Source: Syntrophomonadaceae bacterium
GTDB lineage: Bacteria; Bacillota; Syntrophomonadia; Syntrophomonadales; DTU052
DNA length: 64,000 nucleotides
Assembly: GCA_012729505.1 (NCBI GenBank)
Contig: JAAYDA010000048.1
Coordinates: 1 to 64,000, forward strand
Direction: 5' to 3'
The position numbers and the translations under genes were made by a program. The notes below the pieces were generated by a model. It ran no database searches, had not been told where the DNA came from, and saw only the letters and a program-made list of their open reading frames with translations. Below are positions 1 through 64,000 of this stretch, piece by piece. How positions within the stretch are numbered: position 1 is the stretch's first letter; each line of letters begins with the position of its first letter.

Positions 1-123
1 CCTCCGAGACTCCTTACACTTCCCGACTCTTGTGCCGTTTTACCGAAGTATCGTTCACGCCGCCCTTAGCGTGTAAGACTATACGCGGCTTTCGCCGCTA
101 TATGATGCGACTGCCTGTCGCAC
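1..123 (-). mobile_element. Putative 5' end (domain I start) of a group II intron, running off the left edge
   Basis: Minus strand from 123 reads GTGCGACAGGCAGTCGCATCATATAGCGGCGAAAGCCGCG...GTGTAAGGAGTCTCGGAGG: GUGYG 5' boundary followed by successive short hairpins (106-122, 85-98, 56-73) as in bacterial group II intron domain I. It directly follows a hairpin plus ATTTT (129-148, 124-128), the insertion context of class C introns. Confidence 0.55.
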
Positions 124-276
124 AAAATAGCGCAGCTCCCACTGCGCTTCAGACCGATAACAAAAGCAAATCTCTGCGTTGCCAGGTAATCCAGCTAATC
201 AACATACTTTAAGTACGCCTCAATCGCCAGCTTCCCTGGTGCCTTGACCTTCACTCCCGTCATTAGTCTAGATGAC
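124..276 (-). repeat. Structured non-coding element ending in a terminator-like hairpin (possible dispersed repeat, 5' exon of the intron)
   Basis: No credible CDS. Contains AGCGCAG-TGGGAG-CTGCGCT (129-148) followed by ATTTT on the minus strand, the palindrome TACTTAAAGTA, and pairable CCAGG/CCTGG segments. Confidence 0.35.
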
Positions 277-340
277 CAGCAAATAAGGTGTTTAAACAGA
301 CTCTTCTCCGGTCATTCCACAAGGCATTTGGGCACACTAA

Positions 341-360
341 TAAAGCAGGAAAACCCCGCT
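341..360 (-). terminator. Weak rho-independent terminator downstream of the RodZ-like gene
   Basis: Minus strand AGCGGGGTTTTCCTGCTTTATT: short GC stem with a G.U pair, then a T-rich run. Confidence 0.4.
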
Positions 361-442
361 CTTATGATCCAAATATTTACCTTATCGGCTGACCGACATC
401 CATCCACCTCTTAATGATAATCGGATAACTGTTCTTCCCCGG

Positions 443-1162
443 TCAGAAATCCTCAGGCGGAAACTCAAGGGTAATTGGACCGGATATGTCTCCGGCTGGA
501 CCCAGGTCTTTTCCATTATATTCAATCTTGACTCCGGAGGCATTTCCTAACCGTAAAGTAACGTTATTGTCTGCTTTAATCTCTCTGGTTTCTCCAGGCT
601 GGAGAGTAAAGTCGGTGTAGGGCTTTTCATCTTCAGTCACACGGACCCAACATCTTTCGATAGCCACCAAACGAAGATTTATTCCCTCCACATCAGGTGA
701 ATCGGGAGAGGTAGGAGCTTCAGGCGGCATCACATTATTTATTGGGGGTGGGTTATTGCTATCAGGTTGATCTGAAGATGGTATCAGGAAATCAACCAGA
801 AAAATACCCAACCAGATAACAACCACTAGAAATGCTGCCCCGGCCAGAATATTCTTGACCGGAATGCTAAGCTGCTGGGAGCGACTTACAGACAACTTGA
901 TTTCCTCTTCGCGTTCCGGCGGCTCTTCCCTTGTCACGTTCTTTTTGAATTCGCGCAAAACCTCGTCGGGATCAAATCCCAACATACGGGCATATCTTCG
1001 CACAAAACCTGATGCATAAACCATAGCAGGCAACAGATGGAAATCATTGCTTTCAAGAGCCGTAATATAATATTTTCGGATCTTAGTTTCCTCTTCTACC
1101 TCGTCCAGACTAAGGCCCAGCTCTAGACGGCGGGCTCGAAGTCTTTCACCTAATGATTCCAT
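443..1162 (-). CDS. RodZ-like protein: N-terminal HTH, TM segment, C-terminal DUF4115-like domain
   Basis: MESLGERLRARRLELGLSLDEVEEETKIRKYYITALE HTH, one TM helix, C-terminal ERCWVRVTEDEK...GETREIKADN. Confidence 0.85.
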   Translation of the reverse strand: MESLGERLRARRLELGLSLDEVEEETKIRKYYITALESNDFHLLPAMVYASGFVRRYARMLGFDPDEVLREFKKNVTREEPPEREEEIKLSVSRSQQLSIPVKNILAGAAFLVVVIWLGIFLVDFLIPSSDQPDSNNPPPINNVMPPEAPTSPDSPDVEGINLRLVAIERCWVRVTEDEKPYTDFTLQPGETREIKADNNVTLRLGNASGVKIEYNGKDLGPAGDISGPITLEFPPEDF

Positions 1163-1430
1163 CTGGTTTCCCCCTAATATGAGCTTTCTTCATATACAGC
1201 ATCCGTTAATATTGTTTTCACAAATTATTGATAAAATCATTCAGCAATGAGTCATAACGACTAGTCAAAATAACTTGAAACTCTTCCATTTGTTGCCCTT
1301 TGTTGATAAGCTTGGTATTTAACATTAATACTCTTCCCTACAGGCTATTTTAATTCCTGCAATGTTATTAATAATATAAACCAAAGCCCCAAGCCAATTG
1401 CTCTGCATAATAAGCTTCTATGATTCAGAT

Positions 1431-3707
1431 CTACATAATTTGACGTGACAACAGCTGTTTTAACTGTTCCTCATTGATCAGGACTTCCCTTCTACGGTTT
1501 ACGTCGACTTCTGAAACTATGCCTCTTTCTTCCATAATGTCAACCAGACGGGCCGCCCGCGCATATCCCACCCTCAGTTTGCGCTGCAGCATAGATACCG
1601 AAGCTTTTTGGTTCTCGACAAAAACCTTGACGGCCTCCCAGAACAATTCGTCTTCTGACTCCATCTCATTCATATGCTCAATAGATGATTCCCACTCGGC
1701 TGCCTCAGCAACAGTATCTTTGTCACGATTTTGTGACTTCAGATACTCGACCACCCGTTCCAAATCATTATCCGAAACATAGGCGCCTTGAATCCGAATG
1801 GGCTTAGCGGCACCAACTGGGAAGAAAAGCATATCCCCTCGTCCCAGGAGCTTTTCAGCTCCTCCCGTATCCAAAATAGTACGCGAATCAGTCTGTGAAG
1901 AAACGGCAAAGGCAATACGCGAGGGAATGTTCGCTTTAATTATACCAGTTACCACATCTACTGAAGGCCTTTGAGTTGCCACAACCAGATGAATACCTGC
2001 AGCCCGGGCCATTTGGGCCAGTCTGCAGATAGCATCTTCCACCTCCACCGGTGCCACCATCATTAAATCAGCCAGTTCATCAATCATAATCACGATAAAT
2101 GGCAGTCGTTCCAGATTAATTTCATTGTAGCGATAAATATCTCTGACTCCATTTTCCGAAAAACGTTTATACCTTTTTTCCATTTCACTCAGCATCCACC
2201 GCAGAACCATGGCAGCCTTCTTGGCATCAGTAATGACCGGTGCCATCAGATGCGGTATGCCGTTAAACATTGTCAGTTCCACCATTTTAGGGTCTATCAA
2301 AACCAGCCGCAATTCTTCCGGAGATGCTTTAAACAGCAAGCTGAGAATGATACTGTTCAAACACACACTTTTTCCCGAACCGGTAGATCCGGCAACTAAT
2401 AAATGCGGCATCTCTGCCAGATTGGCCACCACCGGATTCCCGGAAATATCTTCCCCTAAAGCAATAGTAAGATTATGAGCGGCATTCTCATACAGATTGC
2501 TGCTCAGTATGTTCTTTAAACCCACGGGAGTAATCTTCTCATTGGGAACCTCGATTCCCACCGCTGACTTTCCAGGAATGGGAGCTTCAATTCGAATGGC
2601 TTTCGCAGCCAGACTCAGCTGCAAGTCATCGGTTAAACTCAAGATTTTGCTGACCTTGATCCCCGGGGCTGGCTGCAGCTCATACCTGGTTACAGTGGGT
2701 CCACAGCTGACCTGGTTAACTTTTATTTTCATACCGAAGTTGACAAAAGTGTCTTCAAGGGTTTTTATACTTACTTTAATGTCATTTTTATTGAATACTC
2801 GTCCATTTTCCAGGGTAGAAAGCAAATCCAGAGAGGGACGGATATATTCATTATGACCAACCTTTTTAGGAATACGCGGCACATAAAGAGATTCTTCAAC
2901 AATTTTTACCGGTGGTGCTTTTGCTTCATGAACATTTAGTATGGGCTCGGGCTCCGGTTCAGGCTCCACCTTGGCTTTGGCCCCCAAAATAATAGGTTCA
3001 GGCGCAGTCATTTCCTCTTCATAAAATATTAGCTTATCCAAATACGCTAATGCTTTCTTGCTCCATATGCGCAGACTCTGAATCATTTCCTTTAAAGAGC
3101 GATTAACCAGCAATGCCCCACCCATAAGCAAAGCCAAAACCATTAAAAGGTTGGTGCCCAGGCGTCCCGTCAGACTGGTTAAGATGATAGCAAAAGTTCC
3201 GCCAATAACTCCTCCACCCAGCCCCAAACGCGCTGCTTCCCAGATCTCTAATCCTTGCGGGGCTCGATAAAGTGCAAAATATAGCAGAAAAACGCTGGAA
3301 ATGATAGCCAGGCCGGTCATCTTCGATGTCCAGTACGCCCGAGACCGAAATATATCCAATGACCATAACACCAAAAAGCCAGGCAATAACACCGACAGGG
3401 AGCCGAATAAACTTTCCATTCCCAGAACCAGATATGTACCCAAAAAGCCTATTATTTCATTATCATCAGGCTTGCCACTGTAATACAGCAGGCTTACCCC
3501 CAAAAACAAGCCAACTCCCAGAAGAAGAGTTGCGTGCAAGTCTATCCGCGGCTTTTTCTGGGGTGGGGCAATCTTTTTCTTTTTTACTGCCTTTGGCAAA
3601 CTCGCACCTCCCTCTTTAAACAGATTCAAGCTGTCCCCGTATAAGTCCTTCTCCTGCTCAGAACCATTAATAAACCAATAGAATTGCGGGACAGTCGTTC
3701 CAAGCAT
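1431..3707 (-). CDS. ftsK: DNA translocase FtsK/SpoIIIE
   Basis: N-terminal TM helices, Walker A GSTGSGKSVCLNS, IDELADLMM, ATQRPSVDVVTG, C-terminal gamma winged helix. Exact start uncertain. Confidence 0.95.
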   Translation of the reverse strand: MLGTTVPQFYWFINGSEQEKDLYGDSLNLFKEGGASLPKAVKKKKIAPPQKKPRIDLHATLLLGVGLFLGVSLLYYSGKPDDNEIIGFLGTYLVLGMESLFGSLSVLLPGFLVLWSLDIFRSRAYWTSKMTGLAIISSVFLLYFALYRAPQGLEIWEAARLGLGGGVIGGTFAIILTSLTGRLGTNLLMVLALLMGGALLVNRSLKEMIQSLRIWSKKALAYLDKLIFYEEEMTAPEPIILGAKAKVEPEPEPEPILNVHEAKAPPVKIVEESLYVPRIPKKVGHNEYIRPSLDLLSTLENGRVFNKNDIKVSIKTLEDTFVNFGMKIKVNQVSCGPTVTRYELQPAPGIKVSKILSLTDDLQLSLAAKAIRIEAPIPGKSAVGIEVPNEKITPVGLKNILSSNLYENAAHNLTIALGEDISGNPVVANLAEMPHLLVAGSTGSGKSVCLNSIILSLLFKASPEELRLVLIDPKMVELTMFNGIPHLMAPVITDAKKAAMVLRWMLSEMEKRYKRFSENGVRDIYRYNEINLERLPFIVIMIDELADLMMVAPVEVEDAICRLAQMARAAGIHLVVATQRPSVDVVTGIIKANIPSRIAFAVSSQTDSRTILDTGGAEKLLGRGDMLFFPVGAAKPIRIQGAYVSDNDLERVVEYLKSQNRDKDTVAEAAEWESSIEHMNEMESEDELFWEAVKVFVENQKASVSMLQRKLRVGYARAARLVDIMEERGIVSEVDVNRRREVLINEEQLKQLLSRQIM

Positions 3708-3784
3708 CCCGTCAGTATAAAAAAGTCAATACTGCTCACATATTCCCATGTGAAAACACACTCTCTCCCGTTTTTGCTCCATAA

Positions 3785-3815
3785 ATTATAGCATACGGCA
3801 GACAGTGTATTCCAA
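3785..3815 (-). promoter_or_regulatory. Candidate sigma-A promoter for ftsK
   Basis: TTGGAA (3815-3810), 19-nt spacer, TATAAT (3790-3785) on the minus strand. Confidence 0.35.
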
Positions 3816-3830
3816 ATATCTTGTCGTCCC

Positions 3831-4070
3831 TTAATGGGAACCGTATTTTTCCTCGCGCCGATAAATGGGTAAATCAATTACTACCCCAGGCTGGAACTCG
3901 CTGCGCAGATACTCTTGGGGATCAGTGGTAATGAGCCGCAAAACAGTGGCCTTCTTAAAACCATCCGGTCGCACCACCAAGCGGGATGAGCTGTTAAGCT
4001 CAATTTCAACTTCTTCCCATGATGATTCACCACACAAAATGTAATCTTCAATGCCGGTATATATTATCAA
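3831..4070 (-). CDS. ylzJ: YlzJ-like small protein
   Basis: 79 aa between tepA and ftsK, as in Bacillus synteny; [14 protein letters not shown]... Confidence 0.7.
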
Positions 4071-4762
4071 TGAACTTTCCCCTCCTGTGCAATTAGTCGG
4101 CGCAAATGTTCAACTGCTTCCTTTACTCCTCCGATAGCATCAATTAATCCTATGTCGACAGCATCTTTGCCTACCAGCACGGTTCCAATATCCCGGGCCA
4201 GTTCACCGGTAGAAAACATCAAATCGCGAAATTGTTGATCAGTAACTCTTGAATGAGAAGTTACAAACCTGATTACCCGATCCTGCATTTTGTCCAGATA
4301 TTCATAAGTTTGGGGAACCGAAATAATTAATCCGGTAAGTCGGATAGGATGGACTGTCATAGTAGCAGTATGAGCTATTAATGAATAGCTGGTGCTAACC
4401 GCAATCGGTACTCCAATGGAATGACCTCCTCCCAGGACAATGGAAACAGATGGCTTCGACATGCTGGCCAACATCTCGGCAATGGCCAAACCCGCTTCCA
4501 CATCACCTCCTACGGTATTAAGAATAACCAAAAGCCCCTTAATATCCGGGTTTTCTTCCACGGCTACCAGCTGCGGGATAATATGCTCGTACTTGGTAGT
4601 CTTGTTCTGGGGAGGCATTACCATATGACCTTCTATCTGTCCGATAATGGACAGGCAGTGAAACTCACTCTTGAATCCTGGAATCTCTATTTGTCCAAAC
4701 TCTTTAATTGCCTCAGTTTTTTTGGCTTCTGCCATAGGTTGCTGTTCAGGATTATTTGACAT
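4067..4762 (-). CDS. tepA: ClpP-like translocation-enhancing protease TepA
   Basis: ORF track starts at 5014, but ATG at 4762 ([10 protein letters not shown]) is preceded by GGGAGG, and a terminator lies at 4912-4939 inside the longer ORF. ClpP-fold motifs [18 protein letters not shown] and [13 protein letters not shown]. Confidence 0.85.
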
Positions 4763-4911
4763 TAAGATTCCTCCCATACTATTTCTAGAGTATATTATCC
4801 CGATTAAAGTACAAATTATCACAAAATAAATAACCAGTTGAAAATTCACCCTTTCCAAACCGGTACCCGCTCCAACTCTTATGCCGGCATAATTCAGCAT
4901 ATCCTGTTCGA

Positions 4912-4939
4912 AATAAAAACCCGGCCTTTCAGCCGGGTT
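4912..4939 (-). terminator. Rho-independent terminator after the CBS-ACT gene / liv unit
   Basis: Minus strand AACCCGGC-TGAAAG-GCCGGGTT followed by TTTATTT. Confidence 0.8.
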
Positions 4940-5018
4940 ATCACAGCTATTATTCAGATAATCGGATCCAAGTTTCCTCCAATATCCTTTGATCCTGCAG
5001 CCTCTGGCTGCCAATAAT

Positions 5019-5675
5019 CTAGTATTCTTTAATAATGACCGATTCTACCTGCAGGCCGCGCTCTTTTAAAGCGTCTACAACATCCTGGCAATCCAACTCT
5101 TCCAGCCGGATAACCATCTTGTACATTTTTTTCTTATTGTCATAATAGGCTACCGTATTTACTATGTTTTTGCCCTTTTCCGCAATCATAGTAGTAATCT
5201 CCGCCACCGTGCCGGGCCGATCCAATGTATAAAAATCGATGCGAGTATGAGGGCTTGTCACACCAAGTACATCTATGAGGGCATCAAAAACGTCGGTCTC
5301 GGTTATTATGCCTACCAATATCCCATTATCATCAACCACCGGTAATCCGCTGACTTTGTTTTCCCGCATCAGCCTGGCAGCCGTTTCAATATAATTGTTG
5401 GGGCCAATAGTAATAACCTTTTGATTGCCGGGCAGAATATCTTTGATCTTCGTTTTGGCCAGTAAATAATTAAGTTCATGCTTGCTAAGGGTAGTAGCAG
5501 ATGACGGACTGGCTCTATTCAGATCCGTGATTGTCACTATACCCACTACTTTATCTTTCTCCATTACAGGCAGTCGGCGAATATTACTATCATTCATCAA
5601 AGCCAGCGCCTCAATAACATTAGTTTCCAACCCAACAGCTTTAGGATTTTCGGTCATCCGGTTTTTTACCTGCAT
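5019..5675 (-). CDS. Tandem CBS domain plus ACT domain protein (AcuB-like)
   Basis: [24 protein letters not shown]... two CBS repeats, C-terminal ACT-like [25 protein letters not shown]. Confidence 0.85.
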
Positions 5676-5714
5676 AGTTCCTAACCTCCCTCAATTATCA
5701 TCTTTCTCCGGAAT

Positions 5715-6419
5715 TTAGCCTCCCAGATATGCCTTTTTTACCTCTGCGCTCTTCATGAGCTGTTCTGAGGGTCCCTGCAGAACTATTTCTCCGGTTTCTA
5801 AAACGTAGGCTCTATCCGCAATAGACAATGCCATATTAGCATTCTGTTCAACCAAAAGAATTGTTGTCCCTTGCGAGTTAATGTCCTTGATTATCTCAAA
5901 TATTTCTTTTACTAACAGGGGTGCTAATCCCATAGAGGGTTCATCCATTAACAAAAGCTCAGGTCGAGCCATTAGGGCCCGGCCTATAGCCAGCATCTGC
6001 TGCTCTCCGCCACTCAAGGTTCCGGATATTTGCTTGCGTCTTTCTCCCAATCGGGGAAAGCGGCCAAATACGCTTTGAATATCACGCCGGACCTCTTTCT
6101 TATCTTTACGCAAATAGGCGCCCATCTCTAAATTCTCCAAAACTGACATGGTGGAAAAGACCCGCCTTCCCTCCGGAACCTGAGAAATGCCCAATCCCAC
6201 TATCTTTTCGGGCAAGACTTTAGTTATATCGGTGCCTTTATAAGTAACCGTTCCATTCTGGGGTCGGAGAATGCCGGAAATCGTTTTGAGCGTAGTAGTT
6301 TTGCCCGCTCCATTAGCGCCAATGAGGGTAACAATCGAACCCTGCTCAACTTTCAGGGAAAGCCCCTTGAGAGCATGGATGGCACCATAGTATACATCTA
6401 TTTCTTTTACTTCAAGCAC
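5715..6419 (-). CDS. livF: Branched-chain amino acid ABC transporter ATP-binding protein LivF
   Basis: GANGAGKTTTLKTISG, LSGGEQQMLAIGRALMARPELLLMDEPSMGLAP. Confidence 0.93.
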   Translation of the reverse strand: MLEVKEIDVYYGAIHALKGLSLKVEQGSIVTLIGANGAGKTTTLKTISGILRPQNGTVTYKGTDITKVLPEKIVGLGISQVPEGRRVFSTMSVLENLEMGAYLRKDKKEVRRDIQSVFGRFPRLGERRKQISGTLSGGEQQMLAIGRALMARPELLLMDEPSMGLAPLLVKEIFEIIKDINSQGTTILLVEQNANMALSIADRAYVLETGEIVLQGPSEQLMKSAEVKKAYLGG

Positions 6420-7186
6420 TATTCAACCTCCTCCCCCAAATATGCTTGAATAACTTGCTTATTATTCCTTATTTCTTCAGGTTTGCCATGAGCAATTATC
6501 TGTCCGTAGTCCAATACATAAATCCGCTCACAGACCCCCATGACTAAAGACATATCATGCTCAATCAGCAAAATGGTCAGATTGAAATCACTTCTGATCC
6601 ATTCAATCAAATTCATCAGATCCTTAGTCTCCTGAGGATTCATTCCTGCCGCCGGCTCATCTAAAATAAGTAATTTGGGCCCGGTAGCCAGAGCTCTGGC
6701 AATTTCCAGACGTCTCTGTTCACCATAAGGCAGATTCCGGGCCAACTCATCTTTTTTATCCGCCAGTTTAAAAATTTCAAGATATTTTAATGACTCCTGT
6801 TCAATTTGCTTCTCACCTCTGAAGAAAGCGGGAGCTCTGAATATGGTACTGAGCAAACCATAGCTCACATCCTTGTGAGCAGCTATCTTGACATTGTCCA
6901 GAACCGACAGGTCGTTAAAAAGGCGAATGTTCTGAAAGGTCCGCGCAATACCGCGGGCACAAATGTTATATGGGGGCCGTCCGACTATTTCTTCTCCGTC
7001 AAAGATTATACTGCCCTGGTCAGGCTTATAAACCCCGGTAATCAGATTAAAAACCGTAGTCTTTCCCGCACCATTGGGGCCAATAAGGCCAACCAATTCA
7101 TTCTCATCCAGCCGAAAGTTGAAATTAAGAACTGCGCTTAGTCCGCCAAAGGATTTAGCCAAATTTTTTATTTCTATTATACTCAT
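6419..7186 (-). CDS. livG: Branched-chain amino acid ABC transporter ATP-binding protein LivG
   Basis: GPNGAGKTTVFNLITGVYKPDQG, RGIARTFQNIRLF, LPYGEQRRLEIARALAT. Confidence 0.93.
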   Translation of the reverse strand: MSIIEIKNLAKSFGGLSAVLNFNFRLDENELVGLIGPNGAGKTTVFNLITGVYKPDQGSIIFDGEEIVGRPPYNICARGIARTFQNIRLFNDLSVLDNVKIAAHKDVSYGLLSTIFRAPAFFRGEKQIEQESLKYLEIFKLADKKDELARNLPYGEQRRLEIARALATGPKLLILDEPAAGMNPQETKDLMNLIEWIRSDFNLTILLIEHDMSLVMGVCERIYVLDYGQIIAHGKPEEIRNNKQVIQAYLGEEVE

Positions 7187-8133
7187 TTACGTCCACCCCA
7201 AATCCTGCCAAACGTCTGTCGGCTCAATTCCCTGTTCCCCATTAAACCCTGAGGACGATAGATCATGACGATAATCAGAGTCAAGGCATAGAGAATCATT
7301 CTAATCGCCGGGAAAGACTGCAAAACTGCGGTCAGAACGGTAATAAACATCGCTGCTATAACCGCGCCGGTAGTACTGCCCAAACCACCCAGAACTACCA
7401 TAACCAGTATGTCAAATGATTTCAGGAAATTAAAAGTCTCCGGTTTAATTATATAGAAATAATGAGCATACAATGCTCCGGCCAAACCGGCAAACATGGC
7501 ACCGAATACGAAAGCCAAAACCTTGTAACTGGTAGTGTTAATTCCCATGAGTTCAGAGGCAATTTCATCCTCCCGCACTGAAATAATGGCTCTTCCGTAG
7601 CTGGAATTAACCAGATTCACTACTACCAGAATAGTAAGCAGCATAGCTCCAAACAACCAGGGCCAGGTGGTCAATCTGCTTATGCCTACAATTCCCGCCG
7701 GCCCGTTTACTGCATCGATATTCTGCAGAACAACTCTGATGACTTCACCAAATGCCAAGGTCGCAATGGCTAAATAATCGCCTTTAAGTCTTAATGTAGG
7801 TACACCGATAATGAATCCGGCCAAGGCAGCCGCCAAACAAGCCATCAGCAATCCTGCTATGAATGGATAACCCAGCATATTAGTCATTATTACCGATGCG
7901 TAGGCGCCCACCGCCATAAAACCGGCATGTCCTAATGATAACTGCCCCGTGAAACCGTTGATCAAATTTAAGCTTACCGCCAGAATAATATTAATAACCA
8001 TCGAGGCCAGGTTTATCTGATAGTACTGATTAAGCAGCCCTGCCGTAATAGCATATTGAACAATAGTAAATATTGCCGCTAATATAAGAACTTCTCCGCC
8101 AAAACTGAGCCAATTTCTTTTCTTTTCCTGCAT
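7183..8133 (-). CDS. livM: Branched-chain amino acid ABC transporter permease LivM
   Basis: SLNLINGFTGQLSLGHAGFMAVGAYASVIM; polytopic. Confidence 0.92.
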   Translation of the reverse strand: MQEKKRNWLSFGGEVLILAAIFTIVQYAITAGLLNQYYQINLASMVINIILAVSLNLINGFTGQLSLGHAGFMAVGAYASVIMTNMLGYPFIAGLLMACLAAALAGFIIGVPTLRLKGDYLAIATLAFGEVIRVVLQNIDAVNGPAGIVGISRLTTWPWLFGAMLLTILVVVNLVNSSYGRAIISVREDEIASELMGINTTSYKVLAFVFGAMFAGLAGALYAHYFYIIKPETFNFLKSFDILVMVVLGGLGSTTGAVIAAMFITVLTAVLQSFPAIRMILYALTLIIVMIYRPQGLMGNRELSRQTFGRIWGGRK

Positions 8134-8143
8134 TATTGCTCAC

Positions 8144-9025
8144 CTACACTTTTTCGCCGGTATTTTTGCCCAGGAGGCCGGTGGGCTTAATGAGCAGGAT
8201 CAAGATGAGCACTCCAAAAGCCACCGCATCCCGATAAAGACTGCTGCCATATCCGCTGACAAACGTCTCCAGGATACCCAGCACAAAACCTCCCACCATG
8301 GCACCAGGAATGAGGCCAATACCTCCTAATACAGCTGCCACAAAAGCTTTTAAACCTGGAATGATTCCCATCAATGGATTGACTGTATTGTAATAAACAC
8401 CTATCATAACCCCGGCAGCAGCAGCAAGTGCCGAACCGATAGCAAAGGTTATGGAGATGGTCTTATCCACACTTATGCCCATTAGTACCGCTGCTTCCCG
8501 ATCCACCGACACAGCCCGCATAGCCTTGCCGGTCTTAGTCTGCTTAATGATGAACTGTAAAATAATCATCAATACTACAGCGGATACGATAATAAAAATG
8601 TCTTTGTTGGTAATAAGCAGTCCCATAATCTCATATTGCTGCAGGGGGAAAGCGGATTGAGGAAATACTTTCTGCTGAGGTCCTAACAAGAAAATCGTAG
8701 CATATTCCAGGAATAAGGACATTCCAATGGCTGTTATTAAGGCCGCTATTCGAGTCGAATTACGCAGAGGTCGATAGGCGATTTTCTCAATGACCACACC
8801 CAAAATAGCACAAGCTATCATCGCAAAAATCATGGCCGCCACGATGTTGCTCCCCAAAAGAGTGATAGAGTAAAATCCTACAAAGGCACCCACCATCATA
8901 ATATCGCCATGAGCAAAGTTTATTAGCAGAATAATTCCATAAACCATGGTATAACCCAGGGCGATCAAGGCATAAATGGCGCCCAGGGATAAACCGTTAA
9001 TAAGTTGTTGTGAAAATTCAAGCAT
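8144..9025 (-). CDS. livH: Branched-chain amino acid ABC transporter permease LivH
   Basis: SLGAIYALIALGYTMVYGIILLINFAHGDIMMVGA. Start placed at 9025 (MLEFSQQ) with RBS AAGGAAG; the longer ORF would translate through the 9054-9083 hairpin. Confidence 0.9.
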   Translation of the reverse strand: MLEFSQQLINGLSLGAIYALIALGYTMVYGIILLINFAHGDIMMVGAFVGFYSITLLGSNIVAAMIFAMIACAILGVVIEKIAYRPLRNSTRIAALITAIGMSLFLEYATIFLLGPQQKVFPQSAFPLQQYEIMGLLITNKDIFIIVSAVVLMIILQFIIKQTKTGKAMRAVSVDREAAVLMGISVDKTISITFAIGSALAAAAGVMIGVYYNTVNPLMGIIPGLKAFVAAVLGGIGLIPGAMVGGFVLGILETFVSGYGSSLYRDAVAFGVLILILLIKPTGLLGKNTGEKV

Positions 9026-9053
9026 GATAGCCACTTCCTTTAATAAGGGTAAT

Positions 9054-9083
9054 GGCAACCGGAGGAAATTTCCTCCAGTTGCC
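9054..9083 (-). promoter_or_regulatory. Perfect intercistronic stem-loop between livJ and livH
   Basis: GGCAACTGGAGGAAATTTCCTCCGGTTGCC: 15-bp arms (one T.G), no following U tract. Confidence 0.75.
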
Positions 9084-9093
9084 ATTCGGTATC

Positions 9094-10275
9094 TTAAGGC
9101 TGGATCCTGGCTTTCATAACCTGACCGCCATCCTTAAATTCAATTATTACCCCTGCTTTAACGGGGTTATGCTGTTCATCGATAGTCATCTTGCCGGTTA
9201 TGCCCTGAAAGTCCTTGATTGTTGCCAGGGCTGCTGTTATGGCCTCAGGTTCGGTGCTATTAGCATCGTTGATAGCCTGAACCAGCAATTGTACGGCATC
9301 ATAACCGAGAGCGGCAAAAGAATCCGGATCTTTGCCATTGTATTTAGCCTTGTATGCCTCTACAAATGCTACAATCTGAGGATCTGTATCCTGAGAAGAA
9401 TAATGATTGGTAAAATATGTGTTATTAAGGTTCTCTGCTGTGGCTACCGCAACCATGTCCGATGAATCCCATCCGTCCGTACCACCTATGGGGGCTGTTA
9501 TACCCATTTCACGAGCCTGCTTGATCAGAGGGGCCGCTTCTTCATAATATCCTGGGATATAAATGAAGTCCGGGTTGTGACCTTTGATCTTGGTCAAGGT
9601 TGCTTTGAAATCGCGATCACCTTTTACAAAGCCTTCTTCGGTTACTATAGTTCCGCCGTTAGCTTCGAAGGTTTCTTTAAAGTACTTGGCCAAACCTTTG
9701 CCGTAGTCACTGGATGCATCCATATAAATGGCGGCATTCTTAGCTTCCAAATTAGTGCTGGCAAATTCAGCCATCAAGGTACCCTGGAAGGGGTCGATAA
9801 AGCAAACTCTAAAAATATAGTCCATAATATCTCCGGTTTTTTCATCCACGGTCACGTTAACAGCGGTTGCCGCCGGAGCCACTAAAGGTATGCCGTTATC
9901 CATCATAACTGATGTGCTTCCCTGAACGTTTCCGCTGGTCAAGGGGCCTAACTGGGCTACGATACCCTCTCCCACCAAGTTCGCACTAACACTCATAGCT
10001 TCATCAGGAAGCGACTTACAGTCTTTAATAATTGGGTTAAGCTGTTTTCCCAGTACACCGCCGGCTGCGTTGATCTGTTCAATAGCCAGCATCATTCCAT
10101 CTTTACTGTTGGTGCCATAGCTGGCTACTCCGCCTGACAGTTCTACGTTTATCCCAACATTAATCTGTTCGTCCTGAGTCTCAGAGCCGCCTCCCCCGCA
10201 ACCGGCAAGGATGCTGAGCACAAATGTCATCATTACCAGCATCGCCAGTTTTCTCCCACTTCTTCTTTTCATCAT
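9094..10275 (-). CDS. livJ: Branched-chain amino acid ABC transporter substrate-binding lipoprotein
   Basis: Lipobox VLSILAGCGGG, then INVGINVELSGGVASYGTNSKDGMMLAIEQINAAGGVLG. Confidence 0.92.
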   Translation of the reverse strand: MMKRRSGRKLAMLVMMTFVLSILAGCGGGGSETQDEQINVGINVELSGGVASYGTNSKDGMMLAIEQINAAGGVLGKQLNPIIKDCKSLPDEAMSVSANLVGEGIVAQLGPLTSGNVQGSTSVMMDNGIPLVAPAATAVNVTVDEKTGDIMDYIFRVCFIDPFQGTLMAEFASTNLEAKNAAIYMDASSDYGKGLAKYFKETFEANGGTIVTEEGFVKGDRDFKATLTKIKGHNPDFIYIPGYYEEAAPLIKQAREMGITAPIGGTDGWDSSDMVAVATAENLNNTYFTNHYSSQDTDPQIVAFVEAYKAKYNGKDPDSFAALGYDAVQLLVQAINDANSTEPEAITAALATIKDFQGITGKMTIDEQHNPVKAGVIIEFKDGGQVMKARIQP

Positions 10276-10511
10276 TGTCCTCCTTTTTTGTTGATTTTAA
10301 TTAACACAGTCACTAATGACCATGTAAATTACGACCTAAATTCCCATATCCTCTCTAAACCATAGTCCACCAGGTGGGCCGGGAATAATCTGGGACTAAA
10401 GGGTTCAGCAAATAATTACTATCGTCATTCGTGTGAGATTCGCGAAAAATCGCCTGACTTCCTGCTGAAATTTATTTTTATTTTAAAGGCTATTATCATT
10501 TAATCACACTT

Positions 10512-10542
10512 AAAAACCCGGCTACCGGTACCGGTAACCGAG
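10512..10542 (-). terminator. Strong rho-independent terminator after rnj
   Basis: Minus strand CTCGGTTACCGG-TA-CCGGTAGCCGGG followed by TTTTTAA. Confidence 0.9.
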
Positions 10543-10614
10543 TCTTTCGTAGAAATCGTTACCTTTCCATCTTCAGAAGACCTCACCCGTGGAAATCATT
10601 GGCATCGTCCGATA

Positions 10615-12279
10615 TCAAACCTCCATAATAATCGGCATAATCATCGGACGCCTGCGAGTTTGCTCATACAGGAATTTACTTAAGCCGTCTCGTATCTGAG
10701 ATTTAATGGCTGCCCATTCTTTAATATTTCTCTCCGAACACACTGTCAGAGCCTCACGAACCTTTTCTCGGGAATCTTCAATTAATTGCTCGGATTCCCT
10801 CACATAAACAAACCCGCGGGACACAATATCAGGACCTGCCAAGACCACTCCCGTCTCTTTTTGAATAGTAACCACCACAATAATGATTCCATCCTGAGAC
10901 AGCTGCTTACGGTCACGCAAAACTATGTTACCCACATCGCCAACTCCCAGGCCGTCTACCAGAACTCGCCCGGCAGTCACCTTATTACCTAAACAGGCTT
11001 TATTTTCACCTACTTCTATTACTTGTCCGTTTTCCGCCACAAATATATTGGATGACGACATACCCAGAGATTCAGCTATACGGGCATGTCTCATCAAATG
11101 GCGAAATTCACCGTGTATAGGAATCAAATAATGTGGTCTGAGCAAGTTAATCATAATCTTCAGTTCTTCCTGGCTGGCATGACCGGAAACGTGAACGTTG
11201 GCCGATCTTTCATAAATCACCTCAGCACCCTGTCTGAACAGGTGATCCACGGTCTTAGCCACCAGTTTCTCATTACCGGGAATCGGGGTAGCTGAAATTA
11301 CCACGGTATCTCCCGGTTGAATAACGACCCAACGATGATCAGCCATTGCCATCCTGGTAAGAGCCGACATGGGCTCACCCTGACTACCGGTGGTCATAAT
11401 AAGCAATTCATTGGGTTGAAAGTTTTTGATCTCTTCTATCTCAATCCAACAGTCCGGCGGGATGTCGATATATCCCAATTCTTTAGCTATTGTCACATTG
11501 TTTATTAAGCTTCTTCCCACCAGAGCAACCTTCCGGCCATGGCGTTGCGCGGTGATAATGGCCTGTTGAACACGATGGACATTAGACGCAAAAGTAGTTA
11601 CTATTATTCTTCCCTGGCACTTACCGATAAGTTCTTCAAAGGTATCACCCACTAATCGCTCTGAGCTGGTGTACCCCGGTCGGTCCGCATTAGTACTATC
11701 GGACATCAAAACCATTATGCCTTTCTCGCCTAATTCCGCCAATTTCCTGTAGTCTACTAATTCCCCGTCAATAGTTGTCTGATCCAGTTTAAAATCTCCA
11801 GTGTGAAGAAGAATCCCCAAAGGAGAGTGGATCGCAATGGCCATGGCATCCGGTATGCTATGGACTACTCTAATAAACTCAACCTTAAAGGGTCCGATAT
11901 CTATAATATCCCTGGGCTTTACCGGCACCATGGTAGTTTTGCCAATGTGGTGCTCTTTTAACTTGTTTTCAACCAAACCCAATGTCAGCCTGCTTCCGTA
12001 AACAGGAACATTGATCTCTTTTAACAAATATGGTAAAGCCCCAACATGGTCTTCATGTCCGTGAGTAAGGATGATGGCTTTAACTTTATCCCGATTCTCC
12101 GTAAGATAGGATATGTCCGGGATAACAATATCAATACCCAGCAGTTCTTCCTCCGGGAACATCAAACCAGCATCGATAACGATAATGATGTCCTGATACC
12201 TGATCACCATCATATTCTTTCCGATCTCACCCAGCCCTCCGAGAGGAATAATCTGCAGTCTTTTATCGTTTTCTGACAT
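10615..12279 (-). CDS. rnj: Ribonuclease J
   Basis: GGLGEIGKNMMVI, LTHGHEDHVGALPYLL, HTGDFKLDQT, VSGHASQEELK. Confidence 0.95.
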   Translation of the reverse strand: MSENDKRLQIIPLGGLGEIGKNMMVIRYQDIIIVIDAGLMFPEEELLGIDIVIPDISYLTENRDKVKAIILTHGHEDHVGALPYLLKEINVPVYGSRLTLGLVENKLKEHHIGKTTMVPVKPRDIIDIGPFKVEFIRVVHSIPDAMAIAIHSPLGILLHTGDFKLDQTTIDGELVDYRKLAELGEKGIMVLMSDSTNADRPGYTSSERLVGDTFEELIGKCQGRIIVTTFASNVHRVQQAIITAQRHGRKVALVGRSLINNVTIAKELGYIDIPPDCWIEIEEIKNFQPNELLIMTTGSQGEPMSALTRMAMADHRWVVIQPGDTVVISATPIPGNEKLVAKTVDHLFRQGAEVIYERSANVHVSGHASQEELKIMINLLRPHYLIPIHGEFRHLMRHARIAESLGMSSSNIFVAENGQVIEVGENKACLGNKVTAGRVLVDGLGVGDVGNIVLRDRKQLSQDGIIIVVVTIQKETGVVLAGPDIVSRGFVYVRESEQLIEDSREKVREALTVCSERNIKEWAAIKSQIRDGLSKFLYEQTRRRPMIMPIIMEV

Positions 12280-12486
12280 CTAGCACCTCCTGTCATTTCA
12301 GCAATAAGTCTGTGACAACTATTCCGAACGATTGAATCTACTAAATTATATACAACCTCTCTCTTTTATACAAGGGTACTGCCAACGAACCAATTGTGGA
12401 TCAGCTCCCATCTAATCGAAGGTGAAAGCTTTTGGGTGAGGCGCACGGGTAAAGGAGGCGAGATTGGAAACGGGTTATGTAAAACA

Positions 12487-12526
12487 CGAAGTGAATTCCA
12501 ACGGTCGCTCGTTGGAATTCACTTCG
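12487..12526. repeat. 17-bp perfect inverted repeat between dapA and rnj
   Basis: CGAAGTGAATTCCAACG - GTCGCT - CGTTGGAATTCACTTCG, with an outer imperfect arm AAACGGGTTA...TAACCGTTT. Confidence 0.9.
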
Positions 12527-12566
12527 CAGTTCTGTAACCGTTTTGAATTTTCCTGTTTTTATATTT

Positions 12567-13457
12567 CTAAAGCAGTCCGAACTCTTGGAGACCTTTGGTG
12601 ATTTCTCTGCTTTCTTCTTCGCTGGGCGGGCAGAGGGGTCCTCTCAGCAGTCCGGAGTCTCTACCCATTTGACGCAGGGATTCCTTCAAAGGAACCGGAT
12701 TAGTCGTGATAAACAACAGCTTGAATATGGCAAAGAGCCGGGCATGAATTCGGGCTGCCCCGCTATTGTCTCCGGCCATAAAGGCGTCAATCATCATTTT
12801 GATTTCATTGCCAATAATATGTGAAGCTATGCTGACTACCCCGTGAGCTCCCAAAGCCATCATTGGAAGGGTGAGTGAGTCGTCCCCGCAATAGATCAGG
12901 AAGTCCCGGGGGGTCTTGTTAACCAATTCAGACATTTGATCCATGCTGCCACTGGCCTCTTTAAGTGCCACCACATTTTCGATCTGGGCCAATCTTGCCA
13001 CTGTTGAGGGAAGAAGGTTTACCCCGGTTCTCCCGGGCACATTGTACAGCATTACCGGCAGTGAAGTAGCCAAAGCCACCTGTTTAAAATGATTGTAGAG
13101 GCCTTCCTGACTGGGCTTGTTATAATAAGGCGTAACCGCCATTACTCCATCTAATTTAAGGTTTTCGATTTTGGCAGCCATCTCAACGGTAGAGGCAGTG
13201 GAATTGGTTCCCACTCCGGCCCAAACCTGAGCCCGATCTCCAACTGCCTGTTTTACATGGTAAAACAATTGGAGCTTTTCTTCTGCATTCAACGTAGGAG
13301 CTTCTCCTGTGGTCCCGCTGACCACAATGCCTTGACTGCCATTACCTACCAGGAAATTGGCTAATTCAGAGGCTCTGTCATAATCGATAGCCATATTGCT
13401 GCCAAAAGGAGAAATCATGGCCGTCATCAATCTAGGAAATCCCATCTGCAACACCAT
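12567..13457 (-). CDS. dapA: 4-hydroxy-tetrahydrodipicolinate synthase
   Basis: VVSGTTGEAPTLNAEEKLQL, VTPYYNKPSQEGLYNHF, MLYNVPGRTGVNL. Confidence 0.95.
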   Translation of the reverse strand: MVLQMGFPRLMTAMISPFGSNMAIDYDRASELANFLVGNGSQGIVVSGTTGEAPTLNAEEKLQLFYHVKQAVGDRAQVWAGVGTNSTASTVEMAAKIENLKLDGVMAVTPYYNKPSQEGLYNHFKQVALATSLPVMLYNVPGRTGVNLLPSTVARLAQIENVVALKEASGSMDQMSELVNKTPRDFLIYCGDDSLTLPMMALGAHGVVSIASHIIGNEIKMMIDAFMAGDNSGAARIHARLFAIFKLLFITTNPVPLKESLRQMGRDSGLLRGPLCPPSEEESREITKGLQEFGLL

Positions 13458-13520
13458 CCTTCCTTATCACACGGTTCCAAATCTTATACATTATAAGCCT
13501 TACTTAAACGTCCGCAAGGA

Positions 13521-13543
13521 GCAGCCGGATACAAAACGGCTGC
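13521..13543 (-). promoter_or_regulatory. Stem-loop between asd and dapA
   Basis: GCAGCCG ... CGGCTGC (7-bp arms), no clear U tract. Confidence 0.45.
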
Positions 13544-13584
13544 CCTCTTGCCGGCTTATAGATAACACCAGTTTCCTCATTATA

Positions 13585-14598
13585 CTAATAGAGGTTATCC
13601 CGAATTACAATTTCCGCAATTTGCAGTGCATTAGTAGCCGCACCTTTGCGAATCTGATCAGCCGCCACCCATAGGTTTAATCCTTTTTCCAAGGAGATAT
13701 CTTCTCGAATTCTTCCCACAAAAACCTCATCCCGGTTGGCGGTAAACCAGGGCATAGGATACTCATTATCCCGGGGACGATCAATTACGACTACCCCCGG
13801 CGCCTGACTCAGCACCTCTTGAGCTTCCGCTGCGGAAATCTTACGTTCAGTTTCAAGGTTAATTGATTCGGAATGACTTCGAAAAACTGGCACCCGAACC
13901 GCGGTAGGACTTACAGGGAGTGAATCTATATGCATAATCTTTCGGGTTTCCCCTACTAATTTCATTTCTTCTTTAGTATAATTCTTCTCCACCCAGACAT
14001 CGATATGAGGAATAAGGTTAAATGCGATTTGATGCTGGAAAACATTATTGACCGGCGGATGGCCTTCAGTATAATTGCGAACCTGTTCCTCCAGCTCTTT
14101 GATACCTGCTATCCCGGCTCCTGAGACCGCCTGATAAGTTGATACAACAACTCGCTTAAGGCCCGCAGCAATGTGAATAGGATTAATGGCGACAACCATT
14201 ATTATTGTGGAGCAGTTCGGATTCGCTATAATCCCTTTATGTTTTTTTATATCATCCGGATTAACCTCGGGCACCACCAAAGGTACATGATCCTCCAACC
14301 TGAAGGCAGAACTGTTATCAATTACGACCGCACCCCTTTTGGCAGCCTCTAAGCCCAGGACCTGGCTGACTTCTCCACCGGCAGAAAACATAGCAATATC
14401 GATTCCCGAAAATTTTGCCGCACTGGCACCTTCAACGGTGATCTGGGTGCCTCTGAATTCTATTTTGGTTCCGGCTTCACTGGGATGGGCCAGGCAAATC
14501 AAATCACTTACAGGAAATTGCCGTTCTTCCATAAGTTTCAGCATTTCCTGCCCTACAGCTCCTGTAGCTCCTACAACCGCCACTTTTGCTCCAGCCAC
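13585..14598 (-). CDS. asd: Aspartate-semialdehyde dehydrogenase
   Basis: VAVVGATGAVGQEML, IANPNCSTIIMVVAINPIH, STYQAVSGAG. Confidence 0.95.
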   Translation of the reverse strand: MAGAKVAVVGATGAVGQEMLKLMEERQFPVSDLICLAHPSEAGTKIEFRGTQITVEGASAAKFSGIDIAMFSAGGEVSQVLGLEAAKRGAVVIDNSSAFRLEDHVPLVVPEVNPDDIKKHKGIIANPNCSTIIMVVAINPIHIAAGLKRVVVSTYQAVSGAGIAGIKELEEQVRNYTEGHPPVNNVFQHQIAFNLIPHIDVWVEKNYTKEEMKLVGETRKIMHIDSLPVSPTAVRVPVFRSHSESINLETERKISAAEAQEVLSQAPGVVVIDRPRDNEYPMPWFTANRDEVFVGRIREDISLEKGLNLWVAADQIRKGAATNALQIAEIVIRDNLY

Positions 14599-14653
14599 TA
14601 GAATAACCTCCTGCCATAAAATCTAAACAGTATTGTAGCACAAACATACCGGC

Positions 14654-15268
14654 CTAACCAGCTACATTCAATGGTCCTAACAATACAGGCTGCATCTGTT
14701 TGCCCTGCAAAGCGCTTTTTACGGTTTCCGACAGCAAACTCATATTTGCTATGATCGAAGTAGCTTTCCCGAAAGGGTCATCCTGACGAAAAGGGACAAA
14801 AAACATGTGCTTAGCATTGAGGAGATGTCCAAGATTTCTGGCATTTAATCCCAAACCGTCGTTGCTGGCAATGGCGATTACGACCGGCCTTTGATTGCGC
14901 AAATGGCCCTTGACTGCCATTAAAGCCGGAGTATCTGTTATGCTGTTGGCCAATTTAGCCAGAGTATTTCCAGTACAAGGCGCTATAATCAGAATGTCCA
15001 ATAACTTATGAGGCCCAATCGGTTCCGCACCTACTATAGAGTCGATAATTGGCCATTCAGTAATTCCTGAAATTTCTCTTCTCAGCTCTTCAACTGTATT
15101 AAAACGGTTATCCGTGTAGTTCAGTGCATAAGAAAGTATTACTCTGATATCAGCGCCTTCATCTTTCATCTCTTTGATTTCCGGAAGCACCGCTTCAATT
15201 GTACAATGCGAGCCTGTCATTACTACCCCGATTGACACGCCGTCTAATAGCACTGTACACCCCTCCAT
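14654..15268 (-). CDS. dpaB: Dipicolinate synthase subunit B
   Basis: GVVMTGSHCTIEAVLPEIKEM, APCTGNTLAKLANSITDTPALMAVKGHLRN flavoprotein-type; follows dpaA. Confidence 0.9.
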   Translation of the reverse strand: MEGCTVLLDGVSIGVVMTGSHCTIEAVLPEIKEMKDEGADIRVILSYALNYTDNRFNTVEELRREISGITEWPIIDSIVGAEPIGPHKLLDILIIAPCTGNTLAKLANSITDTPALMAVKGHLRNQRPVVIAIASNDGLGLNARNLGHLLNAKHMFFVPFRQDDPFGKATSIIANMSLLSETVKSALQGKQMQPVLLGPLNVAG

Positions 15269-16183
15269 TCATGCGAGTAGCAACTGTTCCTCGGGTCTAA
15301 ACATCTTTTCAATTATAAGCCTCGGTATAACTTCCGCCAGGATTCCTCCGGCCATAACCGGAGCCACCTTCCCAGGTAATCCTGGCGCCAGCAGGGCCTT
15401 TATTCCATACTCATTGGCTGTTTCAAAGTCGGTCCCTCCGGGAGTGGAAGCCAGATCAATTATTAATGTATCCGGGCTCATCCTCCGCAGTACATTGCCA
15501 GTAAGGACCGCGGCCGGGACAGTATTAAAAACCACCGTCATGCTGCTGACTCGATCCTCCAGCAGCTCCAGTGGCACTCGGGTACACCCCATTTCGTATG
15601 CACGGGCCAATTCGCTTTGCTGATTGGATACTACACTAACATCTGAACCCAGGCTGCGGAGCATTCTTCCCAAAGTAACCCCCACCCGGCCAAACCCCAG
15701 AACCATTGAACGGGATCCATGAATGGTGGTCTTTAATTCCTGCATGGCTATTTGTAAAGCTCCTTCAGCAGTGGGAATGGAATTCAAAATGGCTATTTCG
15801 TCCATTTCAATAATCTCCAGAAGGGATATTTCTCCCTTAGCAGCCCAGTCCCGAAGAAATGGACGGGCGGAACCGATGATAACCAAAGCCGGTTTGGTCA
15901 TGCCATTTAGGGCTTTCTCCGTCAAAAGCAGTTGTTCTTCAGTATATATAGCACGGATAACACCATTTCTATCCGTGCCCAGCAAAGGACATATGGCTAC
16001 TTCAGCCCCACGCAGACCATCTTCAATGGATTTGCTGACAAATGCCCCGTGTTTGATTTTCTCCCGGGGGAACCCCACCACCGTAACTGTCGCCCCCAGT
16101 GTCACCAGCTCAGCCACCAGGATAAGCTCCCGATCGTCCCCACCCAGAACCGCAATTTTGACCCCAGATAAGGCCGAACTCAC
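15269..16183 (-). CDS. dpaA: Dipicolinate synthase subunit A
   Basis: KIAVLGGDDRELILVAELV, MVLGFGRVGVTLGRMLRSLGSDVSVV. Confidence 0.9.
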   Translation of the reverse strand: MSSALSGVKIAVLGGDDRELILVAELVTLGATVTVVGFPREKIKHGAFVSKSIEDGLRGAEVAICPLLGTDRNGVIRAIYTEEQLLLTEKALNGMTKPALVIIGSARPFLRDWAAKGEISLLEIIEMDEIAILNSIPTAEGALQIAMQELKTTIHGSRSMVLGFGRVGVTLGRMLRSLGSDVSVVSNQQSELARAYEMGCTRVPLELLEDRVSSMTVVFNTVPAAVLTGNVLRRMSPDTLIIDLASTPGGTDFETANEYGIKALLAPGLPGKVAPVMAGGILAEVIPRLIIEKMFRPEEQLLLA

Positions 16184-16297
16184 AAAAAAAGCCTCCTTTT
16201 GGGTACTATATATACTAATCTATACACCAGTATACGAAATTCATATCAAGAAGGTGAAAGGATAAGCAGGCGGATCTGAAGCATGGGGTGAATTTCC

Positions 16298-16315
16298 AGG
16301 CGGGAGCCAAATCTC
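16298..16315. repeat. Dispersed intergenic motif AGGCGGGAGCCAAATCTC, copy 1
   Basis: 18-mer identical to 34198-34215; 15-mer core also at 49390-49404. Confidence 0.8.
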
Positions 16316-16360
16316 CGTCACTTCTTTACATTCCACTATCAAGTGTAACCGCGCAACACG

Positions 16361-16502
16361 GGTGAATTCCACTCGCTCCGGTCTGCGTTAATCATAATAA
16401 TCTGTGTTAATCTGCGTTTTCGTTCCCGCTCTCTCCCGCCTCCAATCTGGCTCCCAGCTTACCGCCTTCGTCCCGGAATGAGTTCCACTTGCTCCCGGAA
16501 TG
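16361..16502 (-). repeat. Dispersed intergenic repeat, inverted relative to 49443-49503
   Basis: Minus strand ACGCAGATTAACACAGATTATTATGATTAACGCAGACCGGAGCGAGTGGAATTCACC and CATTCCGGGAGCAAGTGGAACTCATTCCGGG match 49443-49503 closely. Confidence 0.75.
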
Positions 16503-16704
16503 AAAACCGCCAAACTCAACTGCTCAAATCCGGTTTCCGAGCAGCACACCGCCAATTCGCCCTCCATGGCTCAATGGCGGACTCAGGACCTCCTATCCTT
16601 CGGCTGCTCTACTGCCTCACCTTCGCAGGAGTTTGCTCGGTTCTCATCCCTACGGTCACTTCGTTGGAACTCAATCACGGGCTTCCGGATTATTATCCCT
16701 TCTA

Positions 16705-16900
16705 GCCTTTCTCCTGACGCCTCCCGCCTTCCGCCTCCCGCCTCACTTCTCACTCCTCCCGCCTTCCGCCTCACGCCTTCCGCCTTACTCCTAACTCCTA
16801 TCTCCTCCCGCCTTCCGCCTCACGCCTCACTTCTCCCGCCTCACGCCTCACGCCTCCCGCCTTCCGCCTCACGCCTTACTCCTCCCGCCTTACTCCTATC
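16705..16900. repeat. Degenerate heptanucleotide tandem repeat array, 28 units, consensus KCCTYMC
   Basis: In-phase 7-mers from 16705: gcctttc tcctgac gcctccc gccttcc gcctccc gcctcac ttctcac ... gccttac tcctccc gccttac tcctatc. Confidence 0.95.
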
Positions 16901-16913
16901 CTAACACCTCTCT

Positions 16914-16948
16914 CCAAAAAAAATCTGCTCCCGAAAACGAAGCAGATT
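16914..16948 (-). terminator. Rho-independent terminator after dapB
   Basis: Minus strand AATCTGCT-TCGTTTTCGGG-AGCAGATT followed by TTTTTT. Confidence 0.88.
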
Positions 16949-16975
16949 GAGAATATTATTTATTTTTCACCTTGA

Positions 16976-17776
16976 TTAGAGCAGGTGTTCAAGTCCGTAT
17001 ACCAGACCTTGCAGCTCCGGTGCCTTCTTTACGGCTAATATGACTCCGGGCATAAAGCACTTCCGATCAAAGGAATCATGTCTGATGGTAAGGGCCTGTC
17101 CCTGACTGCCGAACAATACTTCCTGATGGGCAACATATCCCGGCAAGCGAACACTGTGTACTCTTATGCTGTTAACCTGCCCTCCCCGGGCCCCCGGATA
17201 CTTTTCAAATTGCCCAATGGCCGGAGATTTAAGGAATGATCTTTGTTCATCTATCATTTCAGCAGTTTTGATGGCTGTACCGGAGGGTGCATCCATCTTG
17301 CCGTCATGATGAAGCTCGATAATCTCCACATCCGGAAAGTACTGAGCAGCTTGTTGAGCAAAGCGCATCATGAGTATTGCCCCAATGGAAAAGTTGGGGA
17401 TTACCAGAATCGCTTTACCATTATCTCTGGCCAGTTGGTCCAGCTCTGCCAATTCCCGTTCATCCAGACCGGTGGTGCCAATAACACAGCTGCATTCCTT
17501 TTTCAGAGCGATTCGGGAATTGCTTAGGACTGCCTGGGGATTAGTAAAGTCTATTAATATATCCGGTTTCCAGCGATCCAGGGCCTCTTCCAGATCATTC
17601 ATAACAGGTGTTATATCGTGAGCATCACCGGTGATTTCCGAGATTGCATTGTTTTGAGCCCTGACATCTACGGCTCCGATTAAATGCAGCCCCTCGGCCG
17701 CTTTGATGGCTTTGACGGTTTCCCGACCCATTTTACCCAAGGCCCCTGCTATCAGGACTTCCAGATCTCTTACCAT
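16976..17776 (-). CDS. dapB: 4-hydroxy-tetrahydrodipicolinate reductase
   Basis: VLIAGALGKMGRETVKAI, ELHHDGKMDAPSGTAIKTAEMI. Confidence 0.95.
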   Translation of the reverse strand: MVRDLEVLIAGALGKMGRETVKAIKAAEGLHLIGAVDVRAQNNAISEITGDAHDITPVMNDLEEALDRWKPDILIDFTNPQAVLSNSRIALKKECSCVIGTTGLDERELAELDQLARDNGKAILVIPNFSIGAILMMRFAQQAAQYFPDVEIIELHHDGKMDAPSGTAIKTAEMIDEQRSFLKSPAIGQFEKYPGARGGQVNSIRVHSVRLPGYVAHQEVLFGSQGQALTIRHDSFDRKCFMPGVILAVKKAPELQGLVYGLEHLL

Positions 17777-17872
17777 TTCTTGACCTCCTTTGCTCTAAAT
17801 ACTAGTGTATCCTTTTGCGAAAGGTAGTCAACCAGGAAGAGATACTTGCAGGTACTGTCAAGTTGGTCAGGT

Positions 17873-18142
17873 TTAATAGCTGTAGTTGTGCAGACGGGGG
17901 TTGGTATGATCCAAATCGACTACAATAACTTCCCGGCCAATTTTTTTAACCGCTTCCCAGGGGACTACCAGCTTCTGACGGTCGATCCAAAGATTTATGA
18001 GATTCCCGCGGTTGGGTAGAATTATTGACTCGATTTCCCCGCTTTCCGGGTTGATAACCAGGTCTGAATCCCCTACCATCCCCATTTTCAGGCCGTCATT
18101 GATGTTAATGATCTCTTTGCCGACCAGTTCGCTCATTCGCAT
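17873..18142 (-). CDS. ymxH: YlmC/YmxH family PRC-barrel sporulation protein
   Basis: MRMSELVGKEIININDGLKMGMVGDSDLVINPESGEIESIILP. Confidence 0.8.
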   Translation of the reverse strand: MRMSELVGKEIININDGLKMGMVGDSDLVINPESGEIESIILPNRGNLINLWIDRQKLVVPWEAVKKIGREVIVVDLDHTNPRLHNYSY

Positions 18143-18154
18143 GGTTATATCCTC

Positions 18155-18628
18155 CTATCCGGTGTGCCCAAATCCCCCGGCTCCGCGATTAGTGTCGTCA
18201 ATTTTTTCGGCTTCCTGCAAGTTCACTTGGATAACAGGTACAAATACCATCTGGGCAATCCTATCTCCTCGCTGTACACTATAGTCTTTGTCCCCCAGGT
18301 TTATGACTATAATCTTTATTTCGCCCCGATAGTCAGAATCTATGGTGCCGGGAGAGTTCAACAGAGTAAGACCATGTTTTAGTGCTAATCCACTTCGTGG
18401 CCGGAGTTGACCCTCAATACCCTGGGGAATTTCCATAATAAGACCGGTGGGAATCAGGGCCACCTGGTGCGATTTTATTATTATGAGCTCCTCATTGGCT
18501 GCCAACAGATCGATTCCTGATGATCCTTCAGTCATATAGCTTGGTAATGGCAAGCCTTGAGCACTTTCTAATCTTTTTACTCTCACTTGGATAGGTGCTT
18601 CCATGTTGCCTTCTCCTCTGGTATTCAT
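18155..18628 (-). CDS. dut: dUTP diphosphatase
   Basis: [55 protein letters not shown]. Confidence 0.95.
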
Positions 18629-18661
18629 ATTTTTATCCGTATTTCTATGTTTGTACGGTGC

Positions 18662-19939
18662 TTATATGGCCATGTTTTGTTCCAGTCTTTTTACCCCTTC
18701 TTCCACCACCGGCAATACCTTACTCTCACCTATGCTGGCCACAGTAAACCCACCCTGTCCCAGGATGTCCCGGGCAAAATCCTGAACCATTTCGGGGGTA
18801 ACCTGGTAAACCTTATTAATTACCTCTTCCACAGGCACTAGCTTGCCATACAAAAGCTCTGATTTGCCTAACCGATTCATTCTGGTCATTACGCTCTCCA
18901 TCCCTAAAAAGAGACCGGCTTTGATCTGGTCCTGAGTGCGTTTAATCTCATCTGCAGTTACTTTTTCGGTAATAAAATGGTAAAGTCCGTCATTAAGCAG
19001 ATCAAAAACGCGTCCTACTTTGGATGGGCTCGTCCCTACATAGATAGCATAGGTTCCGGTTTCCTTATATGTTGAAGGGTATGAAAATACTGAGTATGCC
19101 AAGCCTTGTTCTTCACGGATAGTCTGGAACAAATGAGAGCTCATTCCCCCGCCGATAATGTTATTCATAACGTTTTGGACGTAGCGTCGTTGGTCAAAAT
19201 AGGAGATGCCGGGAACTCCCAAGCATATTTGCACCTGTTCGGTGTCTTTGGCAACTAATTTATGGTTCTGGACTGGGAAGGGGGCCGGAATTTCGGGAAT
19301 AGATTGAATACATTCGCTATAGCCTCGCAAATCGGCTATCTTTTCCAGTATCCGTTCTGTATTAACGTTGCCAACCACGGATACGACCATGTTGGAAGGA
19401 TGGTAATAGGAACGATAGTAGTCCTTTACCGTTCCGGCTGTAAATGACGACACTGTTTTTTCACTCCCCAGGATGGATGAACCCAAGGAATGCCCGGAAA
19501 ATATAGCTTGGGCAAAAAGATCATGAACCAAATCATCCGGGGTATCTTCATACATATTAATCTCTTCCAGTACTACTCCCTGTTCGTTCTCAACATCCTT
19601 TTGATTTATGGCTGAATCAAACAGCATATCAAACAAGACCTCTATAGCCAGTTCAATATTTTCATCCAATACCCGAGCATAAAAGCAGGTGTATTCTTTG
19701 GATGTATAGGCGTTGAGCTGTCCTCCCATCCCTTCAAATACTTCAGCGATTTGTCTGGCACTGCGGGAGCTGGTTCCTTTGAACAGCATGTGTTCAATAA
19801 AATGAGATATGCCCCCTAGTTCAGGTGGCTCGTGTTTGGAACCGGTTCTTATAAATACTCCAACTGCCGCCGACCTTACATAGGGCAGCTCTTCAATTAA
19901 CACCTTGGCACCGTTAATCGTTTCTTTTGTTACATTCAC
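18662..19939 (-). CDS. M16 family zinc peptidase (processing peptidase-like, YmxG/MlpA)
   Basis: HxxEH motif in GGISHFIEHMLFKGTSSRSA; two M16 domains. Confidence 0.92.
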   Translation of the reverse strand: MNVTKETINGAKVLIEELPYVRSAAVGVFIRTGSKHEPPELGGISHFIEHMLFKGTSSRSARQIAEVFEGMGGQLNAYTSKEYTCFYARVLDENIELAIEVLFDMLFDSAINQKDVENEQGVVLEEINMYEDTPDDLVHDLFAQAIFSGHSLGSSILGSEKTVSSFTAGTVKDYYRSYYHPSNMVVSVVGNVNTERILEKIADLRGYSECIQSIPEIPAPFPVQNHKLVAKDTEQVQICLGVPGISYFDQRRYVQNVMNNIIGGGMSSHLFQTIREEQGLAYSVFSYPSTYKETGTYAIYVGTSPSKVGRVFDLLNDGLYHFITEKVTADEIKRTQDQIKAGLFLGMESVMTRMNRLGKSELLYGKLVPVEEVINKVYQVTPEMVQDFARDILGQGGFTVASIGESKVLPVVEEGVKRLEQNMAI

Positions 19940-19995
19940 CTTTCTACCTCCATTATCGGTACGAAGTTCTGTTTATTTAATGATTATTCCTTTGT

Positions 19996-21153
19996 TTAAG
20001 TTGAATCTGCACCAAAGGAGTTGGTGTCGCTGACAATCCTAGGCTTCTTGAATAATCTCCATATCCCTGTTGGCCTTTTCTCAATAGTTGTTTTTACTGT
20101 TAATCCAACAATGTCAACCAATTCTCCTTTATAGTATACCTCTAAACTCCCAATTTTGTCTTCTTTCCTGATTGGAGCCTGGGGACGGTAGTTTAATGAT
20201 ATTCTTTTTTCCAGATGAACCATTCCCTCTTCAGAAACCCAGGCCCGCACATCACGCTCCGGATAAAGGCCGGCTTCCGGCCATTCACCTCCCTCAATTT
20301 TAATATTTTTAAATGTTTCGTTCCGACCCACCAGGATATCATGGGAAAAAGACCCGAAACCATAATTCAAAATGGAGGTAGTATCTCCATATCTATTCCC
20401 GGATTTTAAAACGACACTTATCAATTGGCGCTCTTCTCTGCTGGCCAGGGCCACCAGGCACTGGCCGGCAGCATTAGTGGTCCCGGTTTTTATTCCTTTT
20501 GCTCCGGGGTAGTAGGTCAGCATCCGGTTAGTATTGTTAATCTGTTTGCCCTGGGGATAACCGGGATGCTTGATGAGGGCAGAGGGCAAAGCTACTGTAG
20601 CGGCAAAAATCTGGTTTTGAAGAGCATAGCGGGAAATCATAAACAAGTCGTGGCAAGAACTGAGATGCCCCTCTGCGGGCAAGCCGTTACTGTTGAAAAA
20701 ACAGGTATCGACAGCCCCCAGAACGAAAGCTTTTTTATTCATAAGATAACAAAAAAGCGGCTCACTTCCGGCCACTCGCTCGGCCAGAACTACGGAGGCA
20801 TCGTTGGCGGAAGCCAGGAGAGCTGCAATAATCAGATCATGAACCGTCATTTCTTGTCCGGCCCGTACTCCAATAGCTGTTGCAGGGGTAGAGGCGGCGA
20901 TTTGACTGACCTGAGCTTGTTCATCAAGCTCCAGGTACTCCAGGGCCAGAATTGCAGTCATGATTTTGGTGGTACTGGCAGGTGGTCTGATCTCCCGATA
21001 ATTCTTACCATCCAAAAACTGTCCGCTTTTAAGATCATATAATCCCCATGCTCCGGCTCCTACATAAGGGGTTCCCTGGGCTGGTGCCACCACGGCCAGC
21101 AGACTCCATAAAATCAGCCCTGCCGTTATAAGCAATGGTGCTCTTTTCACCAC
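19996..21153 (-). CDS. D-alanyl-D-alanine carboxypeptidase (DacF/DacB type)
   Basis: PPASTTKIMTAILALE (SxxK), LLASANDASVVLAERVAG (SxN), KGIKTGTTNAAGQC (KTG). Confidence 0.92.
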   Translation of the reverse strand: MVKRAPLLITAGLILWSLLAVVAPAQGTPYVGAGAWGLYDLKSGQFLDGKNYREIRPPASTTKIMTAILALEYLELDEQAQVSQIAASTPATAIGVRAGQEMTVHDLIIAALLASANDASVVLAERVAGSEPLFCYLMNKKAFVLGAVDTCFFNSNGLPAEGHLSSCHDLFMISRYALQNQIFAATVALPSALIKHPGYPQGKQINNTNRMLTYYPGAKGIKTGTTNAAGQCLVALASREERQLISVVLKSGNRYGDTTSILNYGFGSFSHDILVGRNETFKNIKIEGGEWPEAGLYPERDVRAWVSEEGMVHLEKRISLNYRPQAPIRKEDKIGSLEVYYKGELVDIVGLTVKTTIEKRPTGIWRLFKKPRIVSDTNSFGADST

Positions 21154-21316
21154 ATCAACTCCCCAACAAGTTTTTATTCCGGCATGACTGCAAACTTCCT
21201 TCGGAAATATCAGGCGAAAATGGCATACAATACCATGTTTTTCACGGCCGGATAAGGACGGTAATGATTGCCGCCTGTGAAAGACAATACTATAGATTTA
21301 CTGCTCCGGCTGAAAA

Positions 21317-22048
21317 TTAATTAGACTTCTCTTCGGGCTGTATCAGTTGAGAAACAGGAACGATTTTATATCCGTCTGCCTTCAGCCGGGTTATTATTTC
21401 AGGCAAGGACTGAACGGTCGGATCGGTTGGATGCATCAAAATAATAGCGTCATTATGTATGCGTGGCACTACCCTCTTAACAATTGTGGCCACATCCGGC
21501 TTTTGCCAATCGATGGTATCAAGGCTCCACATGATCACCTGATACCCCAGGCGATCACACACCCCGCTTATCCGCGCATCAATTTCTCCATAAGCGGGGG
21601 CAAATAGCGTTGGTTTTTTGCCGCTTTCCTTGAGCAATATTTTTTCGGCCTGGATAATTTCCTGTTCAAGCTCTCCGTCCGACAGCTTTTTCAGATGACG
21701 GTGAGCCTGGCCGTGATTGCCGATATCATGCCCTCCTGTGGCAATAGACTTGACCAGCTCGGGATGAAGAGAAGCCCAGCGGCCGGTAATAAAAAAGGTG
21801 GCCTTAATATCGGATTCCTGAAGGATCTCTAAGAGGGATGGGACATATTCCTCTCCCCAATCAACATTAAATGTGAAAGAGACCATCTTTTTGTTGGTGG
21901 ACCCCTGGTAGTAGGGCCCGGCAACCTCAGCTGTTGAAGCGATATTGCACGCAATTACCAGAGCATAACCGATTCCCAGTGCCATTACTGTCAGAGAAAT
22001 CAAAAGGATCAGTTTAAGTCTGCGCTTCGACAAGTAGAATATTCGCAA
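21317..22048 (-). CDS. Polysaccharide deacetylase (PdaB/YlxY-like)
   Basis: VSFTFNVDWGEEYVPSLLEIL, HDIGNHGQAHRHLKKLSDGELEQEI, FAPAYGEID. Confidence 0.88.
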   Translation of the reverse strand: MRIFYLSKRRLKLILLISLTVMALGIGYALVIACNIASTAEVAGPYYQGSTNKKMVSFTFNVDWGEEYVPSLLEILQESDIKATFFITGRWASLHPELVKSIATGGHDIGNHGQAHRHLKKLSDGELEQEIIQAEKILLKESGKKPTLFAPAYGEIDARISGVCDRLGYQVIMWSLDTIDWQKPDVATIVKRVVPRIHNDAIILMHPTDPTVQSLPEIITRLKADGYKIVPVSQLIQPEEKSN

Positions 22049-22099
22049 AACCTCACCTGCTTTCCGGTTAGTTTTTTATAATCCGACCGGTGCTTCGAT

Positions 22100-22879
22100 T
22101 TATTGCTTTCCCATTATAGTCACTAAAATCTTCCCCCGATAAACACCGGATTTTATAATGACCGGGTAGGAAAAGTTATTCCTTAACCGCAAATCTTGAG
22201 CACCGTAGACAACGGTCGCATCTTTGCCTGCCTTAATATAAGGAACTTTGGTGCTGTGCTGATGTCGCTCGATAATTTCCAGTTCTGCTGCCTGAGCGGC
22301 ATTGTACAGGGTGGTTGAAACCTGACATACTCCACCTCCAAATCCTATGCCATCACCACCAATAACTGGTGCCGGACGATAGCCTCGTTCCGGAGTGCGT
22401 GGCCCGACCGTTTTATTAAAGGAAAAATCCCCCCCAGGCCAAATGATCTGATTATTAATACTTCGGGCAGCCAGTACAATATTTTCGTGCCTTTGCCAGG
22501 AACCATAGGACCAGGTATAGAATGATCCCATTTCTCTGGTGATAGGTATGAGCATATCGGAATTGTATCGAGCGGGAATCTCCATGGTAATCACTTTTAC
22601 AAGAGTATCAGGTGGCGCCCCAAAGATGGCCCGGGTGGTTGCTTCAACATTTACTTCGGTTCCGTTCATATCAGGAATTATCTGGCCGCTGTCTCTGTCA
22701 ATACTGGCATCACGCGGCATCCGCCGGTATTTGACCACTAGCTCATCTACCACCACTTCAACCTCACCGGGCATAAAACCGCCAATCTCATGGTCTTCAA
22801 TTGTTACCCCCGGCTTCACTCCATACATCTTCCGCTCAACTCGATCCACCCAGGTGGTATATAACGATGCTAAACACAA
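22100..22879 (-). CDS. VanW family protein
   Basis: WPGGDFSFNKTVGPRTPERGYRPAPVIGG...GGGVCQVSTTLYNAA. Confidence 0.88.
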   Translation of the reverse strand: MCLASLYTTWVDRVERKMYGVKPGVTIEDHEIGGFMPGEVEVVVDELVVKYRRMPRDASIDRDSGQIIPDMNGTEVNVEATTRAIFGAPPDTLVKVITMEIPARYNSDMLIPITREMGSFYTWSYGSWQRHENIVLAARSINNQIIWPGGDFSFNKTVGPRTPERGYRPAPVIGGDGIGFGGGVCQVSTTLYNAAQAAELEIIERHQHSTKVPYIKAGKDATVVYGAQDLRLRNNFSYPVIIKSGVYRGKILVTIMGKQ

Positions 22880-23000
22880 TAATCCTATTAAAAATATAGC
22901 CTGACTTTTTATGGTGATCTGTATTGTATTCCTTTCAAAATATGGCTTTCACCCCCCTCCCGTAGTGCTAATTTGTATTCACTCAATAAGTTTGATATTC

Positions 23001-23035
23001 AAAAAAATAAAAAAACCGAGCAACTCGGTTTTTCT
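23001..23035 (-). terminator. Rho-independent terminator after pnp
   Basis: Minus strand AACCGAG-TTG-CTCGGTT followed by TTTTTATTTTTTT. Confidence 0.88.
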
Positions 23036-23069
23036 AAAGGCCTGATTATTTTATTTGGCATCACATTTT

Positions 23070-25217
23070 TTATTCTTGATTTTCTCTTTTGCGAACGATA
23101 CCTGTGTTGCCAGGCCGCTGCATCTGTCTCATGGCTTCCTTGCGGGACAGGTTTACTCTGCCCTGAGAGTCTATTTCTGTTACCTTTACGACGATTTCGT
23201 CACCCACATCCACCACATCTTTAACTTTTGCGGTGCGGGTCTCAGCCAGCTGTGAAATGTGGACCATTCCTTCCTTGCCGGACAATCCCAGTACTCCAGG
23301 AATTATCTCCACAAATGCACCAAACTCCATAACTCTGACGACTCTTCCATTATAGATTTTACCTACTTCCACTTGCTCCAGGAGTCGTTCAATTATATCT
23401 TTGGCCTTTTCCGCCGCTTCTTGATCGGTGGCAGTAATAAAGAGGGAACCATCGTCTTCGATATCAATCTTGGCTCCGGTTTCGTCTACTATCTTGTGAA
23501 TGGTCTTGCCGCCGGCACCAATGACTTCTCTGATCCTGTCAGGATTAATATTCATTTTCAGCATCCGCGGTGCATAAGGTGACAATTGGGAGTTGGGCTG
23601 ACTAATGGTGGACATCATAATGTTCATTATATGCATCCGCCCTTCTCTGGCTTGCTCCAAAGCTTTCTCAAGAATGTCACGGGTAACACCGGCAATTTTG
23701 ATGTCCATTTGTAAAGCGGTTACACCTTTGGCGGTGCCGGCAACTTTGAAATCCATATCACCCAATGCGTCCTCAAGGCCCTGAATATCGCTTAAAATGG
23801 CAAAGCGATCATCTTCTTTAATCAACCCCATAGCTATGCCTGATACGGGTGCTTTAACAGGCACACCCGCATGCATTAATGAAAGGGTGCTTCCACATAC
23901 ACTGCCCATAGAGGTTGAGCCATTGGATTCCAACACTTCGGAAACAACCCTGATAGTATATGGAAACTCTTCTTGGGAAGGAATCATATGAAACAAAGCT
24001 TTTTCGGCCAGGGCGCCATGACCAATTTCTCTGCGTCCAGGTCCCCGCATAGGTCTGGTCTCTCCTACACTAAAAGGAGGGAAATTGTAGTGGTGTATAT
24101 AACGCTTGGACCGGACCGTACCCAGTCCATCCAGGATTTGTTCCTCACTGGCGGCGCCAAGAGTAGTAACAGACAATACCTGAGTCTGACCGCGAGTGAA
24201 CAGCCCGGAACCATGAGGCCTGGGCAGAATTCCCACTTCACAGGTAATCTTTCTTACCTCATTAACAGCACGGCCATCGGCTCGTTTACCTTCATTGAGG
24301 ATAAGATGACGAACCACCTCTTTTTCAATCCCGGACAGAATCGAAGCTATCTCTGCACCTTGTTCCGGATACTCTTCCGCGAAATGCTCCGCAGCCTCCT
24401 TCATAACTGCTTCAGTCTGTTCTTCCCGCTGCAGCTTATCAGTACACTGTACTGCCGCCAGGATTTTGTCGCGGGCATAAGCTCCGACTACTTCCTTCAA
24501 TGCCTGGTTGGTAACATACAAAGGAACTTCGGCCTTTTCCTGACCGATTTCCGCCACAATTTTTTCCTGGAAGGTTACAATTTCTTTGATAGCATCGTGG
24601 GCCAGGAAGATTGCGTCCAGCATGGTTGCTTCCGGAATCTCATTGGAGCTGGCCTCCACCATCATAATGGCATCACGAGTCCCGGCTACCACCAAATGCA
24701 TATCACTGGCCACATCTTGTTCTACAGTGGGATTGATTATTAACTCTCCGTCTACCATCCCTACAATAACGGCTGCCAAAGGACCGGCAAAAGGGATGTC
24801 CGATACGGACAAAGCAATTGAAGCGCCGATTATGGCGGTGACATCCGGGGGGTTGTCCTGCTCAATCGACAATACAGTAGCTACCACATGAACGTCATTG
24901 CGATAACCTGCAGGAAAAAGTGGCCTGATAGGACGGTCAATCAAGCGAGATGTCAAGGTTGCCGCTTCTGTGGGCCTTCCCTCTCTTTTAATGAATCCGC
25001 CGGGAATTTTGCCTGCCGCATACATACGTTCTTCATAATCACAGGTCAGTGGGAAAAAATCGATTCCCTCCCGGGGCTTTCTGGACATAGTAGCCGCTAC
25101 CAACACCGCCGTCTCTCCATAATATACCATGGCCGCTCCGTTGGCCTGTTTAGCTACCTTACCAATTTCGACCTTAAAAGGTCTTCCGGCTATTTCCGTT
25201 TCAAAAACATGTGTCAT
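23070..25217 (-). CDS. pnp: Polyribonucleotide nucleotidyltransferase
   Basis: 715 aa; [57 protein letters not shown] and S1 domains. Confidence 0.97.
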
Positions 25218-25319
25218 TTACGTCCCTCCTTGTTCTGGCATCTTCATTTGAAAAAACCCCGGTCATAGATGGACAGGGGCATTCCTAATCTACTTAAGGC
25301 TATTACATCCAACAGCCCG

Positions 25320-25347
25320 GGCCGGGAATAATGCATTATCCCCGGCC
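25320..25347 (-). promoter_or_regulatory. Long hairpin in the rpsO-pnp leader
   Basis: GGCCGGGGATAATGCATTATTCCCGGCC, near-perfect palindrome; a second CCGGCA...TGCCGG hairpin lies just upstream. Confidence 0.7.
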
Positions 25348-25431
25348 ACTCCTTCCCGGCAAAGAACTTTCTGCCGGCAAAACGGCTGTTTAGTCTTGTC
25401 ATAAGTTTTCACATTTTTTGCTCGCATTATA

Positions 25432-25455
25432 AAAGAGCGGGCATAGCCGCTCTTT
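25432..25455 (-). terminator. Hairpin overlapping the rpsO stop codon (terminator or processing site)
   Basis: AAAGAGCGG-CTATGC-CCGCTCTTT followed by TATAATG on the minus strand. Confidence 0.6.
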
Positions 25456-25723
25456 ATCTGCGCAAGCCTAGCCGCGTAACAATGGCTCGATAGCGCTCAA
25501 AGTCATTATCTTTCAGATAATCCAAAAGAGCACGCCTTTGTCCAACCATCTTTAACAAGCCTCTTCTGGAATGGTGGTCTTTTTTGTGGATCTTAAGGTG
25601 GTCATTCAGATAATTGATTCGATTGGTCAGCAGTGCTATTTGCACTTCCGGAGAACCGGTGTCTGATTCATGAATCTGAAAGTCCTTGATAAGATTCTGT
25701 TTTGTTTCTTGATCCAGAGCCAT
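25454..25723 (-). CDS. rpsO: 30S ribosomal protein S15
   Basis: [50 protein letters not shown]. Confidence 0.97.
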
Positions 25724-25795
25724 TCTTTCACCTCCTTTTAAAATAATCGCCTATGGCCAAGAGTTCGTCGGAGATTCGAAGCTCCTCGCCAAGGT

Positions 25796-26020
25796 TCATG
25801 ATTTGCCGATGACGGTGATTACTAATCTGCCATCATCTATATCCTTAACGACCAGATCGAAGACCTTGCCGCTTTGGGCCACAAAACCCCTGAACCGGGT
25901 AGCTATCGGTATTTGTCCGGGTATCTTGATACTGGCATGGTATAGGTCTTCATCCCCTATGCCGGTCTGCCGAAAATCCCTCAGTCTTTTACGGCTATGC
26001 TCAGTAATCAAGACCTTCAC
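25796..26020 (-). CDS. Small uncharacterised protein, possibly DUF4258/RelE-fold-like
   Basis: 74 aa MKVLITEHSRKRLRDFRQTGIGDEDLYHASIKIPGQIPIATRFRGFVAQSGKVFDLVVKDIDDGRLVITVIGKS; first ORF downstream of the 26263-26291 promoter. Confidence 0.65.
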   Translation of the reverse strand: MKVLITEHSRKRLRDFRQTGIGDEDLYHASIKIPGQIPIATRFRGFVAQSGKVFDLVVKDIDDGRLVITVIGKS

Positions 26021-26262
26021 TCATATCACCCAACTTTACGCGTCTTTTCTCAGAAAACTCCGTTGGAGATCCCGCAAGTTTCGTTTCATTGGGTTATATC
26101 ATTATTATAATCAATGGGTGAATAATTTAGCATCAGTGGCAGCATATCCCACATATTAAGCGAAACCGGCATGAAAAGCACATTATAATCTATATAATTA
26201 ATTATGTTTTTCACACCTGAAAAGTGCCTTTGATGATTATTTCCCTTTGTATACCAAAACTA

Positions 26263-26291
26263 ATTGTAGCACAGTAATTTTTTGATGTAAA
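26263..26291 (-). promoter_or_regulatory. Candidate sigma-A promoter for the 74-aa ORF-rpsO-pnp unit
   Basis: TTTACA (26291-26286), 17-nt spacer, TACAAT (26268-26263). Confidence 0.65.
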
Positions 26292-26365
26292 CTTAACTAA
26301 GCTTCGTCTTGCCGGACTTTCAGGTCATTAATCCGAATCAGGAATCCGCCCCCGGTTTGCACCTG

Positions 26366-27304
26366 CTATAGAATTGCCTGGATCTTTTTCAGTTCATTCA
26401 AAACCCGGTGGGCTTCCTCGATATCCAACCTGATTTGGGCTATTAGGCTTTCAATATCCGGGAACTTACGCTCATCACGCAATCTCTTTACAAGCATTAC
26501 TGTTATTTCCTGGCCATACAGCACCTTTGCAAAATCCAGAATATGTGCCTCGGCCAGAATCCGGTATTCTTCGTGGAAAGTAGGTTTGAATCCAATATTT
26601 ACTACGGCATCATAGAATTCACCGTCAACGATGGCCCGGGCCGCATAAACACCCCGGCCAGGCTGTGCCAGCTCCGGGTTCAGATCCAAATTAGCAGTAG
26701 GAAAGCCCAGGCCTCGTCCTTCACCATGCTGTACCTGGCCTTGCAGACGCGGCCATCGGCCGGTATACCTTTCTACCGCTTCCACATCCCCATCTTCCAG
26801 GCATTTTCTTACCAAAGTGCTGGATACTATCTGGTCGCCGACTTTTACCGGTGCAATTACTTCAACCTCAAATCCCTTTTGCTGCCCTAGCTCGGTTAGC
26901 AACTCAGCATTTCCCTGAGCGCCCCGGCCAAAGAAATAATTATATCCCACATAAACCCGGGAAGCACCCAAGGTTTCAACTAATATCTTATCTACGAAAA
27001 ACTCCGGTGTCCACGAAGCAATCTCGCGATTAAAAGGGCTCAAAAGCAAGTAGTCAAGCCCCATTCTTTCAAGGATTTCAGCCTTTTGTTCAATAGTAGT
27101 CAAAAGTTTGGGACTATTATTAGTCAATACCATGCGGGGATGTGGTTCAAATACCATTACCACCGAGCTCCCACCATCGTTAGCCATCCGGATCGCTTTG
27201 CCAATCAACTGTTGATGGCCTTTATGTACTCCGTCAAAATTGCCCAAGGCTACTATTACCGGTTTATTAGCTTTTAGTGCTTTTAAGTCAGTTACTATTT
27301 CCAT
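26366..27304 (-). CDS. ribF: Bifunctional riboflavin kinase/FAD synthetase
   Basis: ALGNFDGVHKGHQQLI, GEGRGLGFPTANLDL. Confidence 0.95.
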   Translation of the reverse strand: MEIVTDLKALKANKPVIVALGNFDGVHKGHQQLIGKAIRMANDGGSSVVMVFEPHPRMVLTNNSPKLLTTIEQKAEILERMGLDYLLLSPFNREIASWTPEFFVDKILVETLGASRVYVGYNYFFGRGAQGNAELLTELGQQKGFEVEVIAPVKVGDQIVSSTLVRKCLEDGDVEAVERYTGRWPRLQGQVQHGEGRGLGFPTANLDLNPELAQPGRGVYAARAIVDGEFYDAVVNIGFKPTFHEEYRILAEAHILDFAKVLYGQEITVMLVKRLRDERKFPDIESLIAQIRLDIEEAHRVLNELKKIQAIL

Positions 27305-28197
27305 TGCTGTTTATTATTCCCTCCAGTAAAAACTGTTTTCGGGCAAAGCACCCCATGCCCCTGTTCACCTTTTGCTATAGCCAGAAAATCACGCAATTCA
27401 TCGTACAATAAATAGTACTGATCATTTACTCCGGGCCAGGCCACCGCCTGTCCGTTCTTAATCTTCCAGGCTTGTACCTCATCAAGAAAAACCATGGTCA
27501 TATTACTGAGCGGAGCATCCATAGACATTGTTTGACCGACCAATGTTTCATAGTCAGTTAATTCATCAATATTCGCAGACTCGGCAAGAATAAATGGCCC
27601 GGACCTGGTTCGTATCAAATTGCTGAGGAAAGCACCACAACCCAGCTGTTGTCCAGCATCATGGCAGATTGTTCTGACGTAAGTCCCCGGAGAACATTCG
27701 ATTCGGAATCGTACTATTTGAACCTCTTCAGTGCTGATGACTTCAAGAATAGTCAGATCCGTTACCGTAATCAATCTGGGCTCCACTTTAACTTCCCGGC
27801 CCTCCCGGGCCAATTGATACAAACGCTTCCCTTTATAATGAACCGCCGAGTACATGGGAGGGATTTGTTCAATCACCCCCACAAATTTACTCATGGTCTT
27901 TTCAATTCTATCCTGAGCCATAATTTCATTGGAGACAGGAATGATATTCCCTGTTTTGTCCTGAGTATCAGAAACTCCTCCCAGTGTCATTTCGGCCTCA
28001 TAGGCTTTCCAATTATCTTCGATATATTGAATCAGACGTGTGGCTGAGCCTAAGGCTATTGGCAATACACCGCTGGCCATAGGATCCAAAGTGCCCAGGT
28101 GGCCAAGCTTAATCCCGGGAATGATCAATTTCAGCCGACGAATCACATCATAGGAAGTTATTCCCGAGGGTTTATTAATATTTAAAAAACCGTTCAC
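27295..28197 (-). CDS. truB: tRNA pseudouridine(55) synthase
   Basis: GFLNINKPSGITSYDVIRRL, GHLGTLDPMASGVLPIALGSATRLI. Confidence 0.95.
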   Translation of the reverse strand: MNGFLNINKPSGITSYDVIRRLKLIIPGIKLGHLGTLDPMASGVLPIALGSATRLIQYIEDNWKAYEAEMTLGGVSDTQDKTGNIIPVSNEIMAQDRIEKTMSKFVGVIEQIPPMYSAVHYKGKRLYQLAREGREVKVEPRLITVTDLTILEVISTEEVQIVRFRIECSPGTYVRTICHDAGQQLGCGAFLSNLIRTRSGPFILAESANIDELTDYETLVGQTMSMDAPLSNMTMVFLDEVQAWKIKNGQAVAWPGVNDQYYLLYDELRDFLAIAKGEQGHGVLCPKTVFTGGNNKQQWK

Positions 28198-29207
28198 GCC
28201 AATTCTTCCTTAACCTTCGAAATAACCAATTCTTTTACCGTGGGAAGATCACCTGATAACGATGCTCCGGCTGCTCGTATGTGTCCGCCCCCTCCCCAGT
28301 TCCTAGCAATGCGGTTCACATCCACCGCCCCTTTGGATCTGAAGCCTACTTTAACTGAACCCGGCTCAGTTTCCCTGAATAACATAGCTACTTCTACATC
28401 TTTAATACTACGTGCCAAATTGATTACTCCCTCAAAATGCAGATTTTCGGCACTTATTTCTAAAAGCTCCTGATAACCAAGCTCCATCCATGCCAGCCTT
28501 CCATCCGGAGAAGTATCCAAACTGGACAGGGCCATCTTAATAACCATTATTTCCTGACGAGTTTTAGACTCGTACAAATTAGTCCCAATATGGTTCAAAT
28601 CAATGCCCAGTTCCAAAAATTCAGCCGCCATCCGATGAGTCGACGGAGAAGTGCTGGCATATTGGAAACTACCGGTATCCATTACAACCCCACAATACAA
28701 CGAGGTAGCCATATCTTTAGTAATAGGCAGATTCAACTGCTTAAGGAGGCAATAAATTACTTCACAGGTAGAAGATGCTTTTTCATCAACCAGGTTAATA
28801 TGGCCGAACCTGGTATTGCTGATATGATGATCAATATTGACAGTAATACTGGCTTCCGGAAGTATGTTAAGAGTCCGTTCTCCGATTCTCTCCAAGTCAG
28901 CACAATCAAGATAAATCCGGGCATCAAAAATTCGGGGCAGCTCAGCCAGGGAACCAACCATTAATGAACCCGGCAGAAATTCGTACCGGGCCGGGAGTCC
29001 ATCTTCAACAAGAATAGATACCTTCTTCCCCATGCTTTTTAATACCAGCCCCATTGCCGTCACTGCACCTATACAATCACCGTCAGGAATTGCATGGCCA
29101 ACAATAGTCCATTCATCTCTCTGCGCCAGCACCCCAAAAAAATTATCCAATTCAGTCTTTATCAATGTGTCCGCTCCGATCATTAAGCTCATCAAGGATA
29201 GCGGCAA
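28194..29207 (-). CDS. nrnA: DHH/DHHA1 phosphoesterase (NrnA-type oligoribonuclease)
   Basis: IVGHAIPDGDCIGAVTAMG, NIDHHISNTRFG, GGGGHIRAAGASL. Start may be 29207, 29192 or 29183; overlaps the rbfA 3' end. Confidence 0.9.
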   Translation of the reverse strand: MPLSLMSLMIGADTLIKTELDNFFGVLAQRDEWTIVGHAIPDGDCIGAVTAMGLVLKSMGKKVSILVEDGLPARYEFLPGSLMVGSLAELPRIFDARIYLDCADLERIGERTLNILPEASITVNIDHHISNTRFGHINLVDEKASSTCEVIYCLLKQLNLPITKDMATSLYCGVVMDTGSFQYASTSPSTHRMAAEFLELGIDLNHIGTNLYESKTRQEIMVIKMALSSLDTSPDGRLAWMELGYQELLEISAENLHFEGVINLARSIKDVEVAMLFRETEPGSVKVGFRSKGAVDVNRIARNWGGGGHIRAAGASLSGDLPTVKELVISKVKEELA

Positions 29208-29517
29208 TCTTCATTCCATGCTCAATAGATTTATCCAAACGGAATGATATCTCCGGTACGTGTCTAAGTCTGATGCGGCTGGAAAGCTCCGCACGAATAA
29301 ATCCTCGTCCTTTCTCCAATGCTTGCATAGCTTGTTCCTGCTTCTGCTCATCCCCTAAGACACTGACCATTATTCGTGCCGATCCAAGATCATTGGACAC
29401 ATCAACTCTGGTAACCGATACCATATCCAGTCGGGGATCTTTAACCTGCTCGGACAGAATACCCGATATTTCTCTTCTGATTTCTTCAGACATTTTTTCC
29501 AGTCTTCGTCTGTTCAC
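29152..29517 (-). CDS. rbfA: Ribosome-binding factor A
   Basis: RLEKMSEEIRREISGILSEQVKDPRLDMVSVTRVDVSNDLGSARIMVSV. Confidence 0.95.
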   Translation of the reverse strand: MNRRRLEKMSEEIRREISGILSEQVKDPRLDMVSVTRVDVSNDLGSARIMVSVLGDEQKQEQAMQALEKGRGFIRAELSSRIRLRHVPEISFRLDKSIEHGMKIAAILDELNDRSGHIDKD

Positions 29518-29559
29518 CTATTCCACTCGCTTTCAGATATTCATGCGCAAATTTTCAGT

Positions 29560-31890
29560 TTAAAGCTCACGCGGAACATCTTCAATAGTATAGGTCTCAA
29601 TGATATCTCCTTCTTTAATATCATTAAAACCCTCAATTCCTATTCCACACTCAAAATTATTCAGAACCTCTCTGACATCATCCTTAAAACGCTTCAGTGA
29701 AGCTAACTTACCTTCATGAAGAATTACTCCATCCCGAAGAATTCTAAGATGAGCATTTCTAGATACTTTGCCGTCGATTACATAACAGCCCGCTATGATT
29801 CCAGCTTTCGGAACCTTGAAAGTAGCCCTGACCTCAGCCCGACCCTGGAATTTTTCAACATGATCCGGGTCTAAAAGTCCTGCCATGGCTTTTCTGATGT
29901 CTTCAATAGTCTCATATATCACCCGATACAGACGTACATCTATATTTTCTTCTTCCGCATATTTCCGTGCTTTGGTATCCGGCCTTACGTTGAAACCAAT
30001 AATAATCGCATTCGAGGCTGATGCCAGCATTACGTCGGATTCGGTTACTGCTCCCACTCCGGTATGAATAACATTTACCTTTACTTCATCGGTTGAAAGG
30101 CGATCTAATGATTGATTAAGAGCCTCAATGGAACCCTGTACGTCACCTTTTACAATCAGATTAAGCTCCTTAACTTCGCCTTCTTGAATTTGCTTAAAGA
30201 AGTCATCCAGCGTTACTTTGCTGGTTTTAGATTGCTCTTCGCGCTTCTTTTCACCCAAGCGTATAGAGGAAACCTGTCGGGCAACTTTCTCGTCAACAAC
30301 CCTGAATGGGTCTCCCGCCATCGGCACATCTGCCAAACCCAGAACCTCAACCGGTGTGGATGGTCCGGCTTTGGAAATCCTTTTGCCCACATCATCCACC
30401 ATGGCTCTGACCTTCCCAAAGGTAGTGCCGCAAATTATACTATCACCAATACGAAGGGTACCCTTTTGAACTAAAATCGAGGCTACCGGACCACGACCTC
30501 TGTCCAGTTCCCCTTCAATTACCAATCCTTCAGCCGGCCTATCCGATTCCGCCTTTAATTCCTTCATCTCAGACAATAGAAGGATCATCTCTAATAATAA
30601 TTCAATACCCTCACGAGTTTTGGCAGATACCGGTACAAATATGGAATCTCCGCCCCACTCCTCAGGAATAAGCTGATGTTCGGTCAGCTGCTGCTTAACT
30701 CGGTCAGGATTAGCATTTTCTTTATCCATTTTATTGACAGCAATTATTATGGGAACATCGGCAGCCTTGGCATGATTAATTGCTTCAATCGTCTGAGGCA
30801 TTACTCCATCATCTGCTGCCACCACCAATATAGCAATATCAGTAGACTTGGCGCCTCTTGCCCTCATAGCCGTAAACGCTTCGTGACCAGGTGTATCTAT
30901 AAAAGTAATTTTTTCATTTCTGAATGTAACTTGATATGCCCCTATATGCTGGGTAATGCCCCCCGCTTCCTTGGCTACTACATTTGTTTGGCGAATAGCA
31001 TCGAGAAGGGATGTCTTGCCATGGTCAACATGTCCCATTACAGTTACTACCGGCGGTCGGGGCAACATGTTCTTGACATCATCCGGAATAGTATCAAGGA
31101 TCCTCTCTTCCAGTGATTTTTCTTTTTCAACTCTGACATTGTAATCTAAGGCGATCAATTCAGCAGTAGCATAATCAATTTCATTGTTCAATGATACGTT
31201 CATGCCTAGCAGCATTAGTTTCTTCACAAGATCGGCCGGGCTTTTTAGCAATTTAGCTGCTAAGTCTCTTACGCTGACTTTTTCTTCAATTTTTATCATT
31301 TCCGGCAATACTTCCTGCCTAAATTCCGACTTCCTGCCTTTTTTCTTGGGCCTTCCTTTCGTCGGTTTGGCGAACCCTCTTGGTCCCTGGAAATTTTTGG
31401 ATCCAAAATCCTTTTGGGGTTGTTTGCCTGCAACATTGCCGCCAGACTTAGCTGCCGGTGTTTGAAGCGGTCTGGAGTTTCGTTGTGAACCTTCCTCTTT
31501 CTTAGCGAATTGGGCAGGCGCATCGGCACGGCCTCTGGTCTGCTCCGGTCTCTCCGCTTGGGGAGGTCTGCGAACTGTTTCTACCTGCTTATCCTGGGGC
31601 GACTTTCTTTCAGTCGATCTGGCAGTGGGTAAAGGCTCAACCTTCTCTTTATTGATCCGAGGCCTGGAATCCATGGTTTCTGTTTCCTTAGCCCTGGCAG
31701 CCGTCTTCTGGGCCGGAGTTTCGCCTTCATCCTTTTGTGTTATCTTGCGTCTTACCCATTCTCCCTGCTCTTCTTCCATAGTACTCATATGGTTTTTCAC
31801 ATCAATACCCAGATCTCTAATGACCATTACGAGTTCCTTGCTCGGGATATTGAGTTCTTTGGCAAGTTCATGAACTCTTATTTTTGCCAT
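29560..31890 (-). CDS. infB: Translation initiation factor IF-2
   Basis: [43 protein letters not shown]. Confidence 0.97.
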
Positions 31891-32228
31891 TCGACCACCC
31901 CCATTTGATTAGCTTCCTCAACCTCCAGTTCATCCAAAACCTTGAGAATGGCCTGGGTGAAACTGCGGTCATTTATAGTAATGGCTACCCGGTAGGCTTT
32001 ACCCACATGAGCCCCTAAACGATATTTATCTCCCAGAACTAACCATGGAATACTACGTTTTTCGCAGACTGTAACAAGTTCATCCCTGGTCCTTTCCGAT
32101 ATGTCGCCACTCACAATCAACAAACAGGCTCTTCGCCGGATCAGACTGGTCTTGGCAGACATGGTGCCGGAAGAAATCTGTCCCGCTTTACAGGCCAAAC
32201 CTATAAGTTGATAAATGTCTTTTTTCAA
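31878..32228 (-). CDS. ylxQ: L7Ae/L30e/S12e/Gadd45 family protein (YlxQ)
   Basis: [44 protein letters not shown]. Confidence 0.88.
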
Positions 32229-32494
32229 TCTATCACCAATTCCTTTTGCAGCTCTGCAATGATATCCTCGGGGATACGTCGTTCCAGAGCTTTTTCCAAG
32301 CTTTTAGCTTTAACAGCAATTTTGAAACACTGGGCATCAGAACATATGTAGGCTCCTCGGCCTGCTTTTTTTCCAGTGCTGTCAATTACGATCTGTTCTT
32401 CTGGAGTCCTGACAATTCTGATAAGCTCTTTTTTGTTTTTCATCTCCCGGCAACCCACACACATACGCTGTGGGATTTTGCGGACTCTGACCAA
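32225..32494 (-). CDS. ylxR: YlxR family RNA-binding protein
   Basis: KIPQRMCVGCREMKNKKELIRIVRTPE...GRGAYICSD. Confidence 0.92.
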   Translation of the reverse strand: MVRVRKIPQRMCVGCREMKNKKELIRIVRTPEEQIVIDSTGKKAGRGAYICSDAQCFKIAVKAKSLEKALERRIPEDIIAELQKELVID

Positions 32495-32496
32495 GG

Positions 32497-33540
32497 CTAT
32501 TCCTCCTTGTTGACCTGAGATTCACTTTTTATGTCAATTTTCCATCCAGTTAATTTTGCAGCTAATCGGGCATTTTGTCCCTCTTTGCCAATGGCCAGTG
32601 AAAGCTGATGGTCAGGCACAACCACCCGGGAAGCTTTCTCTTCCTCATCAACTTCAACCTGAATTACTTTGGATGGACTAAGAGCATTGGCAATGAAAAC
32701 TTCGGCATCTGAATTCCATTTAATGATATCGATTTTTTCTCCATTGAGTTCACGGACGATGTTTTGAACCCTCATACCACGAGGGCCAACACATGCACCG
32801 ACCGGGTCAATCATTTCATCACGGGAATAAACTGCTATCTTCGAACGATAGCCTGCTTCACGGGCAATAGATTTTATCTCGACCAAACCATCAAAGATTT
32901 CCGGAACCTCTAATTCAAAAAGTCTCTTAAGGAAATTGGGATGAGACCGTGAAGCCGTAATTTGCGGCCCTTTAGCCGATCGTTTAACTTCCGAAATGTA
33001 TACTTTGATCCTCTGGCCTTGAGCAAAAGTTTCCCCAGGAATCTGATCCTGGTGTACCATAATAGCTTCGGTTTGACCAAGATTCACTATTATTACTCTT
33101 TGCTCGTTTCTTTGGACAGTGCCGGCCACTATTTCGCCTTCTCGATTAACAAATTCATCAAAGATAATATTTCGTTCTGCTTCTCTCAAACGTTGAATCA
33201 CAACTTGTTTAGCAGTCTGAGCCGCTATACGTCCGAAATTCCCAGGCGTGACTTCGATCTCAACTTCAGCACCAATTTGAGCATCTATGTTAATATCCCG
33301 GGCCTCCTCCAGTGAAATCTCAATCTTATCATCTGTAACGCTTTCAACAACCGTTTTGTGACAATAGACCGTAAATACACCGGTATCCCCATCCATATGC
33401 ACTTCGACATTTTGATTAGAGCCAAAATTTTTCTTGTAGGCCGTTCGCAGGGCAGACTCAATAGCATCAATCAAAACCTCTTTAGGAATTCCCCGCTCTT
33501 TCTCTAATTCTTCCAATGCCTGGATTAACTCAGCGGACAT
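32497..33540 (-). CDS. nusA: Transcription termination/antitermination protein NusA
   Basis: ALEELEKERGIPKEVLIDAIESALRTAYKKNFG, DPVGACVGPRGMRVQNIVRELNGEKIDII. Confidence 0.96.
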   Translation of the reverse strand: MSAELIQALEELEKERGIPKEVLIDAIESALRTAYKKNFGSNQNVEVHMDGDTGVFTVYCHKTVVESVTDDKIEISLEEARDINIDAQIGAEVEIEVTPGNFGRIAAQTAKQVVIQRLREAERNIIFDEFVNREGEIVAGTVQRNEQRVIIVNLGQTEAIMVHQDQIPGETFAQGQRIKVYISEVKRSAKGPQITASRSHPNFLKRLFELEVPEIFDGLVEIKSIAREAGYRSKIAVYSRDEMIDPVGACVGPRGMRVQNIVRELNGEKIDIIKWNSDAEVFIANALSPSKVIQVEVDEEEKASRVVVPDHQLSLAIGKEGQNARLAAKLTGWKIDIKSESQVNKEE

Positions 33541-33595
33541 GGTAACGCCTCCTCCAATATTCTTGACCGCTTATTATAAGGATGAAATTTCATCC

Positions 33596-34057
33596 TTATA
33601 ATTCTACCACCAATCTAACCTGTTTGACGTTGCTTCTGGGGATCTGCAACTCCTTGCCATCCACTTCCAGTAATACACAATCATTCTCCAAGCCCCGAAG
33701 AAAGCCAGTAAACTTCTTTTGACCTTCAATGTCCTCAAAGGCCTTTAATTTAACCTTTTGCCCGGAAAAACGAAGAAAATCACGATCCTTTTTTATTATT
33801 CGATCCAATCCTGGGGAAGACACTTCCAGCATATAAGATTGAGATAAAAAATCGTTTTTATCAAGAACTCCTGATATCATTCTGCTGGCTTTTTCACAGG
33901 TTTCCAGGTTTACCCCGTCCTCGTGGTCAATAAAAATGCGCAAAACCCATCTTCCCTGTTCTTTCAGGTATTCTATATCGACAATTTCAATACCAACTTC
34001 AGTCAAAACCGAAGTAATCAAAGACTCTGCCAATTGGGGAATATCCCGCTTTATCAA
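33596..34057 (-). CDS. rimP: Ribosome maturation factor RimP
   Basis: VGIEIVDIEYLKEQGRWVLRIFIDHEDGVNLETCEKASRMISGVLD, LEVSSPGLDR. Confidence 0.94.
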   Translation of the reverse strand: MIKRDIPQLAESLITSVLTEVGIEIVDIEYLKEQGRWVLRIFIDHEDGVNLETCEKASRMISGVLDKNDFLSQSYMLEVSSPGLDRIIKKDRDFLRFSGQKVKLKAFEDIEGQKKFTGFLRGLENDCVLLEVDGKELQIPRSNVKQVRLVVEL

Positions 34058-34082
34058 TTAAGCACCTCCAGCATCTATAACA

Positions 34083-34108
34083 GAAAAAGTGGGTTGAATA
34101 CCCACTCT
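34083..34108 (-). terminator. Intrinsic terminator/attenuator in the rimP-nusA leader
   Basis: Minus strand AGTGGGT-ATTCA-ACCCACT followed by TTTTCTGTT, about 30 nt upstream of the rimP start. Confidence 0.75.
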
Positions 34109-34140
34109 TCCGCCAAAATATTCTGTGCCACTCTTTTAGG

Positions 34141-34170
34141 AGTATACCATATAGCAAGGAACCTATTCAA
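34141..34170 (-). promoter_or_regulatory. Candidate sigma-A promoter for the rimP-nusA-infB operon
   Basis: TTGAAT (34170-34165), 18-nt spacer, TATACT (34146-34141), upstream of the attenuator. Confidence 0.65.
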
Positions 34171-34197
34171 CCCTCCTATTTGAGAAGTGGGAGGCGC

Positions 34198-34215
34198 AGG
34201 CGGGAGCCAAATCTC
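34198..34215. repeat. Dispersed intergenic motif AGGCGGGAGCCAAATCTC, copy 2
   Basis: Identical 18-mer to 16298-16315. Confidence 0.8.
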
Positions 34216-34237
34216 TCTAACTCCTATCTTCTCTAAT

Positions 34238-37200
34238 CTACCCAAACAGGCTTATCTGATCGGTGGGGGGAAGATCCTGCAGGCATCCGGTCTTGTCCAG
34301 TATTTCAATCACGGCTTTATTCACCCGTCCTCTGCGCTGGAGATCTTCGACGGAAGTAAATTTGCATCCCTCCCTGGCCTCGGCCAGATTATTAGCTGCA
34401 CTTTCTCCAACCCCTGGAAGGGCGCTAAACGGCAGCAATAAACCATCGTTCATTATTTCAAATTTCGTTGCCCCGGACCGATACAAATCAACCGGGTAAA
34501 AGTTGAAACCGCGAGCCCACATTTCCAAGGCCACCTCCAGCACCGGGATCAGATTTTTGTCTTTGGGTGAGGCCGAATGTCCCTGGTGGTCTATGTCCTC
34601 CAGGCGTTTTCTTACTTCATCATATCCAGAGATGATTGCATCATCGAAATCCTGAGCCCGGATGGAAAAAAAACTGGCATAAAAAGCCAGAGGATAATAA
34701 GCCTTGTAAAAGGCAATACGATAGGCCATCATCACATAAGCTACTGCATGAGCCTTAGGAAACATATATTGAATTTTCATACAGGAATCGATATACCAAT
34801 CGGGAACCTGGTGTTCCCTCATCCGGTTTAGCTGTTCAGAAGTAAGATCGCCGGCCCTGCCTTTCCTGACTTTTTCCATAATTGCAAAGGACTCTTTCTT
34901 CTCAAGGCCCTTTTGAATGAGATATGTCATGATATCGTCACGAATGGCGATAACCTCATTCAATCCGGCAATCTCATTCTTTATTAAATCGTGGGCATTA
35001 TTAACCCAGACATCAGTGCCATGGGACAACCCACTTATTCTAACCAGTTCTGAAAAAGTTTTGGGCCTTGTCACTTCCAGCATCTGACGAACAAACCGGG
35101 TATTAAATTCCGGAATCCCGAAAGTGCCCACCTGAGACCTGATATCCTCCGGCTTCACTCCCAATGAAGCCACATCCGAAAACAACTCCATTGTCCGTGG
35201 CTCATCAAAACTGATTTCTGTGGCTTTGAAGCCGGTCAAATCCTCAAGAGATTTAATCATGGTGGGATCATCATGACCCAGAACATCAATCTTTACCAAT
35301 ACTCCGCTTAATGCCTCATATTCGAAATGGGTTGTGGTGATTTCTGATTTCACATCATCGGCCGGGCGTTGTATAGGAGTGAAATGGTGTACATCCATAT
35401 GATTGGGTACAATCATAAGCCCTCCCGGGTGCTGCCCGGTTGTGCGCTTAATCCCGGTAATCCCTCGTACTAAACGGTCAATCTCGGCCTTTCGGAACTT
35501 TAGCCCGAACTGTTCTTCATATTTTTTAACAAACCCAAAGGCCGTCTTCTCACCAATGGTAGAAATGGTGCCGGCTTTAAATACCCGGTCCTTCCCAAAT
35601 AAGTCTTCCACAAATTGATGGGCCTGGCTCTGATAGTCACCGGAGAAATTTAAATCAATATCGGGAACCTTGTCCCCATCAATACCCAGGAAAGTCTCAA
35701 AGGGGATTTCGAATCCATCCCTGATTAATTCCTGACTGCATTCCGGACAGTTGTCCCGGGGCAGGTCAATCCCGCTGGATACAGATACATCCTCAGGAAA
35801 CCTGGTATACCCACATTTGCATCGGTAATGAGGAGCCAAGGGATTAACTTCGGTTATTCCCGTTAAGAAGGCCACCAATGAGGATCCAACCGAACCTCGT
35901 GAACCCACCAGGTATCCATCACTGTTTGATTTTTTCACCAGTTCATAAGCTATAAGATACAGTTCGCTAAAACCATGCTGAGTAATGGAATTAAGCTCAT
36001 ACGCTATTCGATCCTCGACATACTCCGGCAGCGTTTGCCCATATAGAACATGGGCCCTGTTCCTGGTAAGCTTGGTCAGCCGGTCGGCGGCACCTTCCAT
36101 GACCGGTGCGAAAAATCCTTCAGGTACGGGACGGATATGGCTGCACTGATCCGCAATCAAATTTGAATTCTTTACCACCACTTCCCAAGCCAGCTCATCC
36201 CCGAGATAGTCAAATTCTTCTAACATTTCCCCGGTAGTTCGATAATATAGAGCCGCTTGATTTTCAGCATCTTCGAATCCTTTGCCGGCCTGGATGATAC
36301 GCCGAAAAACATCATCCTGCGGATTCAGAAAGTGAACATCACCAGTGGCCACCACCGGCTTGCGCAGTTCCTTTCCCAGTTTTATCAAGGTCTGATTCAT
36401 TGCCATCAATTCTTCGCGAGACCCCAGAACTCTGTCCCTAATTAAGAACTCATTATTAGTTAAGGGCATAATTTCCAGATAATCATAAAAATCGGCTATC
36501 AGCTTTAACTCTTCCCAATCTGTTTTTTTCAATATACTGCTGAAAACCTCGCCTCTTTCACAGGCGCTGCCTAATATAAGGCCTTCCCGATGCTTAATCA
36601 ACAAGGTTCTTAATATGCGCGGAGTTCGATAATAATTGTTTAAATATGAATCACTAGTTAAAAAATAAAGGTTCCTAAGGCCAATTTCATTAGCAGCCAA
36701 CAGCACTATATGGTGAGAACGATCCTGTTTCTGTTCATCAACCAGATAAGCCTCCACTCCATAAATGATCTTAATTCCATATTTTTTGCCCAGCTTGTCG
36801 GCCTCGGGAAATCCCTGGAGGCAGCCATGATCAGTTATAGCCAGGGCCTGGTGCCCAAATTCTGCAACTTTCGCCATTAAATCGCCGATATTTGTCATTC
36901 CATCCAGGGTGCTCAAATTAGTATGCAAATGGAGTTCAACTCTTTTGACAGACGCTTCATCTCGTCGGTCCGTTATATTAACAGACTCAATGGCGGTTGG
37001 GAAAAAAAGAGCATCTTTTTCATAGGAGTCATAACGGACCTCGCCATAAACCTTAAGATCGTTTCCAACTTCATACAGATCTTCGTCAAACCTTTTTACG
37101 ATTATGGTATCCGAATAATCGGTTACATCGTAGAGTACTATGGAGCGGCCATTTTTTAGCTGCCGGTAATCTTTTCTGACTATCCGGCCTGTAATAAGTG

Positions 37201-37843
37201 CTTGCAGACCTTCCTGCAACTCTATAATAGGAGTAGGCTTAACATCTGGAATAGTCTTGCCTTTAGTTTTGGATTTACCACCTGCAAATTCTTTTCGACC
37301 CGAAAGGCTGCTTTGGCTGGGCACAATATTATTAAGCGGCGGGACAACGGGATTCTCCGATCGTGAAGACAAATCTCCTGTATAAAGGACAGTGACTAAA
37401 AATGATATGCAATAATTTTCAACCATCCAACCTTCTATCCGGCTGCAGAGATCAAGCTGAATAGCCTTTTGCCATTGGGATACCTCATCAAAGAGGATTT
37501 TTAAATGATCATTTTCTACCACGTATTTAGCATCGGCTAAAAAAGGCTCACTTTCATCAACCTGTTTTACGATTTCCAGCCAATTCCCGGTGACTATTTC
37601 TGACAGGCAGGACTCTGCATCTTGGGGGGTAACAACGATTTGCACTTCATTTATTTCCGGAATACGACTCTGAATCATCCGGGCAATTGAATAAAGTCTT
37701 TGGGCAGGCACCAACTGATCCAATATAAGTTCAATCCGCCAGTTTTTTTCCGTCTGCAGCACCGTGATTTCACCAATACAGGCGGATTCCAATCCAGCTT
37801 CTTCCGGGCAATCAAGTCGTTGTAATAACTGGTTTAAGGTCAT
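34238..37843 (-). CDS. polC: DNA polymerase III alpha subunit PolC, lacking the DnaQ-type exonuclease insertion
   Basis: PHP motifs VKRVELHLHTNLSTLDG, ITDHG, YGVEAYLV, SACERGE, ATGDVHFLNP; polymerase GDKVPDIDLNFSGDYQ; RSATKFEIMNDGLLLPFSALPGVG-type C-terminus. Exonuclease absent between GVEAYLVDE and HHIVLLAANEIGL. Start at 37843 with GGAGGGAG RBS (ORF track start 37870). Confidence 0.95.
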   Translation of the reverse strand: MTLNQLLQRLDCPEEAGLESACIGEITVLQTEKNWRIELILDQLVPAQRLYSIARMIQSRIPEINEVQIVVTPQDAESCLSEIVTGNWLEIVKQVDESEPFLADAKYVVENDHLKILFDEVSQWQKAIQLDLCSRIEGWMVENYCISFLVTVLYTGDLSSRSENPVVPPLNNIVPSQSSLSGRKEFAGGKSKTKGKTIPDVKPTPIIELQEGLQALITGRIVRKDYRQLKNGRSIVLYDVTDYSDTIIVKRFDEDLYEVGNDLKVYGEVRYDSYEKDALFFPTAIESVNITDRRDEASVKRVELHLHTNLSTLDGMTNIGDLMAKVAEFGHQALAITDHGCLQGFPEADKLGKKYGIKIIYGVEAYLVDEQKQDRSHHIVLLAANEIGLRNLYFLTSDSYLNNYYRTPRILRTLLIKHREGLILGSACERGEVFSSILKKTDWEELKLIADFYDYLEIMPLTNNEFLIRDRVLGSREELMAMNQTLIKLGKELRKPVVATGDVHFLNPQDDVFRRIIQAGKGFEDAENQAALYYRTTGEMLEEFDYLGDELAWEVVVKNSNLIADQCSHIRPVPEGFFAPVMEGAADRLTKLTRNRAHVLYGQTLPEYVEDRIAYELNSITQHGFSELYLIAYELVKKSNSDGYLVGSRGSVGSSLVAFLTGITEVNPLAPHYRCKCGYTRFPEDVSVSSGIDLPRDNCPECSQELIRDGFEIPFETFLGIDGDKVPDIDLNFSGDYQSQAHQFVEDLFGKDRVFKAGTISTIGEKTAFGFVKKYEEQFGLKFRKAEIDRLVRGITGIKRTTGQHPGGLMIVPNHMDVHHFTPIQRPADDVKSEITTTHFEYEALSGVLVKIDVLGHDDPTMIKSLEDLTGFKATEISFDEPRTMELFSDVASLGVKPEDIRSQVGTFGIPEFNTRFVRQMLEVTRPKTFSELVRISGLSHGTDVWVNNAHDLIKNEIAGLNEVIAIRDDIMTYLIQKGLEKKESFAIMEKVRKGRAGDLTSEQLNRMREHQVPDWYIDSCMKIQYMFPKAHAVAYVMMAYRIAFYKAYYPLAFYASFFSIRAQDFDDAIISGYDEVRKRLEDIDHQGHSASPKDKNLIPVLEVALEMWARGFNFYPVDLYRSGATKFEIMNDGLLLPFSALPGVGESAANNLAEAREGCKFTSVEDLQRRGRVNKAVIEILDKTGCLQDLPPTDQISLFG

Positions 37844-37872
37844 AATTCTCCCTCCAAAGCTGTCGGCCATAA

Positions 37873-38538
37873 TTAATCGATTCTTTCTACCGCAAAGACC
37901 CCTTCCACCATAGAAAGCCTTTCTACGACCATGCCGGCATCAACATGGGAAGGAAGGTTCACCAGTAACTCCACTTCCAATCGGCCATTTTCATCGGTGC
38001 GGGAGAGATAGATATTTTTTATTAAGACCTCAAGATCTCCCAGAGCCGAACCTAATTTCCCGATCTGCCCAGGTCTATCATCTACAATAATTGTAAAGGC
38101 TCGCAGTTCCCTCATTCCGGTAAACCGTTCTTCTACTTTCACAAAATAAATGAGTACAAATAAGATAAGCAACGTAGCAACAATAGCGGGCAAATACATA
38201 CCGGCGCCTACTGCCAGTCCTATACAGCCAACTACCCATATTCCTGCGGCCGTGGTAAGTCCGCGAATGGTAGCACCCTCACGAATAATGGTACCGGCGC
38301 CAATAAAGCCGATCCCGCTGATTACCTGAGCCGCAATTCTGCCCGGATCCGCATTTACCGTAGCTTGAAACTGATAGTACATCTCCAATGATACAATCAT
38401 AGCCAAGGTTGAACCCATACATACCAGTGTATAAGTCCTCAGACCCGCCGGGCGATTGAGGCTTTCCCGTTCCAAACCAATTATTCCTCCCAGAAGGCAA
38501 GCAAGCGCCAATTTTAAGACAATCTCAAATTCGGACAA
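37873..38538 (-). CDS. MgtC/SapB family membrane protein with C-terminal ACT-like domain
   Basis: LACLLGGIIGLERESLNRPAGLRTYTLVCMGSTLAM, GAGTIIREG, RAFTIIVDDRPGQIGKLGSALGD. Confidence 0.9.
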   Translation of the reverse strand: MSEFEIVLKLALACLLGGIIGLERESLNRPAGLRTYTLVCMGSTLAMIVSLEMYYQFQATVNADPGRIAAQVISGIGFIGAGTIIREGATIRGLTTAAGIWVVGCIGLAVGAGMYLPAIVATLLILFVLIYFVKVEERFTGMRELRAFTIIVDDRPGQIGKLGSALGDLEVLIKNIYLSRTDENGRLEVELLVNLPSHVDAGMVVERLSMVEGVFAVERID

Positions 38539-38558
38539 CTTTTTTCTCCTATCCAGAA

Positions 38559-40265
38559 TTAATTATACTGACTGATTAAAGAACTTATCTGACCAGCAAT
38601 CTCCTCCAGGCTCACTAATTCACTCTCGGCTTCCCAGCGTTTTTTAAGTTCAACTTTGCCCTCTTTCAAAGCTCTGGATCCAATAGTTAACCGCAAGGGA
38701 ATGCCAATTAAATCCGCATCCTTGAATTTAACGCCCGCACGTTCTTCCCGGTCATCAAGTAATACTTCAACCCCATTCTGAATTAAACTCTCATATATAG
38801 CGAAAGCATGTCGGGCTTGTTCCTCATCCTTTATATTGACAGGGACTATCAGCACCTGGAAGGGGGCGATGGCCATTGGCCATACTATGCCATTCTGATC
38901 ATGTTTTTGTTCTATAGCTGCAGCCATAATCCGAGAAACCCCGATGCCATAACAGCCCATAACAAAATGGCTCTTGTTCCCCTTCTCATCCAAAAACCAA
39001 GCATCCATAGCCTGGGAGTACTTTGTGCCCAATTTAAAAATGTGACCGACTTCGATTCCTCTGATCTCATTAAGTAATCCCTTGCAGTGGGGGCAAGGGT
39101 CTCCGCCTTGAACATTGCGGAGATCAATATATGCGTGGGGAACAAAATCCCGACCGGGTAAAACATGAATAAGATGTTGGCTCTCCTGATTTGCGCCGCA
39201 AACTGCCTCTGTCATATTTTGAATTTCAAAGTCTGCCAAAATCTTAAGGTTCAATCCAACCGGCCCCACTGAGCCTATGGAGGCGCCCACCAGCTCCTTA
39301 ACTACATTCTCGGGTGCCAGAGCAAGCTCCGCCCCTTGGAGATAATTGCTGAGCTTAAGCTCGTTTAACTCCCGATCTCCCCTGATCAAAACAGCATAAC
39401 CTTGATCATCAGTCACATAAATAAGGGTCTTGATAACCTGTGAAGGTGAAACCCCCAAAGATTTCACCACATCTTCCACTGTCCGCACATCAGGGGTTGA
39501 TATCATTTCTATTGACGGAAAATCCAGTACAGAAGGCTTTTCCTGAGGCAAGGACTCTGCTTTTTCCACATTAGCCGAATAGTGGCATGTGTCACAGAAT
39601 ACGATTTTTGATTCTCCGCTTCCGGCTAAAACCATGAATTCATGGCTTTCATTTCCCCCAATAGCCCCGGTGTCTGCTTCAACTACCCGAAAAGTAAGAC
39701 CCATTCTCTCGAAAATTTTACTGTAAGCCTCATACATCTTGCGATAAGAGATTTCAAGACCATCTGAATCCACATCGAAAGAGTACAGGTCTTTCATAAT
39801 AAACTCCCGCCCTCGCAGCAATCCGTAGCGCGGGCGAATCTCATCCCGGAATTTATCTTTTATCTGATAGATCAACAGTGGCAAATCTCGATAAGAATGT
39901 ACATCACCATCTATCAGAGTGGTGATTACCTCTTCATGGGTAGGTCCCAAACAAAAATCCCGCTGATGACGGTCCTTGAGTCTGAACATCTCATCACCAT
40001 ATAACTGCCATCTCCCCGACATATCCCATAATTCGCGGGGTTGAACTGTGGGTAACCCAACCTCCTGACCTCCGGCTCGATCCATTTCTTCCCGGACAAT
40101 CTGGCTGATTTTCTTAAGCACCCGTAAACCCAATGGTAAATAGGTATATATTCCGCCAGCAGTTCTCCTGATCATTCCTGCCCGCATCAACAATTTGTGG
40201 CTTATGACTTCTGCATCACTGGGTTCTTCCCGCAGAGTGGGAAATAACAGCTGAGTAATCTTCAA
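38559..40265 (-). CDS. proS: Prolyl-tRNA synthetase (bacterial type with editing domain)
   Basis: GGIYTYLPLGLRVLKKI, CLGPTHEEVITTLI, RPRYGLLRGREFIMKDLYSFD. Confidence 0.96.
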   Translation of the reverse strand: MKITQLLFPTLREEPSDAEVISHKLLMRAGMIRRTAGGIYTYLPLGLRVLKKISQIVREEMDRAGGQEVGLPTVQPRELWDMSGRWQLYGDEMFRLKDRHQRDFCLGPTHEEVITTLIDGDVHSYRDLPLLIYQIKDKFRDEIRPRYGLLRGREFIMKDLYSFDVDSDGLEISYRKMYEAYSKIFERMGLTFRVVEADTGAIGGNESHEFMVLAGSGESKIVFCDTCHYSANVEKAESLPQEKPSVLDFPSIEMISTPDVRTVEDVVKSLGVSPSQVIKTLIYVTDDQGYAVLIRGDRELNELKLSNYLQGAELALAPENVVKELVGASIGSVGPVGLNLKILADFEIQNMTEAVCGANQESQHLIHVLPGRDFVPHAYIDLRNVQGGDPCPHCKGLLNEIRGIEVGHIFKLGTKYSQAMDAWFLDEKGNKSHFVMGCYGIGVSRIMAAAIEQKHDQNGIVWPMAIAPFQVLIVPVNIKDEEQARHAFAIYESLIQNGVEVLLDDREERAGVKFKDADLIGIPLRLTIGSRALKEGKVELKKRWEAESELVSLEEIAGQISSLISQYN

Positions 40266-41329
40266 ACCTGCCCCTCCTCATGGACTATTTCATATACCGT
40301 TTCCAGTAATTTCGATAACATCTTATCTTTTTCTACCCGTTCGATTATCTTTCCTTCTTTAAATAATAAGCCAAAACCGCGCCCCCCGGCGATACCCACA
40401 TGGGCGTCCCTGGCTTCACCCGGTCCGTTGACCACACATCCCATTACGGCTACCTTAAGCGGAACCGTAATTCCCCGGAGTTCACGATCCGCTTGCTCGG
40501 CCAAAGTCTGGAGATCGATTTCACAACGGCCGCAGGTTGGACAGGAGATTAATTCGACTCCACGCGCTCTGCTTCCTACCGCCCTTAAAATCTCATAGGC
40601 TGCCCATACCTCTTCTTTAGGATCTGCGGTTAAAGAAACCCTGATAGTATCGCCTATGCCTTCGGCTAAGAGCATACCAATCCCTAATGAAGATTTAATC
40701 AATCCCCGGGCCAGTGTACCGGCTTCGGTTATTCCAATATGAAAAGGGTAATCCACCCTGTCACTTAACAGTCGGTAAGCCTTTACCGTCGAAAGAACAT
40801 CCGATGATTTCAGAGAAATCTTTATCAGGTCGTAATTCAGTTCCTCCAAGACTCCAATCTGACGAAGAGCACTCTCCACCATAGCCTCAGGGGTTGCTCC
40901 ACCAAATTGTTTGAGCAGATCCTTGTCCAGCGAACCGGCATTAACACCGATCCGAATTGGAATATTTCTCTCTTTAGCTGCGGAAACCACCATCTCAACC
41001 CGGGAACGCGCCCCAATATTGCCCGGGTTAATTCGAAGTCCGTCTGCTCCGGCCTCCAGGCTCATCAAGGCCAAACGATAATCAAAATGAATATCGGCAA
41101 CGATGGGAATGGTGCTGTTGGCCCGGATCTCTTTTAAGCATTCCGCCGATTCAGCATCAGGTATTGCCACCCGGACCACTTCACAGCCAATTTGGGCCAG
41201 CTCAGCTATTTGCCGAGAGGTGGCTTCCACATCACGAGGATCAGTATTTGTCATAGATTGGACAACAATGGGGTTATCTCCTCCGATAACAGCTGATCCA
41301 ATATTAATCTGCCGGGTTGGTCTGCGCAT
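40262..41329 (-). CDS. ispG: 4-hydroxy-3-methylbut-2-enyl diphosphate synthase
   Basis: PIVVQSMTNTDPRDVEAT, SCPTCGRCEIDLQ, GCVVNGPGEARDAHVGIAGG. Confidence 0.96.
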   Translation of the reverse strand: MRRPTRQINIGSAVIGGDNPIVVQSMTNTDPRDVEATSRQIAELAQIGCEVVRVAIPDAESAECLKEIRANSTIPIVADIHFDYRLALMSLEAGADGLRINPGNIGARSRVEMVVSAAKERNIPIRIGVNAGSLDKDLLKQFGGATPEAMVESALRQIGVLEELNYDLIKISLKSSDVLSTVKAYRLLSDRVDYPFHIGITEAGTLARGLIKSSLGIGMLLAEGIGDTIRVSLTADPKEEVWAAYEILRAVGSRARGVELISCPTCGRCEIDLQTLAEQADRELRGITVPLKVAVMGCVVNGPGEARDAHVGIAGGRGFGLLFKEGKIIERVEKDKMLSKLLETVYEIVHEEGQV

Positions 41330-41331
41330 AA

Positions 41332-42390
41332 TCAGCCGCCTTTTAACAACATGAAAATATCATTATATGTGACCAGGAGAATTAAACCCATCAGAACCAT
41401 AAAACCCAGTAAATGAATAAAGCCTTCCCGTTCCGGCTCTATAGGACGCCCCCTGACCATCTCAATACCGGTAAAGACAATTCGGCTTCCATCCAGGGCA
41501 GGAAAAGGAATAAGATTGATTATACCCAGATTGATACTCAACAAAGCGGTAAAATTCAATAGGTATATGAAACCACCCTGAGCTGCCTGGCCAATCATTT
41601 TAGTAATCCCCACCGGGCCGGCCAAGGCTTTGGTAGAAACAGCACCCGTAATTATTTGTCCCAGTCCCTGCAGCATTGCAACTGTGGTCTGATAGGTATT
41701 TACAAAGCCCATCTTAATCCCCTGCCATAAGCCCATTTTATGAAAGGTAACCATCGAGCTTATTCCCAGCATCATAGTCTGGGTGGTTGTGTCATACTCT
41801 GGTTTCACACTCATATCATATAATTGACCATCTCTTTTCACTTGCAGAAGCAGAGTGCCTTCCCGGGGAGTTTGCTGAATTGCTCCTACCAATTGTTCCC
41901 AGCTTTGAATTCTTTGACCATTTGCAGCTACTATCTCATCACCCGTCATTAGCCCTGCTGTCGCCGCCGGTCTTCCATCAATTATCTCACCAATAATTGC
42001 ATTCTCTACCGGCTGAGGAATACCAATGACAGTAAAAGCAAACACAAACAAGAATACTGCCAAAACAAAATTCATAACCGGCCCAGCTGCCAAAACTTTA
42101 ATTCTCTGCAGTGGTGAAGCTTTGTTGAAGCCGTGTTCGTGATCCTCATCATCAGGATCGGTTCCTGCCATACGAACAAAGCCCCCTAAAGGAAAGAGCC
42201 TCAGAGAAAATTCGGTGATTGAGTTGGCACCTCCCTTTTTATAAGGGCGATTGACGCTGAATAGCTTAGGTCCAAAGCCTATGCTAAATTCTAAAACTTC
42301 AATGCCGGCACTTCGCGCTGCCATAAAATGTCCCCATTCATGGACAAGAATAATAAGCGCCAAGACCAAAAGCGAAATAATTATCATCAT
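41332..42390 (-). CDS. rseP: RIP metalloprotease RseP/RasP
   Basis: LVHEWGHFMAARSAGIEVLEFSIGFGPK, PDZ domain, LINLIPFPALDGSRI. Confidence 0.95.
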   Translation of the reverse strand: MMIIISLLVLALIILVHEWGHFMAARSAGIEVLEFSIGFGPKLFSVNRPYKKGGANSITEFSLRLFPLGGFVRMAGTDPDDEDHEHGFNKASPLQRIKVLAAGPVMNFVLAVFLFVFAFTVIGIPQPVENAIIGEIIDGRPAATAGLMTGDEIVAANGQRIQSWEQLVGAIQQTPREGTLLLQVKRDGQLYDMSVKPEYDTTTQTMMLGISSMVTFHKMGLWQGIKMGFVNTYQTTVAMLQGLGQIITGAVSTKALAGPVGITKMIGQAAQGGFIYLLNFTALLSINLGIINLIPFPALDGSRIVFTGIEMVRGRPIEPEREGFIHLLGFMVLMGLILLVTYNDIFMLLKGG

Positions 42391-42401
42391 AATTATTTAT
42401 C

Positions 42402-43541
42402 TCATCCTTTCATATAACCCATAGCCTCCGCACGGGCCCATTTATCAGCGGCCATTATTTCTTCCAGGGAAGGAGCTTCAATTACTTTATGTATCCCCAT
42501 CACCTTTTCCACAATGCCGGCAATCTCTAAAAACCCAATTTTATTATTAAGAAAATGGCTTACCGCCACCTCATTGGCAGCATTGAGTACCGCCGGCATA
42601 GTCCCGCCCCGGCCGCCAGCCGCAAAAGCAAGCTCCAAGGCAGGAAATCCGCCCTTATCAGGCGGGAAAAAATCAAGACTCCCCATTTGGAGCAGATCCA
42701 GCACCGGGGCCGGATTATCCCATCGCTCAGGATAGCTGAAGGCATACTGAATCGGAATCCTCATGTCCGGCACCCCCAGATGCCCCAGAAAAGAGCCATC
42801 TCTGAATTCAACCAGGGAATGGACTATACTCTGGGGATGAATAACCACCTTAATTCGGTCATAACTCAATCCAAATAAATGATGGGCTTCAATTACTTCT
42901 AATCCTTTATTCATTAATGTAGCAGAATCAACCGTTATCTTCGGCCCCATTCTCCATTTAGGATGACGCAAAGCCTGTTCAGGAGTAACAGCAGCCAGCT
43001 GAGAAGGATTCCAGGTACGGAAAGGCCCTCCCGAAGCGGTGATCCATATCTTATCAACAGACTTTTCCTCTCCTTGTATGCATTGGAAGATGGCAGAGTG
43101 TTCACTGTCTACCGGAAGCAGCATAGCGCCGGATTCAGCCGCTAAAGGCATTATAACTGTTCCGGCAGTTACCAGACTTTCTTTGTTGGCTAATGCTACT
43201 GCTTTACCGGCCCGAATTGCTTCATAAGTAGCCCATATTCCAGCAGCACCACTTACTGCAATTAACACCAAATCAATTTCTTCCAGAGCAGCCAGTGAAG
43301 CAATGGCTTCCTTTCCCTGGCCGGTCCTGCAATTACAGCTTCGGGACAGTTGAGGATAACCTGCTTCATCATTGATGGCAGCATATGCGGGTTTAAATTC
43401 TTCTGTCTGGGCAATGAGCTTTTCCACGTTTCTTCCGGCTGCCAAAGCCTCCACCCGCAACTTGTGGGGATTGCGCCGGACAACATCTAATGCTTGAGTT
43501 CCTATGGAACCTGTAGAGCCAAGTATAGCAATTCTCTTCAA
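42402..43541 (-). CDS. dxr: 1-deoxy-D-xylulose 5-phosphate reductoisomerase
   Basis: IAILGSTGSIGTQALDVV, PVDSEHSAIFQCI, ITASGGPFR. Confidence 0.96.
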   Translation of the reverse strand: MKRIAILGSTGSIGTQALDVVRRNPHKLRVEALAAGRNVEKLIAQTEEFKPAYAAINDEAGYPQLSRSCNCRTGQGKEAIASLAALEEIDLVLIAVSGAAGIWATYEAIRAGKAVALANKESLVTAGTVIMPLAAESGAMLLPVDSEHSAIFQCIQGEEKSVDKIWITASGGPFRTWNPSQLAAVTPEQALRHPKWRMGPKITVDSATLMNKGLEVIEAHHLFGLSYDRIKVVIHPQSIVHSLVEFRDGSFLGHLGVPDMRIPIQYAFSYPERWDNPAPVLDLLQMGSLDFFPPDKGGFPALELAFAAGGRGGTMPAVLNAANEVAVSHFLNNKIGFLEIAGIVEKVMGIHKVIEAPSLEEIMAADKWARAEAMGYMKG

Positions 43542-43543
43542 AT

Positions 43544-44638
43544 CTAATCAGTCCTATTCCATAACCATCTGTCAAACACTCCGGCACGGAAACAAGCCAA
43601 GACCACAATAACCAGTATGGGTCCTAAGAACATTCCGATTACACCGGCGGCTTTAAGGCCAACATAGAGGGAAATCAAAGTAGCCAAGGGATGAAGGCCA
43701 ATATTGTTACCGATTATCCGAGGCTCAATAATGTATCTGACTATTACTAGTACGGCATAAAGAATGAGCAACGCTATCCCAAACCCAACTTGCCCGGAAA
43801 AAACCGCGAATAAGCCCCAAGGGATAAAAACCAAACCAGGTCCCAGGATAGGCAAAATATCCAATAAACCTACTAATAGGCCAATAGTCAAAGCGTATTC
43901 AGCCCCTATGATCTTTAAGCCAATAATCGTTTGTAAACCGGTAATGGACACCAGAATGAACTGGGCCTTAATGAAACCCAGCAGGGCGGAAATCAAGTCA
44001 CTGGCAACAGTTTGAGTCTTTCCTTCCCATGTGGGAGGCAATGACCTTAGAAACCATGCTTTGATTTCGGGACGCTCATGGGCCATAAAATAAGTAGCCA
44101 CAACTGCAATCATCAGGAAGATAAAATAGCCAGGCACATTAGCCATAATGGTAATAAGTGAATTAACAATTAAATTCAATAACTCTTCAGCACCTGATAT
44201 GATTTGGGCAAGACTGGTTTGCATAGATTTCTCCAGATCCACCGGCAAATTCAGCTGACCGTATAATAATTGAATCTGTTGAAAGCCATCTAGTATACGT
44301 GCTATCAAGTCCCCAGAATTCACGGAAATCAGGCGATAAATAGAAATTAATTCATTAATGAGCTTAGTAATCAAAAAAGTAAGTATTAATCCTAATGAGC
44401 CCAGAACTAAGAGCATGCTCATAATAGTAGCCAGCCCACGACCCATCTTGAGGCGTCTTTCCATAAAGCGTATAGCCGGTTCAATTAGCAGGGCAAAAAA
44501 CAGAGCCAGCACGAAGGGCATAAAATATTTGGGAAAGCCGCCTGCAACATCTCCTAATATGGGAAATACATAGGTAAACAACAAATATATAGCCAGGAGG
44601 GCTAAAACCCCTACAGCCAGTTTCGTCATTGCTTTCAC
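43544..44638 (-). CDS. AI-2E/PerM family permease (YtvI-like)
   Basis: Polytopic protein with LVGLLDILPILGPGLVFIPWGLFAV and YIIEPRIIGNNIGLHPLATLISLYVGLKAAGVIGMFLGP. Confidence 0.88.
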   Translation of the reverse strand: MKAMTKLAVGVLALLAIYLLFTYVFPILGDVAGGFPKYFMPFVLALFFALLIEPAIRFMERRLKMGRGLATIMSMLLVLGSLGLILTFLITKLINELISIYRLISVNSGDLIARILDGFQQIQLLYGQLNLPVDLEKSMQTSLAQIISGAEELLNLIVNSLITIMANVPGYFIFLMIAVVATYFMAHERPEIKAWFLRSLPPTWEGKTQTVASDLISALLGFIKAQFILVSITGLQTIIGLKIIGAEYALTIGLLVGLLDILPILGPGLVFIPWGLFAVFSGQVGFGIALLILYAVLVIVRYIIEPRIIGNNIGLHPLATLISLYVGLKAAGVIGMFLGPILVIVVLACFRAGVFDRWLWNRTD

Positions 44639-44663
44639 ATAGCGCAGCAGTTCGGGATCCAGT

Positions 44664-45437
44664 TTATACCCCTCCCTTCAATATCAAAAAGTATACCACA
44701 GGAGCAACACACATCAAGCTGTCCACCCGATCCAGAATACCGCCGTGACCGGGGATCAGATTTCCGAAATCCTTGATTCCTAATCCCCGCTTGACTCCAG
44801 ATGCAAACAAATCACCGACCGGAGCCGCCAGGCCCACTATGATTCCTAACATTATCGACTGGAAAGGGCTTAATGCACTCAGAAAGCCTCCCGCCAGCGC
44901 TACTAGGATTGTTGCCATAAATCCACCGATAAAACCTTCCCAGGTCTTATTGGGGCTCAACGAAGGGATCATTTTATGCTTTCCAAACCAGGTTCCCACA
45001 AAGTAAGCTCCGGTATCGCTAGCCCAGGTTAACAGCAAAGCAAATACAATTACTCGAAAATGATCCGGCACTAAAGCTAACTTCCATATGTAACCAATGA
45101 ATAGTCCCACATAGACTGCCCCAAAAAAGCTGGCGGCTAAATCAATTATATGGTACCGAGGATATAATAAAACCATAAAGGTTAGAGTCAGCAGCAAAAC
45201 AGCAATTAGCAAAGCTTCATTTGACCATTCACTGCCGGTAAAGAACATGATTATCATAACTAAATACCCAGGCACCCACATTGGCTGGTGTCCAAATGTC
45301 TTTATGCCCCGATAAAATTCGTACAAACCAATAATGGCGATTAGAGCAACAAATCCCAACCAATAAATGCCTCCCGCCCAGGCAATTAGAAAAACTGCCG
45401 GTATTCCTAACAAAGCAGTAATGATTCTTTTCTTCAT
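44664..45437 (-). CDS. cdsA: Phosphatidate cytidylyltransferase
   Basis: WASDTGAYFVGTWFGKHKMIPSLSPNKTWEGFIGG, KDFGNLIPGHGGILDRVDSL. Confidence 0.95.
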   Translation of the reverse strand: MKKRIITALLGIPAVFLIAWAGGIYWLGFVALIAIIGLYEFYRGIKTFGHQPMWVPGYLVMIIMFFTGSEWSNEALLIAVLLLTLTFMVLLYPRYHIIDLAASFFGAVYVGLFIGYIWKLALVPDHFRVIVFALLLTWASDTGAYFVGTWFGKHKMIPSLSPNKTWEGFIGGFMATILVALAGGFLSALSPFQSIMLGIIVGLAAPVGDLFASGVKRGLGIKDFGNLIPGHGGILDRVDSLMCVAPVVYFLILKGGV

Positions 45438-45474
45438 GCTTTCCCTTTCCGTGGGCCACAGGGTCCGGCCACTC

Positions 45475-46215
45475 CTATTGTTCTAAAGCACCGCCAAATT
45501 TTCGATCCCGCTTGCCATAATCTTCGATGGCCTGCGCCAGAATATCTCCATTGAAATCCGGCCAAAGCACATCAGTGATCCAAATTTCCGAATAAGCGAT
45601 TTGCCAGAGTAAAAAATTGCTTACTCTCATATCTCCGGCAGTTCTAATCAGCAGGTCGGGATCCGGAACACCTTCGGTGAAAAGCTGTTGGGCAAATATA
45701 TCTTCGTTTATATCTTCGAGGCGCAATTCTTCTCTTAATACTTTTTCAGCGATATTTCTGGCGGCGGTTGTTATTTCCATTCGTCCCCCATAGTTGAGAG
45801 CTATATTAAGAAGGAGAGCGGTATTATTAGTTGTCATTTCGCAAGCCATCGTCAGTTCCTCTTGAATACGGGCTGAAAAAGCCACCCCATCCCCAATAAT
45901 TCTTAATTTAATGTTTTGCTCATGCAGTGATAACAATTCAGATGAAAGGTATTCGTGGAGGAGGGTCATAAGATAATTGATTTCCGTGTCAGGACGTTTC
46001 CAATTTTCAGTGGAAAAAGCATAGACAGTCAACACCGGAATTCCCAGGTCAATAACAGCTTCGATGGTTCGTTTTAGTGCTTCTATGCCTGCCTTATGGC
46101 CAATTTGGCGGGGCAGCATTCTTTTATTTGCCCACCTGCCATTACCATCCATTATGATTGCCACATGTTTCGGCAGCCGGTCTTTTGAATACGGTATCGC
46201 TTTTTTAACTGTCAT
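45475..46215 (-). CDS. uppS: Isoprenyl transferase (undecaprenyl diphosphate synthase)
   Basis: HVAIIMDGNGRWANKR, YAFSTENWKRP, DLLIRTAGDMRVSNFLLWQIAYSE. Start moved to 46215 (GGAGGACGGTAATG) rather than 46269. Confidence 0.95.
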   Translation of the reverse strand: MTVKKAIPYSKDRLPKHVAIIMDGNGRWANKRMLPRQIGHKAGIEALKRTIEAVIDLGIPVLTVYAFSTENWKRPDTEINYLMTLLHEYLSSELLSLHEQNIKLRIIGDGVAFSARIQEELTMACEMTTNNTALLLNIALNYGGRMEITTAARNIAEKVLREELRLEDINEDIFAQQLFTEGVPDPDLLIRTAGDMRVSNFLLWQIAYSEIWITDVLWPDFNGDILAQAIEDYGKRDRKFGGALEQ

Positions 46216-46244
46216 TACCGTCCTCCTGCAATTAAGTAAGACTT

Positions 46245-46370
46245 GATTCAGGTGGAGTTTTAACTCCATCTGAATCTTAGTCGCACGAATCCAGGGACTT
46301 AGCCGCCCTTGGACACCCGCCGCCTATAGAAGCGCGGGGTCTTAGGGCGGGTTAGTCATCGGATCAAAGT
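46245..46370 (-). mobile_element. Highly structured non-coding segment in the uppS leader; possible IS200/IS605-derived palindromic (PATE-like) remnant or structured RNA
   Basis: Minus strand: CCGCCCTAAGACCCCGCGCTTCTATAGGCGGCGGGTGTCCAAGGGCGG hairpin (46350-46303), then GATTCAGATGGAGTTAAAACTCCACCTGAATC hairpin (46276-46245), then AAGTC; TTGAT at 46367-46363 at the upstream edge. Confidence 0.4.
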
Positions 46371-46398
46371 AGAAAACCCCCATGTGGATGGGGGCGTC
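46371..46398 (-). terminator. Rho-independent terminator downstream of frr
   Basis: Minus strand CCCCCAT-CCAC-ATGGGGG followed by TTTTCTAC. Confidence 0.8.
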
Positions 46399-46495
46399 AT
46401 TAATTAGTTTGGCAAAGGCACAGCCGACAACATTTCAGGGAAAAACCTTGCTCCTCATTGAAACAATTTATCCATCCGGCTTTGGTAATCATGTA

Positions 46496-47062
46496 TTATA
46501 CTTCCATGATGTCTTTTTCCTTGCCCACTATCAATTTATCAATTTCTTTAATATGTTTATCAGTTAACTTCTGAATTTCATCCAATCTTTTCTTGTTTTC
46601 GTCTTCGGAAATCTCACCGTCTTTTTCCATGCTCTTTAAAAAGTCGTTTGCATCCCGGCGAATATTTCTTACCGCTACTTTAGCTTCTTCAGCACGCTTA
46701 CGCACTAGTTTAACTAGGTCTTTTCTGCGTTCTTCGGTTAAGGATGGAATTGCTATCCTGATAACGTTACCATCATTGGAAGGGTTAACACCCAAATCCG
46801 ATTTCATTATGGCCTTTTCAATGTCAGGAATAGTAGTCTTATCCCAGGGCTGAATAACAAGTAAGCGAGGTTCCGGCACACCTATATTCCCCAGTTGCTT
46901 AATTGGGGTGGGAGTACCGTAATACTCAACGCTGATTTTGTCCAGCATGGCTGGATTTGCTCTTCCGGCCCGCAGACCCGCAAAATCTTTAGTCAGATGT
47001 TCGATTGTTTTTTCCATTCGTTCATCGGCATCCTCTATAACCATCTTGGCCATGCAATTCAC
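46496..47062 (-). CDS. frr: Ribosome recycling factor
   Basis: [35 protein letters not shown]. Confidence 0.97.
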
Positions 47063-47788
47063 CTACCTCCCAACATAAGTACCAATATCTTCATTCATTA
47101 CCGCCTTCAGTATATTGCCATTTTCCATGAGGCTGAAGACGATAAGGGGTATTTTGTTCTCCATACACAATGATGCCGCAGTCGAGTCCATTACTCCAAG
47201 TCCTTTATTAATAACATCGATATAATCCAGATTTTTAAACTTTATTGCATTCGGATTAATTAACGGATCACTATCATAGACTCCATCTACCCTCTTGGCC
47301 ATTAAAATAACCTGGGCCTCAATCTCAGCGGCTCTTAAAGCTGCGGTAGTATCCGTGGAAAAATAGGGATTTCCCGTTCCAGCTGCGAGGATAACTACCC
47401 TCCCCTTTTCCAGGTGACTTATCGCCCGGCGTCTAATATAGGGTTCTGCAACCTGCCGCATCTCGATAGCCGATTGAACTCGGGTTGGGAGGTCCACACT
47501 TTCAAGGGCATCCTGTAAAGCCAGCGCATTAATGACCGTAGCCAGCATTCCCATATAGTCTGCGGTTGCTCGATCCATTCCCCTTGCGCTTCCGGCAACA
47601 CCTCGCCAGATATTTCCCCCTCCAACAACCACTGCCACTTGAACATCTAACTTCACGACTTCCTTGATCTGATTGGCAATGACTGCGAGAACCTGGTGGT
47701 CAATACCGTATCCATTATCTCCTGCCAGAGCTTCACCGCTCAGCTTGAGGACAATTCTTTTATATTGAGGAATATTCAATGGTGACAC
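47063..47788 (-). CDS. pyrH: Uridylate kinase
   Basis: [54 protein letters not shown]. Confidence 0.97.
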
Positions 47789-47797
47789 CTCGTTTGG

Positions 47798-48442
47798 CTA
47801 CTTGATCTGCGAAAATACCTCTTCAGCAAAACATTCTTCCCGTTTAGCCAAGCCTTCACCAACTTCATAGCGGGCAAAGCGACGAACCGAAATATTTTCT
47901 CCCAATCTCATAACCTGATCATTCACTATTTCTTGTACTGTCTTATCCGTATCCTTGATAAACTGTTGTTCCATCAGACAATTTTCTTTATAGAATTTTT
48001 CAATACGGCCTTCAACCATTTTATCAACAATCTTTTCAGGTTTGCCTTCATTAAGAGCTTGCTGCCGCAAAATCCGTTTTTCAGTCTCAATGATTTCCTG
48101 ATTCACTTCTTCACGTCTGACAAATTCAGGCTTGGCGGCGGCAATTTGCATGGCAACATCATGGCAGAGCGCTTTAAAGTCTTCAGTCTTGGCCACAAAA
48201 TCTGTCTCACAATTTACTTCTAATAGAACTCCAATCTTCCCGCCCATATGAATATATTGCGAAACCAGACCTTCACTGGCAACACGGCTGGCTTTCTTAG
48301 CCGCTTGAGCCAATCCCTTGGTACGAAGCAGCTCAATCGCTTTATCAATATCTCCTTCGGTTTCCACCAGAGCATTTTTGCAGTCCATCATTCCTACTCC
48401 GGTCCTCTCGCGAAGCTCTTTTACAATTGCAGCAGTAATCAA
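47798..48442 (-). CDS. tsf: Elongation factor Ts
   Basis: [38 protein letters not shown]. Confidence 0.97.
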
Positions 48443-48496
48443 TTATCCAACCTCCTATTTCTATTTAAAAGGAAACATTTTCACCCCGGCTAATTA

Positions 48497-49195
48497 TTAT
48501 GCTGTAGTCTGTTCTCCCTGTTTTCCTTCTAAAACCGCATCAGCAATGCGCGAACAGAGTAGTTTGACGGCCCGGATAGCATCATCATTCCCAGGAATCA
48601 CATAATCAATTTCATCAGGATCACAATTGGTATCAACAATAGCCACGACTGGAATTCCAAGCTTTCTGGCTTCAGATACTGCGATCCTTTCTTTACGAGG
48701 GTCAACCACAAACAACGCTCCCGGGATTCCGTTCATATCTTTAATCCCGCCCAGAAAACGCTCCAGTTTTTCCTGCTGTCCCCGCAAACGTGCCACTTCT
48801 TTTTTGGAAAGGACATCAAATAACCCATCCTGCTCCATCTTTTCCAGCTCTTTTAGGCGAAAAACCCGTTTCCTGATAGTGTTATAATTGGTGAGCATTC
48901 CACCCAGCCATCTCTGGTTAACGTAATACATGCCACATTTTTCGGCTTCATCTCTTATAGTTTCCTGAGCTTGTTTTTTAGTCCCTACAAACAAAAGACT
49001 CTTGCCTTCAGCGGCAATACCCTTAATAAACTCATAGGCATCATCAAATTTTTTCACTGTCTGAGACAAATCAATGATATAAATCCCATTACGCTCCATA
49101 TAGATGTAAGGAGCCATCTTAGGATTCCAACGCCTGGTTTGATGCCCGAAATGTACCCCGGCCTCCAGTAACTGTTTCATCGATACAACTGCCAT
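48497..49195 (-). CDS. rpsB: 30S ribosomal protein S2
   Basis: [41 protein letters not shown]. Confidence 0.97.
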
Positions 49196-49302
49196 TAAAA
49201 AACACCTCCATAGTTTTTTCCTCCGCTACTCTCATCCCTTGCCTGGACCGAAACCGGCACCCCCATTCAAGGTCAAGTGCGTGTGAATTTTCTCCATCGG
49301 TT

Positions 49303-49331
49303 AGTATAGCATAACAGCCGAAGGCAAGCAA
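49303..49331 (-). promoter_or_regulatory. Candidate sigma-A promoter for the rpsB-tsf operon
   Basis: TTGCTT (49331-49326), 17-nt spacer, TATACT (49308-49303); about 100-nt leader to the rpsB start. Confidence 0.65.
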
Positions 49332-49389
49332 CTTTGAAAGGAATTATTTGTTGTTGATCAGCGATAATGTCATGGTATAAGTCATCACT

Positions 49390-49428
49390 GCGGGAGCCAA
49401 ATCTTGCTAAAAGATTTGTGCTTCCCGC
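49390..49428. repeat. Long imperfect hairpin containing copy 3 of the GCGGGAGCCAAATCT motif
   Basis: GCGGGAGCCAAATCTTGCTAAAAGATTTGTGCTTCCCGC; arms GCGGG/CCCGC, AGC/GCT, AAATCTT/AAGATTT. Confidence 0.75.
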
Positions 49429-49442
49429 TTGGGGGTTTTTAG

Positions 49443-49503
49443 ACGCTGATTTACGCTGATAAATTATGATTTCATTCCGGGAGCAAGTGGAATTCAATCC
49501 GGG
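49443..49503 (+). repeat. Dispersed intergenic repeat, inverted copy relative to 16361-16502
   Basis: ACGCTGATTTACGCTGATAAATTATGATTTCATTCCGGGAGCAAGTGGAATTCAATCCGGG. Confidence 0.75.
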
Positions 49504-49600
49504 TCGGATCCGGAAATCAAAGCTCTGCTAAAGTATTTGTGTCTCCCACTAGTCCTAACATGACATTTTCCCTGATCATTGACCCTTCAGCAAGAATTAT

Positions 49601-50074
49601 TTAAACTCCTGCCTCTTTCTTATTTTGAAGATCCAAAATTAGTCTGACCTCACCTTGACCTTTGCTCAGCAGCTCTGCAATTTCCGGGATGGTATACCCT
49701 TCATTATATAGTCTGGGCACTGCAATACTGGGGTGGACACTTCGAAGTGCTTCTATTTTAAGTGCAGCTTCTTCAGCAATAATTGAATCTTTATTGGGGA
49801 AGCCCGAACTTTCAAACATTTGAAGATCTTCGGGGCATTTTTCGATTCTGGTTATCCGTTCATCCAGGTTTTGTATCATAGTGTCAGACAACTGCTCTGC
49901 ATTACTAATTATTGTATTAAGATCTTTCCGCACCATTTTCGCTTCTTCAATGAGTGCTTTCATTTCTCCTGTAAACACCTCTGAAGCTCTTTGGTTTCGC
50001 CAGACCGTGTATAATATGGCGCCTAAAATAATGGCAGTTATAATTGCAAGCAGCCCAATAGTATCCATAAACAC
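49601..50074 (-). CDS. Membrane-anchored coiled-coil protein with C-terminal HTH-like segment (DUF6115-like; positional SwrB analogue)
   Basis: N-terminal TM IGLLAIITAIILGAILYTVW, heptad-like middle, GYTIPEIAELLSKGQGEVRLILDL at C-terminus; between sigD and rpsB. Confidence 0.65.
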   Translation of the reverse strand: MFMDTIGLLAIITAIILGAILYTVWRNQRASEVFTGEMKALIEEAKMVRKDLNTIISNAEQLSDTMIQNLDERITRIEKCPEDLQMFESSGFPNKDSIIAEEAALKIEALRSVHPSIAVPRLYNEGYTIPEIAELLSKGQGEVRLILDLQNKKEAGV

Positions 50075-50077
50075 CTC

Positions 50078-50395
50078 TCAAGCTAGAATATCCACATTGC
50101 CACCACTCTTGTCATCCACAATTATGCCATCGTCTTTGCTGTCTTTCTTCTCTGATTTATGTTGTTTACGTTTATTTTTTCGTTGCTTCTCATCCTCTTG
50201 CCTTTCGACAATCAAAGCATGCTCGCCTGGTGATGACTCAAAAACCGTTTCTTCTTTCATTTGCGTTTGAGCTGTTAATTGAGCAGTTATTTCCTGCCGT
50301 TTGGCAGCATGTTCCTGAAGGGTTGCTTGTTGAATGCGTGATACTTCGTTGGCCTTCGATACCACCATTTGCAAATCGGGAATTTTCATGCTCAA
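50078..50395 (-). CDS. Hypothetical protein, lysine-rich C-terminal region
   Basis: 105-aa ORF in operon context between the fapA-like gene and the 49601 ORF. Confidence 0.6.
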   Translation of the reverse strand: MSMKIPDLQMVVSKANEVSRIQQATLQEHAAKRQEITAQLTAQTQMKEETVFESSPGEHALIVERQEDEKQRKNKRKQHKSEKKDSKDDGIIVDDKSGGNVDILA

Positions 50396-50411
50396 GCTAT
50401 TCTCCCCCTCG

Positions 50412-51836
50412 TCACATACGTAAAGGCTCTATTTTTACTTCCCCATCTTTGAGAGTAAGCATCGCATACTGAATTGGATCATTAACATTCAGGAATGACC
50501 GGCCTATGGAAATTTGAACTCCGGGATAAATAACATCCATTATTTTGATACGGCCCCTCTGCATACGATTCAATTCTTCTTCCAGCTCTAACTTTCGTTG
50601 CTGCAGTTTTTCCAGTTCCGCGTTAAGCTCCTTGTAATCCCCGAGCAAACCGGCAAGTACAACCTTCTTTTTATCAGAAATTCGATCTGGCGAAATACCG
50701 CTTTTCTGGTATGATTGCAAATACTGAGCAATACTGTCGAAGGCTTTCTTTTTTTCTGCAAAAATATGATTTAATTCTTTTTGTTCTTCTCGCAGCATTG
50801 GATTCATTCCTACCTCCAGAACGGTGTGAGATGACAGAGGTGAACCAATGACACGAGCACTTATCTCCTCTCCGGCCTGCAATACCCCGCCAACGATAAC
50901 AGCTTTGCGCCCTTCAACCCGAATGGAATTGTTGGCTCTGACATCTGATTGGAGAATGGCCTCGGAAATCTTCACATCATCCCCAGCTTCAATCCGGCAG
51001 TTTTCTGCAAAACGGGCAAATACGCTACCCCCGGCTTTTATCAGGCATTTGTTGCCTCCGGTAATGCCATTCTTTATCAGGATGTTTCCCCTCGCTATAA
51101 CTGTGGCGCCTTCAATTACTCCATTTACTTCTATATCTCCCTCAGCTTTAACCGTAAAACCCGAACTAATGCTGCCCCGGATATTAACGTCACCAACAAA
51201 ATCGATATTACCGGTGGAAAAATCAACACTGCCGGCCACGTTAAGAACCGGGCTAACCGTCAACTTACCTTCAACCATGGCAACATGACCATCAATAGCG
51301 GCATACAAATGGGTCTGCTCCTCGTTGCTTACTGTGTTTTTCCCTTTCGGCAGCAAAAGGTTTTTCCCTGAACGAGGCTTAATAACTTTGCCCAGCACAG
51401 ATACCCCTTCTCTCCCTTCAACCGGAGGAATACGAACCACTAATAAATCACCTTTGGCAACGTTCCTGACCAAATTGAGGTTTCGGAAGTCAACTTTACC
51501 GTCTTCCCCTTCAGCCGGCCTGCCTTTTTCGTCGTCTGACGAATGCGTTTCATACTCCAGCCTGCCGTCAATGCCGTCTTTGGGCAGAGTACCCCGGGCA
51601 ACCAGAACCGGTTTCCCCCAATTTTCATTACGAATCGCTTCGTTGAGACCCTTTTGTTGAATTCCCCCCGACACTTTTGCATCTTTAAGAGCCTGTAAAA
51701 GAACCTGTAATGTAACAGCTTGTCCCTGCTCTTTGGGACCATATACAGTCGCATATGCTTCCATAGCATCATCGGAAACGAATACTTTTACGTATCCGTC
51801 TTGGTCTTGGCCCTTATTCTTAGATCCGGAACTCAT
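50412..51836 (-). CDS. FapA family protein (DUF342)
   Basis: Repetitive beta-helix GSVDFSTGNIDFVGDVNIRGSISSGFTVKAEGDIEVNGVIEGATVIARGNILIKNGITG. Confidence 0.9.
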   Translation of the reverse strand: MSSGSKNKGQDQDGYVKVFVSDDAMEAYATVYGPKEQGQAVTLQVLLQALKDAKVSGGIQQKGLNEAIRNENWGKPVLVARGTLPKDGIDGRLEYETHSSDDEKGRPAEGEDGKVDFRNLNLVRNVAKGDLLVVRIPPVEGREGVSVLGKVIKPRSGKNLLLPKGKNTVSNEEQTHLYAAIDGHVAMVEGKLTVSPVLNVAGSVDFSTGNIDFVGDVNIRGSISSGFTVKAEGDIEVNGVIEGATVIARGNILIKNGITGGNKCLIKAGGSVFARFAENCRIEAGDDVKISEAILQSDVRANNSIRVEGRKAVIVGGVLQAGEEISARVIGSPLSSHTVLEVGMNPMLREEQKELNHIFAEKKKAFDSIAQYLQSYQKSGISPDRISDKKKVVLAGLLGDYKELNAELEKLQQRKLELEEELNRMQRGRIKIMDVIYPGVQISIGRSFLNVNDPIQYAMLTLKDGEVKIEPLRM

Positions 51837-51917
51837 AATCTCACCCCACCTTTCTCAAATGCCCAAATTTATTTATATGCAAATAAGCATTATTAATCGG
51901 CTTCAAGTGACCTGTGT

Positions 51918-52691
51918 TCAGAACATTTGACTTTTTTTTCGGCTTAATCGACCCCTTAAACGGTGAATCGATTTGGTATGCAACTGTGAAATCCTCGATT
52001 CGGAAAGATTTAGAACCTCACCAATCTCCTTCAGGTTTAAGCCTTCGTAATAGTATAGTCCCAATACAATTTTTTCTTTCTCAGGCAACTTTCGGATTGC
52101 TTCGGCCAGCACACTTTTCGTTTCAGACAATGCAATTATTTCTAAAGGGTTTTCAGCTTGATCATCACGCAACAGATCTATCATACGTTTACTTTGTGAA
52201 GCACTTTCTTCGCCGAGCAGAAGATCTTCCAGATAAATCATGGCAGTCACACTGGCATCTCTGACTAAAACATGGAATTTGTCCATAGTCAGGCCCAATT
52301 CGTTGGCGACTTCGATATCGGCAGCAGGACGTCCTAATGTGCTTTCCAGGTGAGCATACGCTTTTTCTAATTCTTTGCTCTTTTGTCGAATAGAGACCGG
52401 AACCCAATCCATGGCTCGCAGGCCATCGATCATTGCTCCCCGTATTCGCGCTGAAGCAAAGGTCTCGAATTTTATTTTGCGGTGAAGATCATATTTATCA
52501 GCCGCCTCAATTAAACCCTCAATTCCATCTGAAATCAATTCATCAACTTCAACATAACTAGGCAAATTAATGGCTAGTCGGTTAGCAATATACTTGACCA
52601 GATAACTATAGTGGACAATCAATTCTTCTCTGGCTATCTGATCATCATGCTCTTTATATTGCTCCCAAAGCTTCATAAGATCAAGCTTCAT
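51918..52691 (-). CDS. sigD: RNA polymerase sigma factor FliA/SigD
   Basis: KIKFETFASARIRGAMIDGLRAMDWVPVSIRQKSKELEKAYAHLE, LYYYEGLNLKEIGEVLNLSESRISQLHTKSIHRL. Confidence 0.94.
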   Translation of the reverse strand: MKLDLMKLWEQYKEHDDQIAREELIVHYSYLVKYIANRLAINLPSYVEVDELISDGIEGLIEAADKYDLHRKIKFETFASARIRGAMIDGLRAMDWVPVSIRQKSKELEKAYAHLESTLGRPAADIEVANELGLTMDKFHVLVRDASVTAMIYLEDLLLGEESASQSKRMIDLLRDDQAENPLEIIALSETKSVLAEAIRKLPEKEKIVLGLYYYEGLNLKEIGEVLNLSESRISQLHTKSIHRLRGRLSRKKSQMF

Positions 52692-53176
52692 CAGATTATC
52701 TTCTCCCCGTGACCAATGGTTCTTACCAGCAAATCACCGGATTCAGTATCAAAAATGATAGTTCTCCCGAAATTCCCTCCTGTATCCTTGGCAACAATTC
52801 TGATCTTAGCCTGGGCCAAGGCACTTTCGACTGCCTGGTCGTTTCGCAGTCCTATTTTCATAATATCGCTGGCTGCCGAAATCTTAAACATTTGGGCACC
52901 ACCAGCTATCTTAGCTACTATTCGTCTCTTAATTGCGCCTAGCTTTTCCATTTCATAAATCATATCCTCTACGGCAGTATCTGCAAATTTGGCCCTATTT
53001 TGTGCATTGCGTGCCTGAATGCTTGATGGCAACATAATATGAGCCATTCCTCCCACCTTGGCCGTTTTGTCAATTAAGCAAATACCTATACATGAACCAA
53101 GACCGGCCGTAATTAATCTGTCAGGGCTACGGACCACCTTAAGCTCCGCCATCCCAACTTGCTTCAAATCGGACAT
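52691..53176 (-). CDS. cheD: Chemoreceptor glutamine deamidase CheD
   Basis: LITAGLGSCIGICLIDKTAKVGGMAHIMLPSS, KDTGGNFGRTIIFDTESGDLLV. Confidence 0.94.
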   Translation of the reverse strand: MSDLKQVGMAELKVVRSPDRLITAGLGSCIGICLIDKTAKVGGMAHIMLPSSIQARNAQNRAKFADTAVEDMIYEMEKLGAIKRRIVAKIAGGAQMFKISAASDIMKIGLRNDQAVESALAQAKIRIVAKDTGGNFGRTIIFDTESGDLLVRTIGHGEKII

Positions 53177-53797
53177 TCAGAATATCACCCCAAGCGCGGT
53201 AAGTATTTTGTTTAGGCTTCCAGGCTCCGGCAGCATGAAAAGATGTCCGATTATATCGTACTCTTCCCGATTGAATTTGTTTTCTACAACCAAGACATGG
53301 TCACCCAATTCCCCAAATTGAGCCAATATGCTATCAAGGATGGCCCCTGCCATGTCAACAACCAGATCAGGTACAGTAGGGACAAATTGCATCCCGGTAA
53401 AGGACGCTAATGCATTCAGATATGTACCGGTAATAATATTTCCTACCTCTGATATAGCAGACAACGACATTTCATCGAGGATTTTGTGGTAGCCTGGCGG
53501 CTGACCCATTAATAAATCCACCAACAAAAGGGCTTTGTCAATTGATAACAAGAACAGCATGTTAGTAGTGGCAGAACCGGTTACCATCAGATAGACCCCC
53601 ACCACTGCGTTACCTGCACCACCAACCATATCGGCTACTTTGTTGAAAGGTACTATTCCAACCTGTGGCACGGACATTTCCACTCTGGCTCCAGTCATGG
53701 TAGCCAGAGCAGTAGCAGCATTGCCGGCCCCTACATTACCTACTTCTTTGAGAGCATCAATTTGTAAACCAGTTAAATCAGAAAAATCTTGAATCAT
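53177..53797 (-). CDS. cheC: Chemotaxis protein CheC
   Basis: LQIDALKEVGNVGAGNAATALATMTGARVEMSVP, second SAISEVGNIITGTYLNALASFTG motif. Confidence 0.93.
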   Translation of the reverse strand: MIQDFSDLTGLQIDALKEVGNVGAGNAATALATMTGARVEMSVPQVGIVPFNKVADMVGGAGNAVVGVYLMVTGSATTNMLFLLSIDKALLLVDLLMGQPPGYHKILDEMSLSAISEVGNIITGTYLNALASFTGMQFVPTVPDLVVDMAGAILDSILAQFGELGDHVLVVENKFNREEYDIIGHLFMLPEPGSLNKILTALGVIF

Positions 53798-53815
53798 AAT
53801 TCTCAGCCTGCCTTT

Positions 53816-54262
53816 TTAAGTCAACCCAAACAGTTTTCTAAAATCCAATAAAAGCATAAGTCTATCATCAACTTTGCCGACTCCCTTAATAAAGTCCGAT
53901 TCAATCCCATTATAGATGTTGCCAGCATCCTCGATTTGGTCCTGATCTATCTTCAAAACCTCTGCCACCGCATCCACAATTATTCCGGCTCTGATATCAT
54001 CAAAATAAAACACAATAATGCGATGATCGTTGTTATCTTCAGTGGGTGTTATTCCAAAACGTTTGTGCAGATTAAAGATCGGTATAACATTTCCCCTAAG
54101 GTTTATGACGCCTTCAATACTTCGCCCCACCTTGGGCACTCTGGTTATACTAAGAACCTTTATTATTTCCTGGACGGTAAGAATATCGACTCCGAATAAA
54201 TTGGTTCCCAAGTTGAAAGCTACTATCTGAGTGTCTTTGTTAAATGTGTCAGACAATGTCAT
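53816..54262 (-). CDS. cheW: Chemotaxis coupling protein CheW
   Basis: IVAFNLGTNLFGVDILTVQEIIKVLSITRVPKVGRSIEGVINLRGNVIPIFNL. Confidence 0.94.
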   Translation of the reverse strand: MTLSDTFNKDTQIVAFNLGTNLFGVDILTVQEIIKVLSITRVPKVGRSIEGVINLRGNVIPIFNLHKRFGITPTEDNNDHRIIVFYFDDIRAGIIVDAVAEVLKIDQDQIEDAGNIYNGIESDFIKGVGKVDDRLMLLLDFRKLFGLT

Positions 54263-54277
54263 GTCCCCACCTCCTGT

Positions 54278-56308
54278 TTAAATTAAAGTGCCCACATCCA
54301 ATATCAATGAGACTCCTCCATCTCCCAGTATAGTGGCCCCTGCAAATCCAGAAATACCATCCATTAATTTACCCAAAGATTTAATCACGACCTCCTGTTG
54401 CCCCAACATAGAATCTACTACCATTCCCACTTGCTTTTCTCCCTTGCGTACTACAACTACATACATGGTATCACTGGCGTAATCTGACGGCGGAACTTCC
54501 AATAAAGATCTGGCCCTCACTAACGGTAATACTGTGCCTCTCAGGACAATGACTTCCTGTGAGTGAATCATCTTTATTTCATTTTCCGTAATCATAGTTG
54601 TCTCATCTACCGAGAAAAGCGGAATTGCGTAAGTATCAGTACCAACCTGAACTAGTAATGCCTGAAGAATAGCCAAGGTTAAAGGCAGCCTGATCCTGAA
54701 TGTCGTTCCTTCACCTGGTTTAGTTTGGACATGGATTTCTCCATTAAGGCTTTCAATTTTGCTTTTCACCACATCCAATCCCACTCCTCGTCCAGACACA
54801 TCGGTTATATTTTTTGCAGTGCTAAAACCAGGTCTGAAAACTAATTGCAGGATTTCATCCGTACTGAGTTCATTTACTGACTGAGCTGTCAGGATTCCCT
54901 TGTCTATGGCAGTATTTTTAATTGACTCAACATCAAAACCACCACCATCATCTATCACCTCAATAAACACGTTATTACCTTGATAACGAGCAATTAAGCG
55001 TACCGTCCCGGTCAATGGCTTACCGGCAGCCTTTCTGACATGAGCCTCCTCAATTCCATGATCAACCGCATTTCTCAACAAATGCACCAAAGGATCACCA
55101 ATTTCATCAATGACCGTCCGATCAAGCTCGGTTTCTTTTCCTTCAATTATAAATTCAATATCTTTGCCTTCATCTTTAGCAAGATCTCTTATCATTCTGG
55201 GGAACCGATTAAACACATTTTCTATGGGAACCATACGAACCTTCATTACAATATTCTGAAGATCGTTGGTAATACGTTCAATCTGCTCCACCACTTCATT
55301 TAAGTCGTTATGTTTTTGGGTTGATCCAATCTGCTCTAATCGTCCTTTGTTGATTACCAGCTCACCTACCAGGTTTAACAGGATGTCCAATTTTTCAATA
55401 TCAACTCTTACGGTCTGTTTAACTTTATGAGTTTTTATCACTTCATCTGTTTGATTTATCATTGCCCCGTTTTTTTCCTGTATTATCGGTGGTGATGAAT
55501 AAGACCAGCTTGGTCCGCTGATGGGTTTAATAGTCTTTACTTCGACTTCTGAAATATTGTTGATTCGCTGGAGAATAGTATCCCCATCCAATCCGTTGAC
55601 TAAGATTATGTGGAATTCCTTTTCAAATTTGCCTTCATCGAGATCTTCAGCCAAAGGATACGTTTTTATAATCTCTCCATCAGCTTCCAACGCCTTAAAG
55701 ACCATAAATACCCGCACCGACTTCATCAGACAATCCTTGGCAATATCGATTGCAATATAATAGGCATTAAGATTTTTGGCATGAACTTCTTTAATAATAG
55801 TCATGTCATATTCGTTGAGTTTAAAAGGCATTTCAATGTTAACAAGTTCGCCTGAGGCTTTTTGTTCCTGGTTGTAATCCTGCCCTGATTCCTCAGAAAT
55901 GATGGTTGGATGCTCCGGCTGATCTCCACTAATTAAGTATTCAAGTTTCTCAATTAGGTCTGTACCGCTAACCCCATTCGACTGGCCCTCCTGAATGCTT
56001 TCCGTAATCATTTGCAGGCGGTCCAGGCAGTCCAGGAGTACATCAATCACCATACCATCGGCTATCATTACCCCATCCTTTAATCTTGTAAGCACATCTT
56101 CCATATGATGAGTAAGTTCAGCCATATTATTGAAGCCCATAGTGGCTGACATGCCTTTAAGAGTATGAGCCGATCGAAATATTTCATTAATACTGGATAA
56201 ATTCCTGGGGTCCTTTTCCAACTCTAAAAGCCCTTTGCTTAGGATTAATAGATGCTCCTTGCCTTCTTCAATAAAGACATCCAGGTATTGTGACATGTCC
56301 ATATTCAT
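54278..56308 (-). CDS. cheA: Chemotaxis histidine kinase CheA
   Basis: Hpt FRSAHTLKGMSATMGF, LVHLLRNAVDHGIE, FSTAKNITDVSGRGVGLDVVKSKI, C-terminal CheW-like domain. Confidence 0.95.
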   Translation of the reverse strand: MNMDMSQYLDVFIEEGKEHLLILSKGLLELEKDPRNLSSINEIFRSAHTLKGMSATMGFNNMAELTHHMEDVLTRLKDGVMIADGMVIDVLLDCLDRLQMITESIQEGQSNGVSGTDLIEKLEYLISGDQPEHPTIISEESGQDYNQEQKASGELVNIEMPFKLNEYDMTIIKEVHAKNLNAYYIAIDIAKDCLMKSVRVFMVFKALEADGEIIKTYPLAEDLDEGKFEKEFHIILVNGLDGDTILQRINNISEVEVKTIKPISGPSWSYSSPPIIQEKNGAMINQTDEVIKTHKVKQTVRVDIEKLDILLNLVGELVINKGRLEQIGSTQKHNDLNEVVEQIERITNDLQNIVMKVRMVPIENVFNRFPRMIRDLAKDEGKDIEFIIEGKETELDRTVIDEIGDPLVHLLRNAVDHGIEEAHVRKAAGKPLTGTVRLIARYQGNNVFIEVIDDGGGFDVESIKNTAIDKGILTAQSVNELSTDEILQLVFRPGFSTAKNITDVSGRGVGLDVVKSKIESLNGEIHVQTKPGEGTTFRIRLPLTLAILQALLVQVGTDTYAIPLFSVDETTMITENEIKMIHSQEVIVLRGTVLPLVRARSLLEVPPSDYASDTMYVVVVRKGEKQVGMVVDSMLGQQEVVIKSLGKLMDGISGFAGATILGDGGVSLILDVGTLI

Positions 56309-56373
56309 TGTTCTACCTCCCCAATCGTTTCCTCACTACAGCAACCCCCGCCACTAAAATCATATTTATTGAG

Positions 56374-57432
56374 CTAGAGAACCATCTCAGCAATAGCATT
56401 GGCTATATTCTGCAGGGGTAAAATCTTATCAGCATTGCCTGTCTCGATGACCGCTTTGGGCATTCCATAAACTATGCAAGTAGAACTATCTTCGGCAATG
56501 ACCTTGCCGCCCTTACTCTTAACCCAACTGGCTCCCTTTGCTCCGTCTTGTCCCATACCGGTCATAATGACGGTTATTATCTTTGACCAGTATTCGTTGA
56601 CAACGGAATCAAGCATGGCATCAACTGACGGCCGATGTCCGGAAACCAAATTATCCTGAGTTAAATTAACCATTAGCCGGCGATTGGAGGAATCCGCCGA
56701 TCGCCTTACCTTCAAATGAAAATCTCCAGGAGCTATATATACACACCCCCTTAAAATTCGCTCACCATCTTCAGCTTCTTTCACTCGTAGTGAAGAAAGA
56801 CGATCTAATCTTTCAGCCAGAGAGCGAGTGAATCCGGAAGGCATATGCTGAACCACCAGAACTGCGGCCCCCAAATTGCCCGGTAGTTTGGGAATCACCT
56901 CATGAAGAGCCTTGGGACCGCCTGTTGAAGTACCAATCAGCACCAATTTTCCAGGAGTATCATTAGCACTGATAGCGGTCTTTATCGGCTTTGTTTTCTT
57001 AATAATTGGCTGGACACTCTGTTTTCTTAGTCGATAACGAGTGGCAGCTGCAATCTTTATCTTTCGTGTTATTTCGCCGGCGGTATTATTGATTCCCATT
57101 GTGCCGGAAGGCTTGGAGATGAAATCAACAGCTCCCAAACAGAGTGCTTTCATGGTGGCATCTGCACCACGTTGGGTCAGGCTGCTCAACATAATAACCG
57201 GCAACGGGTCTTCGCTCATAATCTTTTCCAATGCCTGCAGACCGTTCATTATTGGCATTTCTACATCCATAGTAATTACATCAATGTCTACTGTCTTTAT
57301 CAGTTTCAGTGCTTCCTGCCCGTTACGAGCAGTCGCGACAACTCTCATATCGGGCTGTGCCGTGATTATGTCGCCGATAACCTTCCTCATAAATGCCGAA
57401 TCATCTACCACCATTACTTTAATATCGTTCAC
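56374..57432 (-). CDS. cheB: Protein-glutamate methylesterase CheB
   Basis: Receiver domain KVMVVDDSAFMRKVIGDII..VITMDVEMPIMNG, catalytic IGTSTGGPKALHEVIPKLP. Confidence 0.95.
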   Translation of the reverse strand: MNDIKVMVVDDSAFMRKVIGDIITAQPDMRVVATARNGQEALKLIKTVDIDVITMDVEMPIMNGLQALEKIMSEDPLPVIMLSSLTQRGADATMKALCLGAVDFISKPSGTMGINNTAGEITRKIKIAAATRYRLRKQSVQPIIKKTKPIKTAISANDTPGKLVLIGTSTGGPKALHEVIPKLPGNLGAAVLVVQHMPSGFTRSLAERLDRLSSLRVKEAEDGERILRGCVYIAPGDFHLKVRRSADSSNRRLMVNLTQDNLVSGHRPSVDAMLDSVVNEYWSKIITVIMTGMGQDGAKGASWVKSKGGKVIAEDSSTCIVYGMPKAVIETGNADKILPLQNIANAIAEMVL

Positions 57433-57467
57433 GACCTCTCCCTCCTCATATCCTTTTCAGCGACAAA

Positions 57468-58364
57468 TTACTCCAATGATTTTACAAGGCGACGAAAAAA
57501 GTCCTTAATCCCAATAGGTTCAACCCTTGGTTGAGCATTTACTCCGCACAAGCTATGAGCAATCCCCCTTACATTTTGTGCGGCTATACTGGATGGCGCC
57601 ATGAGCATCAATGCCTGTTGCTGCATAACCGCATTATGTACTTTGGAGTCCTCCATTACATGTCCTAAAATATTAACCTTAACGTTTAAAAATCTTTTGC
57701 ACACATATTCTATATTTTTCCCAACCGCATCTCCTTCTGACTTAGACTCAACCCGATTTACAATCAGGTGGAATTTTCCCCGAGCTTTTCGAAGGGTAGC
57801 GGTCTTTATAATTCCATAAGCATCGGTTATTGAAGTAGGCTCAGGGGTAGTTACAATTATGATTTCATCGGCTGTTAAGGCAAAATTCAACACATTACTG
57901 GCAATCCCCGCTCCTGTATCAACAATAAGGTAATCACTTTCTCCATCCAAGCTTCCCAACTCGTCCACTATCATTCGGAGATCCCACTCCTTCAAATCAG
58001 CCATTTGAAAAATACCAGAGCCTCCCGGTATTATTTGAATTCCTTTGGGACCGGTTATCATTATTTCCCGAATGCTTTTCTCTCTTTTAATAAGATCGTA
58101 AAGATTGTACCGGGGGATTAATCCCACAATAATGTCAACATTACCCAAGCCCATATCGGCATCCAACAGAATAACCTTTTCTCCCAATTCACTGATGCTT
58201 ATTGCCAGGTTCAAAGCAATATTGGTCTTGCCAACTCCACCCTTCCCGCTGGTAACAGCAATAACTCTGGTGTGTTTCCGTTTCGGCACAGTATCTATCT
58301 CAGCTTCAATTTGCTGTTTAACATTCCGGGTTAAAATCCTCAATTTTTCGGCTTGATCTTTCAT
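57468..58364 (-). CDS. flhG: MinD/ParA-like ATPase FlhG (YlxH)
   Basis: VIAVTSGKGGVGKTNIALNLAISISELGEKVILLDADMGLGNVDIIVGL. Confidence 0.93.
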   Translation of the reverse strand: MKDQAEKLRILTRNVKQQIEAEIDTVPKRKHTRVIAVTSGKGGVGKTNIALNLAISISELGEKVILLDADMGLGNVDIIVGLIPRYNLYDLIKREKSIREIMITGPKGIQIIPGGSGIFQMADLKEWDLRMIVDELGSLDGESDYLIVDTGAGIASNVLNFALTADEIIIVTTPEPTSITDAYGIIKTATLRKARGKFHLIVNRVESKSEGDAVGKNIEYVCKRFLNVKVNILGHVMEDSKVHNAVMQQQALMLMAPSSIAAQNVRGIAHSLCGVNAQPRVEPIGIKDFFRRLVKSLE

Positions 58365-59503
58365 GCCAACAAATCATCTCCCACCACCAGACGAGCCAAT
58401 CGGGAACTATCTGGCAATTCAATGTCGTCGGGAACGTTTTGTCCATTTGTGACATAGGATAATCGTTTCCTGGTATGGGTAACAACATTTAGGATTGGTC
58501 CATAACACGTGGTTTCATCCAGTTTGGTGAATATAATTTTATCTATATTAAGGGTGCCGAATTTGCTTAAAGCCTCTTGAAGATCAGATGTTCGGGTAGT
58601 GGCACTTAACACTAAAAATGTTTCGTCAGGGTTTGCGGCTTCGATGAATTTAACGAGGTCCGCCATTTGATCCTCATTGCGCGGGCTTCGTCCTGCCGTA
58701 TCAATCAGAATTATGTCATAGGATAAAAATCGATCAATAGCTGTCTTTAGGTCCTGAGGTTTAAATACTACCTCCAGAGGTAAGCCAATAATATCAGTGT
58801 AGGTCTTTAACTGTTCCACAGCTGCGATTCTATAAGTATCAATGGTAATTAGCGCAACCTTTTTGCCTTCACCCAAACTGAATTTGGCCGCCAGCTTGGC
58901 AATAGTAGTGGTTTTTCCAACCCCGGTTGGACCAATAAGAGTGACAATGCGAGGTTGGCGGTCTCTGAATTCAATTCCCTGTGGTGTCTTAAAAAGCTCA
59001 GCAATTACCTGGATACTCATCTCGCGTACACGAGAGGGCTGGCTTAGCTCCTCTTCCTTCATTCTGGTTTCCACTGTTTTAACTATTTTATTGGCCAGCT
59101 TTTCATCAACTTCTCTGCCCATCAGTGCTTTATGAAGTATTTTCCCTTGACGACTGCGAGCCTGGAACTGGCTTTCAGCCATTTGTTCCCGCAGCCCTTC
59201 CACCATATATTTCATCCCTTTAATCTCTTCCATTACTTCCAGGATAGAAGAATCTTTTTCACTTCTCAGAACAGACTTATTTCCGGTCCGGTTATTGGCA
59301 GATGAAGAAGGCAGGGAAATACTGTTGCCATAATTGTTATCAATCGCTACGGTGATTTCGCACTTTTCTTTGGCAAACAACCCGAAAAATCCGCCTTTCC
59401 TGAATTTGCGGCTGTGAAGGATTATGGCGTCATTACCCATTTGCTCTTCAGCTTGTTTCATGGCCTCGGGAAAAGAGTCTGCTACAAACCTTTTGATTTT
59501 CAT
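58361..59503 (-). CDS. flhF: Flagellar SRP-like GTPase FlhF
   Basis: GPTGVGKTTTIAKLAAKF, DTAGRSPRN, TKLDETTCYGPILNV. Confidence 0.95.
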   Translation of the reverse strand: MKIKRFVADSFPEAMKQAEEQMGNDAIILHSRKFRKGGFFGLFAKEKCEITVAIDNNYGNSISLPSSSANNRTGNKSVLRSEKDSSILEVMEEIKGMKYMVEGLREQMAESQFQARSRQGKILHKALMGREVDEKLANKIVKTVETRMKEEELSQPSRVREMSIQVIAELFKTPQGIEFRDRQPRIVTLIGPTGVGKTTTIAKLAAKFSLGEGKKVALITIDTYRIAAVEQLKTYTDIIGLPLEVVFKPQDLKTAIDRFLSYDIILIDTAGRSPRNEDQMADLVKFIEAANPDETFLVLSATTRTSDLQEALSKFGTLNIDKIIFTKLDETTCYGPILNVVTHTRKRLSYVTNGQNVPDDIELPDSSRLARLVVGDDLLA

Positions 59504-61566
59504 CCAGAAATCATCCCCATTATATCAAGATCCACATTAGTCTCGATTTCGTTATATGATAGTACGACTACTCCCGGCATGAATTTCTCCAGCAGCTTCT
59601 TAAAATAGATCCGCAGAACGGGCGCACAAAGAATAATCAGGTTTTGTCCTTTGGTTGACAATCTATCATTATGCCGGTTTAATTGTCCCACCATGTTTTG
59701 AGCACGGCTGGGATCAATGGCTAAATATGAACCAAAATCACTTGATTGCAACGAATCTCTGAGATATTCTTCAAAACCGGGATCCAGCGTAATCACAGTC
59801 ATACGATTGTCTTCTCCCACGTACAATGTGGTAATATGACGCTTCAGAGCTTGCCGAACATATTCCGTGAGGATATCCGGGTCCTTGGTCAGCTTGGCAT
59901 AATCCGCAAGGGCCTCCAGAATGGTGTCAATATCTCTTATGGGCACTTGTTCCAACAGTAGATTTGACAGCACCTTCTGAATATCACCCAATGCCAGCAT
60001 ATCTGGTATCAACTCATTGACCACGGCCGGATTATTTTGCTTAACATAGTCAATCATGGTCTGAACCTCTTGGCGACCCAATAACTCATGAGCTCGTTTC
60101 TTAACGGTCTGAGTCAAATGAGTCGCTACTACAGCCGGTGGATCAACTACTGTATATCCCTTTGCTTCTGCCTCTTTTCTATCCTGGGTATCTACCCATC
60201 GGGCCGGTAATTTAAAGGCAGGTTCTTCAGTATCTATGCCCCTGAGCTCTAAATCATTTTCGATTCCCGGGCCAATAGCTAAATAACTGTCAATATAAAG
60301 CTCTCCCCTAGCCACTTCCAGTCCTTTGATCTTGATCAGATACTGGTTGGGCTTAAGCTGCATGTTATCACGGATTCTGATGGGAGGTACTATGAACCCC
60401 AGTTCAACCGCAGCCTGTCTGCGGATCATTATTATGCGATCAAGGAGATCGCCCCCTTGGTCGGCATCTACCAGGGGAATCAAACTATAACCAATTTCCA
60501 ATTCCATCTTTTCAACCCGCAGTAATTGCATGACGTTTTCAGGTTTTTTAATCTCATGGGCCTCTTCCAGTTCTTCCGCCTCCCGGTCCGAATCTTCCTT
60601 CTTAATGGCATTTCTCATAAGAAATCCCCAAGCAATAAAAATAGCGGCAATTACAAACATCGGTGCTTTAGGCAGCCCAATCAGTCCAAGTGCCACCAGC
60701 ACTCCCGCTGCCAAAAACAAAACCCGCGAATCTGAGAAAACTTGAGTGAAAAGCTCCTGTCCCAAATCTGTTTCTGAGGCTGACCGGGTTACTACTATGC
60801 CAACTGCAGTGGAAATTAATAAAGCGGGAATTTGGGTTACCAAGCCATCCCCAACCGTTAAAATTGTATATCTGTGGGCGGCCTCAGCCAAAGTAAATCC
60901 TTTTTGCAATACTCCTATGGCCAGGCCCCCTACGATATTTATAATGACGATGACTATTCCCGCTATTGCATCTCCCTTTACAAACTTGCTGGCCCCGTCC
61001 ATTGCGCCATAAAAATCAGCTTCTCTTTGAATATTACGGCGTCTTCCTCGGGCTTCTCCTTCATCAATGATACCGGCATTCAAATCGGCATCAATAGCCA
61101 TTTGCTTGCCTGGCATGGCATCCAGGGTAAAGCGGGCTGCCACCTCTGAAACCCGCTCTGCACCCTTAGTAATAACGATAAATTGGACTACCACTAAAAT
61201 CAGGAAGATGACAAAGCCTACTATCATATCACCTTTGACTACGAAGCTGCCAAAAGCATGAATAACCTGGCCCGCATCAGCTTCCCCCAGAATCAACCGG
61301 GTAGCGGATATGTTCAATGAAAGCCTTAAAAGCGTAGTAATTAACAGCAGTGACGGGAAGACGGAAAATTCCAGCGGACTCAAATTAAACATGGCCACCA
61401 GAAGTATCACTAAAGCAAAACTAATGTTAAAAGTCAAAAGAATATCAAGGATTTCGCTGGGTACAGGTATGATCATCATCATAACCGCACCAACAACTCC
61501 AATTGCTACCAGGAGGCCGGAATTTGCTATAAGCTTATTTATTTTCGAACCTTGAGCATAGTCCAA
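59500..61566 (-). CDS. flhA: Flagellar export apparatus protein FlhA
   Basis: FPSLLLITTLLRLSLNISATRLIL, RFTLDAMPGKQMAIDADLNAGIIDEGEARGRR. Confidence 0.96.
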   Translation of the reverse strand: MDYAQGSKINKLIANSGLLVAIGVVGAVMMMIIPVPSEILDILLTFNISFALVILLVAMFNLSPLEFSVFPSLLLITTLLRLSLNISATRLILGEADAGQVIHAFGSFVVKGDMIVGFVIFLILVVVQFIVITKGAERVSEVAARFTLDAMPGKQMAIDADLNAGIIDEGEARGRRRNIQREADFYGAMDGASKFVKGDAIAGIVIVIINIVGGLAIGVLQKGFTLAEAAHRYTILTVGDGLVTQIPALLISTAVGIVVTRSASETDLGQELFTQVFSDSRVLFLAAGVLVALGLIGLPKAPMFVIAAIFIAWGFLMRNAIKKEDSDREAEELEEAHEIKKPENVMQLLRVEKMELEIGYSLIPLVDADQGGDLLDRIIMIRRQAAVELGFIVPPIRIRDNMQLKPNQYLIKIKGLEVARGELYIDSYLAIGPGIENDLELRGIDTEEPAFKLPARWVDTQDRKEAEAKGYTVVDPPAVVATHLTQTVKKRAHELLGRQEVQTMIDYVKQNNPAVVNELIPDMLALGDIQKVLSNLLLEQVPIRDIDTILEALADYAKLTKDPDILTEYVRQALKRHITTLYVGEDNRMTVITLDPGFEEYLRDSLQSSDFGSYLAIDPSRAQNMVGQLNRHNDRLSTKGQNLIILCAPVLRIYFKKLLEKFMPGVVVLSYNEIETNVDLDIMGMISG

Positions 61567-61616
61567 TGTGTTACCTCCCGAACAATCATGTAATAATTCC
61601 TTGCTATTCGTTTTGT

Positions 61617-62702
61617 CTAACCAGCTTTGCTACGACTGTATACGAAAGCCAGCACCTGAGCCACAGCCTGGTAAAGGCTTTCTGGAATGGCCATTCCCAG
61701 ATCACAAAAATAAAACAACTCCCGGGCCAGTTCCCGTTCCTCAACAATTTCAACCTTATTTTCTCTGGCAATTTCTTTAATTCGCAGAGCTACCAGGTTT
61801 TGACCCTTGGCAACTACTACCGGGGCGTTCATCTGCTCGGCCACATATTTTAGGGCAACGGCAAAATGAGTGGGATTAGTTATTACTACATCAGCTTTGG
61901 GCACTTCCGACATCATTCTGCTCATGGACATTTCTCTCTGCTTCTGTTTTTGTCTGGACTTCAACTGAGGATGTCCTTCCATCTGCTTGTACTCTTCTTT
62001 AACCTCGTGTTTGCTCATTTTTAAAGTATTTTCATGCTCCCAGCGCTGGTAAAGATAATCCACAACTCCCAGTGCCAGCAATGCCACTCCAATTTTCATG
62101 GCCATTTCAAAAATAATCTTTATCATGATCTGAGTCATCTGATTAACTTCCATGTCCATCATGGCCGGAAACACTTGCTGATACTTTATACATATTTGAT
62201 ATACAATGTAGGCTGTCATGCTCAACTTGAACAAGGATTTAAGCAGTTCAACCATGGCGCGTTTGGAAAATATCCTTTTAAAGCCTTCAACAGGATTAAG
62301 CCTTTCCAGCTTCAATCCCAGAGGCTCACTGGAAAAAATGAAACCAACCTGGAGCAAATTGCTGGCTACTCCCACGACCAATGCTACCGCCAGGATTGGC
62401 CAGGTAATCTTGATACTTACATTAAGGGCCTCCAAAAATACAGCGTTTACTACCGCCGGTGTAATCTCAACAACTGATTTCGCAATTATAAATTCTTTAA
62501 TAAAATCCCGCAGAGTTTCCAGCATATAAGAAAATCCAAAGTAAATAACTGAAAAGACCGCCAGAATAATAACGGCTGAGTTCAGGTCATTGCTTTTAAA
62601 AACCTGGCCTTTTTTTCTGGCCTCTTGCCTTTTATGAGGAGTGGCCGGCTCAGTTTTTTCCCCAGCAAACAATTGCAGGTCAAAACCAAGATATAGTTCC
62701 AA
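61617..62702 (-). CDS. flhB: Flagellar export apparatus protein FlhB
   Basis: EKTEPATPHKRQEARKKGQVFKSNDLNSA; autocleavage NPTH in ADVVITNPTHFAVALKY. Confidence 0.96.
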   Translation of the reverse strand: MELYLGFDLQLFAGEKTEPATPHKRQEARKKGQVFKSNDLNSAVIILAVFSVIYFGFSYMLETLRDFIKEFIIAKSVVEITPAVVNAVFLEALNVSIKITWPILAVALVVGVASNLLQVGFIFSSEPLGLKLERLNPVEGFKRIFSKRAMVELLKSLFKLSMTAYIVYQICIKYQQVFPAMMDMEVNQMTQIMIKIIFEMAMKIGVALLALGVVDYLYQRWEHENTLKMSKHEVKEEYKQMEGHPQLKSRQKQKQREMSMSRMMSEVPKADVVITNPTHFAVALKYVAEQMNAPVVVAKGQNLVALRIKEIARENKVEIVEERELARELFYFCDLGMAIPESLYQAVAQVLAFVYSRSKAG

Positions 62703-62706
62703 TCTC

Positions 62707-63471
62707 TCACTTCCCCAAGATAATAATCAGCTGCTCCATATATACAAAAAACCTTTCCATCAAAACAGAAATGAACCATATAAAAACGGGCATTGTAACC
62801 ATTACCAAGGCCAAACCTATTCCAATTTTCATCGGCAAACCGATGATAAATACGTGCATCTGAGGCACTGTTCTGGCAATAAAGCCCAAGGCGATATCCG
62901 CCAGAAACAGAGCGGCCACCACAGGAGCAGCCAACTTTAGCCCGATAACGAACATATACCCCCCCATATTCATCATAAAATTAAAGAAATTTCCGTCTAA
63001 GTTAGCTCCCAGAATCGGAACATATTTATAACTATCGTGAACAGCGCTTAAAACGAGATGATGACCATTCACCGCCAGAAACACCATCAAAGCTACCAGA
63101 AACTGAAAGTTCCCGATTAGCGGAACCTGGGTGCCGGACTGAGGATCGATAACGTTAACTAAACCAAAGCCCATTTGCATGTCCATAAGTTGACCGGCCA
63201 GCTGGATGCCGGCAAAAACCACATAGGCTACGAAACCAATGGCATATCCAATAAAAACCTCTATCCCCAAAGCCAGAAAGAAGAATCCCGGTCCGGCCAG
63301 GGCAGCAGTAGTATCGATAGGAGTAACCATCGATACTAAAGCGCTAAACATCAGGATAAAGAAAATCTTAACCTGAGCGGGAATCTGTCTGCTGCTCCAA
63401 ACGGGAGTGCTGATAAACAGCCCCGACATTCTGCCGACTACCAGTAAAAAGCTTTCCCACCCAAGAGCCAT
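62707..63471 (-). CDS. fliR: Flagellar export apparatus protein FliR
   Basis: RMSGLFISTPVWSSRQIPAQVKIFFILMFSALVS; polytopic, syntenic. Confidence 0.93.
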   Translation of the reverse strand: MALGWESFLLVVGRMSGLFISTPVWSSRQIPAQVKIFFILMFSALVSMVTPIDTTAALAGPGFFFLALGIEVFIGYAIGFVAYVVFAGIQLAGQLMDMQMGFGLVNVIDPQSGTQVPLIGNFQFLVALMVFLAVNGHHLVLSAVHDSYKYVPILGANLDGNFFNFMMNMGGYMFVIGLKLAAPVVAALFLADIALGFIARTVPQMHVFIIGLPMKIGIGLALVMVTMPVFIWFISVLMERFFVYMEQLIIILGK

Positions 63472-63480
63472 TGTGACCTC

Positions 63481-63756
63481 CTAGTGAATCAAAATATAGC
63501 GCGGGATATCCAAAAAAAGATTATTAGTAAAGCTCATTAAAATATTGAGCATCCAGGGGCCAAAAATAACTAGTATTAAAAATACTGCTACAATTTTAGG
63601 AACAAATGTTAGCGTCTGTTCTTGAATCTGGGTAGTCGCCTGCAGGATGCTTATCAATAAGCCGACCAGCAAACTGCCTCCCAGGATTGGAGCCGCAACC
63701 AGCAGGGCTGTCCAAACGGCATCTTTAGCTATTCCCATAATTAGGTTTTCATTCAT
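63481..63756 (-). CDS. fliQ: Flagellar export apparatus protein FliQ
   Basis: 91 aa; LLVGLLISILQATTQIQEQTLTFVPKIVAVFLILVIFGPWML. Confidence 0.94.
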   Translation of the reverse strand: MNENLIMGIAKDAVWTALLVAAPILGGSLLVGLLISILQATTQIQEQTLTFVPKIVAVFLILVIFGPWMLNILMSFTNNLFLDIPRYILIH

Positions 63757-63764
63757 AAAAACAC

Positions 63765-64000
63765 CTACCTGAAGCTAATAATCAATGAGTGAATTACTAA
63801 ATTCCACCCATCCACCAACACAAAGAGCAGTATTTTAAAGGGAAGCGAGATCATCATGGGAGGAAGCATCATCATTCCCATTGACATTAAAGCACTGGCA
63901 CAAATCATGTCGATGACCAGAAAAGGCACAAACAAAACAAACCCTATTTGAAAAGCCGTCTTAAGCTCACTGATTGCAAAAGATGGAATCAATACATAAG
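63765..64000 (-). CDS. fliP: Flagellar export apparatus protein FliP, C-terminal part (truncated by window edge)
   Basis: [65 protein letters not shown]; reading frame continues beyond 64000. Confidence 0.93.

Follow-up and report, generated by a model that had tools for sequence, protein, structure and literature searches.

A DnaQ-type 3'-5' exonuclease (Exo) inserted in the PHP domain is the hallmark of most PolCs, and proofreading by the PHP domain itself has reportedly been described in mycobacteria by Rock et al. in 2015. In M. tuberculosis DnaE1, mutation of D23 or D226 abolishes the PHP activity, and in Geobacillus PolC one PHP ligand is changed and there is no PHP exonuclease activity (PMC5636811). 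A 2026 survey (PMC12926913), which credits most Clostridia with three active proofreaders, scores a PHP domain as active by the nine-ligand signature HHDHEH[C/H]DH of PHP-proofreading C-family polymerases. PolCs that lack Exo were described in 2014 (Timinskas et al., PMC3919608); in the available portion of that survey, they account for 6% of PolCs, occur only in Clostridia and Negativicutes, bar one extra Thermotogae copy, and are not followed up functionally, and the sharing of the fork between clostridial PolC and DnaE1 is called experimentally uncharacterised. The caveat of an earlier, sequence-only note on the present locus, that other Exo-less PolCs may be known, was thus right. Open-access full text yielded no biochemistry on any Exo-less PolC and no experiment that asks whether PHP proofreads in such an enzyme.

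A PolC with an uninterrupted PHP domain

The window, i.e. the whole 64,000-nucleotide stretch of Syntrophomonadaceae DNA that was analysed, encodes a genuine full-length replicative PolC with the following features.

34238..37843, minus strand: polC coding sequence, 1,201 aa; a further in-frame ATG at 37870 gives 1,210 aa
37850..37855, minus strand: ribosome-binding site GGAGGG, 7 nt upstream of ATG 37843, read from the sequence
37637..37837, minus strand: PolC N-terminal domain I, residues 12-78 (PF14480)
36971..37216, minus strand: OB-fold region, residues about 219-300; G. kaustophilus PolC aligns here from residue 219 on, and the model shows strands
36176..36943, minus strand: PHP domain, residues about 310-565, uninterrupted and with nine intact metal ligands (PF02811, ligands, model)
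36713..36745, minus strand: short loop, residues 376-386, at the site of the DnaQ-type exonuclease (roughly 200 residues in other PolCs)
35654..35662, minus strand: polymerase catalytic DID of PDIDLNFSG, residues 737-739
34244..34258, minus strand: C-terminal sliding-clamp motif QISLF, compared with the consensus QL[S/D]LF in PMC3919608

A mechanical start at 37870 yields an ORF of 1,210 aa (34238-37870, minus strand); ATG 37843 is preferred because GGAGGG lies 7 nt upstream of it, in agreement with the start and the length of about 1,200 aa given in the earlier note. The ORF matches TIGR01405 with 1314 bits, and NCBIfam assigns it to PolC by two curated equivalog models, both over the curated cut-off. 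RNase_T is missing from its Pfam matches, which comprise PolC N-I, PHP, Pol3 alpha, finger and HhH, and the order of domains is that of PolC, with an N-terminal domain, the OB fold before PHP, Pol3, the C-terminal HhH and the clamp motif. The polymerase Asp triad, which is invariant in 151 PolCs, is present. Membership in PolC stands on the polymerase itself, because Exo-less exceptions to the hallmark have already been published. The neighbours of polC are proS, an mgtC-like gene, rimP and nusA. Elsewhere in the window, a 474-aa ORF (50412-51836, minus strand) some 2 kb from a cheA-like gene has no NCBIfam match at E 1e-20.

The absence of the insert is evident from the spacing between the two halves of the PHP domain. 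YGVEA and the HHIV histidines are separated by 16 residues in the window PolC and by 213-233 residues in insert-bearing PolCs, and the junction, expected near 36715-36740 from a first reading, is placed at residues 376-386. Translated from DNA, 152 PolCs fall into two sharply separate groups, with a spacing of either 15-32 or 213-233 residues and none intermediate, and the insert, where there is one, hardly varies in length and not at all in position. The alignment with 9QPC, the Enterococcus PolC, is interrupted by the Exo insert, where residues 379/378 of the query abut and 431/632 of the chain are separated by 200. All nine PHP ligands, H314, H316, D323, H348, E373, H387, C437, D511 and H513 in the 1,210-aa numbering, conform to the nine-ligand signature, so that the loss of the exonuclease domain and the retention of the PHP ligands and PDIDLNFSG that had been read from the letters are both borne out.

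The AlphaFold model of residues 215-1210, computed with 36 Exo-less relatives, has a mean pLDDT of 91 and a pTM of 0.80, and its PHP fold is predicted to be intact in this metal-free form. The best PDB matches are Geobacillus kaustophilus PolC (3F2B, TM 0.94) and Enterococcus faecium PolC (9QPC, TM 0.96), both over the query, followed by M. tuberculosis DnaE1. The predicted fold tolerates the absence of the insert, since the model matches a PolC that was crystallised with Exo removed.

Distribution and history of the Exo-less state

PolC is found in 38 of the 40 genomes of the window's class. Near-full-length PolC ORFs of the class measure 1,110-1,257 aa and all lack the insert, no RNase_T domain occurs in a PolC-sized ORF among the 40 genomes, and 27 of them have no RNase_T at all. 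The two genomes with no PolC match (G019 and G037, estimated 98% and 91% complete) are fragmented into 360 and 270 contigs. An assembly or sequencing deletion, which the earlier note had named as one of its refuting conditions, is practically ruled out, because the Exo-less form is found throughout the class, including the single-contig genomes G022, G024 and G039, and polC is a clean ORF with a ribosome-binding site. The absence of a DnaQ-type exonuclease in PolC is an old lineage trait that is fixed across the window's class.

Of 398 genomes drawn evenly across the phylum, 282 have PolC. Among the matches listed, 262 of these genomes could be classified, 138 as Exo-less, their PHP domain being uninterrupted, and 124 as Exo-bearing; about 20 of the 282 lie outside this set. 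Rumen and gut Clostridia and Ruminococcaceae MAGs (L001-L005, L007, L011, L013, L015, L021-L023) are among the named relatives that have an Exo-less PolC. Genome G354 (L090 and C5:42303-43277) carries two Exo-less PolC-type genes with ORFs of 1285 and 1292 aa; multiple matches to the PHP query are also seen in other members of its family, f29. The PHP region of one Exo-less PolC frame contains a single in-frame TAA (G251:C120:3335-4282), which may be either a sequencing error or a true break in the gene.

The state of the insert has changed repeatedly. A FastTree phylogeny built from 878 core columns, the junction excluded, requires at least 10 changes; an IQ-TREE phylogeny of 112 rows under a mixture model requires 11, and well-supported branches force at least 6 of these. 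Grouping the Exo-less PolCs in one clade, as a single loss would have it, is rejected by the AU test (p 5.7e-44, 47 rows), a p-value that is not literal because the rows were picked after the first tree was seen. The constant site and length of the insert and the scaling of Exo divergence with polymerase divergence favour one ancient insertion that was followed by repeated excision, although the root is not fixed and the direction of the changes is inferred. A recent re-insertion in the Exo-bearing clade L114-L119, which is nested among Exo-less PolCs, is disfavoured by its normal Exo/Pol distance ratio (2.16 vs 2.03). One parsimony reconstruction gives 6 losses and 4 gains, and gains of Exo by recombination are possible. 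In family f49, PolCs of either type occur far apart in the PolC tree (L107 and L108 from G246 and G087; L080 and L106 from G123 and G326), which suggests that polC has been exchanged among lineages or that the family is mixed. Class-wide fixation together with repeated origin indicates that the Exo-less state is tolerated or favoured.

The nine PHP ligands are kept in all 94 Exo-less PolCs and in 45 of 57 with the insert. Ten of the 12 departures are the same D-to-N change, in a single clade that includes named Bacillaceae and Paenibacillaceae. The 12 appear to represent approximately three events, all on Exo-bearing branches (chance probability about 0.07), and the contrast between the two types is suggestive only. 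Disjoint pairs of Exo-less PolCs show less relative PHP divergence (p 0.033), but the p-value is 0.21 once lineages with an altered PHP are dropped, which hints weakly at an added constraint on PHP after the loss of Exo. Because the ligands are also intact in most Exo-bearing PolCs, the conservation may instead reflect metal-dependent stability or another activity.

Candidate proofreaders

The genome of the window is rated 100% complete and has no match to RNase_T (DEDDh) or to RNase_H_2. The exonuclease domain of its Pol I is degenerate, with 12 bits against PF01612 and an alignment to Klenow that begins only at residue 444. Besides PolC, the genome has just one C-family polymerase, a DnaE that keeps all nine PHP ligands and carries a clamp-like motif, QLSLF; it is called DnaE1 rather than DnaE3 because of this intact PHP site and clamp motif. 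The ligands are intact in 30 of 31 aligned class DnaE rows, among which this DnaE itself stands twice, and inspection of the true frame of the remaining row (L178) finds it intact. An additional DnaE-like polymerase, about 1,030-1,110 aa long and 41-47% identical to the query, is encoded by many class members (e.g. G039:C1:2180898-2182052), although not by the window's genome.

Three options had been offered at the outset for this polymerase: proofreading through PHP, a DnaQ acting in trans, or reduced fidelity. The first is the best supported, as the signature is complete in both PolC and DnaE1. The conserved chemistry and the absence of alternatives among the families searched make it most likely, with a probability of roughly 0.55, that PolC proofreads via its own trinuclear PHP metal site, which would thus be catalytically active and edit the errors of PolC itself. 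A mispaired 3' end would leave the polymerase site and would then be cut in the PHP barrel of PolC, as in mycobacterial DnaE1. It is very likely that the companion DnaE1 also proofreads via PHP. A wider proposal, which we hold at slightly less than even odds, is that a broad set of Bacillota with PolC and DnaE1, both intact, have dropped the DEDDh proofreader several times with the PHP domain of PolC as the working proofreader, and that some lineages, including that of the window, replicate without any genomic DEDDh exonuclease.

The main rival is that DnaE1 performs the bulk of synthesis, proofread by its own PHP domain, and that PolC is secondary, so that its proofreading matters less and Exo has been shed repeatedly. 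This idea is raised for PolC plus DnaE1 systems in the 2014 survey (PMC3919608), and it agrees with the perfect PHP site and the clamp-like motif of DnaE1, with a DnaE1-type match in nearly all class genomes and with the two of 40 in which PolC was not found. However, both of the latter genomes are fragmented and PolC occurs throughout the class, and PolC keeps the polymerase triad, the clamp motif and all PHP ligands, with no exception in 94 sequences; we consider this division of labour a minority possibility, at perhaps one chance in five.

A PolC that does not proofread at all, in a lineage that depends on mismatch repair and on the selectivity of its polymerases or that puts up with more mutations, is compatible with the sequence: MutS1 is present, and the PHP activity is putative. 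Nine metal ligands are strictly kept in many lineages that arose independently, and the trait is old and class-wide in genomes of ordinary size, which renders this reduced-fidelity option rather unlikely.

Less probable still is proofreading in trans by an exonuclease that is unrelated to DnaQ or very divergent from it. Among the matches listed, RNase_T proteins other than PolC occur in 101 of the 138 Exo-less genomes, in DinG-like or stand-alone-size ORFs, and such an arrangement is conceivable there; 37 (a hand count that includes the window's genome) have no RNase_T domain. An exonuclease moved to a separate gene was sought in the window's genome with RNase_T and RNase_H_2 and was not found, which, with the degenerate Pol I domain, disfavours the DnaQ-in-trans option for this lineage. 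In the phylum survey as a whole, 85 of 398 genomes lack any RNase_T, many of them beyond the window's class.

Comparison with described systems

Editing by the PHP domain of PolC is hard to test in the usual models, because a DnaQ insert is present in them and the PHP site is often broken. A natural PolC with a perfect PHP site, no insert and no recognisable genomic DEDDh exonuclease isolates this question in one enzyme, and it also bears on how the fork is shared between PolC and DnaE1 in clostridia.

The window PolC shares its family and fold with canonical PolC, represented by the Geobacillus (3F2B) and Enterococcus (9QPC) enzymes, to which it is 41-49% identical, with a TM of 0.94-0.96 over the query. 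Canonical PolC carries the Exo insert, which the crystallographers removed in 3F2B, whereas the window PolC has none; conversely, the PHP ligand that is changed in the inactive Geobacillus domain is intact here, with all nine kept. M. tuberculosis DnaE1 (PMC5636811) has the same nine-ligand signature, including the Cys, and its PHP rather than a DnaQ is the editing site, as is proposed for the window PolC; it is a DnaE-type polymerase with about 21% identity to the window PolC model, and the PHP activity is proven there.

The Exo-less PolCs of the 2014 survey (PMC3919608) share with the window PolC the NTD, OB, PHP, Pol3 and HhH domains, the lack of the Exo insertion and a DnaE1 partner, with which the window's genome likewise pairs its PolC. 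The kind of enzyme was therefore already known. The new elements are its prevalence, the repeated change of state, the complete retention of the PHP site and a genome with no detectable DEDDh exonuclease. Against the 6% of PolCs given in that survey, about half of the classifiable PolC genomes are Exo-less in the even draw (53% among the matches listed), two figures that are not directly comparable because such a draw favours deep lineages. Beyond the account in PMC3919608, several independent changes are found, together with the absence of a DEDDh exonuclease match in the window's genome, and Exo-less PolCs are commoner and more scattered across the tree than the 2014 report suggested.
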